A program made the position numbers and the translations under genes. From the NCBI RefSeq assembly GCF_008704655.1, contig NZ_CP023688.1, positions 8,807,001-8,871,000 of the forward strand: 64,000 nucleotides of DNA. Reading direction: 5' to 3'. Below the pieces are notes generated by a model. It did no database searches, had not been told where the DNA came from, and saw only the letters and a program-made list of their open reading frames with translations. The DNA comes from Streptomyces rimosus. GTDB taxonomy: Bacteria; Actinomycetota; Actinomycetes; Streptomycetales; Streptomycetaceae. Positions 1 to 64,000 of the stretch are shown here, piece after piece; position 1 is the first letter of the stretch; each line of letters starts with the position of its first letter.

Positions 1-495
1 GAGTGCTTCGCGCTCGCGTGCGTCGAGGCTGCGCAGCATGGCGGTGGTGACGACGATGCGGTGCGGGCGGCCGGGCAGGGCGTAGGCGTCGGGGTGTGGC
101 GATTCGACGACGCACAGGTCGCCCGCGGCGGGCTGGCGGCCGGCTTGGGACCGGGCGGTACGCAGACGGGCGGCCTGCCGTACGACCGAGTGGCCGAGGG
201 TGAGGGTCGCGAGGATGAGCAGGGCGGTGGCCAGGGCGGCCAGGGGCAGTACCAGCCGTTCGGGGGCGGTGCGCAGCGGGTGCACCAGTTCACCGAGGGC
301 GGCGAAGGCCGGGATGTCGAGCAGGCCGGTCAGCGCGAGGGTGCCGAGCGCCGCCACGGTGCCGGCCGCGAGGAGCAGCGCCGAGACGCTGAGGATCCAC
401 AGGGCGGCCACCGGCGGGCAGCGGTCGAGGACACGGCGGGCCAGCAGGGGCGCCGCGCAGGGCAGAAGGAGCGGGGCCAGCAGCAATGCGATCAT
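1..495 (-). CDS. M56-family (BlaR1/MecR1-like) membrane metallopeptidase, cut by the window edge
   Basis: About 165 N-terminal residues are visible and the rest lies off the left edge. Hydrophobic stretches at roughly residues 1-20, 28-58 and 80-103 indicate a multi-pass membrane protein. Just before the cut it reads AYALPGRPHRIVVTTAMLRS, the strand that precedes the zinc-binding HExxH helix in M48/M56 peptidases; that helix itself is not visible. The ATG shares its A with the stop codon of the upstream BlaI-type gene (TGATG), so the two are translationally coupled. In known BlaR1/MecR1 pairs the membrane protease inactivates the partner repressor. That role here is inferred from family and position; the signal sensed is unknown. 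Confidence 0.82.
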   Translation of the reverse strand, partial: MIALLLAPLLLPCAAPLLARRVLDRCPPVAALWILSVSALLLAAGTVAALGTLALTGLLDIPAFAALGELVHPLRTAPERLVLPLAALATALLILATLTLGHSVVRQAARLRTARSQAGRQPAAGDLCVVESPHPDAYALPGRPHRIVVTTAMLRSLDAREREAL

Positions 496-863
496 CACGG
501 GCCCTCCTCCAGCAGCCGGCGCAGCACCTGCTCGTCGTCCGGGCTCAGATGGGCGACGAAGCGGGCCAGCACCGTCTTGCGGTCGCTGTCGCGGTCGAGT
601 TCGCCGTGCATGCGCAGGGCGGTCAGGCCGTGCGGGTCCTGGACGGGGCGGTAGGCGTAGCCGCGGCCCTGCCGCTCCCGGTGGAGGGTGCCCTTCTCGT
701 ACAGGCGCGACAGGATCGTGGTCACGGTCGTACGGGCCAGGCCGGAGTCGAGAGCGGCCTGTACCTGGGCCGGGGTGAGCGGTGTGTCCGCGGCCCACAG
801 TGCGGCCAGCACCGCGGCTTCCAGCTCGCCCCCCGGCCGGCGCTCGTCCTTTTCGGCGTTCAC
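495..863 (-). CDS. BlaI/MecI/CopY-family transcriptional repressor
   Basis: A 122-residue winged-helix repressor of the BlaI type. It has the family's helix-turn-helix region (TPAQVQAALDSGLARTTVTT, then LSRLYEKGTL) followed by a C-terminal dimerisation tail. The GTG at 863 is preferred over the GTG at 878 because GAGGAG lies seven bases before it. Tandem TACA-N4-TGTA dyads sit just upstream, so autoregulation is likely. It overlaps the M56 protease gene by one base. The PAP2 phosphatase gene diverges from it and may share the control region. The family assignment is firm; the inducer is unknown. Confidence 0.93.
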   Translation of the reverse strand: MNAEKDERRPGGELEAAVLAALWAADTPLTPAQVQAALDSGLARTTVTTILSRLYEKGTLHRERQGRGYAYRPVQDPHGLTALRMHGELDRDSDRKTVLARFVAHLSPDDEQVLRRLLEEGP

Positions 864-887
864 GGGAACGCTCCTCACCTCACCATC

Positions 888-922
888 GTCTACAGTGCTG
901 TAGACCGTCTACAGAATTGTAG
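888..922. promoter_or_regulatory. Tandem BlaI-type operators
   Basis: Two inverted repeats of the form CTACA-N4-TGTAG lie side by side upstream of the BlaI gene: GTCTACAGTGCTGTAGAC at 888-905 (7-bp perfect arms) and CTACAGAATTGTAG at 909-922 (5-bp perfect arms). TACA/TGTA half-sites separated by four bases match the known BlaI/MecI operator pattern. Their place between the repressor and the divergent PAP2 gene suggests control of both. Confidence 0.85.
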
Positions 923-1143
923 TCGGTCGGGTGCGCGGCCGGGTGCCGTGCATCCGGCCGCCGCCGGGAAGGACTCGTGCCGATGCCCGTACCCGTTCCA
1001 TCGTCGCAGCCCGCGCAGGGCCTGCTCCCCGCGCAGCCGCCGCCGGCCGCCTGCGCCGCGCCGGTGGGTCCGCTGATGCCGCCCGCCGCCGCTTCGTACG
1101 CGTACCGAAGCCGCAGGTCCGCCCTGGCGAAGGGGACATGTAG

Positions 1144-1776
1144 GTGATCCTGGCGTTCGACGGGGCGCCGGTCGACGGCCCCGCCTACGAAGCCGTGACG
1201 CGCCTGGCGCAGCACTCGCCCCGCTGGCTGGACACCGCGGTCACGGTGTGGTCCGCATACGGGCTGGCGCTCTTCGCCCTGCTCATGGTCCTGGGCTGGT
1301 GGCGGGCCCGCCGCACGGGAGCCGCGGCTGCGGTGACGGCGCTGGCCGTACCGCTCGCCGCTCTCCTGGCGTACGGCCTGGACGTCGTCCTGAAGCCTGT
1401 GGTCCGCGAGGACCGACCGTGCCAGAGCCTGCGGGTGAGCACCCTGGAGGCGTGCCCGGCGCCCGGCGACTGGTCGTTCCCCAGCAATCACGCGGCGATC
1501 GCGGCGGCAGCGGCCGTGGCGCTGCTGTTCGTCTCGCGGTGGCTGGGTGCCCTCGCCTGCGGAGCGGCGGCTGCCATGGCGGCCTCCCGGGTCTGGGTGG
1601 GCGTGCACTATCCGCACGACGTCCTGACCGGTCTGGTCGTGGGCGGGCTCACCGCACTCGGGATCATGCTTGCGGCGGGGCGTCTTTCCCCGGCGCTCGC
1701 CCTAAGGATGACGGCGGCCGGACCGTTGCGCCTGCTGCTGTCGGCCTCGGCGCACGGGCCGGGTTCAGCGCCTTGA
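1144..1776 (+). CDS. PAP2-superfamily membrane phosphatase
   Basis: A 210-residue membrane protein with the three PAP2 signatures in order: KPVVREDRP near residue 84, PSNH near residue 116, and SRVWVGVHYPHD near residue 150, whose Arg and His act in catalysis in this family. Hydrophobic segments lie between them. Such proteins dephosphorylate lipid phosphates such as undecaprenyl or phosphatidate derivatives; the exact substrate cannot be read from sequence. The GTG start has GAAGGGGA upstream. It diverges from the BlaI gene across the tandem operators, so it may belong to a cell-envelope response with that pair. Confidence 0.9.
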   Translation: MILAFDGAPVDGPAYEAVTRLAQHSPRWLDTAVTVWSAYGLALFALLMVLGWWRARRTGAAAAVTALAVPLAALLAYGLDVVLKPVVREDRPCQSLRVSTLEACPAPGDWSFPSNHAAIAAAAAVALLFVSRWLGALACGAAAAMAASRVWVGVHYPHDVLTGLVVGGLTALGIMLAAGRLSPALALRMTAAGPLRLLLSASAHGPGSAP

Positions 1777-1907
1777 CCACAGGTGTCGTCAGCCCGTCCG
1801 GTCGGTCCGTCAGCGGCTTCCCTTCTCTGCTCCGACCGGTGCGAGCGAGGCGCCTGCCGACGCCGTGGCGTCATCGGGGGCAGCGCTGGATCACGGGCGC
1901 CGGTGGC

Positions 1908-2372
1908 TCAGCAGTGCGCCATCCCCGTGTACGACACCGTGGTCGACGGTGAGTTGGTGCTGGTGTCGTTGACCTGCCGGTTGCTGCTGTACAGCCGGAA
2001 GTAGGCGTGCACGGTGACACGACTGCCGTAATCGACAGGGTCCCAATTGGATACGCACCACGAACCGCCGACCGGGTGGCGGCCCCGGGCGCAGGAGTTG
2101 TCGTCCTTGAAGGCCGAGTTGAACCGGTGGTTGGCGTTGTCCCAGATCTCGACTTGAATGCGGCAGTTGGCGTGGGCCGCGCCGTTCACGCAGTAGTCCG
2201 GGTAGGCGTTGGACGCATCGCGCACCCGTGGGTGGGCGGCTGCGATCTTTGACGGCAACCGGGTGCCGGCCGCGGTGTCAGACGCGCCGGCGGCAGTGAC
2301 CAAAACGGTCAGGAGCAGGCCGAGGGTGTCGCAGCTGCGACCCGCCTCATGGTGATCGACCCGCCGCCTCAT
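1908..2372 (-). CDS. Small secreted protein of unknown function
   Basis: A 154-residue protein. The ATG at 2372 is chosen because GGGAG precedes it and the N-terminus then reads as a signal peptide: a basic start (MRRR), a hydrophobic core LGLLLTVLVTAAGA, and a possible cleavage region near ASDTAAG. The mature part has paired cysteines (DYCVNGAAHANC, SCARG, GGSWC, AHC) and a beta-rich C-terminus (SRVTVHAYFRLYSS), suggesting a disulfide-stabilised exported domain. I do not recognise the family. It diverges from the nitrilase gene. Confidence 0.72.
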   Translation of the reverse strand: MRRRVDHHEAGRSCDTLGLLLTVLVTAAGASDTAAGTRLPSKIAAAHPRVRDASNAYPDYCVNGAAHANCRIQVEIWDNANHRFNSAFKDDNSCARGRHPVGGSWCVSNWDPVDYGSRVTVHAYFRLYSSNRQVNDTSTNSPSTTVSYTGMAHC

Positions 2373-2559
2373 GACGAAGCCACTCCCAACCGGCGCGACG
2401 CCCGGCCTGCCGAACCAGACGCTCAGTTGGTCAAGATTCCGCTTGGGTGAATGCGGGCATCCTGGTGCGGGAAGCTCGATCGACAGTCCATGGAGTGGGC
2501 CGATCGTTTTTCCTCGCGATAGCGGCCACCGCTCCGTGCCGGTTCCGTATCTTTGCGTC

Positions 2560-3522
2560 ATGGACCGCATGAAGGCAGCCGTCGTGCAGGCAGGGTCTCC
2601 GCTGTTCGATACCGGCGAAGCATTGGCAAAGGCGCAGCGGCTCATCACTGAGGCGATGCGGGAGGGCGCGGAACTCGTCGTTCTGCCGGAGGCGTTCATC
2701 GGCGGCTATCCCAAGGGCCTGGATTTCGGGGTGACCGTGGGGTCGCGGTCCGCGATCGGGCGGGAGGAGTTCCGCCGTTACTGGGATGCGGCGATCGACG
2801 TACCCGGCCCCGAGACCGAGGCGCTGGGTGCGCTGACCCGTGAGCTGGGGCACCACGCCGTCGTCGGGGCGGTCGAGCGCAGCGGCCGAACCCTGTACTG
2901 CGTGGCGCTGTTCTTCGGGCCGGGTGGACTGCTGGGCAAGCACCGGAAGTTGATGCCGACCGGTTCCGAGCGGCTGATCTGGGGCCTGGGCGACGGCTCC
3001 TCGATGCCGGTGGTCGAGATCGGCCGTGCCCGCCTGGGCTCGGCCATCTGCTGGGAGAACTACATGCCGCTGTTCCGCACCGCGATGTACACCAAGAACG
3101 TCGATATCTGGTGCGCGCCCACCGTGGACGACAGGGAAAGCTGGCAGGCGACGATGCGGCACGTGGCCTTGGAGGGCCGGTGCTTCGTACTCAGCGCCAG
3201 CCAGTACCTGACGCGCGCCGACCTGCCACAGGACGTACACCCCGTACAGGGCGACGAGGCGGGCACGGTGCTGATCGGTGGGGGCAGCGTCATCGTCTCC
3301 CCGCTCGGGGAGGTGCTGGCCGGGCCGCTGCGGGACGGGGAAGGCATCCTCACCGCCGAGCTGGATCTCGCCGAACTCGCCCGGGCGCGCTTCGACCTCG
3401 ATGTGACGGGGCACTACGCCCGGCCGGACATCTTCGCGCTCCACATCGACGAGCGCGCGAAGGAAGGCGTCGTCCTCAGTGATCGCGGGGATCAGCCGCC
3501 CGGTACGCTCCCGGCACAGTAG
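2560..3522 (+). CDS. Nitrilase-family carbon-nitrogen hydrolase
   Basis: A 320-residue protein with the complete catalytic triad of the nitrilase superfamily: Glu in LVVLPEAFIGGYPKG (near residue 46), Lys in LLGKHRKLMPTGSER (near 131) and Cys in SAICWENYMP (near 166). CWENYMP is typical of true nitrilases (nitrile to carboxylate) rather than amidases, so plant-type or arylacetonitrile nitrilase is the best guess; substrate is unproven. The start is the ATG of MDRMKAAVVQ. No strong ribosome site is seen, so the next ATG (2569) is possible. Its 3' end overlaps the convergent ATP-grasp gene by 31 bases. Confidence 0.9.
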   Translation: MDRMKAAVVQAGSPLFDTGEALAKAQRLITEAMREGAELVVLPEAFIGGYPKGLDFGVTVGSRSAIGREEFRRYWDAAIDVPGPETEALGALTRELGHHAVVGAVERSGRTLYCVALFFGPGGLLGKHRKLMPTGSERLIWGLGDGSSMPVVEIGRARLGSAICWENYMPLFRTAMYTKNVDIWCAPTVDDRESWQATMRHVALEGRCFVLSASQYLTRADLPQDVHPVQGDEAGTVLIGGGSVIVSPLGEVLAGPLRDGEGILTAELDLAELARARFDLDVTGHYARPDIFALHIDERAKEGVVLSDRGDQPPGTLPAQ

Positions 3523-4814
3523 AGAAGGCGGTCACGGACCCAGGCGGGATCGTCGTGCTCGATCGTGACGCGGCCGAGGATGGTGGCATGGCGCTGCCGG
3601 TCCGAGGCGAGGCAGGCGAGTTCCCGCTCGGTGAACCCGTCCGGTCCGGGTACGGGAGGACTGGCCTCCACCCGTACCCGCGCCTGGTGCGCCTGTTCGG
3701 CCGCGAGTCTCGCGGCGCGGGCCAGCTGGCCCGGGTCGGTGGCCAGCAGCTGGCCGGCCGCGGGACGGCGCCGCCCGCCGTTCGGCGACGCCACCGGGGC
3801 CTTGCGCTCAAGATGCGCCGCGAAGGCGTGCTCCGCCCAACTCAGCCCGGAGACACGCGTAACGAGGGCGACCAACCCGAAGCCCGAGAGCCGGAAACCC
3901 ATTTCGATGAAGAACGGGCCCTGATCGTTCTCGATCACATCGATGTGGAACGGGCCTTCTTCGTAGCCGGTGGCCGTTAGGCCGGCTTGCGCCAGTGCCT
4001 TGAGCGCCGGTGGCGCGGCCGGGCCGGGCGCGGCGAGGTGGCCGGCTTCCCGGAAGCCCCGCAGCGCTCCGCTCCTCTCCAAAAGGACGAGCTTCTCGCA
4101 GCAGGTGAGGATGCGGGACCGGCCGTTCCAGGCGAGACCTTGCAGGGAGTACTCCGTACCGGAGATGTGTTCCTCCACCAGCAGACCGCTGAAAGCGCCA
4201 CCGCCGTAGTTGCCGGTCGCCGCGGCGTCCCGGAGGGCGATCGCGCGCTCCGCCTCGTTCCGTACGAGGGAGACGCCGAGTCCGCCCGCACCGTCGGCAG
4301 GTTTGACCACTTGCGGGAACGAGAGCCCGGTGGGAAGGCCGGGCCCGCCTGGCCCCGGACCGTTGCTGCCGTTCTCATCGGTGCCGACAGCGCCCGTAGG
4401 CACCTGCGCGTATCCGGGCTGCAGCACCGTAGGCGCGTGCCGGCGCAGCGCGGCGCGTTGCTGCACTTTGTCCAAAGGGACGAAGTGCCGCCCGACGTAC
4501 GGCCATGGCGCGACGCGTGCGGCCGCCGCGAAGCGGAAGGCCGTCGGCACATACCGCTCGAATCCCGCGAGTACGAGAGCGGGCTCGACCTCCGCGGCGC
4601 GCAAGGCGTCGGCGATCTGCCCGGTGTTGTCGAGGCCCGGTACCGGCAACTCCAGGTCGAAGGGCTGACGACGCAGCAGCCGGCGCCACCGCAGATAGGC
4701 AGGTGTCTCCACCAGCACCGCGGTCATGCCACGCCGGCGCGCACAGCGCAGGTACGGGTCCAAGCCGTCACGCGTGGCGCCGATCTGGACGAACGCGCCG
4801 CGAGTCGCTGCCAT
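3492..4814 (-). CDS. ATP-grasp ligase (amino-acid-ligase-like)
   Basis: A 440-residue ATP-grasp protein. The N-terminal third is a Rossmann-like preATP domain. LSFPQVVKPADGAGGLGVSL carries the ATP-binding Lys and the glycine-rich loop, followed by LLVEEHISGTEYSL and, near residue 300, HIDVIENDQGPFFIEMGFR, whose acidic residues bind Mg-ATP in this fold. ATP-grasp enzymes activate a carboxylate as acyl phosphate and join it to an amine or thiol. It starts three bases after the stop of the PP-loop gene, so the two form an operon. The substrate is unknown; the motif set resembles L-amino-acid ligases. Confidence 0.85.
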   Translation of the reverse strand: MAATRGAFVQIGATRDGLDPYLRCARRRGMTAVLVETPAYLRWRRLLRRQPFDLELPVPGLDNTGQIADALRAAEVEPALVLAGFERYVPTAFRFAAAARVAPWPYVGRHFVPLDKVQQRAALRRHAPTVLQPGYAQVPTGAVGTDENGSNGPGPGGPGLPTGLSFPQVVKPADGAGGLGVSLVRNEAERAIALRDAAATGNYGGGAFSGLLVEEHISGTEYSLQGLAWNGRSRILTCCEKLVLLERSGALRGFREAGHLAAPGPAAPPALKALAQAGLTATGYEEGPFHIDVIENDQGPFFIEMGFRLSGFGLVALVTRVSGLSWAEHAFAAHLERKAPVASPNGGRRRPAAGQLLATDPGQLARAARLAAEQAHQARVRVEASPPVPGPDGFTERELACLASDRQRHATILGRVTIEHDDPAWVRDRLLYCAGSVPGG

Positions 4815-4817
4815 CGT

Positions 4818-6338
4818 TCACCGCCCGGAGAGAGTTTCGCCGATCTCCGGGCCGTCCGGAGCGTGCCGGGTGCGGATGCGCTCCTTGTGGGGGTCTCCGC
4901 GCAGAATGCTCTGGACCAGCCCTGGATTGAGGTCACTGCCGTAAAGGGTCCGTAACTGCCCCAGCTCCAGACCGCTCAGCTGCTCCAGTTCCGCCGCCAG
5001 CCGGTCCCTGTCATCTGTGTCCCCGTCACCGTCCTGGCTGGAGAGCAGGTGGCGGATGGCTACCTCACACCTGGCGAGATGGGGCGCCCGGCTCGTGAGG
5101 TAGCGGCGCAGACCGGCGCCGGCCCCGGTGAACGGCGAGTACACCATGCACACCAGTTGCCGCTCGTCGAGCCCGTATGCCTCCTGGGCGAAAGCGTTGA
5201 CGCGCCTGCGCAGTACCGACTGAGCCTCCGGAGCCGCGTAGCGGGCCGCCATCGTGTCGATCAGCGGTTGCGGAAACTCCTTGCGCCGCATCAGTCTCAG
5301 CGCGAAGGTCGCGTACTCCTCCAGCCCCTCCCGGTAGTCGCGGTGGAAGAGGTACTGGGCCTTCGGCCCCCGCAGGTGAGCCATCAGCGCCGGATTCGCA
5401 CAGTCGGACTCGGTGAAACTGAAGGCGAGATCGTCGAAGACGAAACCGAGGTGGTGCGAGAGCAGGTCCCAGTGGCTGCCCGCGTCGTAGGCCGTGCTCG
5501 CGTAGATCGAGAAGAACTGCAGGTGGGGCAGGACTTCGGACTGTACGCCGTGGCCGGCACCCCGTGATCCCTGCGGCCCGTGGATGTCCTCGAAATAGGC
5601 CCGGGCCACGTCGTCCAGCGCGCCCAGCACCTTGCCGAACCCTGAAGGCTGCCCCGGCCTGCCGTGGCGGGGCACCTGGCGGGCGAGGCGGTTGATCCAC
5701 GCTGTGTAGGCCCGCTGCTCCTCGGCCGAGTCACCGGTGATGATGACGTCGGCGCCCTGTTGGTATGAGGCCGCGACTCCGAAGGCGTTGGCCATGCTCA
5801 GATTGCACGCGTTGCAGAAGGTGGGCCGGGCATCGGCATGGGTGCGGTGGCCGGTCATCAGGATGTCGGCACGGTTACGTGCCGTCACTTCCCGCGAGCG
5901 CGGAATGCCGACGGCGAACGGCCGTACGCGGCTGCCCTCGACGAGCAGCAGCTCGCACGCGGGGTCCTCGTGCATGCCCAGCGCCGTATAGACCCGGTCG
6001 ATGTTCTCCATCACCGCCCGCGGCATACCCGCGTGCCAGTTGGTGGCCGTCCGGAGGGTGAACATATCGCCGTACCACCGGCCGAGGAGCAGTTGCATGC
6101 CGCGCGTGAACGCCACCGTGTAACTGCTGTCTTTTCCGCCTCCGTAGGCGACCAGTACCGTCCCTCCGTTCCGGGCGCCCTGGCTACGCAGCAGGCGGTG
6201 CAGCGCGTGAGCGGAGCTGCGGATCGCCTCACGGTCAGGTGGCGCGAGGTGGCCAAGGAGCCCATTCAGGGCCCGGGCCCGCAGAAGCGACACGCCCGCA
6301 TCGGCCGCAAACGGTGCAGTGCTGGCTGAAGGCTCCAT
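4818..6338 (-). CDS. PP-loop ATPase (adenine-nucleotide alpha-hydrolase-like) of unknown substrate
   Basis: A 506-residue protein with the PP-loop VLVAYGGGKDSSYTVAF near residue 85, the motif by which this superfamily cleaves ATP to AMP and PPi. A CNACNLSMANAF pair of cysteines lies downstream, as in metal-binding tRNA-thiolation relatives, then VIITGDSAEEQRAYTAWINR. The C-terminal half has no domain I recognise. The ATG at 6338 is chosen over 6395 because GGAGG sits a few bases upstream. It is the first gene of a two-gene operon with an ATP-grasp ligase, suggesting adenylation chemistry for amide formation or sulfur transfer. No carrier protein or precursor peptide is evident nearby. Confidence 0.78.
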   Translation of the reverse strand: MEPSASTAPFAADAGVSLLRARALNGLLGHLAPPDREAIRSSAHALHRLLRSQGARNGGTVLVAYGGGKDSSYTVAFTRGMQLLLGRWYGDMFTLRTATNWHAGMPRAVMENIDRVYTALGMHEDPACELLLVEGSRVRPFAVGIPRSREVTARNRADILMTGHRTHADARPTFCNACNLSMANAFGVAASYQQGADVIITGDSAEEQRAYTAWINRLARQVPRHGRPGQPSGFGKVLGALDDVARAYFEDIHGPQGSRGAGHGVQSEVLPHLQFFSIYASTAYDAGSHWDLLSHHLGFVFDDLAFSFTESDCANPALMAHLRGPKAQYLFHRDYREGLEEYATFALRLMRRKEFPQPLIDTMAARYAAPEAQSVLRRRVNAFAQEAYGLDERQLVCMVYSPFTGAGAGLRRYLTSRAPHLARCEVAIRHLLSSQDGDGDTDDRDRLAAELEQLSGLELGQLRTLYGSDLNPGLVQSILRGDPHKERIRTRHAPDGPEIGETLSGR

Positions 6339-7066
6339 AGGGTCCTCCATCCGTGAGAAGGGATGGCCGCGGGCCCTCGCGACGCCGCCCTTCACCAGTC
6401 TCGGTCATCACTGATCGTCATGTACGCGGAAAGAAGTCGGCCACCCGGCAGTCGTCACGCGCCGCCGGTCGGGAACCCCCGTGCACGGCAGGTGAGCGGT
6501 GGACCAGCGGCACCATGCGCCGACGGGTGCCCGGTTGCCGTACCGTGCTGCCGCCCATCGGCCCGGACATTAGGAGCACTGGCAGACGGCGTCTAGAGGA
6601 GCCAGGGCGCCGTGACGGCCACGTCGTCGGCTTCCGGCCCCCTTGCAGAAGGCTGCGGCCACCGGCCCAGCCGTGGCCACCGATGCGCACCACGAGGCTT
6701 CCCAGGCCGAGCCGCTTGCCGCCATCACTCCGCCCACCGGCACGCATGCCGAAAACAGCCGCGTAACCTCCTGCTGGAGCCGATGCCGGATACGCCAGAA
6801 GGCTATGGAGCAGCGCCGTTCCGATACCCGATCGCACCCGCTTCGACGTCGTCATAGAGCGGACCAGACGCCCGGAGTAGTACCAGCCTCTGGGATTCTC
6901 GGATATGCGGTGCTTCGGGCGAGCCCGCTGGCCGACAAAACAGTGTCGTGGGTAGGTGATGGTGTCAGCCGTGGATCCCGCATCGACTGTCACCGCGTCT
7001 GCTCTGATGATTCGGTTTGTGATTGTGGTCTGGGTGTGTTGGTCTGGTGGGTTGGCAGGTGGTTGA
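6339..7066. other. Gene-poor stretch
   Basis: Open frames here lack Streptomyces-like coding structure and cross into the decayed transposase. I see no recognisable protein, tRNA or operator. The upstream promoter of the PP-loop/ATP-grasp operon must lie in the first part. Confidence 0.5.
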
Positions 7067-7965
7067 TCAGCAGGCCGCCTGCCAGGCGAGCGCCGATGCG
7101 GTGCTCGGCTTGTGGCGGGGTGGCTGGCGGGCGGAGTGGGCCGAGACCAGGGAGGCGATTGCCTGGTGGGGCTCGGCGTAGTTCTTGCGGAGACTGGGGT
7201 AGTGCTGGAGTGGGTGCCAGTGCTGCAGCTTGGCGTTGGTGTGCTCGATGCAGATCCGCTTGGAGGGCTGCCGTCGTGGCGTTTCCTGCCGGGTGTGCTG
7301 CTCGCCGGGCGGCGCGTTGTCCTTCGCTTCTTCGGCGGGCGCTGACCTGGTCGGGGGACTTGTTGGCCGGGTCCCGGTGGCCCTTGTCGACCTTGGCTGT
7401 CGTCCTGGGCCGGAGTCGGAGCTGCTCGGCGATGCCCTCGGTGCGCGTCGCGGTCTGGTCGTGCATGTGCCCTGGGCGGCCCGCGCCCGGCTATCACAGC
7501 AGGCGCGGGTGGTGGTTTTGATGGGGTTCTGCTGCGTCTTACCGGATAGGAAGGCCCGTCGCCCGGGCCGACTGGCCTGAGGCCGGCGGACCTGGGTCTC
7601 GGCGCCGTCGATCCGCAGCCTGATCCCCTCGGCCTCGGCGTAGGCGAACACGTCCGCCACAGGACGCAGCCGGACACCGGGGCGGCCCGGGACGGCGAAA
7701 CCGTGAACCGCTGGCAGTGAGCGCATCTCGCCGATGGCATGGGAGATCGTGGAACGGGCGGTGCCGTACCGTTCGGCTAGCGCGACGTACGGGAGCCCGG
7801 TGCGATAGCGGACCAGGGTGACGAGCAGGCGGCAGTGCTGACCTTCTGCCGAACCAGCCAGGGGCCTGCCCACTCTTCGATCAGATCGCCGGAATGTGCA
7901 TGCGGGACGCCGCAGAAGGCAGGGTGGTTCAAGGCCGCACGGGCCCGCTTCTTGGCCGCACTCAA
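7067..7965 (-). pseudogene. Decayed IS5-family transposase
   Basis: The pieces occur in the right order for a DDE transposase of the IS5 type but in different frames. The N-terminal part has LNHPAFCGVPHAHSGDLIEE; then a helix-turn-helix reads YRTGLPYVALAERYGTARST, LRIDGAETQVRRP follows, a middle piece HDQTATRTEGIAEQLRLRP lies in another frame, and a C-terminal piece contains PSKRICIEHTNAKLQHW. At least two frameshifts separate them, so it cannot make a full transposase. I found no convincing terminal inverted repeats. Confidence 0.75.
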
Positions 7966-8039
7966 AGAACCCGTGCGGCCGTTGGCACGGCACGGCCCTG
8001 GTCGAGCGGCAGCGTGGGCCGCGTCGCCAACCTGGTCGC

Positions 8040-8732
8040 CTACCAGGGCAGGGGGCCCGCCGCGTCGAAGTAGCCGCCGGTCGGGCCGTCCTGTTCCAGC
8101 TGAGCCATCCGAACGATGATCTCGGCGCCCTGCTCGACGGTCTGCGCGCCCTCGTGCCGGTTCAGGTCTGTTGCGGTGTAGCCGGGTTCCACGGCGTTGA
8201 TCCGCATCAGTGGGAACGCCTTGGCGAACTGCACGGTGAGCATGTTGACCGCAGTCTTGGAGGTCGCGTAGGCGACCCCCGGATAGCCTTGGCCGGCGGC
8301 CCGGGCCAGCGAGGCCAGGCCGCTGCTCACATTGACCACGACCGGGGCGGCGGAACGTTCCAGCAGCGGCAGGAACGCGTGGGTCACCCGGACCAGGCCG
8401 AAGACGTTGGTCTCGAACACCTCGCGCATCACGTCGGCGGTCAGCTCCGCGGCGCCGATGATGTCGCCTTCCGGCGACCGCACCTCGATTCCGGCGTTGT
8501 TGACCAGGACGTCCAGGCCACCGTCGGCCTCAACGGTGGCCACTGCGGCGGCCACCGACGCGTCGTCGGTGACATCGAGTTGCACGAACCGGGCACCGAG
8601 CTCGGCCGCGGCCGCCGACCCCCGCTCAATGTTGCGCGCTCCGACGTAAACGGTGTGGCCCGCAGCGATCAGGCGGCGGGCGGCCTCGTGGCCGAGACCC
8701 TTGTTGGCCCCGGTGATCAAGGTTGTCGTCAT
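8040..8732 (-). CDS. Short-chain dehydrogenase/reductase (SDR)
   Basis: A 230-residue classical SDR. TGANKGLG at residues 7-14 binds the nucleotide, VNNAG follows near residue 80, VNVSSG supplies the catalytic Ser, and YATSK near residue 153 gives the Tyr-Lys pair. NAD(P)H-dependent oxidation or reduction of an alcohol/ketone is expected. GGAGGAAGG lies before the ATG. It shares an end motif (DGPTGGYFDAAGPLPW) with the SDR at 26058-26798 (GGPTGSFFNDDGVIPW), so the two are paralogues. It stands alone between a dead transposase and gene relics. Confidence 0.92.
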   Translation of the reverse strand: MTTTLITGANKGLGHEAARRLIAAGHTVYVGARNIERGSAAAAELGARFVQLDVTDDASVAAAVATVEADGGLDVLVNNAGIEVRSPEGDIIGAAELTADVMREVFETNVFGLVRVTHAFLPLLERSAAPVVVNVSSGLASLARAAGQGYPGVAYATSKTAVNMLTVQFAKAFPLMRINAVEPGYTATDLNRHEGAQTVEQGAEIIVRMAQLEQDGPTGGYFDAAGPLPW

Positions 8733-8819
8733 GGGGCACAGCCTTCCTCCGGGATGATGCGATCAGCCAGTGGTTTACGACGCGAGCGACGCCGCTAGAC
8801 CAAGGCGCCAAGGCCACCG

Positions 8820-9258
8820 TGTGACCGTTTCACTGGTCTCGGACCGCTCCTCGGTCGGCCACCTGCCAGCCGACCTGTCAGGCCGACACATCCTGACTCC
8901 ATCGCGGACCGAGTCGTTGGCCCGCGCGCCCACACGCTGACGTCCGGCACGTCGATCGGCCAGTGCCAGTCACCGGTCGCGGTGCGTTCGAGGACCGCAC
9001 GTCGTACTCGGTCCGCCACTCACTCGGCTTGGTCGGTACGGGCGGCCAGGGCCGTCATCCGGTAAAGGAGTTACGCGTCCTCGGAGGCGCCGGCCGGGGC
9101 GCGCCGCCGACAGGTCCGCCTTCCGGGCGCAGCACCAGGTACGGCACCTCGGCTGGCCGGCCTTCGGCGAGCGGCAGCTTCCCGAGGCCGCACGGCCTAC
9201 CGGGCGCATCGGCCAGCGCGCGGCGGAAGGCTTCGGGCATGGCGGCGCGGTCGATCAT
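8820..9258 (-). pseudogene. Frameshifted gene of unknown function
   Basis: Coding-like sequence begins at an ATG (MIDRAAMPEAFRRALADAPG, then LPLAEGRPAEVPYLVLRPEG) but the frame is lost. It resumes as LYRMTALAARTDQAE, an in-frame TGA, then VADRVRRAVLERTATGDWHW and PIDVPDVSVWARG, followed by another shift. The TGA sits where a Trp codon would fit. The start overlapped the stop of the relic upstream, so these were once a coupled pair. I do not recognise the family. Confidence 0.6.
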
Positions 9259-9259
9259 T

Positions 9260-9440
9260 CGTCGTCCCCAAGAAGCCTCTGCCGGTGGTTTCGACGGACA
9301 GGGCGCCGTACCGGCACAGTCCCACGGTGTCCCAGTCCGGCACGCCCGGCGTCGTGATCACAGACAGGGTGCGTTCGCCGTCCTCGTCCAGGAGTCCGGC
9401 GATGACGACGGCGCGGGCGAGCGAGCGAAGAAGAGATCGA
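9260..9440 (-). pseudogene. 3' relic of an unknown gene
   Basis: Minus-strand reading LARAVVIAGLLDEDGERTLS, then TPGVPDWDTVGLCRYGAL and SVETTGRGFLG, has coding character but no 5' end. It loses frame by one base just before a stop that would overlap the next gene's ATG (GACGAATGATC). The 5' part appears replaced by sequence coding on the other strand. Confidence 0.5.
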
Positions 9441-9468
9441 CAGGCGGGTCCGGCAACTCGAGGCCATC

Positions 9469-9675
9469 GTGGAACCCGTCACGGGCGAAGAGGCCCGGGC
9501 CCTCGTCTCCTGCTTCGGCCCGGACGACTGCTTCGGCGTCGCCGGGTCGCTGCTGCACCTCATCGAGACCGGCCCGAACCCCGTCCTGACCGACGATCCC
9601 GGTCCCGGTGCTAACGAATGGGTCCAGCGACTCTACGATCGCGCCGTGTGCGGAGGACTCATCCCGGGCGCTTGA
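9469..9675 (+). CDS. Small hypothetical protein, N-terminus probably lost
   Basis: The 68 codons from GTG read EPVTGEEARALVSCFGPDDC, followed by LLHLIETGPNPVLTDDPG and NEWVQRLYDRA, with strong coding character. Coding-like sequence continues upstream (EEEIDRRVRQLEAI) to a stop at 9403-9405 without any ATG or GTG, so the original start was probably lost at the junction with the opposite-strand relic. The GTG at 9469 is the only usual start and lacks a good ribosome site. Function unknown; it may be a dead fragment. Confidence 0.4.
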   Translation: MEPVTGEEARALVSCFGPDDCFGVAGSLLHLIETGPNPVLTDDPGPGANEWVQRLYDRAVCGGLIPGA

Positions 9676-9958
9676 CCTGGTGCAAGAGGAGCGCGGGCGC
9701 TGGAGCGTTGGACGTCGCCCCTCGAAGCTCACGTCGCTGGACGAAGGCGCGCCTTGATGGCCGGCGGGGTGTTCCGGCGGAATCGGAGCGGTCAGCATCA
9801 GTCTCGGTTCGTGTGTACTTCCCGTTTCTTACGTCACCGCTCGCACTCCCCGGCCAGCAGGCGGCAGGCTCGACGCCGCCGGAAGGATGCGTCCATGAGT
9901 GCCACAGCCGGTACATCACGGTGACGGCGGGCCGCCGCCGATCGCGAGACGAGCACCA

Positions 9959-10701
9959 GTGAGCGATGCCCCCGATCGCGCTGAGAGGGAAGACGAGAAC
10001 GGTGTTCGGCTCTCGCCCGCCGTGCTTCCGTTACTGGACCAAGCGTCTCGGCGAGCGTGTTCTCCGCAGTGGCGAACCTACTCGCCGAGCTGCGGGCCGA
10101 CCCAGTCCCGTTCCTGGCCCAGCCGGCCTGGTACTTGGCACCGCTGGCCCGCGACATCGGCCCCGCCGAGTACCACGACGGTGATACCGAGCCGGGCACC
10201 AACGGGCCCGCCACCTACGCCGCCCGCATCGTAATCTCCGAGACTGGCTGGACAATTGACCTGGCTCGCGCAGCGCACGACCAGGCCCGCCCCGACGAGG
10301 CGCACCGCTGGGGCGGGCCCACTCGCACCGCATACCGACAAGGCCCTGCCGGGCATCCGGCAAGGCGTCTCGCATGTCCGCACCCAGGAGGTGTTGGGCC
10401 CGTTAGGGACAACAGCCCCAACCGGTGCTGGCTGGCGACGAAGAAAGCCCCGGCGCGGCGGCGGGGTGCGGCGCCGGGCTTCCGGCAGCCCGCTGGCCCC
10501 TCGCCGACACTCCGGCCGGACAGGCTGCGGCCGCGCTCGCCGCCCTGCGTACCGTGCCCGTCCAGGCCGGGATGCTGTGCAGGCCGCCGTCGCGCTCTTG
10601 GGCGACCCGCCCGTACGGCCGTCTATTCCGAAGCCATGGCGGCCGCGGCCGCCCCCGTCAAGCTGCTGCGCGCCGCCCTGCAGCCGACCCCGGGCGGCTG
10701 A
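9959..10701 (+). pseudogene. Decayed gene of unknown function
   Basis: From a GTG, SDAPDRAEREDENGVRLSPA and VLPLLDQAS can be read. After a frameshift near 10055 it continues as VFSAVANLLAELRADPVPFL, QPAWYLAPLARDIGPAEYHD and ISETGWTIDLARAAHDQARP. Later coding-like pieces (PAGQAAAALAALRTVPVQAG, AMAAAAAPVKLLRAALQPT) are in yet other frames. Several shifts make an intact product impossible. The family is not recognised. Confidence 0.5.
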
Positions 10702-10737
10702 CCGCCAGGCGTCGGTGTGATGCGGCGCCTGGGTTGA

Positions 10738-10875
10738 TCAGTCGCTGTCGGTGCCGAGGTGGTGGTGGGTGAGCCAGTGCGTCGCCCACCGTGCCGCCTC
10801 ATAGGCGATCGTCTCCACAATGCGGCGGTGATCGGCCCGCAGCCCGCCACGACGACCGGTACTGGAGGGCAGCAG
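10738..10875 (-). pseudogene. Possible transposase stub
   Basis: A minus-strand fragment reads RRGGLRADHRRIVETIAYEA, resembling the segment of IS4/IS5-type transposases just before their RTG-WRDLP stretch, then ends with unrelated residues and a stop. It is short and the assignment is tentative. Confidence 0.3.
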
Positions 10876-10953
10876 AGGTCGGACGCGGTACACCACCGGT
10901 CGCTCAGCCTGGCGTGACGGGGCATCGGGATCAGACCGCAGAGGTGCTGCGCA

Positions 10954-10975
10954 CCCGGGCCGGCAGCCGGCCGGG
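10954..10975 (-). terminator. GC-rich hairpin after the acetyltransferase gene
   Basis: CCCGG(G)CCGGC and GCCGGCCGGG form a stem with one bulged base and a one-base loop, immediately after the acetyltransferase stop codon on the minus strand. No T-tract follows, as is common in Streptomyces. Confidence 0.5.
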
Positions 10976-10976
10976 C

Positions 10977-11528
10977 TCAGTCGATCGTCTTGATCACCCG
11001 GGCGGGCACTCCCGCGACCACGGTGCGGGCAGGAACATCACGAGTGACCACCGCACCGGCAGCGACCACCGCACCGGCGCCGATGGTCACTCCCTGCGTG
11101 ATCACGGCAGCTGTCCCGATCCAGACGTCGTCCTCGATGACGATCGGGGCGAAGGAGAGGTACTCGCGGCGCTCGGCCAGGGGCAGTGGATGTCCTCCGG
11201 TGATGAGGCTGGCCTTCGGGGCGATCATGACGCCGTTGCCGATACGGATGCCTCCCTTGTCCATGAAGGTGCATCCCTGGTTGACGAAGACGTTCTCGCC
11301 GAACGTCGTGTTCAGCCCGTGCTCGGTGAAGAACGGCGGGTAGATCGTCACCGATTCCGGCAGCGGGCCACCGAACACAACAGAAAGTAGTTTCGCGCGA
11401 CCTTTGCTGTCGCTGAACGGAAGCACGTTCAGTCGAGACGTCGCATCGGTCACCTCCGCGATCCGCTCCGCGTGACGCGCGAACTCAGGCGTCTGGACAT
11501 ACATGATCTGCTCTGTGCGGGTAGACAT
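10977..11528 (-). CDS. Maltose/galactoside O-acetyltransferase-like LbH acyltransferase
   Basis: A 183-residue left-handed beta-helix acetyltransferase. The hexapeptide repeat region runs from about residue 75 to the end ([60 protein letters not shown]), with the catalytic His in TGGHPL. The length matches MaaA/LacA-type acetyl-CoA enzymes that acetylate sugars. The ATG at 11528 gives the usual MaaA-like start (MYVQTPEF follows shortly). The frame stays open 56 codons further upstream, but those codons belong to a dead ricin-type lectin gene. Confidence 0.9.
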
Positions 11529-11639
11529 GCACTGATCCCACCACCGCCCCGACCACTCGATCAAACAACCCTGCACCACACCAGACACAACCAATGGTTG
11601 TGGAAGGTGAGTGGAAGTGTTGGCCCCGCGCCACTGCTG

Positions 11640-11944
11640 GTTGTTAACGCCGTTGCACGAGTGGGTGTAGGCGGTGCCGTTCTTCCTGCTGTCCAAGCAT
11701 CAGCCGTCGGTCGAGTTCTCGAGGACGAAGGTCCCGTCGGCCTGCTTCGTCTCCTGCTAGTTGGTGATCCGCAGGTTGCACTTGGCCGTGCTGAGCGTGT
11801 CAGCGATGGACGACAGGCAGTACCCGGCGGCCTTGTTCTTCCACTGGACGGTCTTGGTGGCGGCGAAGGCCTGCCCCGAGCCTCCGACGATGAGTGCCGT
11901 ACGAAAACCGCCGCGGCCGCAACCGTACCTGTCAGGCGCTTCAT
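11640..11944 (-). pseudogene. Broken small secreted ricin-type lectin-like gene
   Basis: An ATG opens a signal-peptide-like start (MKRLTGTVAAAAVFVR). After a frameshift it reads TALIVGGSGQAFAATKTVQW, KNKAAGYCLSSIADT and CNLRITN, then an in-frame TAG, QETKQADGTFVLENSTDG, an in-frame TGA, and [20 protein letters not shown] followed by QQWR. The cysteine spacing and final QQW are typical of ricin/QxW lectin repeats. One frameshift and two nonsense codons make it dead. Confidence 0.72.
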
Positions 11945-12615
11945 GAAAGTGTTCCTCCTGGGACTCCGGGGCGACCCCGGTCGGCACCGGCTGCCTTTCG
12001 GTGGTGCACGGCGATGGGTGCCCGCCTGTCGCAGAGGACGCAGGCGCCGCGGCGCCCGCACGTCCCCGGACACCAGCCGCGTGAGAAGTCACCGGTCGAC
12101 GTCGGAAGTTTGATGAAGGTCCCGTTCGCCGCTACATCCGCACCATGGGCGCTCACGTGTGCGTGTCCGCCCGCTGCCGTGGTCTATAGCAGCAATGACA
12201 GCCCTAATACCGACAAAGGCGCATCAAGGCCAGCGTCAGACTGCCATGCCATGATCATGCCGGGAAATCGCAGAGCAAGTATCCGACCGGCCTGTCGGCT
12301 TGGCTCTGCCGGGGATCGTGCGAAGCCGGGGTCAGGTGCCCAGCGCTCGGCAGGACTTCGGCCGGGGGATCTCGCGTTGGTCCAAGAAGTTCTGGAAGGG
12401 CCTGCAGTGACCAGGGCGATCCATGTCCCGACGGACTTGCCGTTGATATGGACATGCTCAAATCGTCGGGCTAGCCTCGAACTTGGTCTAGACCGCATCG
12501 GACGTGTGCCCTCCGGTTGCCTCCGTACCGCCACCTCGTCCTCCCTGTCCGTCCGGGCAGGGCATCCGAGGTACGTGTCCGCCTCATCCGCACCCTTGGA
12601 CCACGGGAGCACGCC
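11945..12615. other. Intergenic stretch without recognisable gene
   Basis: No frame in this 0.67-kb stretch shows convincing coding structure or a known domain. It must include the promoter of the chitin/cellulose-active monooxygenase gene that follows. Confidence 0.5.
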
Positions 12616-13205
12616 ATGCGCAGGAAGCTCACCTCGTTACTCCTCGGCCTCGGCCTCGCCGGCACGGCCCTGCTCGCCACCAGCGGCAGCGCTCAGGGCC
12701 ACGGCTACACCGACTCGCCCGTCAGCCGCCAGCAGTTGTGCGGCAACGGCACCGTCCGAAACTGCGGGCAGATTCAGTGGGAGCCGCCGAGCGTGGAGGG
12801 GCCCAAGGGATTCCCCGCGCGCGGGCCCGCCGACGGGCGCATCTGCGCGGGCGGCATCGGGCGCTTCTCCGAACTGGACGACCCGCGGGGCGGGAACTGG
12901 CCGGCCACCAAGCTGACCGCGGGCCAGAGCCACAACTTCACCTGGCGGATCACCGCCCGCCACGCCACCACCGACTTCCGCTACTACATCACCAAGGACG
13001 GCTGGGACCCCACAAGCCCCTGACCAGGGCCGACCTGGACCCGCAGCCCTTCCTGACGGTGCCCTTCGGCGGCCGTCTGCCCGGCTCCACGGTCACCCAC
13101 GTCGGCGTCCTGCCACAGAAGACCGGCCGGCACCTCATCCTCGGCGTCTGGACCATCGCCGACACCGGCAACGCCTTCTACGCCTGCTCCGACGTGCGCT
13201 TCTGA
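12616..13205 (+). pseudogene. AA10 lytic polysaccharide monooxygenase with one frameshift
   Basis: The signal peptide (MRRKLTSLLLGLGLAGTALL, ATSGSAQG) is followed by mature HGYTDSPVSRQQLCGNG. The His expected after cleavage is the first ligand of the copper histidine brace in AA10 enzymes, which oxidatively cleave chitin or cellulose. Near 13013 the frame breaks: the first frame ends in DGWDPTSP-stop, and the next frame carries the rest (KPLTRADLDPQPFLTVPFGG, HLILGVWTIADTGNAFYACS, DVRF). Restoring one base gives GWDPNKPLTRAD, so a single base is missing. The total length is right for a single-domain AA10 enzyme. Could be a recent mutation or a sequencing error. Confidence 0.85.
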
Positions 13206-13274
13206 CACGTCCCCGGGCCGGGGCGCACCGGCTCCCGTGGGCTGTTGGGGCCGACCTTGATGGGCAAAGACGGT

Positions 13275-13305
13275 GCCGGGCACACATCGCGGGTGTGTGC
13301 CCGGC
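13275..13305. terminator. Strong bidirectional hairpin between convergent genes
   Basis: GCCGGGCACACA and TGTGTGCCCGGC are perfect 12-bp arms around a 7-base loop, halfway between the end of the LPMO gene (plus) and the end of the membrane-protein gene (minus). It can serve both directions. Confidence 0.8.
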
Positions 13306-13321
13306 GCCGGTGGGGCGGTGG

Positions 13322-13693
13322 TCAGATGAAGGCGGCCGCGGCGGCTCCGCCGAGTGCGGCCAGGGTGTACGCCAGCATCTCCTGCCAGCCCTTGAGCGGC
13401 TTGCTGCGGCCCCGGGTGCTGAGCTGCATGACGGAGTTGGCGGCGTAGCCCGGAACCAGGATGCCGAGGACGCCGAGCAGGCTCAGCGTGCCGATGTTCC
13501 ACTCGACGTCGGTGCCGCTGATCACGGCGATGGCGACCAGGGCCAGTGCGGCGACGGGATAGACCAGGCCGGGGCCGAGCCTGATGTCGTCATGCTGGTG
13601 GGGTGCTGCCTTGTCCTTCTTGTAGTGGCGCCAGTGTCGCCGTTCGGTGCCGAGGTGGGCGAGCAGCATGATGACCAGTTCCGCCGCGACCAC
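13322..13693 (-). CDS. Small membrane protein of unknown function
   Basis: A 123-residue protein with about four hydrophobic segments: AAELVIMLLAHLG at the start, VYPVAALALVAIAVISG, LSLLGVLGILVPGYAAN and LAYTLAALGGAAAAAFI at the end. A short charged, His-containing loop (RRHWRHYKKDKAAPHQHDD) joins the first two. The GTG start has no clear ribosome site and coding character continues a few codons upstream (EHVSAAVV), so the N-terminus may be slightly truncated. No family recognised. Confidence 0.6.
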   Translation of the reverse strand: MVAAELVIMLLAHLGTERRHWRHYKKDKAAPHQHDDIRLGPGLVYPVAALALVAIAVISGTDVEWNIGTLSLLGVLGILVPGYAANSVMQLSTRGRSKPLKGWQEMLAYTLAALGGAAAAAFI

Positions 13694-13724
13694 GGCGGCA
13701 GAGACGTGTTCCAGGGCCGAACCG

Positions 13725-13945
13725 GCCCGGCGGATCGCTCAGCCGCGCCAACAGGCGCCCGAGGTGGGGCGGGAGGCGCCCCCCTGCGTGCTTGCCGCAG
13801 ATCTCCGCACGCCACGACTTCACATAGGTGCAGACCAAGGCGTACGGGGCCACCGTCCGCCCCGCGCCCGTCGACCAGCCGGTCGAAGAACCGCTGCTGC
13901 GCACCCAACACCCGCCGCCCCACCTTCCACGTCACGTTGTGTCTG
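13725..13945 (-). pseudogene. Relic of unknown gene
   Basis: Two frames join into one coding-like stretch: NVTWKVGRRVLGAQQRFFDR (one frame), then RTVAPYALVCTYVKSWRAEI and CGKHAGGRLPPHLGRLLA (next frame). The frameshift and lack of a start mark it as decayed. Confidence 0.35.
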
Positions 13946-14047
13946 CGCTCCCAGCGCCTGCATCGACATCGCCGGAGTTCGGGTCCGAGCACGGGGGAGC
14001 ATCCCCCCCGCGAGGCACCCCCGGCCGCGCCGACCCGGTGAGCCGCT

Positions 14048-15319
14048 TCAGGTGCCCACAGGCGGACGTGACCCGTCGCCGTGTGCGTCGGGCCGTACGC
14101 CTGCCCACGCGGCGGGTACGGCCAGCAGCCCGGCGACGGCCGACCACCACCACAGGGAGCGGCCGAGCAGGTCCCAGCCGGCGACCGCGAGGACCGGGCC
14201 CGCGGTGGATCCGAGGCCGTACATCGCGCTCGCCGCGCCCAGGTAGCGGCCCCGCAGGTCCGGCGGGCCCGCCCTGGCCGGGTAGGCCAGGAAGAGGGTG
14301 GGAGCCGACAGGGCTTCGCCGAAGGACCACGTCAGGGTCGCGACCACCAGTCCGGCGATGCCCCAGTACGGTCCGTACAGCATCATCCCGAGGCAGGTCA
14401 GTGCCGTTCCCGCGGCGGCCACCGGCCGCATGCGGCACCGCTGGGTGAAGCGGGTGACCGGGAGTTCGAAGGCGACGACGGTGAGCCCGTTTACCGTGAT
14501 GAGCACCGCGTAGACCGTGGTGGGCAGGCCCTGGTCGTGGACGGCGAGCGGCAGGGCGGACAGGTACTGGACGTAGACCAGGGTGCTGATCAGCATCGCG
14601 AGGAGCAGGAGCAGATAACGGCGGTCGGCGAGGAGCGGACGGTAGCCGCGGCCGCGCGGGCCCGAGTGGGCGCGGGTCACCGGTTCCCGGCGCCGCTGTC
14701 TGGGCACACAACGTGCGACGACGATCGCGTAGGCCAGGCCGGCAGCCGCCTCCGTGAAGAAGAGGAGTTCGTACGATTGGGCGACCAGTGCTGCGCCCAG
14801 CAGCGGGGCTGCCGCGGCGCCGAGGTTGATCGCCAGTCGGTACATCGAGAAGATCATGACGTGCCGGTCGGCCGGCAGCATCCGGCTCAGCAGGTCGGCC
14901 GCGGCCGGGCGGTAGGCCTGCCCGGCGGCCGCCTGGAGGGCGAGGACGAGCAGCAGCACGGTGAAGTCGCTCGTGAACGGGACGGCGGGCAGCAGCACCG
15001 ACGACACCACCATGGACCCGACGATGGTGGCGTGCCCGCCGAAGCGGTCGCACAGCCGGCCGCCCGCGAGGACCCCGGCGACCGAGCCCGTGCCGTACGC
15101 GGCGAGCGTCAGGCTCGCCTGCGTCGCGGAGAACCCCAGGCCGGTCAGGTAGAGGACGATGAACACCTGGACGAACCCGCCGAGCCGGTTGACGAACATG
15201 CCGCCGATCAGGGCGCGGGCCGCGGGCGGCGCCTCGCGCCAGGTCGTCGTGATCCCGGCGCGCGAAGGACCGGGGGCACGACGGCCCGGCGTGATGTGTG
15301 GCCGGGGCCGGTCAGCCAT
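14048..15319 (-). CDS. MFS transporter, probable exporter of the peptide cluster
   Basis: A 423-residue protein with about twelve hydrophobic segments. The loop after TM2 reads AGGRLCDRFGG, a version of the MFS GxxxDRxGR signature, and the second half repeats the fold (LRGRYLGAASAMYG). The ATG at 15319 overlaps the 3' end of the ATP-grasp gene by eight bases, so it is the last gene of the same transcript. Export of the modified peptide or self-resistance is inferred from position. No ABC transporter or peptidase gene is present in the cluster. Confidence 0.9.
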   Translation of the reverse strand: MADRPRPHITPGRRAPGPSRAGITTTWREAPPAARALIGGMFVNRLGGFVQVFIVLYLTGLGFSATQASLTLAAYGTGSVAGVLAGGRLCDRFGGHATIVGSMVVSSVLLPAVPFTSDFTVLLLVLALQAAAGQAYRPAAADLLSRMLPADRHVMIFSMYRLAINLGAAAAPLLGAALVAQSYELLFFTEAAAGLAYAIVVARCVPRQRRREPVTRAHSGPRGRGYRPLLADRRYLLLLLAMLISTLVYVQYLSALPLAVHDQGLPTTVYAVLITVNGLTVVAFELPVTRFTQRCRMRPVAAAGTALTCLGMMLYGPYWGIAGLVVATLTWSFGEALSAPTLFLAYPARAGPPDLRGRYLGAASAMYGLGSTAGPVLAVAGWDLLGRSLWWWSAVAGLLAVPAAWAGVRPDAHGDGSRPPVGT

Positions 15320-16691
15320 GAGCGAGGGCGGCGCCCGCCAAGGCTTCTTCGAGACCGTTGAGGACCGCGTAGGAATCGCGCAGCAGAACCTGGGGGGTTG
15401 GCGCCGTGAGCAGGAGGACACCCGCCAGGTTCAGGGAGCCGTGACCGGTTCGGTAACGGTGCATGACGGTGCCGGACGGGACCGTGAAATCGGGTGCCAC
15501 CCGGATGCCGCTGCCCGGGGACAACAGACGGTCCCAGTCCACCGCCTCGGGAAGGAAGAGCGGCCGGGTCGTCCACGGCCGGCCCCGGGAGTCGGTCGCG
15601 AGGACGTTGACCGAGCCGGCCGCGCAGCGTCCGGGGCCGGTCAGCAGGCCGTCCGGCAGGCCCGGGTCCTGTCCGAGGTGCGCCCGGGTGAGCGCACCGA
15701 CCAGGTCCACCCCGTGGATGGCCTCGATCTGCTGGGTGAGCAGCAGTCCGCCGAACCGGGCCGCGGTCTCCAGCAGGCACAGCCGGCGGTCCGCCATCAG
15801 CTTGATCTCGGTGTGGGTGCCGCAGGTCCCCAGGCCGAGGGCGTCGACCGCCTGCCGCGACAGCTCGGACACCGTGTGCTGAAGGGGCTCGGGCAGTACG
15901 CAGGGCGCCATGTTCCCCAGTTCGGTGAAGTCCGGCACAGTAGGCAGCCGCCCGGTGATGCACACCGGGTGGTAGACGCCGTCGACGACCATTCCCTCGA
16001 CGCTGAGGTAGTCGCCGTAGCCGGATCGGTCGTACCAGGACTCGGTGGTGGCCGGGATGAGTTCTTCCGCGATGAGTTCGTGGCCGGCCTCACCGGCCTT
16101 GAGTTCGCTCATGCTGCGGGCCCTCGCCGCCGTCAGCGCCCCGAGCATGTGGCGCCAGGCACCGGCCAGTTGGGCCCTTTGCTCCAGTACGGTCTGGCCG
16201 ATCGACCCGGCGCCCCACGCCGACTTGAGCAGTATGGGCGGGTGCAGTTCGGCCCAGGCCCGTTCCAGGTCGGTGAGCGAGTCGACGTAGCGGAAGCGGG
16301 GGACGGGCAGGCCCGCGTCCGCCCAGGTGCGCCGCATCAGGCGCTTGCTGCGGGCCCTGGCCGCCCCCGGGCCGGGACCGCGCAGGCCGAGCCGCTCGGC
16401 GGCCTCGGCGACGGCGAGCAGCGCGAACTCGGAGAAGGTCAGCACCGCGTCGGCCGCGGTGCGGCGGGCCAGGGCCACGATTCTGTCGATCAGCTCACCA
16501 GGTTCCGGGCGGTCGGCGGTGAGGTCGGTGACCGAGGCGCAGCACCGGGCCGCCGGGGCGACCGCCGGGAGCGGCAGCGGGTCGAGGAGCAGCAGGTGGA
16601 GGCGGTCCGTGGCGGCCGCGGCCTTCGGTATGGCGTCGCTCGGTGGCGGCCCGCCCCGGGCGTACACCAGCAGCACCGTTGAATCCCCCAT
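15312..16691 (-). CDS. ATP-grasp ligase of the peptide cluster
   Basis: A 459-residue ATP-grasp protein. The N-terminal domain ends at AAERLGLRGPG; SKRLMRRTWADAGLPVPRF opens the grasp fold, and ILLKSAWGAGSIGQTV holds the ATP-binding Lys and glycine loop. LIAEELIPATTESWY and THTEIKLMADRRLCLLETAA, with ARFGG next, carry the Mg-ATP acidic residues. The arrangement resembles L-amino-acid ligases, which form amides from acyl phosphates. ATG at 16691 follows AGGAAAGGGA. It overlaps the MFS gene and follows the AsnB gene by 71 bases; GGTTCCGGAACC (16749-16760), a perfect palindrome, lies just before the gap. It may add a group to, or cyclise, the peptide. Confidence 0.87.
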   Translation of the reverse strand: MGDSTVLLVYARGGPPPSDAIPKAAAATDRLHLLLLDPLPLPAVAPAARCCASVTDLTADRPEPGELIDRIVALARRTAADAVLTFSEFALLAVAEAAERLGLRGPGPGAARARSKRLMRRTWADAGLPVPRFRYVDSLTDLERAWAELHPPILLKSAWGAGSIGQTVLEQRAQLAGAWRHMLGALTAARARSMSELKAGEAGHELIAEELIPATTESWYDRSGYGDYLSVEGMVVDGVYHPVCITGRLPTVPDFTELGNMAPCVLPEPLQHTVSELSRQAVDALGLGTCGTHTEIKLMADRRLCLLETAARFGGLLLTQQIEAIHGVDLVGALTRAHLGQDPGLPDGLLTGPGRCAAGSVNVLATDSRGRPWTTRPLFLPEAVDWDRLLSPGSGIRVAPDFTVPSGTVMHRYRTGHGSLNLAGVLLLTAPTPQVLLRDSYAVLNGLEEALAGAALAHG

Positions 16692-16762
16692 AGGGTCGTC
16701 CCTTTCCTCTTCTTCGTCTTCGTGTAAGCGTGTCGGGCTTCCTCGTCGGGTTCCGGAACCGG

Positions 16763-18301
16763 TCAGCGGGCTCCGGCGCCCGGGAAGGCGAAGTAGCCGT
16801 GGGGGGCGAAGTCCCAGCCGGGCCGCTTGTGACGGCTTCGGGGCAGCGGATAGCCGTGTTCCAGGTACAGCTCCAGGAGGTATGCGGCGTCCGGCTGGTC
16901 CAGTCCGATCCGGCGCCGCAGCTCCGGGTGCCGGCCGGGCGCCCGGTGGGGCCACTGCCCCTTGACGTGCTCCAGCAACTGGTAGAGCAGGCCGGTGCCT
17001 TCGGGCATCCGGATCTTGGGGCGCCGGGCCAGGTACGGCGGGAGGATGCCGGCCATGGCTTCCCGCAGGACCCACTTCTCGGTGCCGTCGCGGTACTTGA
17101 CGTCCATCGGCAGCCGCCAGGCGAAATCGGCGAGGTCGCGGTCGAGGAAGGGGACCCGGGCCTCGACGGTGCGGTGCATCGCCACCCGGTCGACCCGCTG
17201 CAGATCGGTACGGTGCAGGTTCCCGACCCGGTACCGCATGAGCTCCACCGGGTCGGGGTGTTCCCGGAAGAGGTCGTAGCCGGCCAGCAGTTCGTCGCTG
17301 CCGTCGCCCACCAGGGCGACCTTGAGGCCGAGTTCGGCGGCGGTCTCGAAGGCGGGTGCCATGACGGAGGCGTCCATGATGTCGACCGTCTCGAACGTCT
17401 CGGCCTCCCGGACCCGCTTGGGCAGATCGCGTACCAGGCCGTCGAGGCTCAGGTGCCGCACCACATGGCGGATGCCGAGGTCCGCGCAGGACCTGACGGC
17501 GAACGCGAGATCGGACGAGCCGGGAAAGCCGACCGAGATGGCGGTGACGTCGGGATGGTGCCGTGCCGCCAGGGCGAGCACGGAGGCACTGTCCAGGCCG
17601 CCGCTGTAGATGACGCCGATCGGCAGGTCGGTGTCCACCCGTTTACGGACGGCCTCGTCCAGCAGGTGCCCGAACTCCGCGACCAGCGAACGGTCCGTCC
17701 CGGCCGGCGGCCGTTCGGGCTCCTCGTGGTAGCGGACCGTGGTACGGCCGTCCGTCCAGTGGCCGGCCGGGAAGATTTCGGGCGTCAGCCCGAAAGGGAG
17801 GAAGCACTTCATCTCCGACGCGAAGTACTCCGCGTCGCCGTCCGTGGCCCGGTAGAGCGGCTTGACCCCGAACCGGTCGCGGGCCGCGAGGTAGGCGCGG
17901 CGGGCGACGTCGTACACCACGAAGGCGAACATGCCGTCCAGACGGGCGGGCAGGTCACGGCCCCACTCCCGGTACCCGTGCAGCAGGATCTCGGTGTCCG
18001 AGCCGGTGCGGACGGTGTGGCCGAGGCGGCGCAGTTCGCGTCGCAGGGCGGCGTGGTTGTAGATCTCCCCGTTGAACGCGACCCACAGGGTGCCGGTGCT
18101 GTCGGTCATCGGCTGGATCGCCGACTCCCGGTCGACGATGGCCAGCCGGTTGCAGCCCAGGGCCGCTCCCGGCAGCCCGCGGGCCCCGCCCGCGTTCTCC
18201 GGATCACCGCGATGCGCGATCTCCGCGAGCATTTTCCCGATACGCGCGACGGGCACTTCACCCGGCGTGCGCGGCCGTAATTCCACGGCGATTCCACACA
18301 T
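16763..18301 (-). CDS. Asparagine-synthetase-like glutamine amidotransferase of the peptide cluster
   Basis: A 512-residue AsnB homologue with both domains. MCGIAVELRP puts the nucleophile Cys at position 2; RLAIVD (52-57), NGEIYN (77-82) and the following SDTEILLHGY complete the glutaminase site. The synthetase half has the PP-loop SGGLDS (233-238) and GDGSDELLAGY (332-342). The intact glutaminase suggests that ammonia from Gln is passed to an adenylated carboxylate, that is, amidation of the peptide C-terminus or its Glu. Lasso cyclases and beta-lactam synthetases are relatives, but they normally do not use this glutaminase. It could instead be a free asparagine synthetase, though its operon position argues against this. 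Confidence 0.88.
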   Translation of the reverse strand: MCGIAVELRPRTPGEVPVARIGKMLAEIAHRGDPENAGGARGLPGAALGCNRLAIVDRESAIQPMTDSTGTLWVAFNGEIYNHAALRRELRRLGHTVRTGSDTEILLHGYREWGRDLPARLDGMFAFVVYDVARRAYLAARDRFGVKPLYRATDGDAEYFASEMKCFLPFGLTPEIFPAGHWTDGRTTVRYHEEPERPPAGTDRSLVAEFGHLLDEAVRKRVDTDLPIGVIYSGGLDSASVLALAARHHPDVTAISVGFPGSSDLAFAVRSCADLGIRHVVRHLSLDGLVRDLPKRVREAETFETVDIMDASVMAPAFETAAELGLKVALVGDGSDELLAGYDLFREHPDPVELMRYRVGNLHRTDLQRVDRVAMHRTVEARVPFLDRDLADFAWRLPMDVKYRDGTEKWVLREAMAGILPPYLARRPKIRMPEGTGLLYQLLEHVKGQWPHRAPGRHPELRRRIGLDQPDAAYLLELYLEHGYPLPRSRHKRPGWDFAPHGYFAFPGAGAR

Positions 18302-18374
18302 ATTCCAAGCCCCCCTGTTCTTCTGCCTTGCTTTCCTTTGCTTCCCTTTGCTTTCCTGGCGTGCGGTCGGCGGG

Positions 18375-19436
18375 CTATTTTTCGCCCACTCCGACGAGCG
18401 CGATGCGTGGAATCTCCGCGACCCACTGTCCGCCCACGCGGTACACGGCGGGATGTCGCGGCCACGTGTCGGTGTGGTCGGCGCCGCCGTCGTGGGGGCC
18501 GAAGCAAAAACATTCCTCACACAGGTGCCAGACCCGCGCACGTACCGTTTCTCGTGTCGCGTCGCCGCGGTCGAGACCGCACAGGCCGTACATGTCGTGC
18601 ATGTAGTCGGCGAGCTGCCCGGCGGCGTCCTCGCGTGTGGCCGCCCGCATGATGAAGGGGTCGTAGACGCGGTGGACGCGAATCCCGCGCAGTCCGGCCG
18701 CGCCGAGGCCCCGTCGCAGTTCCTCCGCCGTGAAGTGCCGGTAGGGGTGGCCGGCCGCGGAGTGCCGGTGGACGGCTTCGGAGAACCAGCGCGCGGAGGG
18801 CGAGCCCTCTTCGAAGTCGTGGACGACGAACCGCCCGCCCGGCCTCAGCACCCGCGCGGCCTCCTGGAACACCGTGGTGCGGTCGTCCGACGGCACATGG
18901 TGGCTTCCGTAGGCCAGGATGACGGCGTCCATGGTGGTGCTTCGAATGAAGAGGAACCGGGCGTCCTGCCGGATCGCGGGCAGGCCCGCGGCCAGCGCCG
19001 CGGTCACCATCGTGCGCGCGATGTCGCTGCTGATGACGCCGTCGCGTACCTGCGGTGCCAGCACCCGCAGGGCGCGGGTGAGCAGCCCGTCGCCCGCGAG
19101 CAGGTCCAGGATGCGCCACGTGGGAGGCAGGTCCCGTACGTCCTGTACTCCGCCGGCCAGTTCGAAGAGCCGGCGGATTCCCGTCATCCGTACGGCGATG
19201 TTCTGTTGAGCTCGGCGATAGGAATCGCCGCGACCGTTGTCCCGGTCGTCGGTCTCGAACTCGTTGAACACCTGGGCGAGCGAGGCGAGGGCCTGCTGGG
19301 CGCCGTCCCGGCCGAAGTCGAGTTCTGCGTACAGCTGTGGGTGTTGCTCGCGGACCAGGTCCAGATAGGCGCCCACGTCGATGCCGTCCAGGTATGCGGT
19401 GTCGCGTAATGCATGCACCAGAGATTGCGCTTTCAT
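18375..19436 (-). CDS. Class I SAM-dependent methyltransferase of the peptide cluster
   Basis: A 353-residue protein. The SAM-binding loop WRILDLLAGDGLLTRAL lies at about 108-123, AVILAYGSHHVPSDD at 171-185, and EAARVLRPGGRFVVHDFEEG at 192-211, the usual order in class I methyltransferases. About 100 extra residues precede the fold, and the C-terminal 100 residues are Cys/His-rich (LCEECFCFGPHDGG) and unassigned. ATG at 19436 follows a GGGGGGA site. It opens the second transcription block of the cluster after a 392-base regulatory gap. N- or side-chain methylation of the peptide is an inference. Confidence 0.88.
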   Translation of the reverse strand: MKAQSLVHALRDTAYLDGIDVGAYLDLVREQHPQLYAELDFGRDGAQQALASLAQVFNEFETDDRDNGRGDSYRRAQQNIAVRMTGIRRLFELAGGVQDVRDLPPTWRILDLLAGDGLLTRALRVLAPQVRDGVISSDIARTMVTAALAAGLPAIRQDARFLFIRSTTMDAVILAYGSHHVPSDDRTTVFQEAARVLRPGGRFVVHDFEEGSPSARWFSEAVHRHSAAGHPYRHFTAEELRRGLGAAGLRGIRVHRVYDPFIMRAATREDAAGQLADYMHDMYGLCGLDRGDATRETVRARVWHLCEECFCFGPHDGGADHTDTWPRHPAVYRVGGQWVAEIPRIALVGVGEK

Positions 19437-19553
19437 GGTGATTCCCCCCTGTCGTGAGGCGCGCGGAGCCGAATGGTCCGGCGCCCTCCGACGGTTGCGG
19501 CTCAGATGGCGCAGTCGGCAGTCTGATACGCCCGCGGTCGCCCGGTCATGCTC

Positions 19554-19572
19554 TGTTCCGCTCATCGGAACC
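19554..19572. promoter_or_regulatory. Operator-like dyad upstream of the methyltransferase block
   Basis: TGTTCCGCTCATCGGAACC contains perfect 6-bp arms GTTCCG/CGGAAC around five bases. It lies 118 bases before the methyltransferase start and matches the dyad in front of P450-1 (22520-22538) at 16 of 19 positions, so both probably bind the same regulator, most simply the IclR-type protein encoded here. Confidence 0.6.
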
Positions 19573-19594
19573 GGCCTGGTGCCGATGGCTCCTA

Positions 19595-19642
19595 CCGGTG
19601 ACCCGGTCTACCGGTGACCCGGCCTCCCGGTAACCCGGTATT
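19595..19642. repeat. Three 16-bp tandem repeats in the methyltransferase upstream region
   Basis: CCGGTGACCCGGTCTA, CCGGTGACCCGGCCTC and CCGGTAACCCGGTATT follow each other without gaps. Each unit is itself nearly palindromic around its core. Their place in the gap between P450-2 and the methyltransferase suggests a cooperative regulator-binding array, but the protein is unknown. Confidence 0.55.
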
Positions 19643-19672
19643 GGCGGCGGGCATCTCGACGGGCCGCAGAGC

Positions 19673-19689
19673 CCGTATGGCGCATACGG
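19673..19689. promoter_or_regulatory. 17-bp perfect dyad
   Basis: CCGTATGGCGCATACGG has 7-bp perfect arms around GCG. It sits in the same 392-base gap upstream of the methyltransferase and looks like a repressor site; the cognate regulator is not evident. Confidence 0.5.
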
Positions 19690-19828
19690 GACGCACCGGG
19701 CGCAGAAGGTGTGCATGGCGCAAGAGACGCGTGGGGACATGCGGCGGGCGATCGAGCAGGGTACGCGGCGGAGCCGGGACCGCACCGCCACTCAGCACAC
19801 GGCACCACCACTCAGGAATCGGCCCCCG

Positions 19829-21052
19829 TTACCGGAAGGCCAGCTCCCCCCGGAAGTTCTCCGGTACCGGAGCGAAACGCAAGGCCATCGTGACCTCGTC
19901 CGGCCGGTGCACGGTCAGGCGGTACCGGGTGCACAGCAGGTGGCACAGGGCCATCAGCTGGACGATGGCGATGTTCGCGCCGATGCACTTCTTGGGCGCC
20001 CAGCCGAACGGCACGTAGCACGTGCGGTCCGCCGGGCCGTGGGGCGCACCGGGCAGAAATCGGTCCGGGTCGAAGAGGTCGGGCCGTTTCCAGACGCGGT
20101 CATCGCGATGGATCATGTGCGGGCTCAGCAAGTACCAGTCGCCCGGCGCCAGGCGTGTCTTCCCGAGGTCGAACGGGACCGTGGAGCGTCGTACCAGCAG
20201 CAGCGGCGGACTCCACAGGCGCAGCACTTCCTTGACGAAGCGGTGGGTCACCGGGGCCGCGTCCGGCGGTGCCGTACGGAACGCGACGGGGTCGACGGCG
20301 CCCAGCTCATCGGCGAGCCGCCGCTGCCACTCGGGGCGGCGGGCGAACTCGTACAGCACGCTCGCGGCGGCCGTGCCCGGCGGGCCGCCGATGGCGGTGA
20401 GGACGGCCGTCACCACGTCCAGGGCGCGGTCCATGCCGAGTGCGGGCAGCAGGTCGACGATCGGGTCGGCGAGGTCCGGCTCGCGGCCCCGGCGCCCGCG
20501 GGCGCGTTGGCGCAGGACCCGGCGCACGACCAGTCCCGACCGTATCTGGACCGCGACGAACCGCAGGTGGTGCCAGGTGCTGCCCGGGTCGGGCGAGACC
20601 AGCCGCAGCAGCTTCATCTCCAGGTCCCGGCGGACGAGATCCGCCTCGCCGGTGGTGAGGCCCGACAGCGCGAGCGGCAGCAGCGACCGCACGGCCACGT
20701 CCTGGCTGAGCATGGTGAGATCCACGTCCCGGCCGAGCCGCGCGTCCATGATCTGTGCCATGCGCTCGATCAGCCGGCCGTGCTGTTCCGGCGTGGCCAG
20801 CGCGTGCAGCTGGGTGAGCCAGGCGGACCGTACCTGGCTCCACCGCACCTCGGGACTCCGGCGCCGCCGCACCATGTCGACCAGGCGGTCGTGCATGACG
20901 AACCGGTGCCAGTTCGCGGCGCTGATCCGGCGGGCCGCTTCCGGATCGAACACGGCGAGCCGTTCCTCGTCGACCCGGAAGATCCCGTCCTCGGCCGCGC
21001 TGCGCATTCGCAGGAGACGCAGGAAGTCGTCGGGGTGCTGGGGGGTGGTCAT
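19829..21052 (-). CDS. Cytochrome P450 (P450-2), downstream of the precursor peptide
   Basis: A 407-residue P450. The K-helix ExxR is EVLR (275-278), and the heme loop FGWAPKKCIGAN (349-360) holds the thiolate Cys356. The I-helix region reads AVLTAIGGPPGTAAA (216-230) and lacks the usual acidic residue-Thr pair used for oxygen activation. Its start is 64 bases after the peptide gene's stop. With P450-1 it brackets the peptide gene. In biarylitide- and tryptorubin-type RiPPs, P450s couple aromatic side chains; the same role is proposed here. Confidence 0.92.
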   Translation of the reverse strand: MTTPQHPDDFLRLLRMRSAAEDGIFRVDEERLAVFDPEAARRISAANWHRFVMHDRLVDMVRRRRSPEVRWSQVRSAWLTQLHALATPEQHGRLIERMAQIMDARLGRDVDLTMLSQDVAVRSLLPLALSGLTTGEADLVRRDLEMKLLRLVSPDPGSTWHHLRFVAVQIRSGLVVRRVLRQRARGRRGREPDLADPIVDLLPALGMDRALDVVTAVLTAIGGPPGTAAASVLYEFARRPEWQRRLADELGAVDPVAFRTAPPDAAPVTHRFVKEVLRLWSPPLLLVRRSTVPFDLGKTRLAPGDWYLLSPHMIHRDDRVWKRPDLFDPDRFLPGAPHGPADRTCYVPFGWAPKKCIGANIAIVQLMALCHLLCTRYRLTVHRPDEVTMALRFAPVPENFRGELAFR

Positions 21053-21115
21053 GGCGAGCGTTCCCCTTACGTGGCGCGGGGAGCCGGTCGGGCGTGGGTC
21101 CCCGCGCCGGGCCGG

Positions 21116-21202
21116 TCAGATGTGGTGGTAGAGGTACCAGAAGTATTCGTACTGGCGTCGGATGTTGAGAGCCGATTTCACTTGGCGGTACAACGCGCGC
21201 AT
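21116..21202 (-). CDS. Precursor peptide of a putative P450-modified RiPP (28 residues)
   Basis: A 28-codon gene lying between two same-strand P450 genes. The first 17 residues form a basic leader with five Arg, one Lys and one Tyr; the C-terminal 11 are YEYFWYLYHHI, with four Tyr, one Phe, one Trp and two His. Such aromatic-rich C-termini are the cores of P450-cross-linked RiPPs (biarylitide, cittilin and tryptorubin types). The ATG follows AAGGAGGT with an 8-base gap; that site overlaps the stop of P450-1. There is no Cys, and only one core acidic residue (Glu19), so lanthipeptide or ordinary graspetide chemistry is unlikely. No leader peptidase is encoded nearby. Coding status rests on the ribosome site, context and composition. 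Confidence 0.82.
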   Translation of the reverse strand: MRALYRQVKSALNIRRQYEYFWYLYHHI

Positions 21203-21208
21203 GGGAGT

Positions 21209-22417
21209 TCACCTCCTTCCGGAGCTGTTGGCACGTGGGCTCAGCACCGCGGTGAAGCGCGGCGGAGCCAGCGCCGGGCCCACCTGAGGACCGCCGCCGT
21301 CGTGGATGACCGACAGCCGCCAGTCATGGATGAGCAGGCCGACGATGTCCTTGAGGAGTTGCAGGGTGACGGTCGCTCCGGCGCAGGTGTGCGGCCCGTG
21401 CCCGAAGGGGAGGTAGGCGGCCCGGGAGACGGGTGCCGCCCAGCGCTGCGGGAGGAACTCGTCGGGTCGCTCCCAGTACGCGGGATGCCGGTGCACCAGG
21501 TAGGTGCACACGGCGAGCTGGTCCTCGGGTGTCACCGTCATCCCGCCGAGCTCCACGGCCCGCAGCGGCGTACGGGCGAACAGCCAGGCCACCGGCCACA
21601 GGCGCAGGGCCTCGCGCACGATCCGGTCCGGTGCCGCCGGGCAGCCGGGATGGGTGCCGAGAAGGTGGACCGACCATCCGAGGGCGAAGCCGATGGAGCC
21701 CACCGCGGCGAACAGGAAAGACAGGTAGACCTCGGCGAGATCGTCGGATGCCGTCGCGGGACCGCAGCCGTCCACCACGACATCGAGCAGGTCGCGGGGG
21801 CCGGCGCTGCCGCCGTGGTGCTGTCGCCGGTGCTGCCGGGCGCGTATCTCGGCCTGCAGCGCGGCGGACGCGCGGTGGCGGAGGAGGAGCCTGGACGGCG
21901 GTGCGTGGCGCCTGCGGGCACCCGCCAGCACGGCGCGGGTGACGACCTTGCCGACCGTCGTACGCAGGGAGATCGGCGCGCCCGGGTGCAGCAGGACATC
22001 CGCCAGGTGCTCGTGGACCAGCAGGTTCCCCGCGTCCGGCCAGGAACTGCGGGGCGCGAGGCGCTCGTGGATCAGCCGGGGCAGCTGCGACCGCCGGGCG
22101 TCGAGGTGGTGGTGCATCAGGGCGCGGGCCGCACGGCCGATCTCCGCCTGCGCGGCCCGCGGCCCGAAGACGCCGTGCCGGGTCCGGTAGAAGTCGGACG
22201 TCTCGGCCACGATGGCCGGCCGGTTGCCCAGCACCGCCCGCGCCGCCTCCGGGCCGGCCACGTACACCATTCCCGAGGCCGAGCGCCACACGTCGTGCAC
22301 GCCGTCGAACTCGGCGCGCAAGAGATCCAGCGGGCCGCTGGAGTGGGCGCGGGCCGCGGCATCGCACGGGGTACGGGCGTGTCCGCCGGCCCCGGACCGC
22401 GTCGCGGACGACTTCAT
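21209..22417 (-). CDS. Cytochrome P450 (P450-1), upstream of the precursor peptide
   Basis: A 402-residue P450 from ATG 22417, chosen because GGGAGAG lies just upstream and a start at 22546 would add an uncharacteristic 43-residue tail. The K-helix ExxR is EALR (269-272), and the heme loop FGHGPHTCAGATV (338-350) carries Cys345. The I-helix reads LFAAVGSIGFALGW (235-248), again without the acid-Thr pair. The gene's TGA lies within the ribosome site of the peptide gene. It is the first gene of the cluster's first block and has an operator-like dyad 103 bases upstream. Confidence 0.92.
   Translation of the reverse strand: MKSSATRSGAGGHARTPCDAAARAHSSGPLDLLRAEFDGVHDVWRSASGMVYVAGPEAARAVLGNRPAIVAETSDFYRTRHGVFGPRAAQAEIGRAARALMHHHLDARRSQLPRLIHERLAPRSSWPDAGNLLVHEHLADVLLHPGAPISLRTTVGKVVTRAVLAGARRRHAPPSRLLLRHRASAALQAEIRARQHRRQHHGGSAGPRDLLDVVVDGCGPATASDDLAEVYLSFLFAAVGSIGFALGWSVHLLGTHPGCPAAPDRIVREALRLWPVAWLFARTPLRAVELGGMTVTPEDQLAVCTYLVHRHPAYWERPDEFLPQRWAAPVSRAAYLPFGHGPHTCAGATVTLQLLKDIVGLLIHDWRLSVIHDGGGPQVGPALAPPRFTAVLSPRANSSGRR
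21211..21218 (-). promoter_or_regulatory. Near-perfect ribosome binding site of the precursor peptide
   Basis: On the minus strand AAGGAGGT, close to the full anti-16S complement, stands 8 bases before the peptide ATG and overlaps the end of P450-1. It is among the strongest such sites in the window, consistent with high translation of a substrate peptide relative to its enzymes. Confidence 0.85.
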
Positions 22418-22519
22418 GAGGCTCTCCCAGCAGACCGTTGGAGCGCGGTGTGCCTGCGCGGTACGAGGAACCCGGCCGGCGTGGACAGCCTGCCGACCGG
22501 GCGGTGACCTGTCGCCCTC

Positions 22520-22538
22520 TGTGCCGCTGAGCGGAACA
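22520..22538. promoter_or_regulatory. Operator-like dyad upstream of P450-1
   Basis: TGTGCCGCTGAGCGGAACA forms 8-bp arms with one mismatch around TGA, 103 bases before the P450-1 start and 73 bases downstream of the end of the IclR-type gene. It is 16/19 identical to the site before the methyltransferase read on the opposite strand. Confidence 0.6.
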
Positions 22539-22610
22539 GGGAGCAAGGCCGTCAGCCGGAGCGCCTGCCAGGTGACAGGGGTGCGGACCCCCGGGAGTGC
22601 GGGGCGGGGC

Positions 22611-23369
22611 TCACCTGCGGTGGCCGAGCGCCGCGCCGATGGCGGCCGCGGTCCGCCGGGCGGCCTCGGCGAGGCGGTCCAGGCGGTGTTCCGGATCGGT
22701 CAGCACGCACAGCGCCGCCATCGGAGGACCGCTGCGTACCGGCACCGGTACGGCGGTGCAGCACACGCCCTCCAGCACCTCCTCCCGGTCGAAAGCGGCT
22801 CCGTGCCGGCGGATGGCGGCAGCCTCGTCCGGCCAGGAGTCCCGCGAGGGGCCGAGGGGCAGTTCGGGGCCGGACAGGGCGACCAGGACCTTCCCGGCCG
22901 CCGTGTACCACGGCCAGACCGGCCGGTCGTTCACCGGCGGAAGCGTCGTGTCGAGTCCGGTCGTCCACTCCAGGATCATCGTCTGCCCCTGGTGCAGCAC
23001 GGCGAGTCCCACCGTCGTCCCGGTGACGGACGCCAGCCGCCGCGATGGCCGCCGTGCGGCGGGACGCAGCTCGGGACACGGCTGCCATCCCTGGCCGAGC
23101 CGGAACAGATGCGGACCGATGCGGTAACGGCCCTGCCGGTGCTCGACGGCTCCGAGGTCGCTCAACTGCTCCAGGAGCCGGTACGCCGTCGTCTTGGGCA
23201 GGCCGCTGGCGGACGCCAGGGTGGTGAGCCCCGCGTCCTCGGCCTGCCGTAGGGCGGACAGCAGCGCGAAGGCCCCCGCCAGTACGCCACGCCCCGGCGC
23301 CCCGGTCGTCGAGGGTGCCGGCGGTGAGCCGTTGCTTCGGACCGCCGTCGCCGTGTTCGATCGGTACAC
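22611..23369 (-). CDS. IclR-family transcriptional regulator
   Basis: A 252-residue protein. The winged helix is at about residues 30-90 (SALRQAEDAGLTTLASASGL, PKTTAYRLLEQLSDLGAVEH), followed by the effector-binding domain with SVTGTTVGLAVLHQGQTMIL, WYTAAGKVLVALSG and EGVCCTAVPVPVRSGPP. IclR proteins bind short palindromes and respond to small molecules. GTG at 23369 follows GGGAG. It lies between the SARP gene (divergent) and P450-1 (same strand), so it is the likely local repressor or activator of the peptide cluster. Confidence 0.9.
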   Translation of the reverse strand: MYRSNTATAVRSNGSPPAPSTTGAPGRGVLAGAFALLSALRQAEDAGLTTLASASGLPKTTAYRLLEQLSDLGAVEHRQGRYRIGPHLFRLGQGWQPCPELRPAARRPSRRLASVTGTTVGLAVLHQGQTMILEWTTGLDTTLPPVNDRPVWPWYTAAGKVLVALSGPELPLGPSRDSWPDEAAAIRRHGAAFDREEVLEGVCCTAVPVPVRSGPPMAALCVLTDPEHRLDRLAEAARRTAAAIGAALGHRR

Positions 23370-23496
23370 GTGTCAACTCCCGTCTGCCGGTGGAGTTCGC
23401 GGGCGCACCGAACCCCGCATCGGTTCCCGGCCGGTGCCCGCCGCCTCCGGTGGGGCCCGGCATGTCCGGGTTCAGACTGACGGTCGGTTATTGATT

Positions 23497-23518
23497 GAAA
23501 GTTTGCCGAAAGCTTGTC
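23497..23518. promoter_or_regulatory. 11-bp direct repeat upstream of the SARP gene
   Basis: GAAAGTTTGCC is followed directly by GAAAGCTTGTC (9 of 11 identical). SARP proteins bind direct heptamer repeats with 11-bp periodicity, so this may be a SARP site in the IclR/SARP intergenic region. Based on spacing and repetition only. Confidence 0.45.
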
Positions 23519-23571
23519 GCCCTGCGGCGCCGGTGCGAGGACCGTGGAGACAAGGTGAACGGGGGCTGGAC

Positions 23572-24414
23572 ATGGTGGTGCGGCTGTGCCTGTCGGGACC
23601 GGTGGAAGTCGTGCTGCGGGGGCGTGCGATGGATGCGGGGCCGCCGCAGCGCCGGGCCGTGCTGGCCGCGCTGGCCGTCGACGCCGGCCGGCCGGTGCCC
23701 GTCGAGGCGCTGATCGAGCGGGTGTGGGGCGCGGACCCCCCGGAAGGGGCGCGCCGTGCGCTGTACGCCCACATATGCCGCATCCGGCGCCTGGGAGAAG
23801 AGCGGGACACCGGTGGCCGGGGACGGCTGCCGGTGCTGCGCCGGCCCGGCGGCTACCAGCTGGACCTCGACCCCGACGCGGTCGACCTGCGCAGGTTCCG
23901 CCGGCTGGTGGCGCTGGCCCGCGTCAGCGGACAGCCTCGGGACCGGCAGGCCGCGCTGCTCCGTGAATCCCTCGCCCTGTGGCGCGGCGAACCCCTCGCC
24001 GGACTGCGCGGTGCGTGGCCGGCCCGGGTGCGCGAGGCGTGGCGGCGCCGTCGGGTGGACGCCGCCGTACGCCTGGCGGACCTCGAGGTGCACAGCGGCG
24101 ACCCGGCCGCCGTGGCGCAGCAACTGAGAGATCTGCTGGACGAGCACCCCACGACGGAATCCGTCGCCGAGGCCCTCATGCACGCCCTGTACATGGCGGG
24201 AGACGGCGCGGAGGCGCTGCGCTGCTACGCGCAGCTCAGGCACCGCCTCGCGGAAGAGCTCGGCGCCGAACCGGGCCACGGCCTGCGGGAACTGCACCGA
24301 CGGATCCTGCTGGGCCGGCCCCCGAGAGGCGCGCTGTATATGCCGTCTGCGTCTGCTGACTCGGATACGGATGCTCGAACTGGTTCTGTCGGTCAGTTCC
24401 TTCTGGCTGATTGA
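23572..24414 (+). CDS. SARP-family (AfsR/DnrI-type) activator
   Basis: A 280-residue protein with an OmpR-type winged helix at about 5-95 (PPQRRAVLAALAVDAGRPVP, VWGADPPEGARRALYAHICR, RPGGYQLDLDPDAVDL) followed by a bacterial transcriptional activation (BTAD) domain of helical repeats to about residue 255 (LLRESLALWRGEPLAGLRG, LMHALYMAGDGAEALRCYAQ). It is the usual size for a small SARP. These activate secondary-metabolite clusters. ATG at 23572 is chosen by domain start; upstream codons are mostly overlap with the IclR gene. Divergent from IclR and next to the peptide cluster, it is the likely pathway activator. Confidence 0.9.
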   Translation: MVVRLCLSGPVEVVLRGRAMDAGPPQRRAVLAALAVDAGRPVPVEALIERVWGADPPEGARRALYAHICRIRRLGEERDTGGRGRLPVLRRPGGYQLDLDPDAVDLRRFRRLVALARVSGQPRDRQAALLRESLALWRGEPLAGLRGAWPARVREAWRRRRVDAAVRLADLEVHSGDPAAVAQQLRDLLDEHPTTESVAEALMHALYMAGDGAEALRCYAQLRHRLAEELGAEPGHGLRELHRRILLGRPPRGALYMPSASADSDTDARTGSVGQFLLAD

Positions 24415-24419
24415 TGCCT

Positions 24420-25120
24420 GCTGTTTATTGGCGGGTGCCGTAACAGCGGTGCTGAGGGGTGGAGGCTGGTCGACCGTCGCCGGGTCGTGCGCGAAGTCGA
24501 GCGTGCCCAGCGGGTGTAGGTGCGGCTGGTCGCGGTGACCTCCTTGGCCGTGGGGGAGAGGGCCGTCTGCGCTTCCGTAACGGTGCGAAAGGCCTGGTGG
24601 GCGGCCGTTTGCTGGGCGTGCCAGAGGCTGTCCATCCGGGTCTCCAGGTGCGGGTGCTGGAGCCACACCAGTTGCAGGCCGCCGCCGGGCACGGCCGAGG
24701 AAGCCACTTCTGCCCGGTTGTCGGAGGTGTTGGCGTACGGGTCTGCGGTCGGCAGGACGGCCCTCATCAGGGCCGTCGCCGCAGCCACCGCCAGGCCGCG
24801 ACCCGACTGCGGATTCCGCACTCGCTGATCGCGGCCTCGTCCAGGGCGCGCGGCCTTCGTCTGCCACAGGTTGTCATCGCCGGTCGGGCCGGTGGTGTGG
24901 AGGTGCCCGCGGGTGGTGACCCGCCACAGCTGCCGGCTGGCCTTGGTGAGGCCGCCGAAGTGGTGTAGATACCGCTCGGCCACCTCGCCGTCGAAGGTGC
25001 AGCGCGCCACGTCGCCGGTCGCGCACCCCGCACAGTGCTGCTCCGGCCCGGGGCGCGCCGCCGGCTGCCGCTCGTAGTGCGGATACGTACGGTGCGGATG
25101 GCACGACGCCGGCGGTGCGT
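24420..25120 (-). pseudogene. Coding-like stretch, probably decayed, function unknown
   Basis: The minus frame reads EQHCAGCATGDVARCTFDGE, VAERYLHHFGGLTKASRQLW and TTRGHLHTTGPTGDDNLWQT, then VWLQHPHLETRMDSLWHAQQ and TAAHQAFRTVTEAQTALS. Parts have protein-like character, including a CxxC pair, but no start with ribosome site is visible and the ends lose coding character. Not recognised; it could be a live gene with an unusual start. Confidence 0.35.
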
Positions 25121-25186
25121 CCGGCCGACACCGCGCAGCTGGACCTCGATCAGCCCCAATAGGGCCAACCGGGCGCCCTCTTCGGC

Positions 25187-25861
25187 TCAGTGGGCGGCGG
25201 TTCCGGCACGGTCGCCGTTGTCCAGCGCGTCCTCGCGGCCGGGGAGGGTGACCGGCAGCCCTGCCGCCTCCCATGCCTCAAGGCCGCCCGCCACGTTGTG
25301 GACGGAGGACCGGCCCGCGCGGATCGCCTGCGCGCCGGCCTGCACGCTGCGCGCGCCCGTGCGGCATATGAAGGCCAGCGGGCCGGCGGGCAGTCCGGGC
25401 AGCGAGGCCGGCAACGTGCCGAGCGCGGCGTGGACGGCGCAGGCCGGGTGACGCGCTGCCCATTCGTCGTCCTCGCGGACATCGACCAGCGTGAGTTCCC
25501 CGTCCACGACGCGGCGATGCGCCTCGGCGGGGGACAGGTCGGCGGGCGTGCGGGCGTCGCGCCGGGGGGATGGCAGCACCGTCCGGATCGCCTCGTAGTT
25601 CGAGGCGTGGGCGACGGCCAGCGTCTGCCCCATCATCGGGCAGACGTTCATCGCCTCTTCCCAGTGCGCGGTGGACTCCCATTCCGCCACGTTGACGAGG
25701 GTGAACCTGCTTCCCGGAACGATCGTGCGGAACATGTACGTCCGAAGAAAACCGGGTTGCGCCGCCATCACCTCGGCGGCAGCCTGCCAGGCGTCGAGAT
25801 ACGCCTCTTCCTTCTCCTCGTCGATCTCGATCGGAATGATCACAACATGACGATTATCCAT
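25187..25861 (-). CDS. Antibiotic-biosynthesis-monooxygenase/rhodanese fusion protein
   Basis: A 224-residue fusion. Residues about 5-105 match the ABM fold (HVVIIPIEIDEEKEEAYLDA, MAAQPGFLRTYMFRTI, VNVAEWESTAHWEEAM), typical of cofactor-free monooxygenases and heme-related dimers. Residues about 125-215 are a rhodanese domain with LVDVREDDEWAARHPA and active loop CRTGARS, whose Cys carries a persulfide, ending in NVAGGLEAWEAAGLPV. ATG at 25861 follows AGAGGGG. The next gene upstream on the same strand is an SDR, nearly 200 bases away. Fusion of the two domains suggests sulfur or redox handling, but the reaction is unknown. Confidence 0.87.
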   Translation of the reverse strand: MDNRHVVIIPIEIDEEKEEAYLDAWQAAAEVMAAQPGFLRTYMFRTIVPGSRFTLVNVAEWESTAHWEEAMNVCPMMGQTLAVAHASNYEAIRTVLPSPRRDARTPADLSPAEAHRRVVDGELTLVDVREDDEWAARHPACAVHAALGTLPASLPGLPAGPLAFICRTGARSVQAGAQAIRAGRSSVHNVAGGLEAWEAAGLPVTLPGREDALDNGDRAGTAAH

Positions 25862-26057
25862 CTGCCGCCCCTCTGTCGGTAAGGCAATTGCGACCAGGAG
25901 GCACCGACTCCAGGCTGCGGGCCGGCACTTCCTGAGATGCAGCCTGCGCGCACGCGTCGGCGAGTGGCAAGTAAGATTGCTGGATCGGCAAGGCGCTCGC
26001 GGCGACGGGGAGCCTTCCGTGCCGCTCTCCGCCGCGATCGGCACGGGGTGGCCGGGC

Positions 26058-26798
26058 TCACCAGGGGATGACTCCGTCGTCGTTGAAGAACGAGCCGGTC
26101 GGGCCGCCGTCGGGCAGCGTGGCGAGCCGGATGGCCGTGGCCGCGCCCTGCTCGGGGGTGCGGGGCCCGTAATGGCCGTTGAAGTCGGTCGCGACCAGGC
26201 CCGGGCAGGCGGCGTTGATCAGGATGTTCGTGCCGGCGAGTTGCCGGGCGTACTGCACGGTGACGGCGTTGAGGTACGTCTTCGTCGGTGCGTAGGCCGC
26301 CATGATCGGGCCGATGTCGATGCCGGGGTCGGCCTGCCAGGTCAGGGAGCCGACGGAACTGGAGACATTGACGATGCGCGGTGACGCCGAGCGCCGCAGC
26401 AGCGGCAGCATCGCGTTGGTCACCCGGATGACACCGATGACGTTGGTCTCCACGACCGTACGGACCACGTCGAGGTCGAGCATGGTCGGGTCCTGGCCCC
26501 ACCCCGGACCCGTCGGCGGGCCCGAGATGCCGGCGTTGTTGACCAGGACATCCAGGCGCCCGGCCCGCCGTTCGATCAACTCCGCGGCACCGGTGACGCT
26601 CTCGTCGCCGGTCACATCCAGCGGCACCCCGAACGCGTCCACCCCGGCGCCGCGCAGCTTCTGGACGGCGGCCTCGCGCCGGTCCTCATCACGGGCCCCC
26701 ACACCCACGCGGTAGCCGAGGGCGCCGAGCCCGGCCGCGATTTCGTACCCGATTCCCTTGTTCGCGCCGGTCACCAGCGCGATCTTCGTTTCGCTCAT
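26058..26798 (-). CDS. Short-chain dehydrogenase/reductase, divergent from a LysR gene
   Basis: A 246-residue SDR: TGANKGIG nucleotide site at residues 10-17, LVNNAGISG near 88, NVSSSVGSL with the catalytic Ser, and YAPTK with the Tyr-Lys pair near 168. ATG at 26798 gives the usual MSETKIALVTG start. It resembles the SDR at 8040-8732, including the C-terminal GGPTGSFFNDDGVIPW. It diverges from a LysR-type gene with an LTTR-type dyad between them, so it is most likely the LysR target. Confidence 0.93.
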   Translation of the reverse strand: MSETKIALVTGANKGIGYEIAAGLGALGYRVGVGARDEDRREAAVQKLRGAGVDAFGVPLDVTGDESVTGAAELIERRAGRLDVLVNNAGISGPPTGPGWGQDPTMLDLDVVRTVVETNVIGVIRVTNAMLPLLRRSASPRIVNVSSSVGSLTWQADPGIDIGPIMAAYAPTKTYLNAVTVQYARQLAGTNILINAACPGLVATDFNGHYGPRTPEQGAATAIRLATLPDGGPTGSFFNDDGVIPW

Positions 26799-26856
26799 GC
26801 CGTTGATGCTCGCTCGCGGACGAGCGGCGCAGCCAACACCGATACGGTGCCCTGTC

Positions 26857-26871
26857 ATACCCGGTAGGTAT
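26857..26871. promoter_or_regulatory. LysR-type (T-N11-A) operator
   Basis: ATACCCGGTAGGTAT is a perfect 5-bp-arm dyad (ATACC/GGTAT) whose inner T-N11-A fits the LysR binding rule. It lies 20 bases before the LysR start and 58 before the SDR start. A second dyad, CACCGATACGGTG (26837-26849), is adjacent. Confidence 0.7.
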
Positions 26872-26891
26872 CACCGGCGTACGCTGTGGCC

Positions 26892-27755
26892 GTGGACACC
26901 TTGGAGACCCGCGAGCTGAAGTACTTCCTGGCCGTTGCCGAGGAACTGCACTTCGGCCGCGCCGCCGAGCGCCTCGGCATGGCCCAGCCACCGCTGTCCC
27001 GGGCGATCCAGCAGCTTGAACGGCGCCTCGGTGTCCGCCTGCTGGAACGCAACCGCCGCGGCGTCTGCCTGACCGGCGCCGGAGAGGTGCTGCTGGACGA
27101 GGGCCGCGCAGCCCTCGACGCGATCACCGCTGCCCCTCGCCGCACCCGTCGCGCCGGTGGCACCGACAGGCCGGGCGGCTCCCGCAACCGCCTGGTGCTG
27201 GCAGTAAAGGCCGCCGCGTCCCACGAGCTGCTGCAAAAACTCCTCGACGCCTACGCGGCCGAGCCCGACGCCGCAGAGATCGAGGTGCTGCCGAGCGGCA
27301 CGTGTGAGCAGGAGGAAATGCTGCGCGACGGCCGCGCCGATGTGGCGCTCATGCACACGCCGTACAACTCCCTCACCGGGTTCGACAGCGAGCAACTGCT
27401 GACCGAGGGGCAGATCGCCATCCTGCCCGCCGGACACCCCCTCGCCGCACACAAGACGCTGTCCCTGGCCGACATCAGTGACATCCCCGACCTTCCGCTC
27501 GCCCGCTGGCCCCGCCACGGCACCTACCCGCCCGGCCCGGGCCCCGAGATCCACGACCAGACACAACTGGCCCAACTGATCGCCCTCGGACGCACCATGG
27601 CCGTCTTCCCCGACTCCGCCCGCGCCTGGCTATGGGCCGAGCACACCGCCGTCCCCCTGACCGACGCACCCCCCATCGTCACCCACATCGCCTGGCCCCC
27701 ACACAGCCGCTCCCTCACCCTCGCCGCACTGATCCGCACGGCCACGCGGCTATGA
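26892..27755 (+). CDS. LysR-family transcriptional regulator
   Basis: A 287-residue LTTR. Residues 1-60 hold the winged HTH (ELKYFLAVAEELHFGRAAER, LGMAQPPLSRAIQQLERRLG, VRLLERNRRGVCLTGAGEVL), followed by a co-inducer domain (DGRADVALMHTPYN, HPLAAHKTLSLADISDIPDL). The GTG at 26892 gives the standard DTLETRELKYF start; GTG 26886 two codons earlier is possible. Divergent from the SDR at 26058, which it probably controls with autoregulation through the dyad at 26857. Confidence 0.92.
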   Translation: MDTLETRELKYFLAVAEELHFGRAAERLGMAQPPLSRAIQQLERRLGVRLLERNRRGVCLTGAGEVLLDEGRAALDAITAAPRRTRRAGGTDRPGGSRNRLVLAVKAAASHELLQKLLDAYAAEPDAAEIEVLPSGTCEQEEMLRDGRADVALMHTPYNSLTGFDSEQLLTEGQIAILPAGHPLAAHKTLSLADISDIPDLPLARWPRHGTYPPGPGPEIHDQTQLAQLIALGRTMAVFPDSARAWLWAEHTAVPLTDAPPIVTHIAWPPHSRSLTLAALIRTATRL

Positions 27756-27814
27756 CCCTCTCCTGCCTTCCCTCGCCGCCATCACCCTGAGGACACACTG
27801 AGCCTTCTCCAACC

Positions 27815-28080
27815 TCAGGTCGAGGCGTGACGAAGGGCGGGGATGGTCTTGACGATGGCGGTGGCTCGGTTGGTGCTACAGCGGGGTTTCCGCCGGAGGC
27901 GCCAGCCCTTCAGGGCGGCCACTTGCTCGCCGAGGCAAGGGATTTTGGCCTGGGTGCTGTTGTGCCGACGTTGCCGCAGCTTGAGACGCAGGCCGCGGAA
28001 GGGCGCCCGGGTGGTGCCGCCGGCGCATCGATACGCCTTGTCCGTCCAGCACTTCACCTCCGCGTCGCGGGGGGGGGGGG
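27815..28080 (-). pseudogene. IS5-family transposase C-terminal stub
   Basis: The minus frame reads CWTDKAYRCAGGTTRAPFRG, then HNSTQAKIPCLGEQVAALKG and CSTNRATAIVKTIPALRHAS, the end of an IS5-type DDE transposase (DKAYRGAGG and the final STNR...HHAST). No N-terminal half is present; the homology ends near a run of G at 28069-28079. Confidence 0.72.
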
Positions 28081-28252
28081 TAGTCACCGCCAGCACCGGT
28101 GTCGTGGCGAGCGCCGGGAACGGTGGGTGAGGCCGACAGCAGCCGACCTGCCGCATCGGCGATGGCCTGCCCCGCCGGGCTCGTCGGACATGGCGGCGCC
28201 GAGCCGGCCGCGAGCCACCGCGGAGCTATGCACCGGTCGGTGCGGACCCGGT

Positions 28253-29395
28253 CTACCGGTTCGCGGCTTCGCGAGAGGCGATCCGGTTCGTGCGGCCGAC
28301 CGCGCGGCCCACGGCGTTGCGCACCGCGAGGCCCGGCCGGGTGCGGGGCACCATGAGCCTGGAGAGCAGGCCGACGCGTCGCTGCCGCGGACCTACCTCA
28401 CGGCGGAGCCGCGACTCGTAGGCGGCGAAGGCGTGGGCGTGATCACCGGGATGGGCGGCGAGCTCTTCCGCGAGGGCGTACGCGCCCGCCATCGCCATGC
28501 TGGACCCGTCACCCAGCAGGGCTGTCGCCGCCGCCGCGTCCCCGAGCAGTACGACCCGTCCGCGGGACCACGAGGGCACCCGGACGGTGGTCAGGGGGTC
28601 GAAGAACGGAGCCGGGTGGTCGAGGAACGCCGCCACGAGTTCCGGTGCCCGCCATCGCACGTCGGCGTAGGCGTCGGCCACGGTCTGCTTGTGGAGGGCG
28701 ATGTTCTTGCGGTCGTGGGGCGCCGGCTGTGCGGCCCGGAAGGTGAAGATCGCGAGCGGGGTGGTCCGCGAGGGGTGGAGGACCAGCATCCGGTTCGGCA
28801 CGGTCAGCATCGTCATCTCGGTCGGGTCCTCGATGGCGTCGGGTTCCAGCGGGACGGTCGCGCCGTACAGGCCCAGGTCGCCCGCGAACTGCCGCTCGGG
28901 GCCGAATACCAGGCGTCGAACGGTGGAGTGCATCCCGTCGGCACCGACTACCAGGTCGAATCGCCGTGGCGCGGACCGCCGGAAGGTGACATCGACCCCG
29001 TCTTCATCCTGGTCGAGAGCGGTGACCGTGTCGTCGAACACGAACTCGGCCTCGGTCTGCGCCGAGCGGTGGAGCACCTCGGACAGGTCGGCTCGGGTCA
29101 CCTCGACCGTCGGCGCCTGGTCCGAGGTGAGCGGGAGTTGCAGGATTCGCCTGCCGTCGGGGTCGAGCAGGGTCAGCGACCGATTGCGGGTGGCGAGCTC
29201 GCGGAGCTGCGGGAGGATGCCCATGCGCTCGGCGACCGGGATCGCGGGCCCCTTCACGACGATCGCGCTACCACCGGAGCGCAGCTGCCGGGCGTGTTCG
29301 ACGACCGTCGGCCGGTATCCATTGCGGGAGAGCCAGTAGGCGAGTGCGGGCCCTGCGATTCCGGCACCGACTATCAGCACCTCGGGCTTCTTCAT
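28253..29395 (-). CDS. FAD-dependent aromatic monooxygenase (PHBH-fold)
   Basis: A 380-residue flavoprotein monooxygenase. GAGIAGPALAYWLSRNG at residues 10-26 is the FAD-binding GxGxxG; LVVGADGMHSTVRR near 155 is the DG motif, and VVLLGDAAAATALLGDGSS near 290 is the GD motif, the three signatures of class A monooxygenases such as the tetracycline-modifying and aklavinone hydroxylase families. The substrate is unknown. ATG at 29395 follows AGAGGTC. It diverges from an ArsR-type gene with two operator dyads in between, so it may be an inducible detoxification enzyme. Confidence 0.9.
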   Translation of the reverse strand: MKKPEVLIVGAGIAGPALAYWLSRNGYRPTVVEHARQLRSGGSAIVVKGPAIPVAERMGILPQLRELATRNRSLTLLDPDGRRILQLPLTSDQAPTVEVTRADLSEVLHRSAQTEAEFVFDDTVTALDQDEDGVDVTFRRSAPRRFDLVVGADGMHSTVRRLVFGPERQFAGDLGLYGATVPLEPDAIEDPTEMTMLTVPNRMLVLHPSRTTPLAIFTFRAAQPAPHDRKNIALHKQTVADAYADVRWRAPELVAAFLDHPAPFFDPLTTVRVPSWSRGRVVLLGDAAAATALLGDGSSMAMAGAYALAEELAAHPGDHAHAFAAYESRLRREVGPRQRRVGLLSRLMVPRTRPGLAVRNAVGRAVGRTNRIASREAANR

Positions 29396-29491
29396 GACGA
29401 TGACCTCTCGGAGTGTCGATGACCAGGTCCCCGGCGAGTGCCGGGGCCGGGGCTCAGGGCGCGGCGGCACGGGGCAGCACAGCCCGGGGCA

Positions 29492-29553
29492 AGGTACGGA
29501 AATTTTCGTACCTAAGTGGAGCACGTCCTTCAGGTACGATGCAAGTCGTACTT
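29492..29553. promoter_or_regulatory. Two ArsR-type operator dyads
   Basis: AGGTACG-N8-CGTACCT (29492-29513, perfect 7-bp arms) and AGGTACG-N8-CGTACTT (29532-29553, one mismatch) stand 40 bases apart, upstream of the ArsR-type gene and of the divergent monooxygenase. The second ends two bases before the ribosome site, well placed for autorepression. Confidence 0.75.
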
Positions 29554-29567
29554 GAAGGAGGTGTGGC

Positions 29568-29903
29568 GTGGCCGGGAGGAACCTGGTCGGCCCGGAGGCC
29601 GAGGCGCTCGATCTGGGTGCGGTGTTCCGCGCCCTCGCCGACGAGCACCGTCGTTCGGTGATGACGGAGTTGGCAGCCGACCGCAGCGACAGCGAGCGGG
29701 GCTGCAACTCGTTCGATCTTCCGATCTCGAAGCAGACCCAGACCCACCACTTCCGGGTCCTGCGCGAGGCAGGTCTCATTGAGGAGATCGACTACGGCAA
29801 CCGCAAGGGCATCCGACTACGACGCGCGGACATCGAGAAGAGATTCCCCGGGCTGCTCGCGCTCCTGGGAGCAGAGTCCCCCGGCGGTAGTGCTCCTCGC
29901 TGA
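29568..29903 (+). CDS. ArsR-family helix-turn-helix repressor
   Basis: A 111-residue winged-helix protein: AVFRALADEHRRSVMTELA (helices 1-2), FDLPISKQTQTHHFRVLREA as recognition region, and GLIEEIDYGNRKGIRLRRAD as the wing. The canonical metal-binding Cys motif is absent (a lone Cys lies at GCNSF), so it likely senses an organic ligand. GTG at 29568 follows AAGGAGG by six bases. With the dyads just upstream it probably represses itself and the divergent FAD monooxygenase. Confidence 0.9.
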   Translation: MAGRNLVGPEAEALDLGAVFRALADEHRRSVMTELAADRSDSERGCNSFDLPISKQTQTHHFRVLREAGLIEEIDYGNRKGIRLRRADIEKRFPGLLALLGAESPGGSAPR

Positions 29904-30270
29904 GCACAGCTGAGCACACCGGAGGGGAGTCCGAGTCGGCCCTGAGCCGCAAGCTCGGCCGGATCCAGCTCGCGCCCGGCTCGCAGGTAGCCGAGCACGA
30001 CGCGGACACGAATGGATCGGTGTCGTTTCGACCACCGTCCCGCGCTCGTGACCGGCGCCGATCACTTCGGCGCGCGCTCCCTCACGCCCACCCCCACTGA
30101 GGTTTCCTCAACCTGCGTGCGGAGCAGGGCCACTGGGGGCGAGGGCGGGGACCGGGCGTGGAGAAGCTCCTGGTGGACGGGTGCGTGTCGAGTCCAAGCC
30201 ATCCTGCTGGGGCCTGTTGCGAAAGTGGAGTTGTCGGACTGAGGTGCCCTGCGGTAGGTACCGCTTCTTG
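29904..30270. other. Intergenic stretch
   Basis: Between convergent ArsR and TetR genes. No coding frame or clear hairpin of note was found. Confidence 0.5.
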
Positions 30271-30951
30271 TCAGGCTCGTGGGGGGCACTGCCCCTGGGG
30301 GCCGTCAGTTGCCATCGGGAGGCTGCGCAGTGTCAGTGCAGCCGGCGGGGGCAGCGGTTTGTTGGCCGGGTCGGTGCGGAACGACTGGAGCAGATAGGCC
30401 ACCAGGCGCCGGGACGCTGCACCGTCATCCGGTAGGGCGGTCACCAGACCGCAGTGTGCCAACAGGACCACGGCGAGGTCGGAAGGGTGAAAATCGGCCC
30501 GCAGCGCGCCCGACGCCTGGGCCCTGCGTACCAGGGTCATGAAGTCCCGCTCGGCGTGTTGCCGGGACTGCGCGTGTTCCGACGTGCTTTCCGGGAAGGC
30601 CGCGACGAACGCGGCCGGGAACCCGCGTTCCTCCCGTTGCAGAGCGCAGACCGTCTCGACCAGCTGCTGGAAGCCCTGCCACGGGTCAGGGGCGGCCAGA
30701 GCCTCGGTGAGCGCCCGCGCGCAGGTCTCCATCTGCTGCGCGAACGCGCCTCTCACCAGGGCGTCCCGGGTCGGGAAATGCCGGTACAGCGTCGCCACGC
30801 CGACCCCGGCCCGTCGCGCCACGGTCGCCATCGGGGCGTCGATCCCGTGCTCCGCAAAGACCGCACGGGCGGCGACGAGGACGCGCTCCCGGTTGCGCCG
30901 GGCGTCCGCCCGCACCCCGTCCCGGGCTGTGATCCGAGAGGATTCCGCCAT
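30271..30951 (-). CDS. TetR-family transcriptional repressor
   Basis: A 226-residue TetR protein. The HTH (RVLVAARAVFAEHGIDAPMA, TVARRAGVGVATLYRHFPTR, DALVRGAF) is at about residues 20-68, followed by a helical ligand-binding domain (TetR_C-like end SDLAVVLLAHCGLVTALP). ATG at 30951 follows GAGAG; a GTG lies one codon earlier. It diverges from the quinone oxidoreductase gene at 31053 with overlapping dyads between, so that enzyme is the likely target. Confidence 0.92.
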   Translation of the reverse strand: MAESSRITARDGVRADARRNRERVLVAARAVFAEHGIDAPMATVARRAGVGVATLYRHFPTRDALVRGAFAQQMETCARALTEALAAPDPWQGFQQLVETVCALQREERGFPAAFVAAFPESTSEHAQSRQHAERDFMTLVRRAQASGALRADFHPSDLAVVLLAHCGLVTALPDDGAASRRLVAYLLQSFRTDPANKPLPPPAALTLRSLPMATDGPQGQCPPRA

Positions 30952-30969
30952 CACTGTCTCTCACTTCCG

Positions 30970-30991
30970 GTCCAAACGGACGATTGCGTCC
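30970..30991. promoter_or_regulatory. Candidate TetR operator (overlapping dyads)
   Basis: GTCCAAACGGAC (30970-30981) and GGACGATTGCGTCC (30978-30991) share one half-site in the gap between the divergent TetR and oxidoreductase genes, a common TetR arrangement. Binding is inferred. Confidence 0.55.
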
Positions 30992-31052
30992 ACTTAAGAG
31001 CTTACGGTCGGTGCCAGATCCCTGTACGGCACCCGGCGACGAAGGCAGAACG

Positions 31053-32018
31053 ATGAAGGACCGCATGATGAAGGCCGTGCTCTACGACCGCTATGGCGGC
31101 CCCGATGTGCTCTATACGGGCCGCGTGCCACGCCCCGAGCCGGCCCCCGGCGAGGTCCTGGTGAAGGTGCGCGCGTTCAGCGTCAACGGCGGCGAACTGG
31201 CAGTCCGTGCCGGCCGTCTCCGCCTGCTGAGCGGCCGGAAATTCCCCAAGCGCGTCGGCTTGGACTTCACCGGCGAGGTCGCCGTACGGGGGGCCGGAGT
31301 CACACGGTTCGCGGCCGGCGACTGCGTATGGGGGGTCTTGGGCCGCACCTCCGGGTTCGGCAGCGCCGCCGAGTACGTGACCGTGCCCGCCGAGCGGGTC
31401 GGCCGGCTCCCCGACGGCCTTGACCCGGTGGACGCCGCCGCGCTGCCGGTGGCCACCACGGCCATCACCGCGCTGCGGGACAAAGCAGGGCTGCGTCCCG
31501 GCGAACGACTCCTCGTCCGGGGCGCGGCGGGCGGTGTCGGCAACGCCGCCGTCCAGCTCGGACGGGCGTACGGCGCCGAGGTCACGGCCCTGGCCCGCGC
31601 AGCCAACCTCGACTTCGTCCGCGGGCTCGGCGCGCACAAGGCCGTCGACCACCGGGCCGTGCGGCCGGCGGAACTGGGCCGCTTCGACGTGGTCCTGGAC
31701 ACCGCGGGGACCGACCTGCGGGCCTTCCGGCGCCTGTTGAATCCGGGCGGGCGCATGGTCACCATCGCCTTCGACATGAAACGGCCCGCTGCGTCGCTCG
31801 GCTACCTCGCGGCCAGCACGGTCCACGGACACGGCCGGGTGCGCTTCTTCAGCGGCAACCCCACGCGGGCGGACTTCGACGACCTCGCCCGCCACGTGGT
31901 CGAGGGCAAGCTGAGCCCTGCGGTGGACACGGTCTTCCCCCTGGAGGAGACGGCAGCGGCACATCGGGCACTGGAGGCGGGCGGCGTCCAGGGCAAGTAC
32001 GTGGTCAGGGTCGCGTAG
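31053..32018 (+). CDS. Zinc-independent quinone oxidoreductase (MDR superfamily)
   Basis: A 321-residue protein of the QOR branch. The N-terminal GroES-like domain (PRPEPAPGEVLVKVRAFSVN, GLDFTGEVAVRGAGVTRFAA, GDCVWG) is followed by the Rossmann domain with RPGERLLVRGAAGGVGNAA and VQLGRAYGAEVTALARA, which binds NADPH. It ends in the usual FPLEETAAAHRALEAGGVQG and KYVVRV. The zinc-ligand Cys residues of alcohol dehydrogenases are missing. NADPH-dependent reduction of quinones or enones is expected. Likely controlled by the divergent TetR protein. Confidence 0.92.
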   Translation: MKDRMMKAVLYDRYGGPDVLYTGRVPRPEPAPGEVLVKVRAFSVNGGELAVRAGRLRLLSGRKFPKRVGLDFTGEVAVRGAGVTRFAAGDCVWGVLGRTSGFGSAAEYVTVPAERVGRLPDGLDPVDAAALPVATTAITALRDKAGLRPGERLLVRGAAGGVGNAAVQLGRAYGAEVTALARAANLDFVRGLGAHKAVDHRAVRPAELGRFDVVLDTAGTDLRAFRRLLNPGGRMVTIAFDMKRPAASLGYLAASTVHGHGRVRFFSGNPTRADFDDLARHVVEGKLSPAVDTVFPLEETAAAHRALEAGGVQGKYVVRVA

Positions 32019-32038
32019 GACGTCTGTGGAGGTGCGCG

Positions 32039-32091
32039 TCACAGCCACTCGTTGACGGCAGCGATGAGGACGGTCGCCTCGTGGCGCACCC
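32039..32091 (-). pseudogene. Transposase C-terminal stub (minus)
   Basis: The minus strand reads VRHEATVLIAAVNEWL then stop, which is the extreme C-terminus of a family of Streptomyces transposases (RRHEATVLIAAINEWL). Only about 17 codons remain. Confidence 0.5.
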
Positions 32092-32094
32092 ACC

Positions 32095-32175
32095 CGCTAC
32101 GACAAGACCCCCGAGAGCTACCCTGCAGCACTCCACCTCCGCGGCGCGGTCATCTGGCTCCGCGGCCTCACGTGA
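32095..32175 (+). pseudogene. IS5-type transposase C-terminal stub (plus)
   Basis: The plus strand reads RYDKTPESYPAALHLRGAVI then WLRGLT and stop, matching the end of IS5-type transposases, as also seen at the end of the IS5 copy at 61083-62074 (RYDKRAYLHLGTVTLAALII). Two unrelated transposase tails thus abut here head to tail. Confidence 0.55.
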
Positions 32176-32302
32176 AGGCCCGAACTCCGCCTGGAAAGGT
32201 ATCCGGCGGCGGGCAGGCGGTGCGGCGACAGCTCGTGCGGGTGGGGGACGGCGAACCGCTCCGTCAGCCGGGCGGGCAGCACGCTTATGGCGATGCCCTC
32301 CT

Positions 32303-33814
32303 TTAGGCGGTGCCGCGCAGCAGGTCCGCGGCTCGTTCGGCCACGGCGTACACCGTGGCGACCGTATTCGCCGACGGAATGGACGGGAACACCGAGGCGT
32401 CGGCGACCCGGAGTCCGTCGATGCCGTGGACCCGCAGGTCGGGCCCGGTGACAGAGAGGGGATCGGCCCCCATCCGGCAGGTGCCCACCGGATGGCAGTA
32501 CGAGGTGAGGGTCCGGCGGACGAACCCGCGCACGGCATCGTCGTCGTCCGCGTCCGGCCCGGGAACCACCTCCCGACCACGCCACGGCGCGAGCGCCGGG
32601 GCGTAGCCGATCTCCCGGACGAGCCGCACACCGGCGACGACCGCCGTCAGGTCACGCTCGTCGGTGTAGAAACCCGGGTCGAGCACCGGCGCCGCACCGG
32701 GATCGTCGCTTGCCAGCCGCAGCGTGCCGCGGCTGTACGGGCGGATCGCGGAGACAGCGATGGTGTAGCCGTCCTCGGGGTCCTTGCCCGAGGGCAGGTG
32801 GGAAGGCACGTCGACGAAGACGACCTGGAGGTCCGGCTCTTCGACAGCGGGATCGCTGCGTATGAGACCGATGGCTTCGCCGTGGTTGTTGCGCCGTGGC
32901 GGCAGCGGGCGGGCCGCGCTCGACGTGACGCTGACGATCGGATGGTCGTGGAGCCGGGCGCCGACGCCCGGCAGGTCGAGGACGGTCGTGAGGCCCACGT
33001 CGGCCAGATGGGCCTGCGGGCCGACCCCCGACAGGAGCAGCAGCTGTGCGGAGCCGATGACACCGGCAGTCAGGACGACTTCACCCGCGCAGTCGACGCT
33101 CACCTCGTCGGTACCGGTGCGGTACTCCACGCCGACACAGCGCCCGCCGCTGATGCGCAGCCGCCGCACCAGGGCGTTGGTCACGACGCTCAGGTTGGGC
33201 CGCTCCAGGGCCGGCGCGAGATAGGCGTCGGCGGCGCTCTGCCGCCTGCCGTCGACGATGTTGAGGTCCGTCAGTCCGAAGCCCTCCTCCAGGCCGCCGC
33301 TGATGTCGGGGGCCCTGGCATACCCCGTCTCCGCGGCCGCTTCCAGGCACGCTTCGATGACCGGATGCGGCGGGTTGGCGGGTCCCACGGTCAGTGGGCC
33401 GTCGATCCCGCGCAGTGCCGGATCGCGGCCCACCGCGGTCTCACTGCGCCGGAAGTACGGCAGCAGATCGTCGAAGCCCCAGCCCTTGGCGCCCTGGCTG
33501 GGCCACCGGTCGTAGCCGGAGCGGTGGCCGCGGGTGAAGACCATGCCGTTGATCGCCGAAGATCCGCCGAGCCCGCGCCCTCGCGGCAGTTGTACGGATG
33601 TGCCGGTGGCCGACTGCTCGACGGTGAAGTCTCCCCAGTTCGCGGGGGTCTGGAGCAGGGTGGGCCATACGGGAGGCGAGGTCTGCGCGGGCAGCACCTG
33701 TGAGCCACCCGCCTCGATCAGCAGGACATGAGTGTTCACGTCCTGCGACAGCCTCGCCGCCAGCACACAGCCGGCCGTCCCCGCGCCCACGATGACGAAG
33801 TCGAATGCCGGCAC
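32303..33814 (-). CDS. GMC-family FAD oxidoreductase
   Basis: A 503-residue glucose-methanol-choline oxidoreductase. FVIVGAGTAGCVLAARLSQD (6-25) binds FAD; GRGLGGSSAINGMVFTRG (about 77) is the first GMC signature and GEVVLTAGVIGSAQLLLLSG (about 244) the second; SYCHPVGTCRMG near 438 holds the catalytic His, and PSANTVATVYAVAERAADLL at the C-terminus the second active-site residue (Asn). Relatives are choline/alcohol dehydrogenases and oxidases. The substrate is unknown. No obvious partner gene adjoins; transposase stubs lie just downstream. Confidence 0.93.
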   Translation of the reverse strand: MPAFDFVIVGAGTAGCVLAARLSQDVNTHVLLIEAGGSQVLPAQTSPPVWPTLLQTPANWGDFTVEQSATGTSVQLPRGRGLGGSSAINGMVFTRGHRSGYDRWPSQGAKGWGFDDLLPYFRRSETAVGRDPALRGIDGPLTVGPANPPHPVIEACLEAAAETGYARAPDISGGLEEGFGLTDLNIVDGRRQSAADAYLAPALERPNLSVVTNALVRRLRISGGRCVGVEYRTGTDEVSVDCAGEVVLTAGVIGSAQLLLLSGVGPQAHLADVGLTTVLDLPGVGARLHDHPIVSVTSSAARPLPPRRNNHGEAIGLIRSDPAVEEPDLQVVFVDVPSHLPSGKDPEDGYTIAVSAIRPYSRGTLRLASDDPGAAPVLDPGFYTDERDLTAVVAGVRLVREIGYAPALAPWRGREVVPGPDADDDDAVRGFVRRTLTSYCHPVGTCRMGADPLSVTGPDLRVHGIDGLRVADASVFPSIPSANTVATVYAVAERAADLLRGTA

Positions 33815-33933
33815 GCGGCCCTCCTTCGGAGCGTCGTCACTCCTGCACGGCTTCGCCGAGCCGCTATCAGGTATCGAAGCATCACGGTCGCACGGCGGGA
33901 AGATTACGCGCCCTTTGATTCCGTCACCGTGTC

Positions 33934-34176
33934 GGCCGGGACGACCTCATCCAGCAGCTGATGGTCAGGGTGCGCGAGAGGCCCTTGCCGGTGCTGGCCG
34001 GCCCGTCTGGCAGTGGTGAGTCCTCGCTCCTGCGCGCCGGACTGATCCTCCCGACCTGCGCGCTACTTCCACCGCCCGCTGCTCCGTACGCCGTCGGACG
34101 ACGACGAAGCCCGGCCGCTGCCCAGCGCACGCCACCTCTTTCCAGGCGCCCCGATCGGTGGCCGGCCACAGCGTGA
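33934..34176 (+). pseudogene. Fragment of an nSTAND-type NTPase with a mutated Walker A
   Basis: The frame reads [20 protein letters not shown] then [17 protein letters not shown], the start of the ATPase domain found in nSTAND/WD40-type signalling proteins (consensus GPSGSGKSSLLRAG). The Walker A Lys is replaced by Glu, and after RAGLILP the homology ends. No upstream or downstream domain remains, so it is a relic. Confidence 0.65.
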
Positions 34177-34299
34177 TCACGACTCCGCACAGGCCCTGGC
34201 TCAGGAGATCCACATCTGCTGATCGGCCTTGCCTGCCTTGCCGGTTGCTTCCGCCGGTCGGATATCGCTGATCGCCTCGCAAAGGCATCGGCTGAAGAA

Positions 34300-34580
34300 G
34301 ATGACGTACGAGCCACAAGACCTTCCACCAGGCCCGGATGGGGGCGCACATCGTGCTGCACACGGCCAGGGGCCGCTCCAACGCGAGCGTCGCCCGGGAG
34401 ACCGGCCTGCACCTGGACAGCGTGCGCAAGTGGCGGGGCCGGTTCGCCGGGGGCGGATTGTCAGGGTCGGCCACAATCGTCCTGCGCCGCTCTCTTTCGT
34501 CCGCGACGCTGCAGGCCGCCCAGGCCAAGGCGCCGGACGGCCAGTTACCCGCTAAGGCAAGGACGCCGTTCTCCCGCTGA
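34300..34580 (+). pseudogene. IS630-family transposase N-terminal fragment
   Basis: GAHIVLHTARGRSNASVARE, then TGLHLDSVRKWRGRFAGGGL, is the N-terminal HTH of IS630/Tc1-type transposases. After an internal deletion the frame continues with SATLQAAQAKAPDGQLPAKA and RTPFSR, also a piece of this family, then stops inside the 3' end of the amidohydrolase gene. Confidence 0.7.
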
Positions 34581-35784
34581 CGATCGTTCCGGCTCGGATC
34601 ACGGCTCGGATGTCGAGCAGCGTCTCCAGGTGCTGCAGCGGGTTGCCGGGTACGGCGATGAGGTCGGCGTCGTAGCCAGCGGCGACCCTTCCTTTGCGGT
34701 GGGCCAGCCCGCATGCCTGTGCGGCGAGGGACGTGGCCGAGGCCAGGGCTTCGGCGTGGGTGAGGCCGAGCGAGCCGAAGTGGATGATTCCGTACGGGAG
34801 CACACCGTGGGGCTTGCGGGGGCCGGCACCGGCATCGGAGCAGCAGACCAGCCGGGCTCCTTCGCGGTGCATCCGCGCGAAATTCGCGGCGCGCTGCACC
34901 ACGCGCTCGGCCATGTGCGGTGCGACCATCGCGCCCGTCGGCAGCCATGCTTCGGTGGCGCCAATGAAGATGCCTGCCTCCACCACGGCCGCAACGGTCT
35001 TCCAGTCGGGCTCGACACCGTCCTCGGTGAAGAAGGAGGCATGCTCCAGGCCGTCGACGCCGGCGGCCACGGCATCGGCCATCCCCTGCCGACCGTGCGC
35101 ATGCGCGGTGACCGCCCTGCCGTGAGCATGGGCAGTCCGGGTCACGGCGGCCAGTTCGTCGAGTGAGTACTGCGACTGATGCGGCCCCCATCCGGGAGTG
35201 GTCACACCACCGGTCGCCATGACCTTGACCACGTCGACGCCGCGCGCGATCCGCTCCTCGACGGCGGCCTCCACCGTCGCGACGCCGTCGGCTTCGCCTC
35301 CCAGGAACCAGCAGTGTCCCCGCGTACGCGTGTTGGGAGGCCCGGCGGCAACAATCTCCGGGCCCGTCTCGCTGCCTGCCGTGTAGCGCTCACGGAGCGA
35401 TAGGGCCAGAAAGCGGCGGTCGCCGAGGTCTCGTACGGTGGTGACGCCCGCCCGCAGGTGCTGCCCGGCGTGGTGGCGCATGCGCGTCAGGGTGGTGTGG
35501 TCATCCTCATCCGCCATCGCCTCCTTCGACCTGTCGTCGGGGTCGAAGGCCAGGTGCACGTGGGAGTCGATGAGCCCGGGCAACAGCGTGGCATCGCCGA
35601 GATCCACAACGCGCAGATCCGCGGAGGGGGCCGCTCCCGTCATATCGACACCGGCAATGCGCGAACCCTCGATGAGCACCAGCGGGCGCCCCGCTCGCAA
35701 CGCGTGCCCGTCGAACAGTCGCGCCGCGCGGACCGCCCAGATCCGCTGGCCCTGTATGTGTTGTTGTTCGCCGTTGGCGACCAC
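34552..35784 (-). CDS. Imidazolonepropionase/prolidase-like amidohydrolase
   Basis: A 410-residue metal-dependent amidohydrolase. LLPGLIDSHVHLAFDP near 72 gives the HxH metal ligands, GVDVVKVMATGGVTTPGWGP the bridging Lys, AVTAHAHGRQGMADAVAAGV and DGLEHASF two more His ligands, and LVCCSDAGAG the catalytic Asp; the C-terminal VAAGYDADLIAVPGNPL is typical of the family. Substrates range from peptidyl-prolines to imidazolones and cannot be told apart here. Start GTG 35784. The 3' end overlaps a transposase relic on the other strand, so the last residues may have been altered. Confidence 0.9.
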   Translation of the reverse strand: MVANGEQQHIQGQRIWAVRAARLFDGHALRAGRPLVLIEGSRIAGVDMTGAAPSADLRVVDLGDATLLPGLIDSHVHLAFDPDDRSKEAMADEDDHTTLTRMRHHAGQHLRAGVTTVRDLGDRRFLALSLRERYTAGSETGPEIVAAGPPNTRTRGHCWFLGGEADGVATVEAAVEERIARGVDVVKVMATGGVTTPGWGPHQSQYSLDELAAVTRTAHAHGRAVTAHAHGRQGMADAVAAGVDGLEHASFFTEDGVEPDWKTVAAVVEAGIFIGATEAWLPTGAMVAPHMAERVVQRAANFARMHREGARLVCCSDAGAGPRKPHGVLPYGIIHFGSLGLTHAEALASATSLAAQACGLAHRKGRVAAGYDADLIAVPGNPLQHLETLLDIRAVIRAGTIVSGRTASLP

Positions 35785-36234
35785 CTGGCTGTGTCTCCTT
35801 GTCTCTTGGTGACTGCTCTTACTTCAGCCGGAGGTCGCGCTCTTGGTGTCGGGGTCGGCTGAGAGACGCGTACGGCCATTGCCGATCATCGGGGTGTGCA
35901 GGCTGAGATCACGTGGTGGCCGCGGGGCACAGCGTAGACCCCGCCTGTCGGCCAGAGGCGTTCGAGATCCTGATGGGCGGGTAGCGGGCCGGTTCTCGCG
36001 GGTGGGGCTCTGGCGCCGGGCGAGGGCCTGGTGCTGGGTCTGCTGTCGGTCTTGCCGCGCACGAACTGCTGCACGAACTGTTGGGTGATTGCCGAGTGGT
36101 CCGGTGAGGCGGGTCCGGACGGCATGCAACACCTTCTCGGCCGGGCCGGGGGGATGCCGACCGTGTGCGTGATGACGTGCGTGAATATGTGCTGGCGCAT
36201 CTTCCGCAACTAACTCTGCCTACTGTGTTGCCAG
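35785..36234. other. Intergenic stretch
   Basis: No frame shows convincing coding structure. It contains the promoter region of the amidohydrolase and the lost 5' part of the histidine-kinase-like pseudogene that follows. Confidence 0.45.
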
Positions 36235-36683
36235 TTGTGGGGCGTGCGCGAACCGGGCATCGTCCGCGCGTCCGGGCCGCGAGGAGGGAGCGCCTGCCGC
36301 GCCCGCATCCCGAGGACCTGCGCCGAATACTTCCTGCCTTGCGCGCGGGAGTCCGCCTGTCGGGCCCGTTGGCTGACCGCCGCCTTCCTGTCCCGAAAAG
36401 ATCTGCATCAGTACAGTCGCGCTGATCCGGACGATGTGGTGCTGGTCGTTACCGAGCTGGTCACCAACGTCATCTGCCACACGCGTAGTTCTTGCTGGCT
36501 GCGCCTCGCGGGTGGTCCTGCCTGCGTCCGGCGCAGATGAGCGAGGAGAGTGGGCGCGGCCTGGTAATCGTCCGCGCCCTGGCTCAGGCGCTGGACGTAC
36601 GTGCCGTCTCCGGCAGCGGCAAGACCGTGCGCGCCATGCTCAGGGCTCCTGCCTCCGCTCTCGTCACCGACCTGGGGGCCTGA
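36235..36683 (+). pseudogene. Frameshifted HATPase (anti-sigma/RsbW-like) gene
   Basis: One frame carries DLHQYSRADPDDVVLVVTEL then VTNVICHTRS, the N-box of the serine-kinase-type ATPases that act as anti-sigma factors (usual ELVTNAVRH). The next frame supplies SEESGRGLVIVRALAQALDV and GSGKTVRAMLRAP, the G2 box and C-terminal strand. A frameshift of one or two bases between about 36490 and 36540, with loss of the G1 box, inactivates it. Genes for the usual STAS partners lie downstream. Confidence 0.7.
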
Positions 36684-36735
36684 CAGGAGGCGGTGCTGCA
36701 GCCCTGTCTTGCGTCACCGGCCGCCTGTGGGCGGT

Positions 36736-36764
36736 CCGGCTGCCGGTGCCGGTTCGGCAGCCGG
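36736..36764 (-). terminator. Hairpin after the first GAF-ANTAR gene
   Basis: CCGGCTGCCG and CGGCAGCCGG are perfect 10-bp arms around a 9-base loop, seven bases beyond the stop of the GAF-ANTAR gene at 36772. Also usable for the plus-strand relic ending at 36683. Confidence 0.7.
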
Positions 36765-36771
36765 CGGTGCG

Positions 36772-37542
36772 TCATTCGGAGGGCGTGTTTTGGGCGGGTT
36801 TTCCGGGGCGCTGGTTGGCCGGTGGGGTGTTGGGGGGCTGGGGGAGTTGGCCGGTGGTGATGACGTTGTGGGCGACGGTGGTGAGCCTGACGCAGTGCTG
36901 GCGGGCATGGCGGCGCATGGCCTCGAAGGCGGTGTTGAGGGGGATGCGGCGCTGGGAGGCCAGGAAGCCTTTGGCCTGTTCGATGACGATACGGCTGTGC
37001 AGGGCGGTGTGCAGCTGCTCGTTGACGGACTCGGCGTACTCCAGGGTGCGGGCGTTGAGCAGGCCGATGGTGGCGGCGTCGGCGAAGCCGCGGGCCACGA
37101 GCAGGTCGTCGGCCGGCAGCGGGCCGGAGGTGGTGCATAGCAGCAGGAGGCTACCCAGGGTCTGCCGCCGCAGCCGCAGGGGCACGGCGCAGGCGTGGGT
37201 GTAGCCGACGTCGCGGGCCTGGGGGGTGAAGTCGTTCCAGTCGGCGGGGGCGCGGGCCAGGTCGCCGGGGGCGATGGCGGCGCCGGTGCGGTAGGCGTCG
37301 CGGCCGGGGCCTTCGCGCAGGGCCAGGTCCAGCACCTTGGACAGGGCGGGGCTGGGGTCGCACGGGGCAGGGCTGTGCAGGTCCGGGCCCGGATATGCCA
37401 GCAGGACGGCGGCGTCGGCGAGGGTGAAGATCTCGCAGCAGCGGGTGGTCAGGTGCTGCAGGAAGTCGATGACGTCGAAGTCGTCCACCAGGGTGTCGGC
37501 GAGTTCCACGAACGTCCGGGTGATGGCTTCTTCCCTGCTCAT
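36772..37542 (-). CDS. GAF-ANTAR RNA-binding antiterminator (1 of 4)
   Basis: A 256-residue protein. A GAF sensor domain (about 10-155) with VIDFLQHLTTRCCEIFTLAD and YTHACAVPLRLRRQTLGSLL is followed by an ANTAR domain (about 165-235) with LHTALHSRIVIEQAKGFLAS and IPLNTAFEAMRRHARQHC. ANTAR domains bind paired RNA hairpins and relieve termination. A Pro-rich tail (QPPNTPPANQRPGKPAQN) ends the protein. It lies 51 bases downstream of a second GAF-ANTAR gene on the same strand. Ligand and RNA targets are unknown. Confidence 0.93.
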   Translation of the reverse strand: MSREEAITRTFVELADTLVDDFDVIDFLQHLTTRCCEIFTLADAAVLLAYPGPDLHSPAPCDPSPALSKVLDLALREGPGRDAYRTGAAIAPGDLARAPADWNDFTPQARDVGYTHACAVPLRLRRQTLGSLLLLCTTSGPLPADDLLVARGFADAATIGLLNARTLEYAESVNEQLHTALHSRIVIEQAKGFLASQRRIPLNTAFEAMRRHARQHCVRLTTVAHNVITTGQLPQPPNTPPANQRPGKPAQNTPSE

Positions 37543-37593
37543 GCTGTGTCTCCTCGTACGGTGAGCAACCCCGTGGCGGGGCGGGGCCGGGCG

Positions 37594-38271
37594 TCACGGT
37601 GGCAGCTCGCGCAGGATGTCGTGGGCGACGTCGGTGACGGGCCGGTCGGCGGCGTACGCCTGGGCGCGCAGCCGCACCAGTGCCTCGTCGACCGCGATGC
37701 CCAGCCGGTGACTGAGGACGCCGGCGGCCTGATAGACCTCGATGCGGTGCACCTCCACCGCACCTGCGGCCCCCCGGCCTCCGTGGGTGGCTTCGGCGCC
37801 AGGCCACCAGGCCAGCAGCCGCCCGGCCAGCACATCGGCCACCCGCAGTCCGTCGTGCGCCTGCCGCCCGGTCAGCGGGCCGGGCCGGCTGCGGTAGCCG
37901 GTCAGGGTGCCGAAGCGGGCCGCGCCGGCCCGCAGCGGCCAGACGAACACGGCCCGCACGCCGAGCTTGCGGGCTTCGGCGGCGAACTGCGGCCACCGCT
38001 CGTCCGCCGCCTGGCCCAGGTCGGCCACCTGGTAGGGCACCTGGTCGAAGTCCGGGGCCAGGCCGGGGCCTTGGCCCAGGGTGAACTGCGCGTCCTCCAG
38101 CCGGGCACTGGTGTCGTTGCTGAACCACACCAGCTCCGAGTTCAGCGAGGCCGCTATGCCTTCCAGCTCCAGGGCGTCGGCGCACCGCTGCGCCCACCGG
38201 CGGCGTTCCTCGGCTTCGGCGGCCTGCGCCAGGCCGTCCAGCAGCTGGGGCAGAACACCCGCGTCCTCCAT
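37594..38271 (-). CDS. GAF-ANTAR protein (2 of 4)
   Basis: A 225-residue GAF-ANTAR protein: GAF part with SLNSELVWFSNDTSARLEDA and FTLGQGPGLAPDFDQVPYQV, and a C-terminal ANTAR-like domain (EVHRIEVYQAAGVLSHRLGI, AVDEALVRLRAQAYAADRPV). FTLGQGPG corresponds to the YTLGEGP loop of its paralogue at 42334. It precedes the GAF-ANTAR gene at 36772 on the same strand, so the two may be cotranscribed. Confidence 0.92.
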   Translation of the reverse strand: MEDAGVLPQLLDGLAQAAEAEERRRWAQRCADALELEGIAASLNSELVWFSNDTSARLEDAQFTLGQGPGLAPDFDQVPYQVADLGQAADERWPQFAAEARKLGVRAVFVWPLRAGAARFGTLTGYRSRPGPLTGRQAHDGLRVADVLAGRLLAWWPGAEATHGGRGAAGAVEVHRIEVYQAAGVLSHRLGIAVDEALVRLRAQAYAADRPVTDVAHDILRELPP

Positions 38272-38572
38272 CGCGGCCTCCCTGCGACGATGGCGCGCCG
38301 ACTCCGAAGGCGGTCACACGCCGTACCCGCAGAGTAGTGGCGCCGAAGCGCCGCGGAGCCTATCAACCGGAAAGTACCGTTCAAATCCGTATCGGAGCTG
38401 CTGTTCCAGGAGGTGACCGGACCCGAGGAGCAGAACAGCGTCGCCATCGCCTCGAACGGGTCGTCCTCGAAAAAGCACATCTTCCGGCGAATCCGTGCGA
38501 GGCGATGCCTGGACGGCACAGGTTCGATCCAGGTGATCGTGACTCCGAGGCGGACGTATCCTGCGGCTCGTG

Positions 38573-38959
38573 ATGGCCATATTCGTGCTGGACGGCGCTT
38601 CGATTCGATCGCTGGATGACTTCTGGTGGGTTCTCATGGACGCGTTCGACAGCCCGGGACGCCAGTACTTCGGCCGGAACCTCGACGCCTTCGCGGACTG
38701 CCTCAGTGGCGGGCCCGGGGGGCCCGAAGCGGATGACTACGTCGTCGAGTGGCACGACCATGCCGTATCGCGCGAGCACCTCGGCTACCCGGAAACGGTA
38801 CGTCAGTTGGAGCTTCGCCTGGCGCGGTGCCACCCTTCGAACCGGGCGGCTGTCGAAGCCAGGTTGGCCGCCGCCCACGACGGCCGCGGGCAGACCGTCT
38901 TCGACCAGCTCGTCGGGATCTTCGAGAGCCGTGCCCCAGGTGTTCTGCGCCTGCAGTAG
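38573..38959 (+). CDS. Barstar-family protein without a visible toxin
   Basis: A 128-residue protein. SIRSLDDFWWVLMDAFDSPG and QYFGRNLDAFADCLSGGPGG match the barstar core (helix, then YFGRNLDAL), the face that blocks barnase-type ribonucleases; the C-terminal half resembles the longer barstar-like variants of actinobacteria. ATG at 38573 is preceded by a GTG one codon earlier; no strong ribosome site is seen. No ribonuclease gene is found beside it, so it may be an orphan immunity protein against a neighbour's toxin. Confidence 0.85.
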   Translation: MAIFVLDGASIRSLDDFWWVLMDAFDSPGRQYFGRNLDAFADCLSGGPGGPEADDYVVEWHDHAVSREHLGYPETVRQLELRLARCHPSNRAAVEARLAAAHDGRGQTVFDQLVGIFESRAPGVLRLQ

Positions 38960-39377
38960 CGGGATTGCTCGCGGCTCAGGGAGCCTCCCGGCATCGACGT
39001 GATCGGCGAGATGGACGAGGGCGGCCTGCGGGTCCATGCCGGAGGCCGTGGCCACGAGCTCAGGACCCATGGTTTGACGAGGTCGACCAGGCGGGTGCCG
39101 CGGACCTGGCCGCAACCCCGGTGGCTGCTTTGCACCCTGGGGCACGCATAGGACACCGGGGCCGTCCCGTGCGTTTCGACAGCAGCCCCTCGCCCCGAGA
39201 GAGCCGCTCCCCTTTGGCACCGGGCAGGCCGCTGACAGATGAATGATGCGGTGAGCACGAACGTTCGTGCGCCCCAGGGGCCGGGCTGGCGCCGCTACGC
39301 TGCTCGTGTGCTGCCCGTGGCGCCCTGCTGGCCGCAGAGCGCTGTTACCTGCCCGGCTGCTTCACGGTGGAGAGCGC

Positions 39378-39820
39378 ATGTCCGACCGCCGGCACCGCCA
39401 TCTGGCCGCCGTATCCCCAGGCCCGGCGGGCTTCCCCGGCCGCTGGCGGCTGTGCGGCTATGCGATCGGCGATGCCACGGTGCTCGAACTGCACGGTGAG
39501 TTCGACCCGGCCTCGCGAGCACCTTCTCGGCGCGCGGCCGTGTCATGGCGGTCATGGACGCTGCGGAGTCGGCCGTGCTGCTCGGCCTGCGTCCGGCCGC
39601 GTTCTTCGGCTGCTCCGGACTACGGTTACTGCTGTCCGCGCATCAGCGTCTTCGCACACGGAGCGGACGGCTGCGGGTGGTGTGCGACCGCGTACTGACA
39701 CTGTGCCTGCTGCACGTCACCGGTATTGCGGCGGTGCTGCGGCCCGCTCCCACGGTTGCCGACGCCCTCACCCCTGTGGCCGCCGACGGGCTACCGGCCG
39801 GACGATGTTCGGGCTGTTGA
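39378..39820 (+). pseudogene. Frameshifted STAS-domain anti-sigma antagonist gene
   Basis: Starting at MSDRRHRHLAAVSPG, the first strand reads RLCGYAIGDATVLELHGEFD then PAS. After a one-base shift the rest follows: VMAVMDAAESAVLLGLRPAA, FFGCSGLRLLLSAHQRLRTR, RLRVVCDRVLTLCLLHVTGI, AAVLRPAPTVADAL. CSGLRLL replaces the usual DSSGLR loop, which carries the phosphorylated Ser. Together they make a full STAS domain, so one shift separates it from an intact gene. Confidence 0.65.
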
Positions 39821-39914
39821 GGCCACGCACTGTGCGGTTCGTACCCACCCAGTGTGGGCACGGATCCGCACCAGAAGTGAAGATCAACGCAGCTCCCCGG
39901 ACCCTGGAGCGATC

Positions 39915-40274
39915 ATGCCTCGACTGCCGTCCCGCCCGCAGGCGCTACGGGTGCACTGGACGATACGTCCGCTCGGCCTGCGCCTGAGCGGCGCCATCGA
40001 CACCGCCACCCGCCCCGTGCTGGAGCAGTGCCTGCGGGAACTTGCGCAGCGGTTTCCCGGCCGGACCGTTCACCTTGACCTGACCCGCGTGACCCGGCTG
40101 GACCTGGTCGCGGCGGCGCTGGTGGTCGCCACCCGCGACCGGATACGACGCCGCGCCGGCGACCTGCGCCTGCATGTCGGCAATGGTGCGGTGCCGGCAC
40201 CGATCGAGCTGCTGCCTTCGAGGGCGGCCCGCAAGTCGCCGCCTGGTCCGGTGAGGCAAGAGCGTGGTGGTTGA
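39915..40274 (+). CDS. STAS-domain protein
   Basis: A 119-residue single STAS domain: LRVHWTIRPLGLRLSGAIDT (first strands), then RTVHLDLTRVTRLDLVAAAL (the loop before helix 2, usually DSSG, here DLVAA), RRAGDLRLHVGNGAV. The phospho-accepting Ser is missing, so regulation by the usual kinase is doubtful. ATG at 39915 follows a GGAGCG site. It sits in an island of GAF-ANTAR and STAS genes. Confidence 0.7.
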   Translation: MPRLPSRPQALRVHWTIRPLGLRLSGAIDTATRPVLEQCLRELAQRFPGRTVHLDLTRVTRLDLVAAALVVATRDRIRRRAGDLRLHVGNGAVPAPIELLPSRAARKSPPGPVRQERGG

Positions 40275-40363
40275 AGCGAGCCCGTAACGACCCTGCGGCA
40301 TCGGCCGCCACGGGCGTCTGCGTAGCCATCACCGAGCAGGCATTTTCGGCGTACGGGTCGCCG

Positions 40364-40684
40364 TCAGCGCGCTTGGCGGCCTCGGCCCGGTCCTGACGGT
40401 TCGCGATCGGGGGGCCAGCCGGGGCGAGGAGAGCGGTTACGGTCGACGGGCTCGTAGGAGATCCGGTAGCCGCACTGCACGCACTCCTCGCGGACCACCA
40501 CGCCGTCCTGAAGGCGGGTGCGGTGGTGATCCGGTGCGCAGCCGTGCAGGGCCATGGTCGGGAGCGTGACCTGTTTCTTCGGCCGCCCTGCGGCCGGTTC
40601 CTCCTCAGGCCGGGTGGCTGGGGCATGGTGTTGCTGCCGGCCGAGGAGGCCAAGGCGCGAAGGCGTGCCGACGTGTGCGTTCAT
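40364..40684 (-). CDS. Small protein with a zinc-ribbon-like motif
   Basis: A 106-residue basic protein. ATG at 40684 follows GTGGAGAG at a good distance. The recognisable part is MALHGCAPDHHRTRLQDGVV then REECVQCGYRISYEP, a Cys-His/CxxC arrangement like small zinc ribbons. The ends are low complexity and Pro/Arg-rich. Not assigned to a family. Confidence 0.55.
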   Translation of the reverse strand: MNAHVGTPSRLGLLGRQQHHAPATRPEEEPAAGRPKKQVTLPTMALHGCAPDHHRTRLQDGVVVREECVQCGYRISYEPVDRNRSPRPGWPPDREPSGPGRGRQAR

Positions 40685-41037
40685 ACGGCTCTCCACAGCA
40701 GAGGGGGCACCGCCGCCGGCCGTGGGCGCGGCACCCTGGATGACCGAGGCCCGCTGGGCGACAGTGCCGAGTGATGCTTCGCGGCGCAGTTCCAGAGGTC
40801 GGTACCGCCGACGGGGCGATGGCGCACCACCGGTACCTTGGCGTCGGGCCCGCACGGAACGGACAGCACGCCAGGAAGTCATAGCCCAGGGGCCGTAGGT
40901 TGCCGGCGCCGCGCGATGTTCCATCAGATCCTCGCCTTCTTCAGGGCGCCTATGTGGTGGGAGCAACGAAAATCGGAACCTTCGGGCACGTGCCGTCGCA
41001 CGATGTTCACCCGATAATCACGGTTGGTGGGTAAACG

Positions 41038-41427
41038 CTACTGCAGCGGCGGTGCGGTGAAGAACGTGTCTGGCACAGCGGACAGGTCCACCCGGCACCA
41101 GGTGCGCCCGTCCTCGGCCAGTGCGCGGAGAGCGGCGGTGTTGTCGGTGAAGAGGGGCAGCAGCGAGCCGGTTCCCGTGCGGTCGACCATTTTGCGAAGG
41201 GTCGGGCCCGGGCCGGTTAGCAGGAGTTCGCCGCCCACCGAGCGCAGATGCATCGCCTTGCGGACCAGCACGGTCAGGGAGTTGAAGGTCAGCCGCTCTA
41301 CTGGCGACACATCGAGGAGCACGGTGGGTGCGGTGGCACGGCACCGGATAACGGAGGCGAGGCAGCTCACGGTTTCCCACGACCCGTCGGGCAGATACAG
41401 CAGGTGGTACTGGGCGGGTCGGAGCAA
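41038..41427 (-). CDS. STAS-domain protein
   Basis: A 129-residue STAS-like protein: SCLASVIRCRATAPTVLLDV, SPVERLTFNSLTVLVRKAMH, LRSVGGELLLTGPGPTLRKM. The phospho-site loop reads VERLTFNSL, with Ser in the expected region. Only a TTG start (41427) is available after the last in-frame stop, with GGGGAAGG upstream at a rather long distance, so the N-terminus is uncertain. Likely part of the same partner-switching island. Confidence 0.7.
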   Translation of the reverse strand: MLRPAQYHLLYLPDGSWETVSCLASVIRCRATAPTVLLDVSPVERLTFNSLTVLVRKAMHLRSVGGELLLTGPGPTLRKMVDRTGTGSLLPLFTDNTAALRALAEDGRTWCRVDLSAVPDTFFTAPPLQ

Positions 41428-41875
41428 CGAGATCAGGGCCTTCCCCTATACGGCGCTGGACGCCTCGGCCCGAGGAGTCCACACCCTTGGCGGCTCGACG
41501 CGCTGAGCATGCCATCGGCATACCCGTCCGCGTCAGCATCACCCGGCCGCAGCGGTATGACATCCCCTACGTCCGGTGTGGTGGTAGGCAGTGCAGCGGT
41601 TGCTGGGGCACCGCTCGCCAGTCCGGGTGCGGGGCGCGAGGGCGGGCGCGGGTGCCGCCCTCGCGCCCGGTCACCGCCTCCCATCGGCAGTGACATGCCC
41701 GACTCCAGTAAGCGGTGGAGGCAGCCTGCCAGGGCAGGGCCGGCCATGCCCGGTCTCTTCTCGGCCATGTACGAACACACCTGGATGAGCACACCTGTTG
41801 AAGGGAACCGCCCGCCTGCGGTGGTGTTAGTGCGTATCCGGGGCGTCCTCGTGCCGTTGGCGGGCGGGCGTATCG
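41428..41875. other. Stretch without a convincing gene
   Basis: A minus-strand frame is open through most of this interval but has weak third-position GC bias and no recognisable domain, so I do not call it a gene. Confidence 0.4.
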
Positions 41876-42337
41876 TCATCGTCGCGCTGACGGGCCGAGG
41901 TGGCCACTTCGATCGACGGCCCGCTGCTCGCGCGTCTCGCGCGCCTGTGCGCGCTTGAGCCTCGCTGCATGACGGTCCAGCCGGTCCTGACTTTCCGCGA
42001 CAGCCTCGTGCGTCCGACGCAGGGATGCGGAGGACGACTTCCAGCAACCGGTCACCGCCTGCCCCGCGGCGCGAGAGCGCCGGTCTGCCCGCCCCTGTTG
42101 CGTATCGAGAGCGGTTTGGCGCCGGTCAGCGGCCCGCTCCCGCTCGTCGGCGCGGCGCTCGCGCAGCTCGGCGGCCGCCTCCCGCTCGTCGAGCAGCCGC
42201 TCCCACTCGCCGCACGGGCCCGCGCCGGCACCTGGCGGTTCGACCGGTCGATCACTGCCCACTCGGCAGTATGCATCGCGTGTACGAGGTGGTGCAGCAC
42301 CGGTGTGACGGAACTGGGGCGCCCGGCGGTATGTCAT
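41876..42337 (-). CDS. Coiled-coil protein coupled to a GAF-ANTAR gene
   Basis: A 153-residue protein made largely of charged heptad-like repeats (RLLDEREAAAELRERRADER, ERAADRRQTALDTQQGRADR, QDRLDRHAARLKRAQARETR). Such ERER/DERE coiled coils often accompany ANTAR genes in actinobacteria. Its ATG overlaps the stop of the GAF-ANTAR gene by four bases (ATGA), implying translational coupling. The first 45 residues are not coiled coil and may be partly upstream overlap. Function unknown. Confidence 0.75.
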   Translation of the reverse strand: MTYRRAPQFRHTGAAPPRTRDAYCRVGSDRPVEPPGAGAGPCGEWERLLDEREAAAELRERRADERERAADRRQTALDTQQGRADRRSRAAGQAVTGCWKSSSASLRRTHEAVAESQDRLDRHAARLKRAQARETREQRAVDRSGHLGPSARR

Positions 42338-43047
42338 GCCGTGCCGTTGTTGAGGTGGAGCCGGTGGGTGAGGATGTCGCGGGCGACGTCGAGCAGGGCC
42401 CGGTCGTGGGTGTAGGCGTGGGCGCGCAGCCGTAGAAGGGCCTGGTCGAGGGGGAGGCGGAGCTGGACGGCGAGGACGCCGGCGGCCTGGTGGACCTCGG
42501 CGCGGTGCAGGGCGAGTCCGGTGCCGTGTTCACCGGTGAGCAGACGGGCGGGGGAGGTGCGCAGGATCAGCGTCAGGGCGGCGCGGGCGAAGCGTTCGGT
42601 GGCTTGTTGCTGCCGGGCGGTCGGCGGCCCGGGGCGTATGCGGTAGACGGTCAGGGCACCGGCGGGGACGACGCCCAGGCGCAGCGGGATGGCCACGACG
42701 GCGCGGGCGGGAGTGGTGGCGGCGGCGGGCAGAAACTGCGGCCAGCGGTCGGCCGGGGTCCGGGTCAGGTCGGGCTCGGTGATGGTGCGGCCGGTGCGGG
42801 CCGCGTCCAGGGTGGGACCTTCGCCGAGGGTGTATTGCAGGTCGTCCAGTTTCGGGCCGAGTTGGTCGGCTGCGTCGTCGCTCCAGACGAGCTCCAGATG
42901 GCCGCGGGGGGTGGCCAGGCACAAGGTCAGTGCGTCGTGGCCGAGCAGGCGCGCGATGGCCCCGGGGGACAGGACGTCAAGGCCCCGGCCGGTGCGCACG
43001 GCGTGGCGCAGCCGGTCGAAGAGGGTGTCGATCTCGGCACGGGGCAT
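42334..43047 (-). CDS. GAF-ANTAR protein (3 of 4)
   Basis: A 237-residue protein. The GAF domain has LTLCLATPRGHLELVWSDDA, LDDLQYTLGEGPTLDAARTG and AVVAIPLRLGVVPAGALTVY; the ANTAR-like end has LHRAEVHQAAGVLAVQLRLP then LDQALLRLRAHAYTHDRALL. The order and lengths match the paralogue at 37594. It is cotranscribed with the coiled-coil gene that overlaps its stop and lies downstream of the GAF-ANTAR gene at 43120. Confidence 0.93.
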   Translation of the reverse strand: MPRAEIDTLFDRLRHAVRTGRGLDVLSPGAIARLLGHDALTLCLATPRGHLELVWSDDAADQLGPKLDDLQYTLGEGPTLDAARTGRTITEPDLTRTPADRWPQFLPAAATTPARAVVAIPLRLGVVPAGALTVYRIRPGPPTARQQQATERFARAALTLILRTSPARLLTGEHGTGLALHRAEVHQAAGVLAVQLRLPLDQALLRLRAHAYTHDRALLDVARDILTHRLHLNNGTA

Positions 43048-43119
43048 GGTCCACCTTCTGTCGCGGGCACGGCGGGGCGGCGGCCGGGGCGCCGCTGGGT
43101 GCCGGGTGCGGCCGGGCTG

Positions 43120-43854
43120 TCACGAGTGGGACAGTTCGTCGGGGACCGTGCCGTGGGCGACGTCGGTGGCCAGGTCGGTGAGTTTGCGCCGGCGGGCGCG
43201 GGCGTGTGCGCGCAGCCGGTGGAACGCGTCGTCCAGGCTGATGCGCAAGCGTTCGGACAGCACACCCTTGGCCTGTTCGATCACCAGGCGGCTGTCCAGC
43301 GCGGTGGTCAGTTGCTCGATCAGGACGGCCTGGTCGTGCAGGTCGTGCCGGTGGCCGAAACAGGACGCGGCGGCATCGGCCAGGGCCTGGGCGATGCGCA
43401 GGTCGAATCCGTCGGGCAGGGTCTCGGCGTCCTGATCGCTCATCAGGTTCAGGGCCCCGGCCGTCAGCGCGGGGGTACGCAGCGGCAGTGCGGCCACGAC
43501 GGTGATGCCGGCCCGCTGGGCGCGGCGGGCGAAGCGCGGCCAGCGCAGCGCCGCCGGGCCGGTCAGGACGGCGGTGGGCACGGCGGTGCCGTCGCGGGTG
43601 GCGTCCAGGCAGGGGCCCTCGCCCAGTTCGATCTGGTCGTCCTCCAGCTGGCGGCAGCGTTCGTCCGAGGCGGTGGCGTACTCCACCTGCCCCAGGTCGT
43701 CGAGGACGGTGACGCCGGCTCCGGCCACCGGCAGCAGGGCTGTGGTGTGTTCGGTCAGGTCGTGCAGCAACTCCAGCGGATCGAAGTCCGCTGTGCGGTG
43801 AACCAGATCGCGCACCGCTTCGGCGATGCGCACTTCCCGCAGGGTCGCAGGCAT
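43120..43854 (-). CDS. GAF-ANTAR protein (4 of 4)
   Basis: A 244-residue protein. The GAF domain (LELLHDLTEHTTALLPVAGA, DQIELGEGPCLDATRDGTAV, ITVVAALPLRTPALTAGALN) is followed by a classical ANTAR domain (LTTALDSRLVIEQAKGVLSE, RLRISLDDAFHRLRAHARAR). ATG at 43854 gives a normal family start (MPATLREVRIAEAV); upstream in-frame codons lack coding character. It is the most upstream member of the 41876-43854 operon. Confidence 0.93.
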   Translation of the reverse strand: MPATLREVRIAEAVRDLVHRTADFDPLELLHDLTEHTTALLPVAGAGVTVLDDLGQVEYATASDERCRQLEDDQIELGEGPCLDATRDGTAVPTAVLTGPAALRWPRFARRAQRAGITVVAALPLRTPALTAGALNLMSDQDAETLPDGFDLRIAQALADAAASCFGHRHDLHDQAVLIEQLTTALDSRLVIEQAKGVLSERLRISLDDAFHRLRAHARARRRKLTDLATDVAHGTVPDELSHS

Positions 43855-44662
43855 GAAAGCCGCCGATCGGCAGGCTCCCGCCTCCACGGCGTGGACGCGG
43901 GGACAGGGCGCGCGCCTAGCGGTGGGAGCGGAAGTCCGGCCACAGGGGACCGCTGATGCCCGCGGACGGGGACCGCCGCACTTCACCTGCTCTCCGCCTG
44001 ACCCGCCCCGACCGCCGCTTGGGCCGGCTCCACCCGGCCCGGGCGACCTCACGGTGCACTGTCAAGCCTAGCGCCGCCGGTCCGGCCCTCACAGGGGGTG
44101 TCGCGGTTGTGGAGGGTGGCTTTGCCGGGCCACTGATGACCGGGGCGAGGCGGCGTACGCCGCCGTAGACGGGTTCGGAAGTCTGGGCGAAGGCGCCCTG
44201 CCGCAGGCCGCATCGCCCACGACCGCGCCCCGGTAGTGGTTCGCCGGGCCGGAGTCGACTGTTACCCGCGGGGTGGGAGCCCGCTGCCGTTGACGGTCTT
44301 CCGCCGCCCGTACCTTCTGCACCTGCCGGTGCTCGCTGGCCTGCGGCCTCTGCTGCGCCCTTCCCCGGCCCATGCCCAAGCTCCGGCTGGTACCGGCGAA
44401 CCTTCGCATTTGTTGCCCTACGCGCCCTGACGGCGGCAGGCCGTCGCACCGACAGGAACGCAACCGTCCGCACTCTCCACACAGCCAACCCGTACGGCAA
44501 GATCAGCGGGCCGAGCCGAAGGTGCCGCGGGAACAGGACGTCCGGCCTCGAACGCGGTTGCTGGCCATCGGAGGCCGTCACTATCCGCCAACGCATGCAC
44601 CCCTGCTCTCGGATGGGATCAAGCAAGCCCTGGGCGGCCCAACGATTCTCTACAATCCGCCC
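43855..44662. other. Gene-poor stretch
   Basis: About 0.8 kb between a minus-strand GAF-ANTAR operon and a plus-strand gene. No frame with convincing coding structure or known motif was seen; both promoters must lie here. Confidence 0.5.
44651..44656 (+). promoter_or_regulatory. Possible -10 hexamer of a leaderless transcript
   Basis: TACAAT ends six bases before the ATG at 44663 and no ribosome site is visible, the arrangement typical of leaderless actinobacterial mRNAs. No clear -35 element is seen. Confidence 0.4.
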
Positions 44663-45130
44663 ATGCCCCTTTCGCGTGCGTTGCCCGTTCACCGCACCGC
44701 AGTTGACCCTGCTGGTGCTCACTATGCGTCGGCGTTCGCGGCACCCGTTGCGGGCCTGCCGCAGTTGTCGCCCGAAGCATGGGCCCGGATCGTCTTCGAA
44801 GGGGCACCCGTCGCCTTGCAGCGATGCCTGTATGCCGCGTGGCGTGGCGGGCTCGGCCTGCGGTTGGGCCCACGCGGCGCACACCGGCACGTGCTGGGCT
44901 GGCCCATCACGGCCACCGGGCCCGGCTCGATCACATTGGAGGCGCGTTCGCCGCTGCTCACCGCCCGCAATGTCATCCGCACCGGTGGCTCGCTTGTGAC
45001 CTGGTCGACCTTCGTGCATGTCACCGGCCGCACCGGCCGAGCCGTGTGGGCCTCGGCCGCACCCCTGCACCACCAGACCGTTCCCCTTCTCCTGAAGCGT
45101 GCGACCCGCGAGGTTGCCGCGCGGCCCTGA
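44663..45130 (+). CDS. DUF2867-like protein
   Basis: A 155-residue protein. AWARIVFEGAPVALQRCLYA near the start, VLGWPITATGPGSITLEARS in the middle and FVHVTGRTGRAVWASAAPLH then HQTVPLLLKRATREVA at the end fit the small SRPBCC-like proteins annotated DUF2867, whose C-terminal P(F/L)HHxxVPxLLxRA is distinctive. Function unknown. ATG at 44663 lacks a ribosome site and may be leaderless. Confidence 0.65.
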   Translation: MPLSRALPVHRTAVDPAGAHYASAFAAPVAGLPQLSPEAWARIVFEGAPVALQRCLYAAWRGGLGLRLGPRGAHRHVLGWPITATGPGSITLEARSPLLTARNVIRTGGSLVTWSTFVHVTGRTGRAVWASAAPLHHQTVPLLLKRATREVAARP

Positions 45131-45534
45131 CACGTTCACCGTGAAGCCTCGGTCCTGGCACTCCTTGCCGCCCGAGCTGGCGCAAGGCACCCTCCACCAC
45201 CGGCGCACGAAGGCGGGAGACGACAACGGCCGGCCCACCTGAAGTTCATCAGGCGCGCCTTCTACGCTGACGTTACGTGCGGAATCTCCCTCCATCCGAG
45301 GCGCCGGCTGCTCTCGGACCCGGCCCCGTCTGTGTCTCAGGCGGGGCACCGTGGCCGTCCTCGCCGAACGCCTTCGCGGCCGTGCTCTGGCCGGCCTCGT
45401 TGCCGCCGACCGCTACCACTACCTGCGCACCGAGATACAGCCCCGCCTGGACGCCGGTGGCCCCGTCGTACGCGTCGAACGGAGACCCGGACAACGACCG
45501 CCGACGGGGGCCAACCCGGGCGGAGACCAGTGGT

Positions 45535-45960
45535 GAACCCACCGCGCGACCTCCCCAGTCCGTGATCACGGGGCTCGGTGGAGGTGCCGCCAGGTGGCTC
45601 CTTCTGCGGATTTCCCTGCTTGCGGACCCCGGCCGCATGCTGATGCGCGCGGCACACCGTGGAGTCGACACTCAGGTCCCACGTGATCGCGCCCTTCACC
45701 TCGGCCGCGGACTGGAGACGGGTGAGGATGCGGTGCCAGGTGCCGTTGCGCTGCCATCGGCGGAACAGGTCGCAGACCCGGCTCCACGGCCCGTACTCGA
45801 CGGGGCCATCCCCGCCATGGACCACCGGTGCGGATCCGGAACCGTATGCCGTCTATCAACTGCCGCCGAGGACAGACGGGGTCCCCTCCTGGCACCCTTC
45901 GGCAACAACGGCTCCAGCACCGCCCACTGCTCGTCCGGGACAGTCCCCGACCCATGAAGC
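45535..45960 (-). pseudogene. Truncated IS5-family transposase
   Basis: Across shifting frames: DEQWAVLEPLLPKGARRG, RRQLIDGIRFRIRTGGPWRG, EYGPWSRVCDLFRRWQRNGT (with local shifts), then HRILTRLQSAAEVKGAITWD, LSVDSTVCRAHQHAAGVRKQ and RDHGLGRSRGGFTT. This is the N-terminal 140 or so residues of an IS5-type transposase; the DDE-containing C-terminal half is absent and the match ends near 45535 where foreign sequence begins. Confidence 0.75.
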
Positions 45961-46047
45961 ACGAACATGCACAGTCCAAGATCCACTTTTGATACACGGC
46001 CTGGCCCCAGTCCGAGCCCCGGATTCAGCGATACCCGGCCCGGCTGG

Positions 46048-49000
46048 TCACAGCAGGTGTTGCGCCCGAAGGTCCGCCACATACTTGGTGATCAAGTCCT
46101 GCGACAGATGGGGGATGTCCGCCTTCCCGTCGAGGGCGGCGGCCCGCACGGCCGCGCGGAATCGTTGCGCAGGCAGCGCCGATCCGGGCAAGGGCTCCTC
46201 CGGCTTAGTGAAGGCGTGCAGCAGAGGGAGCAGCGAATGCTGCCTCTGGCGGTCGGGCGGGCCGCGCAGGGCGGTTTCGAAGCGGTCGAGCCATGCGTCG
46301 TAGTCGTGGATGCGCGTGAGGGGGTGCCCGGCTGCCGTCAGCCAGTCGACGAACGTGTCGAGTGAGATGCCGTCCTCGTGCGGGTTCACGACGTTGAAGG
46401 TCCGGTAACCCTCCCGTGTGCCGTCGCCCAGCGCGGCGACGGCCCGCGCGGTGAAGTCCACGGGGAGCCCGTCGTAGTGCCCGCTGCCCGTGTGGGCGCC
46501 GGCGCCTCCGGCGTAGAAGCTGCCTGGCGCGATGCCTGTCGCCAGCAGGCTCAGCAGGAGGCGGGTGAACACGTCCGGGATGTTCAGCTGGCCCCGGTAA
46601 CGCCGGTGCGCGAGGATCATGTTCGAGCGGAACACGGCGACCGGCAGACCGTACGTCTCGTGCGCCTCGCGGAGCAGTACCTCGCCCGCCCATTTGCTGG
46701 CCGCGTAACCGTCCGCGTAACCGCCGCCGAGATCGCGCACTGCGCAGGCCGTGCGGATGTCCGCCGTCTCGTCGGCCGCGGCCTCGGCCCCGAAGACGAC
46801 GGCGACCGTCGACAGGTAGGTGAACTGCTTGACGCGGGAGGTGAGCGCGAGCCTGATCAGCTCGGCCGTCCCCAGGACGTTGGGGCCGAACTGCTGGTCG
46901 TACGGCAGGACATGGTTGACGAGTGCCGCCGGGTGGACGATCAGGTCCACGGTGTCGGCCAGTCGCTGCCAGGTCTCCTTGTCGAGCCCGAGATCGGCCT
47001 CCCCGATGTCGCCGGCAATCACCTCCAGGTGCTCGGCGGCCACTTCACGGTAGTGCCGGAGAAGTTCCGCGTCGCCACTGTCGAAGGCCGCATCGAGCCG
47101 TGCCCTGGCCGCCTCGTCGGTGCTGCCACGGACCACACACACCAGGGTGCCGCCGCGCTCGGCGACCCGCTCCAGCCATTCGAGGCACAGGAAGCGGCCC
47201 AGGTATCCGTTGGCGCCGGTCAGCAGGACGGTCCGTGCCTCGGGCAGCGGACCGGCCGGCCTGCCCGTCTTCGTGAGGGTGCCTGTGTCGAGAAATGCGC
47301 CCAGCTTCAGGTCGCTCGCCAGGAGGCGCTTCGCGCCCGGTCCGTGGACGCTGTCGGCGGTCGGACGCTGGTGCCCCGCAAGGGCATTCTCGATGTGGTC
47401 AGCCACCTGCCGAAGGGTGTTGACCGGGTTGATGAGGACGTCGACCGGCACGTCGACGTGGAAGATCTCCTTCAGCAGCTGTGAGAACGACAGCGCGGAG
47501 AGGCTGTCACCACCGAGTTCCAGGAAGTGCGTGTCGGGCTTGACGTCGCCTTGTCGGTGTCCGAGGAGTGCGCGGGCGGCCCGGAGCACGGTTTCCGGTA
47601 CCGGCTGGGACGGGCCGGCCTGGCGCAGTGCCTGGAGTTCGTCGGTCCCGCGCTCGGCCAGCTCGGTGTACAGCGCTTCGAGGCGTTCGCCGTAGCGCTT
47701 CGTCAACGCGGGCCGCAGCAGCTTGCGCACTCCGGAGAGCAACCCGTTCTGCTGACTGAACGGCTCGGTCTCGATGAGGAAGTCCCGTGGAATCTCGTAC
47801 GCGTTGAGTCCCGCCTCGGCGGCGAGGCGTTGCAGGGACTCGCGCAGGATCGACCTGAGGCGCTGGGTGTCCTCTCCGGAGCGGTCGAGCGCGTCCTGGG
47901 TGGGCACGATGACCGCGAGCAGGTAGGCACGGGTGCTGTTGCCGTACACGAAGACCTGCCGGACGAACGGACTGCCGATGAAGAGGGCTTCCAGGCGCGA
48001 CGTGGCCACGAACTCGCCCTGGGACAGCTTGAGGACGTTGGAACGGCGGTCGACGTACACCAGCGTGTCGGGACCGGTGCGGGCCATGATGTCGCCCGTG
48101 CGGTAGAAGCCGTCCTCGTCGAAGACCTGGGCGGTGGCGTCCGGCCGCTGGAAGTAACCGGAAAAGAGCCGGTCGGACTTGATCAGGAGTTCGCCCCTGG
48201 GGTGCGGCGAGTCGGTCCGGAAGTATCCCAGCTCGGGCACGTCCGCCAGTTTGTGGTCGGTCACCGGCGGGCGCACCACCCGGCCGTCGAGCGAGACGAT
48301 TCCGGCTTCCGTCGACCCGTAACCGTTGAGCAGCCTGACGTGCAAGCACTTCTCGACGAACGCCGTCATCTCGGCGCTCAACGGGGCCGAGGCGCTGAGG
48401 GCCCACAGGAGGCGGCCGCCCAGGGTCTTCTCCCGCAACTCTTCGCGCAGTTCGGCCTGCAGTTCCGCTTGCACGTCCTCCTGTACGTGCTCCGCCCGAT
48501 CGGCCGTGGTTCCTGGCGCCTCCGCGCCCGTATCGCTACGGCGGGCCAACTCGGCCTGGTAGCGCTGGAAGAGCATGTCGCTGATGCGGGGCACCATGAT
48601 GAACTCGGTGGGGCGGGTCAGGGAGAGGTCTTCGAAGAGCGTCGACAGGTCGCTCGACGCCACGAAGTAGGCGATGCCCCCCTTGGCGAGCGTGCCGAAC
48701 AGCACGCCCCGTCCCATCATGTGGCTCAGCGGCATGTAGTTGAGCACGATGGACGGCCGTACCCCCTGGCCCGGCACGAAGTCGACCCAGAACTGCCGGA
48801 CCAGGCGCTCGGTGTACATGGCGCCCTTGGGAGTGCCGGTGCTCCCCGAGGTGTAGATCAGCGAGCTGAGCGCATCGGGCGTCGCTCCCTCGGGGCACCG
48901 GGGGAGGGGCGGCAGGGCCCGCCCCCGCTCGATGACTGACGCCAGCGTGTCCACGGTGACGCCTCGGCCCTGCGCGGCGAGCCGGTCGCGCGCGGAGTCC

Positions 49001-49665
49001 AGCCCTTCCTGGTGAGCGGTGATCTCGGAACGGTGGCCGAGAACGACGATCCTGTCCAGGGAGGGGGCGTCCGCCGCGAGCTGGAGCGCGACGTCGAGGT
49101 GGGCCATGTCCACCGCGAGCAGGCGCGGCCCGGTCTGCGCGATGATGGGGGCCAGATGCTCCGCCGAGGCACCGGCCTGGAGAGGAACGCTCACCGCACC
49201 GCAGCGGAGGCATGCCAGGTCCACCATGGCGTACTCGGCGCTCGTGGGACCGAGCAGCGCGACGAAATCGCCGCGGTCCACGGCGTGGCCGGGGTGGTGC
49301 CGCCACTCGGAGGCCACCGCGCCGACACGTTCCCACAGTTCGCCGTAGGTGATCGTGTCGAAGCGCTCCAGGAGGCGCAGCGTGGTGCGGCCCGTATCCG
49401 GGTCGGTGACCGGCTCCGTGGCACGCTCGCCCAGGGCGGGACGATCCGCGTAACCCTCCATCACCGTGGCCACGAGGTCGGCGAGCGGGAGGCCCGGCCG
49501 CCGGATCGCCTCGGTGACGGAGTCCAGCGGCGCGGCGTCGCGGAACTGCGGATCTGTCGCGTACAGGTGAGCGGCGCGCCGCGCGGTACGTGCGGTGAAC
49601 TCGTCAGTCGGGGGATGGGCGGTAGGTGCGGTGAAGTCGTCGGTCGGGGTTTGCGAGTCGGACAT
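46048..49665 (-). CDS. car: Carboxylic acid reductase (A-T-R multidomain enzyme)
   Basis: A 1205-residue protein, the normal size for CAR. The adenylation domain has SSLIYTSGSTGTPKGAMYT near 272 and GYFRTDSPHPRGELLIKSDR then FSGYFQRPDATAQVFDEDGF; the carrier domain has HFLELGGDSLSALSFSQ near 720 with the Ser for phosphopantetheine; the reductase domain starts with TVLLTGANGYLGRFLCLEW near 813 and has the YAASK pair near 990. CARs use ATP and NADPH to turn carboxylic acids into aldehydes. A phosphopantetheinyl transferase is needed but not encoded in the window. It stands between an IS stub and a broken MFS gene; no dedicated regulator adjoins. Substrate unknown. Confidence 0.95.
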   Translation of the reverse strand: MSDSQTPTDDFTAPTAHPPTDEFTARTARRAAHLYATDPQFRDAAPLDSVTEAIRRPGLPLADLVATVMEGYADRPALGERATEPVTDPDTGRTTLRLLERFDTITYGELWERVGAVASEWRHHPGHAVDRGDFVALLGPTSAEYAMVDLACLRCGAVSVPLQAGASAEHLAPIIAQTGPRLLAVDMAHLDVALQLAADAPSLDRIVVLGHRSEITAHQEGLDSARDRLAAQGRGVTVDTLASVIERGRALPPLPRCPEGATPDALSSLIYTSGSTGTPKGAMYTERLVRQFWVDFVPGQGVRPSIVLNYMPLSHMMGRGVLFGTLAKGGIAYFVASSDLSTLFEDLSLTRPTEFIMVPRISDMLFQRYQAELARRSDTGAEAPGTTADRAEHVQEDVQAELQAELREELREKTLGGRLLWALSASAPLSAEMTAFVEKCLHVRLLNGYGSTEAGIVSLDGRVVRPPVTDHKLADVPELGYFRTDSPHPRGELLIKSDRLFSGYFQRPDATAQVFDEDGFYRTGDIMARTGPDTLVYVDRRSNVLKLSQGEFVATSRLEALFIGSPFVRQVFVYGNSTRAYLLAVIVPTQDALDRSGEDTQRLRSILRESLQRLAAEAGLNAYEIPRDFLIETEPFSQQNGLLSGVRKLLRPALTKRYGERLEALYTELAERGTDELQALRQAGPSQPVPETVLRAARALLGHRQGDVKPDTHFLELGGDSLSALSFSQLLKEIFHVDVPVDVLINPVNTLRQVADHIENALAGHQRPTADSVHGPGAKRLLASDLKLGAFLDTGTLTKTGRPAGPLPEARTVLLTGANGYLGRFLCLEWLERVAERGGTLVCVVRGSTDEAARARLDAAFDSGDAELLRHYREVAAEHLEVIAGDIGEADLGLDKETWQRLADTVDLIVHPAALVNHVLPYDQQFGPNVLGTAELIRLALTSRVKQFTYLSTVAVVFGAEAAADETADIRTACAVRDLGGGYADGYAASKWAGEVLLREAHETYGLPVAVFRSNMILAHRRYRGQLNIPDVFTRLLLSLLATGIAPGSFYAGGAGAHTGSGHYDGLPVDFTARAVAALGDGTREGYRTFNVVNPHEDGISLDTFVDWLTAAGHPLTRIHDYDAWLDRFETALRGPPDRQRQHSLLPLLHAFTKPEEPLPGSALPAQRFRAAVRAAALDGKADIPHLSQDLITKYVADLRAQHLL

Positions 49666-49755
49666 GAGTGCTCTCCTCTTCGGCCTGTGCCTGGCAGGCC
49701 CGTTCAGGTGGGGGAATCGTCATGTTGCGGGGGAAGAGCGGAGCGGACCGCCTCG

Positions 49756-51002
49756 TCAGCGTGCCGAACAGCGCACCAGGCGGTTGCGCCCTGCGCCATA
49801 CCCGGCAGCTGCCATGGCCGCGCCGAGGGCGACCAGCACCACGAGCGGAAGCGTCCAGCTGCCCGTGCTGTCGTGCAGGATGCCGAGGAGGAGGGGGCCG
49901 GCCGCCGCCATGAGGTAGCCGACGGGCTGCGCCATGCCTGCCGGCGCGGCAGTCTCGCCGGAGCTATCGGCGCGTTCGCTTTGGACGGTCAGCGCGGGGA
50001 CGAGGCACGCGCCGCCGCCGAGACCGAGCAGGGTGCACGCCAGCGAGCAGGGTGCACGTCAGAACGGACAGCGCGGGGGCCGAGACCAGTACGGTGATGC
50101 CGCCGGCCACGGCGACCGAGGCCCCGGCCGCAGTCCATCGTTGGTCGTGACAGCCCCCGGGTGAGCAGGGGCGGGAGACTGCTGGCTGTCAGGGAGACCA
50201 GCTGGTAGGAGAACAGCATCCATCCGGCCGTGGTGCTGGTCGAGCCGCGGTGGATCAGAATGCTGGGCAGCCATGCGACGGCGGTGCAGAAGGCCAGGGG
50301 CGGCAGGCCCACGAACATGCTGAGCTGCCGGGACAGTCGGGGCCGCCAGAGTGGGGCTTGTCGGATTGGGGCCGGTCGCCCCGCGTCCGGGGCAGCCAGG
50401 CGAGGAATGCCGCGACGGTGAAGGCGACACCCCAGGCGAGAGCGGGGTGCCAGGAACCCGGCAAGCTGGGGGAGCGCGGCGCGGAGATCCCGGAGGAGAC
50501 CGCGGCGGTGACGCCCATGACTGTGACGCAGAGAGCGCTGATGCCCTGGATGCGGTGTGCGAGCATACTCCGCCGGACCAGCGCGGGCAGCAGCACCTTG
50601 CCGAACGCGACGGCAGCGGAAAGGATCACGGTTCCGGTGAACAGGCAGACCACCGAGGGAAGTGACCGGACCACGGTGCCGACCGTCAGTGCGCCGAGGG
50701 CGGCCACCAGCAGACGTGCGGTGCCGAATCCCTGGTAGGCCCGGGCCTACCAGGAGTGATGTCGCGGCGAATGTCAGCAGAGGGAGCGTATTCAGCAGCC
50801 CGCCCCAGCTCGATGTCAGGTCGCTGCCGCGCTCGATCGCCGGCAGTAGCGTGCCGACACCGGTGAGGCTGGTACGCAGTTTCGCCGCGACGAGGCAGAT
50901 CGCGAAGACCAGCCCGACGGACACGGCAGGCCGGATGGGGTCGGCGGTCGACGACTCAGAGGGGGAGCGCCGGTGGGACAGCGACGCTAACCGCGGACTC
51001 AC
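49756..51002 (-). pseudogene. Frameshifted CynX-type MFS transporter
   Basis: The gene starts (GTG 51002) overlapping the FadR stop and reads VGLVFAICLVAAKLRTSLTG and LLPAIERGSDLTSSWGGLLN. It then shifts to another frame (TVILSAAVAFGKVLLPALVR, WHPALAWGVAFTVAAFLAWL), returns for QLSMFVGLPPLAFCTAVAWL, and ends in a third frame (LGLGGGACLVPALTVQSERA, LLLGILHDSTGSWTLPLVVL). At least three shifts are needed, one caused by the 19-bp duplication at 50025-50062. In intact form it would be a cyanate-permease-like MFS protein under FadR control. Confidence 0.75.
50025..50062. repeat. 19-bp tandem duplication inside the MFS gene
   Basis: CGAGCAGGGTGCACGCCAG is followed directly by CGAGCAGGGTGCACGTCAG. 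Nineteen bases is not a multiple of three, so the duplication shifts the reading frame of the transporter. One base has since changed (C to T). Confidence 0.9.
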
Positions 51003-51709
51003 TCGCCCTCCGCTACGTGTGCTGCACCGGCCTCGTGGTCGCGGGTGAGCTGGACGATCGCGGCCGCCGCGGCGCGGGCGCCGCTCTCGTCCCGCTCCTC
51101 GATCGCGTCGACGAGACGCCGGTGCAGGGCGGCGTGCTCCTCGGCACCGGCGGTGTCCCAGGGCAGACCGCCCAGGGAGGAGGTGAGAGCCGTACCGAGG
51201 TGGTCGTACATCTCGATCAGGAGGTCGTTGCCGCTCGCCCGGACGACGGCCCGGTGGAACAGCGCGTCGACACTCTCGGCCGCGGACCTGTCCGCTCCCG
51301 CACAGGCCGCGTCGGCGTCGGCCAACAGCTCTCTCAGCTGCCGCAGTTGGTCCTCGCTGCGGCGCAGGGCGGCGGCTCCGGAGGCGTACTCTTCGAGGAC
51401 GGTACGCAGTTCGAGCACGTTGTTCCGTTGGGCGGAACTCGCTCGCCGCACCATGACCGACTGGAGCTCACTCGACGCGCGGACGTACGTGCCGTCCCCG
51501 ACCCGGGCTTCCAACAGGCCCAGGTGCACAAGCGCACCGAGCGCCTCCCGCAGCGTGCTGCGCCCGACCCCGAGCTCCTCAATGAGCGCCTGCTCCGACG
51601 GGATGCGCGTGCCCACCGGCCATCCGTCTGCCTCGATGTGCGAGCGGAGACTGTCCACGAGCTGCGCGGAGAGGCTGGCCGTCCGCCGCGGTGTACTGAT
51701 GCGTTTCAT
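50999..51709 (-). CDS. GntR/FadR-family transcriptional regulator
   Basis: A 236-residue protein. The winged HTH (LVDSLRSHIEADGWPVGTRI, PSEQALIEELGVGRSTLREA, LGALVHLGLLEARVGDGTYV) occupies residues 15-80, followed by the helical FCD ligand domain (ELRTVLEEYASGAAALRRSE, DALFHRAVVRASGNDLLIEM, EEHAALHRRLVDAIEERDES) with the usual Asp/His metal ligands. ATG at 51709 follows from the domain start. The broken MFS gene starts within its stop codon (GTGA), so the pair was a coupled regulator-transporter operon. A small dyad CATCTTTGATG (51750-51760) lies upstream. Confidence 0.92.
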   Translation of the reverse strand: MKRISTPRRTASLSAQLVDSLRSHIEADGWPVGTRIPSEQALIEELGVGRSTLREALGALVHLGLLEARVGDGTYVRASSELQSVMVRRASSAQRNNVLELRTVLEEYASGAAALRRSEDQLRQLRELLADADAACAGADRSAAESVDALFHRAVVRASGNDLLIEMYDHLGTALTSSLGGLPWDTAGAEEHAALHRRLVDAIEERDESGARAAAAAIVQLTRDHEAGAAHVAEGE

Positions 51710-51821
51710 GGCGGCAGCATACAGACAAACGTCAGACATTTGAACATCGCATCTTTGATGACGCGTCTTTATGCGCCCCGATCGCGCTTGATCCTCGCGT
51801 TGCGTGAGGCCCGAGTGTGGG

Positions 51822-52265
51822 ATGCCCGCGTTCGTGACGATCCCCACGAGCGACTTGGCGGCTTCGGTGGACTTCTGGACCCGTGGGCTGGAGCTCTTCG
51901 AGCTGCCCGGCATTCCCGGCAGGCTGGTGCACCTGCGCCGCTGGGCGTCCCAGGATGTACTCCTCGCCCAGGCGGAGGGTGTTCCGGCACAGCCACCGGC
52001 GATGAGCTGCAGTTTCGCGTGCGTGCTCAGCCAGATCGACTCCCTCGTCGAAGCCTGTCGCGCGGTGCGCCCTGACTCGGTCGAAGAGCCGCGGGACACT
52101 CCCTGGAACACCCGCGACGTGACGGTGACCACGCCCGAAAACACATGCATCGTCTTTACTGCGGCGAAGCCCTTCGATCCGGTCAGTCGGGAGGCACGGA
52201 ACCTCGCAGCCATCGGAATCACCCCACCGGACGCCGGCCGCGGCGACGGTGAGGAGCGTGCCTGA
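51822..52265 (+). CDS. VOC (glyoxalase/dioxygenase-fold) family protein
   Basis: A 147-residue protein of two beta-alpha-beta-beta-beta units: MPAFVTIPTSDLAASVDFWT then RGLELFELPGIPG for the first, and SCSFACVLSQIDSLVEACRA, DTPWNTRDVTVTTPENTCIV for the second. It lacks the full set of metal ligands seen in enzymatic glyoxalases, so it may bind a drug or small molecule, as bleomycin-resistance relatives do. ATG at 51822; the in-frame GTG six codons earlier has no ribosome site either. It diverges from the FadR gene. Confidence 0.8.
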   Translation: MPAFVTIPTSDLAASVDFWTRGLELFELPGIPGRLVHLRRWASQDVLLAQAEGVPAQPPAMSCSFACVLSQIDSLVEACRAVRPDSVEEPRDTPWNTRDVTVTTPENTCIVFTAAKPFDPVSREARNLAAIGITPPDAGRGDGEERA

Positions 52266-52284
52266 TGCCAGTGACGTCGAGGGC

Positions 52285-52658
52285 CTGACCGTCGGTCGGG
52301 TCTCGGCGCGACAGGGTGTGACGGTCCGCGCGCTGCACCCCTGGGACGAGGTTGAACCTGGTCATCCGGGACGGCGACCGGGTGGTGCTCGCGGAGAAGC
52401 TGTTCCCCGTGGCTGAGTTGGCGCATGCTCTGGCGGGCTGGCTTCAGCGGCCGGACGGCGAGCGCGGTGACTTCGTGTTCGACTCGATGTCCTGCGCGGA
52501 ACCCGGGGTGGCGGGTCGGTTCCGTCTTCGCGCCGGATGCCTGGACCTCGCCGGTCACTTGGGACGCCCTGGCAGCGGAGGCCGGACGCTTTGTGGCTGC
52601 CGTCCGCGAGGATATGGCGGAGATCGGTGTCAGGCCCGGTCTGATTCCGGGCCTCTGA
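52285..52658 (+). pseudogene. Chimeric relic: MerR HTH piece joined to an unknown protein
   Basis: LTVGRVSARQGVTVRALHPW then DEV is the first helix-turn-helix of a MerR-type regulator without its start codon. It is followed in another frame by LNLVIRDGDRVVLAEKLFPV, AELAHALAGWLQRPDGERGD and FVFDSMSCAEPG, then after a second shift GWRVGSVFAPDAWTSPVTWD and ALAAEAGRFVAAVREDMAEI. Two unrelated gene remnants are thus fused and frameshifted. Confidence 0.55.
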
Positions 52659-52676
52659 GGCCCGGCCGCCTGCGTC

Positions 52677-54098
52677 TCATCGGCCGGCCTCGTGCACGGC
52701 CTGTGGCTGGGGGAGCACACCGTCCGACGAGGCCGGAGAGCCCGGCGAGGCCGACGAAGCCGCGTAGCGCCAGAACGGCCGTACGGTCAGCGCCGCTCCC
52801 ACGACCAGGACCAGGCAGGCGAGGGCCGCGCCCGACCAGGCGAGCGTGATGCCGGTGGCGGAAGCCATGGCCCCGGCTCGCAGATCGCCCAGGCGCGGTC
52901 CGCCGGCGACGACGACCGTGAAGACTCCCTGGAGGCGGCCCCGCATCTCGTCCGGCGCGTAGGTCTGCATGATGGTCTGCCGGTAGACGGCGCTGACCAG
53001 GTCGGCGGCGCCCGCGCAGATCAGCAGCCCCACCGTGAGCGTCAGGCTGTCCGTCGCCCCGGCCGCCGCGATGGCCACCGCCCAGGCAGCCACGGCAACG
53101 GTCAGGGCACGCCCCTGGCGGCTCACCTTGCCGATCCAGCCGCTGAAGGCGGCGGCCACCAGTGAGCCCACGGCGACGGCCGAGTAGAGCAGTCCCGCAC
53201 CTCCGTGGAACCGCGTCGAGGCGGCCTCCGGGTACAAAGCCGTGGGCATGGCCAGCACCATGGCGGCGATATCGATCGCGAAGGACATCCACAGAACCGG
53301 GTGCGAGCCGATGAAGCGCAAGCCGTCCCACACCATCCGCACGCCCCCTCGCTGCGGGAGGCCCCTTTCCATGCGCAGGGGAGGCAGGCGCACGGTGGAA
53401 TACAACAGTGCCGTGAACAGGACGGCGTCGACTCCATAGGCCCACGCGAATCCGTGCGGCAGACCGACGAGCACCCCGGCCACCAGCGGACCGGCGACCT
53501 GCCCCAGATTCCCGGCGGTGTAATTCAGGGTGTTCGCGGCGGGCACCAGCGCGGCGGGTACGACACGGGGGATGATCGCTCCGCGCGCGGCGGAGGACAC
53601 GGCGAAGGCGGCGGCCTGCAGCGCCACCAGCCCGAGCAGCAGCCCCACCGACCCGGCGCCCACCAGTGCCTGTACGAACAGGGCCAGGGTGACGGCCCAG
53701 GTCACGGTCGCGGAGACCAGATACAGCCGGCGACGGTCGACCCGGTCGGCGATGGCACCGCCGTACAGCCCGAAGACGACGAGCGGAGCGAGACCGACGA
53801 GACCGGTCAGGCCGACGTACAGCGACGAGTGGGTCAGGCCGTACACCTGAAGCGGGACCGCCACCTCGGTGATCATGGTGCCGATGTACGAGAGCCCCTG
53901 CCCCGCGAGCAAGCGCCGGAAGGCGGGGACGCGCAGGGGGCGGGTGTCGAGAGCGGCACCACGCAGCCGTGCGGACAACCTCTTCCTCTTCGTGGAGGGC
54001 TTACCGCGCTGCGTCCTTGCAGGACCGGGCGTTTCTGCAGGACCGGGCGTTTTTGCGGTGCTGGGCGAAGGTGCCGGGCTGGGTGTCTCCGTGGGCAT
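52677..54098 (-). CDS. MFS transporter (EntS-like drug/siderophore exporter type)
   Basis: A 473-residue protein with twelve hydrophobic segments. The loop after TM2 is GGAIADRVDRRRLYLVS, the MFS signature; PALVPAANTLNYTAGNLGQV and QTIMQTYAPDEMRGRLQGVF match the MFS_3/EntS subgroup, which exports enterobactin-like compounds and drugs. The first 50 residues are a cytoplasmic, Pro/Lys-rich tail with TPGPAETPGPA repeats, unusual for the family. ATG at 54098 is the most plausible start. It diverges from the AraC gene at 54270, a possible regulator. Confidence 0.9.
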   Translation of the reverse strand: MPTETPSPAPSPSTAKTPGPAETPGPARTQRGKPSTKRKRLSARLRGAALDTRPLRVPAFRRLLAGQGLSYIGTMITEVAVPLQVYGLTHSSLYVGLTGLVGLAPLVVFGLYGGAIADRVDRRRLYLVSATVTWAVTLALFVQALVGAGSVGLLLGLVALQAAAFAVSSAARGAIIPRVVPAALVPAANTLNYTAGNLGQVAGPLVAGVLVGLPHGFAWAYGVDAVLFTALLYSTVRLPPLRMERGLPQRGGVRMVWDGLRFIGSHPVLWMSFAIDIAAMVLAMPTALYPEAASTRFHGGAGLLYSAVAVGSLVAAAFSGWIGKVSRQGRALTVAVAAWAVAIAAAGATDSLTLTVGLLICAGAADLVSAVYRQTIMQTYAPDEMRGRLQGVFTVVVAGGPRLGDLRAGAMASATGITLAWSGAALACLVLVVGAALTVRPFWRYAASSASPGSPASSDGVLPQPQAVHEAGR

Positions 54099-54269
54099 GC
54101 CCCACAGCCTGACGCGTCCGGGCATTGGCGGGCTTCCGTAATTCCGCCGTTGACTTTCGTAGAACGGCCACACCGGTGACCGCCCCAGCCTCCCGTAGGA
54201 GCGGCAGCGCAGCGCTGCACTGCTGACCGGAAACGGCGAACCGATTTCCTCCCGGTACGCTCTCGAAAG

Positions 54270-55061
54270 ATGTCGGAGAACACCTCATCGGGAACGCGGC
54301 AGGCCATCACACGGCACGACCACCTCGCCGGGGAGACGATCGGCCGCCACCGCCACCCGTTCCACCAGTTGATTTACGTCAGCACCGGCGTCCTGGCCGT
54401 GCGGACCGAGGCGGCGTCCTGGGTCGCCTCCAGTGCCCGGGCGATGTGGACCCCGGCAGACACCTGGCACGAACACCGGGTGTACGGCATCAGCCGGGTG
54501 CACACCTACGGCTTTTCTCCGGACGACGCACCGCTCCCCACCTCGACGCCCATGGTCGTCTCCGTCGACCCGCTGCTGCGCGAACTCCTCATCGCGGGCA
54601 GCGAACCCGGCCTGGCCCCGCCCGAGGCCCGACGACTGCTGGCCGTCGTGCACGACAGGCTCAAACGCTCGCACGTACAGCCGCTCACCCTGCCCACTCC
54701 GCAGGACCCCAGACTGGTCCGCGCGTGCTCGCTGGTCGCGAAGGACCTGGCGCGGCCGCGCACCGCGAAGTGGCTGGCCCGGCGTTCCGGCGTGAGTGAA
54801 CGCACCTTGTCGCGCTTGTTCCGCAACGAATTCGGCATGACGTACCCGCAGTGGAGGACCATCACCCGCGTCTTCCACGCCATGATCCTGCTCGCCGAAG
54901 GACGCTCGGTCACCGAGTCCGGCCGAAGCTGCGGGTGGGCGACCACCAGCGCATTCATCGACACATTCACCCGCACGGTCGGCCAGACACCCGGGGGCTA
55001 CCGGGCAACAGCTCGCGGGACCGCCGACTGGCAGCGTGCCCCGGAGTTTCCATCGCGCTAG
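54270..55061 (+). CDS. AraC-family transcriptional regulator
   Basis: A 263-residue protein. The N-terminal cupin sensor (HHLAGETIGRHRHPFHQLIY-type start, reading ETIGRHRHPFHQLIYVSTGV, then MWTPADTWHEHRVYGISRVH) is followed by the double HTH at about 150-255 (AKWLARRSGVSERTLSRLFR, NEFGMTYPQWRTITRVFHAM, VTESGRSCGWATTSAFIDTF, RTVGQTPGGYR). It belongs to the cupin-AraC group that often controls a neighbouring MFS exporter, here the divergent gene at 52677. Confidence 0.92.
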   Translation: MSENTSSGTRQAITRHDHLAGETIGRHRHPFHQLIYVSTGVLAVRTEAASWVASSARAMWTPADTWHEHRVYGISRVHTYGFSPDDAPLPTSTPMVVSVDPLLRELLIAGSEPGLAPPEARRLLAVVHDRLKRSHVQPLTLPTPQDPRLVRACSLVAKDLARPRTAKWLARRSGVSERTLSRLFRNEFGMTYPQWRTITRVFHAMILLAEGRSVTESGRSCGWATTSAFIDTFTRTVGQTPGGYRATARGTADWQRAPEFPSR

Positions 55062-55726
55062 GGCATGTTTCGGACGGGGATCTTGAGCCGTGCGTACAGG
55101 CCGTATCCAGCAAGTCGGGCAGCAGAAGCGCAACCGCCCCGAGCTGGTCCTGCCGCCGCAGCCTGACTGGCTACTGGCTACTGTACGGCTGAGGCGCTCG
55201 GCCAGGGTGCGGAGCCGTGTCCCTACTGTCGGCCGGACACGGGGCTGGGGTCCTCGGTTGAGATGCCGGTCAGCAGCCCGCGCCGTGGGCTCGTACTCCC
55301 GCAGGAAGGCGCGACCGATGCTCTCTGCAGCGAAGGTGGACATCTTTGAGCGCCGTCACAATCACCAGGGCATGACGTGCACGAAGGTTGCCCAGGAGGC
55401 GCGGTGCAGCCCGCACAGCGTGTACCACGTCGCCTACGTGCCCGCGGGCGGTACCCTGGCGCTGGACGGGCAGATCGGCCGGGCCATAGTCGAGTGCGCC
55501 GACGTGGGCGAAACCTCGCCCGACGCGTACGGCCGCGACGGCGGGCCACTGACGTTCCCGCTGGTTGCACAGGCCCCGGCACCGGCCGGTATACCTCCTC
55601 GATGCCGAGCCCGGGCTTCGCCGACCGCCTGCGTACCCGCAACCCCGGCTGCAGCATGGGCAGATGATCCGAACCACTCGACAGGCCGGCCGCAACCGCT
55701 GGCTTCCGGGCCGTATCTTCACCGTC
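55062..55726. other. Stretch without a clear gene
   Basis: Several frames are open. The plus frame near 55321 reads MLSAAKVDIFERRHNHQGMT then CTKVAQEARCSPHSVYHVAY, faintly like the N-terminal HTH of an IS21-type transposase. I found nothing that can be called with confidence. Confidence 0.35.
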
Positions 55727-57109
55727 ATGACAGCCAACCGGAGGTTACGTCCCGCCGCGGATGACCGGGAATTGCGGATGTGGAAGGTCGGCCGGGCACT
55801 GACCTCCGCCTTCGTCGCCGCGGTCCTTGTCGCGGGCGGCATCTTCTACGGGCTGGTGGTGCTGCTGGGCTTCAGAGGTATCGACGACACCGCCAAGCTC
55901 GACGCCAAGACGCTTTTCGACCTGGTGAAGCTCTCCTTCGGGGTGGTCGCCGGGGCCGGTGCGCTCGTCGCTCTGGTGGTCGCCTACCGTCGCCAGCGCG
56001 TCGACGAGGCCGGCGCCCACCGCGAAGCGACCCGGCTCCACACCGAGCGCTTCTCTCAGGCGGTCGACAAGCTCGGCTCGGATTCCCCGGCCGTCCGGCT
56101 GGGCGGGGTCCATGCACTGGCCGGCCTTGCCGATGACGCCCCTGACGACAGCCTGCGCCAGACCTGCATCGATGTGCTGTGCGCCTACCTCCAGCTCCCC
56201 TTCACCCCCGACCCCGGTGACGACCCGGCCCATCAGGAGGAGCGCCACCGCTACCTGGCCTTTCGCAAGGTCCGGCACACGATCCTGCGTATTATCGGCG
56301 ACCACTACCGGCGCCCGCAGGCCGCCCGCCGCTCCTGGCAGGGCTATGACCTCGACCTCACCGGCGTCACCATCGACGGCGGCATGAACTTCAGCGGCGC
56401 GGTGTTCTCAGGTGGCACGGTGAACTTCAGCGGTGCGATGTTCTCCGATGGCGCGGTGAACTTCAGCGGCGCGACGTTCACCGGCAGCACGGTGAACTTC
56501 CACGATGCGAAGTTCTGCGGTAGCACGGTGCGCTTCGGCGGTGCGATGTTCTCCAATGGCGAGGTGTGCTTCACGGGAGCGCTGTTCTCCGGTGGCACGG
56601 TGCGCTTCGGCGTCGCGTCGTTCTCCGGTGGCACGGTGTCCTTCGAGCGCGCGGTGTTCTCCGGTGGTGCGGTGGACTTCGGCAGCTCGGTGTTCTCCGA
56701 TGGCACGGTGGACTTCAGCGGTGCGACGTTCGCTGGTGGCACGGTGTACTTCCACGTTGCGACGTTCTCCGGCGGCACGGTGACCTTCGGGCGTGCACAG
56801 TTCTCCGGTGGCGCGGTGGACTTCAGCGGTGCGGCGTTCTCCGGCGGCGCGCTGACCTTCAGGCGTGCGGTGTTCTCCGGTGGTGCGGTGGACTTCGGCG
56901 GTGCGACGTTCTCCGATGGCGAGGTGTGTTTCACGGCAGCGCTGTTCTCCGGGGGCACGGTGGCCTTCGGCAGCTCGGCGTTCTCCGGCGGGACGGTCGT
57001 CTTCAGGGAAGCGTGGGGTTCGGTTCCCCGGGGGCTCCTCGCTGCCGTCGGCTCTCCTGTTCCTGCGACAGTCGCCCTTGCCTCCGCCTGGCTACCCCCA
57101 AGTCCATAA
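55727..57109 (+). CDS. Membrane-anchored pentapeptide-repeat-like protein with 12-residue repeats
   Basis: A 460-residue protein. Two membrane helices (ALTSAFVAAVLVAGGIFYGL near 25-45, VKLSFGVVAGAGALVALVVA near 65-85) are followed by a helical region seen in actinobacterial pentapeptide-repeat proteins (RFSQAVDKLGSDSPAVRLGG, LCAYLQLPFTPD) and, from about residue 227, 17 copies of a 12-residue unit, consensus FSGGTVxFxxAx, up to residue 430. The repeats likely form a solenoid beta-helix; the last 30 residues differ. Pentapeptide-repeat proteins include DNA-gyrase mimics, but most have no known role. ATG at 55727 lies before the first helix. Confidence 0.85.
   Translation: MTANRRLRPAADDRELRMWKVGRALTSAFVAAVLVAGGIFYGLVVLLGFRGIDDTAKLDAKTLFDLVKLSFGVVAGAGALVALVVAYRRQRVDEAGAHREATRLHTERFSQAVDKLGSDSPAVRLGGVHALAGLADDAPDDSLRQTCIDVLCAYLQLPFTPDPGDDPAHQEERHRYLAFRKVRHTILRIIGDHYRRPQAARRSWQGYDLDLTGVTIDGGMNFSGAVFSGGTVNFSGAMFSDGAVNFSGATFTGSTVNFHDAKFCGSTVRFGGAMFSNGEVCFTGALFSGGTVRFGVASFSGGTVSFERAVFSGGAVDFGSSVFSDGTVDFSGATFAGGTVYFHVATFSGGTVTFGRAQFSGGAVDFSGAAFSGGALTFRRAVFSGGAVDFGGATFSDGEVCFTAALFSGGTVAFGSSAFSGGTVVFREAWGSVPRGLLAAVGSPVPATVALASAWLPPSP
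56405..57016 (+). repeat. 17 tandem 36-bp repeats coding for the 12-residue units
   Basis: Unit consensus at DNA level is TTCTCCGGTGGCACGGTG followed by a variable TTC-containing half. The repeat is in frame throughout (17 x 36 = 612 bases), so copy-number change would not shift the frame. Units differ mainly at the second half. Confidence 0.85.
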
Positions 57110-57338
57110 CGCTGAGGACTGATCGGTCGTCTACGCCTCGCCCGCCTCGTGCCGGAACGTCTCCTCAGCGTCGGGTCATCCAGAAGGCCGTCGCTCCGGA
57201 GGAGACGGCGCCCGCCAGGAAGACCACGGGCTCCACCGCAAAAAATGTTCTCGCGGATCCCAAAGGCCAAGGCCAGCAAGCTGGAGAACAGTAAGCAGAC
57301 GGCTACGGCCGACGGCCTGGGCGCATGGGGCGCAGGGG

Positions 57339-57541
57339 ACCGGCCAACCCGAGGCGTACGAGGAACTGCTCACCCGCCTGCGGGGATTCGAGTCGCACAT
57401 CCGCTTATGGCGCCGCCAGCTGTCCGCAGGACACGAGCCCGTCCAGAACGCCGTCACCGTCGAGCACGAACGGACACGGTTTCTGACCACCTGGGAGAAC
57501 TGTCTGATCACCGGCATGGTGCAGATTCCCGAGTACGCGCG
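57339..57541 (+). pseudogene. Internal fragment of an XRE-DUF5753-type regulator
   Basis: TGQPEAYEELLTRLRGFESH, IRLWRRQLSAGHEPVQNAVT, VEHERTRFLTTWENCLITGM and VQIPEYAR make the junction between the XRE HTH tail and the DUF5753 domain of Streptomyces regulators. Neither the HTH nor the rest of DUF5753 follows. Confidence 0.65.
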
Positions 57542-57888
57542 GCAGCCGCCGGGAATGCGTTCCGTCTCCAGCAGTGCCGGAACAGCGTCGGTGAGTTCGG
57601 CCGCGAATCAGGAGGTCGACGCGGTTCCACTCTGGGCGCCACGAGCTGGACGGTGGTCTCCGGAGCGATGAGGCAGACCAGGGCGTCCCCGGCGAGTGGC
57701 AGGTCGGGTGGTGCGCGTCGCGCTTGAGGCGCCCGCTGACGCCGGGGACGGCGGGCTTGACTGTTCAGATGCCAGTTCCCTTGCGGCGGTCAACGTGCTT
57801 GGGCTGGTCCTGCTGCCCAGAACAGCATCAGCGCGAAAGCCCGCCGCGCAGGCTCGCTCTCCCCTGATGGGGCCGCTGCTCGTCGGCT

Positions 57889-58332
57889 TCATCCTGGGGG
57901 TGGTGACCTACGGTGGCGGGCCCCGGCGTCCTCGACGCCGGCCTGCTGGGCGGCGGCCTGGTGGAGGTGGATCGCTTCGACGCACCACGGTGGGACGCGG
58001 AGGCGCGGCAGTATCCGGGGGTGGAACCAGGCGAGCATGATGCCTTCGGTGACCTGGATGCGGGCGGCGTCTCCGTTCCAGGAGGCGGTGAAGACTTCGA
58101 TGTCCGCCCGGCCGTTGCCCTGTTGCACTGTGGCCAGGGGGCGCAGGTCGGGCAGGACGAGGCCGGCTTCTTCGTGGAGTTCGCGGGTAATGGCCTTGTG
58201 TGGGGTCTCGCCAGCTTCCAGTTGGCCGCCGAGGAAGCTCCAGTGGCCGGGCCAGCAGATGCCGTCGATGTTGTCACGCAGGTGCAGCAGGTAGGCGCCG
58301 TCGCTGTTGCGGATCGCTGCCGCCACACCCAT
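57889..58332 (-). CDS. NUDIX hydrolase
   Basis: A 147-residue protein. The NUDIX box reads GGQLEAGETPHKAITRELHE followed directly by EAGL, a full G-x5-E-x7-RExxEEAGx; the REL-HE-E acidic residues bind Mg and the reaction cleaves nucleoside diphosphates linked to another group. ATG at 58332 is chosen because AAGGAG lies seven bases before it; an upstream in-frame GTG (58362) is less likely. The C-terminal RHRRSPPPG tail is low complexity. Relatives include house-cleaning NUDIX enzymes; substrate unknown. Confidence 0.9.
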   Translation of the reverse strand: MGVAAAIRNSDGAYLLHLRDNIDGICWPGHWSFLGGQLEAGETPHKAITRELHEEAGLVLPDLRPLATVQQGNGRADIEVFTASWNGDAARIQVTEGIMLAWFHPRILPRLRVPPWCVEAIHLHQAAAQQAGVEDAGARHRRSPPPG

Positions 58333-58379
58333 GGACACTCCTTGGCTCGCCGGTGTGTCCACCGTACGCGCCTGGGGCG

Positions 58380-59196
58380 TGGGTGGCTGCCACCGCCTCC
58401 TACACCGAGGCCACCGGGCGCCGCCTCTTCTGCGCCGTCGCCGACCTGGGCAGCGTGGCCGGATGGATGTCCTTCGACGCCGGAGCGCACGTCAGCGCGC
58501 AACGGCTCTTCATCGCCGCGCTGCACGCCGCCAGCGAGGGCGGCGACCGGCAGTTGGGCGCGCACATCCTCCAGTGCATGGCCCGGCAGATGTCCCACCT
58601 GGGGCACGTCGAGGACGTCCTCGAACTCGTCGCCCTCGCCCAGTACGGGGCGCGCCGGCACGCCGGCCCCGGCACCCGCGCCATCCTCGCCGCGCTCCAC
58701 TCCCGCTTCAGCGCCCTGTGCGGCGACCTGGAAGAGAGCCGGCGGGCGGCCGGGGAGGCCGAGAACGCCTTCACCCGCATCCGCCCGGACGACGAGCCGC
58801 CGCACACCGCATTCTTCGACGAGGCGGAACTGTCGGCCACCCTCGGCGTCGCCCACCAGATCGCCGCCAAGCACGCCTCCGGCCACCGTCGCACCCACCG
58901 GGCCGAGCAGTCCCTCGTCCTGCTGGCCAACGCCCTGCGGCTACGGCCCGAGGGCCGCGTACGGTCTCGCGCGTTCGATCACATCGGCCTCGCCCGCACA
59001 CACCTGGGCCGTCGGCGAACTGGCCGGGGCCTGCCAGGAGACGACCACCGCGCTCACCATCGCCGAGGGCCTGCACAGTTCCCGCATCACCGACCGGCTC
59101 AGCGAACTGCACGAAGAGACCGAGCCATATGCGGGCAGCAGCGACATCAGCGCTCTGCGTGAGCGTCTGGAGGACGTGGTCGCCACCGGGCGCTGA
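58380..59196 (+). pseudogene. 5'-truncated, frameshifted TPR-type regulator
   Basis: From the first codons it reads ATASYTEATGRRLFCAVADL and GSVAGWMSFDAGAHVSAQRL, then helical repeats (AALHAASEGGDRQLGAHILQ, LLANALRLRPEGRVRSRAFD). Near 59010 a base is lost: the next frame supplies AVGELAGACQETTTALTIAE, then SSRITDRLSELHEETEP. These are the C-terminal TPR parts of XRE-type secondary-metabolism regulators. The HTH start is missing. Confidence 0.65.
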
Positions 59197-59344
59197 AGGG
59201 GGTGTTCTCGCCTGCGCGCTGCCCCTGGTTACGGGGGCGGGGGCCGGGCCCTCGCCGGTGACGGAGACGTTGTGCGCGCGGGTGGACGGGCTGCTGGTGA
59301 GTCGTCAGCGAGACCGATGTTGAGGTCGGCGCCTTGACCGCGGG

Positions 59345-59881
59345 TCAGGACAGGGTTCCGAGTGCCGGTCGCTCGCTGCCGTAGGCCGCGGCCATGGGAG
59401 AGCTGCCGTCGGTGACGAATGTCTTGATGCCCGCCAGGTAGGCGTCACGGTCGATCAGCCCGTCGCCGTCACTGTCGAGGGCGTCGAAGGCCGCGGCGAC
59501 GCCGGTTCCAGCGTTCCCCGCGGCGGTACGCAGGCGGATGAACTCGCCGCGGTCCAGACGCCCGTCGGCGTCGCTGTCGGCGATGTCGAACAGGGACCCC
59601 AGCGCGGGCCGGCAGGAGCGCTCGAACGCCTCATGTCCCACCCAGGTGCGGTACTCCTCGAAGGTCACGCGGCCGTCCTGGTCGGCGTCCATGTCCGCGA
59701 AGACCGCTTCATGGGCAGCCCGCGCGGCGGTGACGACCGGATGATGGGCGTCGCGTTCCAGGGCCGACGCCACGCGGTCGACTCGTGCGAGGTATTCCGC
59801 GTGGGTAATGGCGCCGTCACCGTCCACGTCCAACATGGCGAAGATACGGTGCTGCGGTGAGTCGGACAGGGGATGGGACAC
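59345..59881 (-). CDS. EF-hand calcium-binding protein (calerythrin type)
   Basis: A 178-residue protein with four EF-hand loops: DVDGDGAITHAE (near 14), DMDADQDGRVTFEE (near 59), DSDADGRLDRGE (near 102) and DSDGDGLIDRDA (near 137). The size and order fit actinobacterial calerythrin/CabD-type proteins. GTG at 59881 follows GGAGGAAG, giving VSHPLSDSPQHRIF; the reading frame further upstream lacks coding character. Likely a soluble calcium sensor or buffer. Confidence 0.9.
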   Translation of the reverse strand: MSHPLSDSPQHRIFAMLDVDGDGAITHAEYLARVDRVASALERDAHHPVVTAARAAHEAVFADMDADQDGRVTFEEYRTWVGHEAFERSCRPALGSLFDIADSDADGRLDRGEFIRLRTAAGNAGTGVAAAFDALDSDGDGLIDRDAYLAGIKTFVTDGSSPMAAAYGSERPALGTLS

Positions 59882-60236
59882 GGTGCTTCCTCCCAGCTGA
59901 TTCCACGGGCGCTCAGCCGTCAAGATACCCACCGAAAGCATAGAAAACGCACATTCCGCTAGTGTCGGGCAAGAAGGCTCGCCGGGGATCGGAACGGCGT
60001 ACTCGTGGGGAAGTCAGGCGCGAGGCCGCCGGACTCCCGAGGAGGATTGGTCGACCGCTTCGCAGGGGGAGTACTCGTCACCGGGCCGATGGCGCGTCGG
60101 CAGCGGGCGGGGGCGACGCGGGCTCAGTAGGTGCCGTATCGGGCAGGTAGCCGCGTCGGCGGAGTTCTTCCACCAGGTGCTGGCTCAGCTTGCGAAGGTC
60201 GGCTGTGGCTTCGCCTGCCGGCGGAGCGGACCAGGA

Positions 60237-60651
60237 TCACGGCGTCTTGCTCAGGGCTTCCATGGCCTGTTTGCAAGCCGCTGCGGCCTGCGCGGTCGCC
60301 TCCGCGCACAACCGGCAGTGCGCAGGCATGCTGCACATGCTGGTCACAGGACTCGTGGCTGCGCTGACACGCCAGTACGCAGGCCTGCAGCTGTGCTGCG
60401 AGCAGCGTCGTTTCGGGGTTACTGCCCCGAGTGAGGACCCGCCGCGTCGCCACAGCGATGTCTGCGCAGTCCAGGTCCCTGTCGATCGACATCCGCAGTT
60501 CGTCCACCTCCTTCTCCGCGAGCATTCCGCTCGCGCAAGCAGCCGTGGCCTGCTCGCACGCCAGCAGCGCGTCGACGGTCTGCGTGAGGGTGTCGTTGTC
60601 CAGGTGATCGGAACGGGAAGCCAGGCTGTTGAACAGCTCACGGGTCTGCAT
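60237..60651 (-). pseudogene. Frameshifted four-helix copper-storage-like (DUF326) gene
   Basis: From ATG 60651: LLACEQATAACASGMLAEKE and DRDLDCADIAVATRRVLTRG, then ACVLACQRSHESCDQHVQHA. The frame then shifts and the next frame finishes it: HCRLCAEATAQAAAACKQAM, EALSKTP, stop. Regular Cys pairs on amphipathic helices are the hallmark of Csp-type copper proteins. One base is gained or lost near 60330. The original frame runs on to 60124 with non-homologous residues. Confidence 0.65.
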
Positions 60652-60775
60652 CCTCATCACCACCTTGTCCGGAAGGAACCTGTCCTCCGACGCTAGCCCC
60701 GCCCCCACCCGCCGGGAAGTACCCACACAACATCCCTATCCGAGCTAAACGCATAATTCAGACGGGTTCCGCTAG

Positions 60776-61078
60776 GTGTATTGGCCCAGAGGGTTGTTCA
60801 CGCGGCTGATCGGTGGCTGGCAGCCGAGTGCGGTGTGGCAGCGGCGCACCATTTGTGGGCCGTGACGCGGGAGACGCCCATATCGGCGGCGACATGCGCA
60901 ACCGGGCGGCCTGTGCGGACACGCTCGATGAGCGGCCGCCTGCCGTGAATGGTCAGCCGGGCATTACGGTGAGACACGAAGACCTCCGTGCGGTGCAGTC
61001 CTAGTCAGCTCCACCACACCGGAGGTCTTCGCCACGATCAAGCCCCGACATCGTTAACAATGCTCGTGATCAATACAC
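60776..61078 (-). mobile_element. Internally deleted IS481-family element (303 bp, MITE-like)
   Basis: Ends GTGTATTG (60776-60783) and CAATACAC (61071-61078) are 8-bp perfect inverted repeats; both flanks are CTAG (60772-60775, 61079-61082), a 4-bp target duplication. On the minus strand a GTG (60977) opens SHRNARLTIHGRRPLIERVR, TGRPVAHVAADMGVSRVTAH, KWCAAA, the N-terminal HTH of an IS481 transposase. It is joined in another frame to its last codons HTALGCQPPISRVNNPLGQY, so the catalytic DDE core is deleted. It could move only with a helper. Confidence 0.85.
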
Positions 61079-61082
61079 CTAG

Positions 61083-62074
61083 GCGCTGTTTCTCGGATCT
61101 TCGGACGCGGAAGGGGTGTCGACGTCAGGCTGGAGGCATGGGTCGTGGGGATCTGGCGAACGCGGAGTGGGGCCGCCTGGAGTCGTTTCTGCCCCGGGGC
61201 GGGACGCGTGGAGGCCGGTGGAGTGACCACCGGCCGGGGTGCTCTACCGGGTGCGGACCGGCGTGCAGTGGCGGGACCTGCCCGAGCGGTTCGGGCCCTG
61301 GGAGACCGTCTATAAGCGTCATCGCCGCTGGTCGGCGGACGGCACCTGGAAGATGCTGCTGGCGCAGATCCAGGCCGCCGAGGACGCGGCGGGCCGGGTC
61401 GACTGGGACGTGTCGGTGGTCTCCACCGCGGTGCGAGCCCATCAGCATGCCGCCGGCGCCCGCAGGGCACCGCTGCCCGCGGCTTTTCAGAAAGGGGCCC
61501 GCGCAGGGACGAACGAGGCCGATCCGGTTCTGCGGAGACTGGCCGTCCGGCTGGAGGAGGTGGTCGCCTCGGCGAGTGCCTGGGACGCTCCCGCGGCGGC
61601 CTCACCACCAAAATTCACCTCGCCGCCGACGGACGGTGCCGGCCCCTCGCCCTCCCGCTGACTCCCGGTCACTATGGCGACGGCCCGCAACTCGAGTCAG
61701 TACTGCAGCAGATAGCCGTCCCCCGCCTCGGAGTCGGGCGGCCGCGCTCCCGGCCTGAGCATGTCCTGGCCGACAAGGCTTACACGTCCCGGTACAACCG
61801 CCGCTACCTGCGACGCCGCGGGATCGCCCACCCCATCCCCGAGCGGCGTGACCAGCGCAGAAACCGGCTCAACCGCGGCTCCCGCGGCGGTCGACCCACC
61901 GGATTCGACGGCGAGCGCTACCAGAAACGCAACACCGTCGAGCGAGCCGACAACCGCCTGAAAGGCTTCCGCGCCGCCGCCACCCGCTACGACAAGCGGG
62001 CCTACCTCCACCTCGGCACCGTCACCCTCGCAGCACTCATCATCTGGCTCCGCACATGATCCGAGAAACAGCGC
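61083..62074 (+). mobile_element. IS5-family insertion sequence with frameshifted transposase
   Basis: A 992-bp element with 17-bp perfect terminal inverted repeats GCGCTGTTTCTCGGATC at both ends, flanked by CTAG (61079-61082 and 62075-62078). The transposase runs from ATG 61138 to the TGA ending at 62059 but across three frames: LANAEWGRLESFLPRGGTRG, then VLYRVRTGVQWRDLPERFGP and STAVRAHQHAAGARR, then HVLADKAYTSRYNRRYLRRR and RGIAHPIPERRDQRRNRLNR. At least two shifts make it inactive unless repaired by slippage. YTAR-type targets suit IS5 elements. Confidence 0.85.
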
Positions 62075-62078
62075 CTAG

Positions 62079-63184
62079 TGGTCTGATCACGCTGCTACCT
62101 GCAGGCGCTGGGCATGCCTCGTCGATGTCGTCGTCCTCCTGGTAGGGGGCTGAAGGGCGCAGAGGGCGTGGGTGATCGAGACCGGAGGTGTGGTGCGGCG
62201 ACGGCCGTGCCACCAAGGCAGCAGCTTTGTAGGAGTCCCGCTACGACGTCGAGCACGATCATCGCAGGCGCGCCGGCTCCGGCCTGACTCGCCGCATGGT
62301 CCGCACGCGGAGCGAGGCCGGTCTACTTATGTAGCGGCCGGGCCGATATGACGCTCTGCCCCGCCCGGCGCGGTGACGTTTTCCGGCTGCCGATCCCTGC
62401 CCGTCAGGCCCACTTCACCGGTGGGCGGTCCGCGGCCAGTTGGCCGTGATCGACTGGGAGACGAGTGGGAAAACGGCAAGCCAGGCCTCTGCGAGCTTCT
62501 ACCGGTAGGTGCCGGGAACTGCGAGAAACTGCCGGTTGTGCACGGTGACGAAGCCTGGCCCGCACAGTAGGGCCGGGCTTCGTGGATGAGCGCGCGTCCG
62601 CTGCTACCGCACTACCCGGCGAGGCGTCCGGGGGCGGGGTGGGTACGGGCAACGGCCGCTGGTAACCCGACGCACAGGGCGGGTAGTTGATCGAGCTACA
62701 GGTGTAGGTGGCGCCCGCGACCCGCCGCCACCGGCGCTCGCGACTGCTGCCGCGCCGTCCTGCGCATCCTTGCCACCTTCGCATGCGCCCCTCCTGCAGT
62801 GTCATGAGGCCGCCAACCACCGTACCCCCGCCGGTCATTGGGCTGGGCGCTGGCGCGCACGCCCGGCGCGAGTAGCAGTCCCCTTTACAAAAGTGCCCCC
62901 GTTGCCCCGATCTTCGGCAGTGCGGAAACGATCACCCTTGTCGCGAATGGGCACGATGCCCCCATGAGCCGTACTTGCCCAGGGAGTTCACATGATGCGT
63001 CGAGTCCGGACCCGGTCCGCGACAGCGTCACCGACCCGGCCGGCCGCCGTCCGCGACCGGGGGCTCCGCGGGCGAGCGGCACTGGCACGGCGAGCCCTCC
63101 CGGTGTCCACCGGAGGTCGACCCGCCGCCCCCGTTCCCCGCACGTGCTCTCGCCGTGTGGTTGTTTCCCCACTGAGGAGAACTG
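62079..63184. other. Gene-poor stretch of 1.1 kb
   Basis: No frame here gives a recognisable protein. Frames near 62404-62838 and 62885-63180 are open but biased like non-coding GC-rich DNA. The last part must carry the promoter for the small secreted protein at 63185. Confidence 0.45.
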
Positions 63185-63496
63185 ATGAAGCGCATCTCGA
63201 TGGCCCTGGCCTCCGTCGGCACCGCCCTTGTCCTGACCGTCGGCCTGGCGGGCAGTTCCTATGCCTCCGCTGACGGTGTCTTCCTGTACACCACCGCGGG
63301 CGGTGATCAGGAGACCCTCGACAATCCCTCCCTCGACCGCTGCTACAACCGCGCGGGTGACGGGCACGCCGTGAACCAGACCAACCGGACCGCTCTGGTC
63401 TTCCGGCGTGCCGGCTGTGTCGGGAGTGCGGAGCGGATCAGGCCGAAGCAGCACGCCTTCGACATCACCTTTGAAAGTGTGGAATTCCCCAGCTGA
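63185..63496 (+). CDS. Small secreted protein, single-module relative of the next gene
   Basis: A 103-residue protein with a signal peptide (MKRISMALASVGTALVLTVG, LAGSSYASA, cleavage near ASA-DG). The mature part reads FLYTTAGGDQETLDNPSLDR, CYNRAGDGHAVNQTNRTALV and FRRAGCVGSAE; two Cys likely pair. The motif CYxxxGDGxxxNQT recurs in the next gene. GAGGAG stands five bases before the ATG. No known family; exported, structure probably small beta-rich. Confidence 0.82.
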   Translation: MKRISMALASVGTALVLTVGLAGSSYASADGVFLYTTAGGDQETLDNPSLDRCYNRAGDGHAVNQTNRTALVFRRAGCVGSAERIRPKQHAFDITFESVEFPS

Positions 63497-63502
63497 TCCT
63501 GC

Positions 63503-63528
63503 GGCGGTGGGCCTCCGGGCCCACCGCC
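63503..63528 (+). terminator. Strong hairpin after the first small secreted protein gene
   Basis: GGCGGTGGGCC and GGCCCACCGCC are perfect 11-bp arms around a 4-base loop, starting six bases after the stop codon at 63496. No T-tract. It may reduce read-through into the paralogous gene at 63565. Confidence 0.7.
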
Positions 63529-63564
63529 CCCGCCCGTACGTTTCCCCCTCTGAAAGGCCCCGCA

Positions 63565-64000
63565 GTGAATCGCTCCTCCCTTGCCGTGAGCATGGTGGCC
63601 GCCGTGGCCCTGGCCCTGCAGCCGGGCACTGCATGGGCCACGCGGGGCCTGTTCACCTATACGCCCCCGCCGGTCGAGGAGGCGCTGCAAGCGCCCCGTG
63701 TCGGCACCTGCTACGCGATGGAGGGCGACGGTCCGGTCGAGAATCAGACGCGTTATGAGGCCCAGCTCTTCCGGGGTGCCAACTGCTCCGGTCTGGAAGG
63801 CGTCCTCCAGCCGGGGCAGCGGCAGCGGAATGCCGTCTTCAGCAGCGTGCGCTTTGTCGGGCACGGCTCCGCCGGCGGCTACTTCTCCTATTCTCTGGCT
63901 CCGCTTCGGGAGGTGCTGGCGAATCCGCAGGCCGACCGATGCATCGATATCCGCGGCGAGGGTCATGCCGCCAACCGCACCGACAAGGTGGTGCTGCTGT
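63565..64000 (+). CDS. Secreted paralogue with tandem modules, cut by the window edge
   Basis: At least 145 residues from GTG 63565, running off the right edge. The signal peptide (MVAAVALALQPGTAWA) is followed by module 1, RVGTCYAMEGDGPVENQTRY then LFRGANCSGLEG, and near the edge a second module begins, RCIDIRGEGHAANRTDKVVL. Both match the single module of the upstream gene (CY/I-x3-G-D/E-G-x3-N-Q/R-T). GAAAGG precedes the GTG. The two genes arose by duplication. Function unknown. Confidence 0.78.
   Translation, partial: MNRSSLAVSMVAAVALALQPGTAWATRGLFTYTPPPVEEALQAPRVGTCYAMEGDGPVENQTRYEAQLFRGANCSGLEGVLQPGQRQRNAVFSSVRFVGHGSAGGYFSYSLAPLREVLANPQADRCIDIRGEGHAANRTDKVVLL

What the first reader, a model, noticed from the sequence alone, without database searches (positions are those of the whole stretch)
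14048..24414. Putative new P450-modified RiPP cluster: two P450s around a 28-residue aromatic precursor, plus methyltransferase, AsnB-like and ATP-grasp enzymes
Seven minus-strand genes, two regulators divergent at the head, and the tiny gene with the best ribosome site together form one unit. P450-only RiPPs (biarylitides, cittilin, tryptorubin-type) are known, but the combination of two P450s with an intact glutaminase-type AsnB, an ATP-grasp ligase, a methyltransferase and an MFS exporter is not one I recognise. This is the strongest candidate for an undescribed system in the window.
Basis: partly seen in the sequence, partly recalled or inferred. Interest (0 to 1): 0.95.

Follow-up and report, generated by a model that had tools for sequence, protein, structure and literature searches.

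The report
Hyalucidin-type peptide cluster beside separate cassette
The tiny gene between two cytochrome P450 genes is real and belongs to an already named family of cross-linked ribosomal peptides (hyalucidin A family), while the four neighbouring enzyme genes that made it look new are most likely a separate, movable small-molecule cassette.

Summary
The genes and the 28-residue ORF are real. P450A-precursor-P450B is intact in 20 of 20 loci examined (window plus 19 relatives), with S10, N13, R15, W22, Y23, Y25, H26, H27 and I28 invariant. So this is a genuine P450-modified RiPP cluster. It is not undescribed: NCBIfam NF053510.1, 'hyalucidin A family RiPP precursor', hits the window ORF above its cut-off and hits 20 of 20 precursors at E <= 0.001. 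Hyalucidin A is in print as a benzofuranoindoline RiPP made by tandem P450s (seen only as a reference title).

The seven genes are not one conserved unit. The methyltransferase, AsnB, BacD-like ATP-grasp and MFS genes lie beside the P450s only in the window and in S. rimosus NRRL WC-3904 (1 of 18 informative relatives). In genome G068 the same four genes sit 3.3 Mb from its hyalucidin locus, between housekeeping genes; 3 of 3 other genomes checked lack them at that site. Most likely these are two neighbouring systems: a hyalucidin-family RiPP and a four-gene, BacD-type ligase cassette of unknown product. A merged pathway in the S. rimosus lineage is less likely but not excluded.

The parts
21209..22417 (-). 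P450A, first cytochrome P450 of the hyalucidin-type core
   Evidence: Pfam p450 (longer ORF); heme motif FGHGPHTCAG and ExxR EALR; 98% to a P450 named S. rimosus; 18 named loci at 50% or more; AlphaFold model pLDDT 83 matches P450 structures
21203..21220 (-). Ribosome-binding site GGAAGGAGGTGAACTCCC of the precursor gene, overlapping the stop codon of P450A
   Evidence: sequence; GGAGGTGAA or a close form is kept upstream of the other precursors
21116..21202 (-). Precursor peptide gene, 28 aa, hyalucidin A family
   Evidence: NF053510.1 53.3 bits, cut-off 35, E 2.2e-14; conserved in 20 of 20 loci
19829..21052 (-). P450B, second cytochrome P450 of the core
   Evidence: Pfam p450; heme motif FGWAPKKCIG, ExxR EVLR; present in 20 of 20 loci; 7 of 392 Streptomyces genomes at 65% or more, next match about 30%
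22611..23369 (-). IclR-type regulator, likely pathway regulator
   Evidence: NCBIfam IclR-group models below cut-off; beside P450A in the window and 6 of 19 relatives
23572..24414 (+). BTAD/SARP-type regulator, divergent from the IclR gene
   Evidence: Pfam BTAD and Trans_reg_C (longer ORF); window and 6 of 19 relatives
19437..19828 (.). 392-bp gap separating the RiPP core from the four-gene block; in NRRL WC-3904 it holds about 2.7 kb with a FAD-monooxygenase-like gene between IS-like inverted repeats
18375..19436 (-). SAM methyltransferase, first gene of the separable four-gene block
   Evidence: Pfam Methyltransf_11/25 (longer ORF); same order in L040 and L096
16763..18301 (-). AsnB-type glutamine-dependent amidotransferase with MCGI nucleophile start
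   Evidence: TIGR01536 353.7 bits, cut-off 267.1; E. coli AsnB structure 1ct9 203 bits; MCGI and GDGSDE in 3 of 3 block copies
15312..16691 (-). ATP-grasp ligase, relative of alanine-anticapsin ligase BacD
   Evidence: BacD structures 167-171 bits; NF053745 170.8 bits, far below the equivalog cut-off of 850
14048..15319 (-). MFS transporter overlapping the ATP-grasp gene by 8 bp, presumed exporter
   Evidence: Pfam MFS_1 (longer ORF)

Best explanation
Two adjacent but separate biosynthetic units. Unit 1 (BTAD/SARP, IclR, P450A, 28-aa precursor, P450B) is a hyalucidin A-family RiPP cluster. The ribosome makes MRALYRQVKSALNIRRQYEYFWYLYHHI; the conserved N-terminal part (LY..KS.LN.R) is the leader, and the near-invariant C-terminus WYLYHHI holds the residues that are modified. 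The two P450s act in turn to oxidatively join the Trp and a nearby Tyr into a benzofuranoindoline; host peptidases then trim the leader. Shown here: the gene order, the conservation and the family membership of the precursor. From the literature title only: benzofuranoindoline and tandem P450 catalysis for hyalucidin A. Inferred: which residues are joined, which P450 acts first, and leader removal by host peptidases. Unit 2 (methyltransferase, AsnB, BacD-like ATP-grasp ligase, MFS) is a stand-alone four-gene cassette. It most likely builds a small methylated, amidated dipeptide-like compound and exports it (function inferred from families only). It happens to lie next to unit 1 in the S. rimosus lineage.
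For: Unit 1: NF053510.1 hits the window precursor at 53.3 bits against a cut-off of 35 and 20 of 20 precursors at E <= 0.001. P450A-precursor-P450B is present in 18 of 18 named loci that a P450A profile found at 50% identity or more, S. hyaluromycini (L048) among them, and also in G068 and the window. Hyalucidin A title in the reference list of PMC13417212. Unit 2: the four genes are near the P450s in 1 of 18 relatives with at least 8.5 kb of downstream flank. In G068 they lie 3.3 Mb away in the same order at 68-84% identity, between rplY (with a pth-like frame) and a conserved gene; G000, G275 and G084 have the same 10-11 flanking genes in order and no block. A 392-bp gap separates the units in the window, and a foreign insert lies there in WC-3904.
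Against: The two units are side by side and on the same strand in both S. rimosus-lineage genomes, with similar divergence (P450s 94-95%, block about 90-93%), so the neighbourhood has been kept since those two split. Only one genome was seen to carry the block away from a hyalucidin locus, and that genome also carries a hyalucidin locus. No terminator or sigma-70 promoter match was found in the gap (a weak test in Streptomyces). The product of neither unit was tested.
Confidence: 0.82

Rival explanations
1. Merged pathway: in the S. rimosus lineage the four genes have been taken into the hyalucidin pathway. The P450-cross-linked peptide is then amidated by AsnB, aminoacylated or joined to another amino acid by the ATP-grasp ligase, methylated, and exported by the MFS pump.
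For: Same strand, adjacent, and kept next to each other in two genomes about 92-95% alike. AsnB-like C-terminal amidation and ATP-grasp ligation to a ribosomal peptide exist in other RiPPs (thiostrepton, pheganomycin; recalled, no call). No exporter gene is common to all the core loci (crude gene picker).
Against: 17 of 18 informative relatives make do without the block. The block stands alone in G068. A 392-bp gap and, in WC-3904, a foreign insert lie between the units. The ligase is nearest to a dipeptide ligase, BacD.
Confidence: 0.13
2. The P450s act on something other than the short peptide, and the ORF is a chance reading frame.
For: None found; it is only the default for a 28-codon ORF.
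Against: Position, ribosome site and C-terminus are conserved in 20 of 20 loci, in the last seven codons 1 of 15 same-length relatives has an amino-acid change, and a curated RiPP precursor model matches.
Confidence: 0.01
3. The four-gene block is not a product-making cassette but a resistance or primary-metabolism unit, for example asparagine supply with an efflux pump.
For: AsnB passes the ordinary asparagine synthase cut-off, and the MFS matches drug-efflux models weakly.
Against: A BacD-like ligase and a methyltransferase in the same compact operon fit biosynthesis better. The block is rare: 3 of 392 Streptomyces genomes have both the ATP-grasp gene at 84% or more and the methyltransferase at 69% or more.
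Confidence: 0.04

Closest known systems
Hyalucidin A family RiPPs (NCBIfam NF053510; Yin et al., Angew. Chem. Int. Ed. 2026, e22698, seen only as a reference in PMC13417212)
   Same: Precursor family by curated model; two P450 genes, one on each side of the precursor gene, as in the S. hyaluromycini locus L048; C-terminus WYLYHHI
   Different: QYEY before FWYLYHHI instead of SYGQ in S. hyaluromycini; an unrelated-looking four-gene block next door; product not known
Atropopeptides (tryptorubin type; laurentirubin has two P450s; PMC11450843)
   Same: Short precursor with an aromatic C-terminus and a P450 gene beside it; a second P450 is known in laurentirubin
Aminopyruvatide (ApyA/ApyO; PMC13192836)
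   Same: YLY motif in the substrate; ApyO is the best named NCBIfam model for both P450s
   Different: 94.3 and 67.5 bits against a cut-off of 525; no MNIO-type gene was named by the family scans of the genes in the finding
Biarylitides
   Same: P450-cross-linked RiPP
   Different: Their precursor has five residues (abstract of PMC13417212); here 28
BacD, the alanine-anticapsin ligase of bacilysin
   Same: ATP-grasp ligase of the same superfamily, with an MFS gene overlapping it here; bacilysin also has an MFS gene, BacE (recalled)
   Different: 170.8 bits against the equivalog cut-off of 850; Leu where BacD has the Trp that limits its first substrate (W332, recalled; alignment; Leu in 3 of 3 copies)

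Membership tests
Hyalucidin A family RiPP | Precursor above the cut-off of NF053510.1 | tested here: met
   53.3 bits against 35 for the window; 20 of 20 at E <= 0.001, single bit scores not shown
Hyalucidin A family RiPP | Two P450 genes serving one precursor (tandem P450) | tested here: met
   Same order in 20 of 20 loci, S. hyaluromycini L048 included; that tandem P450s are the chemistry comes from the title
Hyalucidin A family RiPP | Benzofuranoindoline product | not testable with these tools
   No product data; the paper is not held
Atropopeptide | KSLK or a listed variant in the leader | tested here: not met
   KSAL at residues 9-12; none of the six listed motifs in any of the 20 precursors
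Atropopeptide | Trp at position 2 of the core | tested here: inconclusive
   W22 is invariant but the start of the core is unknown
Atropopeptide | Class-defining P450 | not tested
   No reference P450 sequence was at hand
Biarylitide | Five-residue precursor | tested here: not met
   28 residues
Aminopyruvatide | P450 above the ApyO equivalog cut-off | tested here: not met
   94.3 and 67.5 bits against 525
BacD equivalog (alanine-anticapsin ligase) | Above the NF053745.1 cut-off | tested here: not met
   170.8 bits against 850
Asparagine synthase, glutamine-hydrolysing | Above the TIGR01536 cut-off, with Cys after Met | tested here: met
   353.7 bits against 267.1; MCGI

The most novel reading that the evidence does not exclude
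In the S. rimosus lineage the four-gene cassette has been captured by the hyalucidin pathway, giving a cross-linked ribosomal peptide that is further amidated, ligated to an amino acid by a BacD-like ligase and methylated: a hybrid of RiPP and dipeptide-ligase chemistry that the other hyalucidin loci seen here lack.
Probability: 0.13. Interest if true: 0.55.

Novelty: new member of a known kind. Interest (0 to 1): 0.3.

Why it matters
It adds the S. rimosus lineage to the hyalucidin family and shows how widely the two-P450 core is kept while its flanks change. It also separates out a rare four-gene cassette (methyltransferase, AsnB, BacD-like ligase, MFS) with a visible insertion site in one genome. 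I found no description of that cassette in two paper searches. Treating the seven genes as one cluster would have led a chemist to look for the wrong product.

Tried and rejected
Atropopeptide, biarylitide and aminopyruvatide membership were considered and dropped on the features in Membership tests. A chance ORF was dropped on conservation. The idea that the seven genes are one conserved unit was dropped.

Led nowhere: the first structure model of P450A, from 12 sequences, was poor (pLDDT 41.8). The second, from 68 sequences (pLDDT 83.1), only confirms the P450 fold. The nearest solved chain by sequence, 9ulw_A, is named only 'Cytochrome P450', no paper was found by its code, and it does not appear among the fold matches shown. 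A search for the family in the phylum of an Acidobacteriota-type MAG gave 0 of 297 genomes at E <= 1e-50; the tool itself says that such an empty answer shows nothing. A class-wide sample for the ATP-grasp gene found only the window's own genome, 1 of 394 at E <= 1e-115.

Rows dropped: of the 36 loci, I kept the 18 full-length ones (50% or more) and left out 18 partial matches of 25-41%, which were not checked for a precursor. Of the 49 genomes with an ATP-grasp match, contexts were read for five loci beyond the window and G048: 1 of 5 (G068) has the other three genes; L097 has only a weak partial AsnB-like match. Of 19 methyltransferase places, eight beyond the three block copies were read: 0 of 8 had AsnB or MFS, and L123 had a weak ATP-grasp match of 26%.

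Errors of mine: the BTAD query was out of frame; it was redone. The gene picker missed P450A and P450B in 5 of 20 loci, so I use it only for the variety of flanks. The ExxR regular expression missed 2 of 20 P450A and 1 of 20 P450B copies, and the heme motif expression missed 1 of 20 P450B (L057); I did not look further.
Full report
What was checked. The window lies in a 9.36-Mb, single-contig genome whose P450A is 98% and P450B 99% identical to proteins named Streptomyces rimosus. The seven minus-strand genes and the two regulators exist, with slightly corrected starts. The short ORF at 21116-21202 encodes MRALYRQVKSALNIRRQYEYFWYLYHHI and has a strong ribosome site that overlaps the stop of P450A.

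The RiPP core. In a sample of 392 Streptomyces genomes, 7 (the own genome included) have P450B at 65% or more, in 8 places; the next match is near 30%. All 8 places have P450A, a precursor homologue and P450B in that order. A profile of P450A then found 18 full-length named loci in genome contigs: S. rimosus NRRL WC-3904, S. beijiangensis (two copies), S. hyaluromycini, S. humi, S. coacervatus, S. guryensis, Yinghuangia seranimata, Amycolatopsis anabasis and others. 18 of 18 have the precursor and P450B. With G068 and the window this makes 20 loci. The 20 precursors align with M1, S10, N13, R15, W22, Y23, Y25, H26, H27 and I28 invariant. Among the 15 same-length relatives compared codon by codon, 1 of 15 has an amino-acid change in the last seven codons (L to V in L043).

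What it is. NCBIfam NF053510.1, an equivalog model described as 'hyalucidin A family RiPP precursor', hits the window ORF at 53.3 bits (cut-off 35) and all 20 precursors at E <= 0.001. The held library has one paper that names hyalucidin. [quoted passage not shown] Chem. Int. Ed. 2026, e22698 (passage seen). That paper itself is not held, so I know its title only. No paper with the string WYLYHHI was found in the library. The S. hyaluromycini locus (L048) has the same three genes.

How it most likely works. The precursor's N-terminal part is read as leader and the C-terminus as the modified part. A benzofuranoindoline needs a Trp indole and a Tyr phenol, both of which are invariant here (W22; Y23 and Y25). 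Two P450s acting in turn fit one C-C and one C-O bond. Which Tyr, which order and how the leader is removed are inferred. P450A keeps a canonical heme motif in 20 of 20 copies. P450B reads FGWAPK-C, with Ala where the canonical Gly stands, in 19 of 20. The IclR and BTAD/SARP genes are beside the core in the window and in 6 of 19 relatives, so they are likely but not universal regulators. Other flanks differ from clade to clade.

The four-gene block. The methyltransferase, AsnB, ATP-grasp and MFS genes are tightly spaced among themselves and lie 392 bp from P450B. Of 19 relatives, 18 have at least 8.5 kb after P450B; only WC-3904 has the block there. L041 has a different AsnB-like gene (32%) upstream. 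In WC-3904 about 2.7 kb, with a FAD-monooxygenase-like gene between IS-like inverted repeats of about 25 bp, lies between P450B and the methyltransferase. In G068 the ATP-grasp gene is found at 84% identity, 3.3 Mb from the P450s. The region around it holds all four genes in the same order (68-84% identity). They lie between glmU-prs-rplY with a pth-like frame and a conserved gene. G275, G000 and G084 have the same flanking genes in order (11, 11 and 10 of 11) and only 0.8-1.0 kb in place of 6.2 kb, with no match to the four genes. So the block can exist as a unit of its own, inserted in a core region.

What the block may make. The ligase is nearest to BacD among solved structures but far from the BacD equivalog cut-off. 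AsnB passes the asparagine synthase model and has the MCGI start. A small methylated, amidated dipeptide-like compound with its own exporter is the simplest reading, from families only. Two paper searches found no description, in a library that lacks most subscription journals.

Against this reading. The adjacency is kept in two genomes of the S. rimosus lineage, and only one genome shows the block apart. I therefore leave 0.13 for a merged pathway.

Verdict. Good observation, right class of product, but a known RiPP family, and most likely two systems rather than one. Interest 0.3.

Noticed in passing
L041 and L054 (S. beijiangensis DSM 41794): One genome carries two different hyalucidin-type loci, with precursors of 28 and 30 residues.
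   Followed up: partly
L040:12592-15275 (S. rimosus NRRL WC-3904): About 2.7 kb between P450B and the methyltransferase, with a FAD-monooxygenase-like gene, an apparent ArsR-like frame and IS-like inverted repeats (GAGCCTTTTCCAACCTCAG and its partner); a relative of that oxygenase lies at window 28253-29779.
   Followed up: partly
   Followed up: partly
P0030 and P0247 (Streptomyces sp. NBC_01288): A P450A homologue and the block's ATP-grasp homologue (84%) are both listed with a longest contig of 10,558,057 bases; their distance is unknown.
   Followed up: no
window 19590-19630: Two direct copies of about ACCGGGTCACCGGTAG in the gap between the two units.
   Followed up: no
L096:6671-12062 (G068): Clean insertion of the four-gene block between housekeeping genes; three other genomes show the site without it.
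   Followed up: yes
P0299, P0304, P0332, P0335 and others: Many relatives of the ATP-grasp ligase are fused to a GNAT acetyltransferase domain.
   Followed up: no
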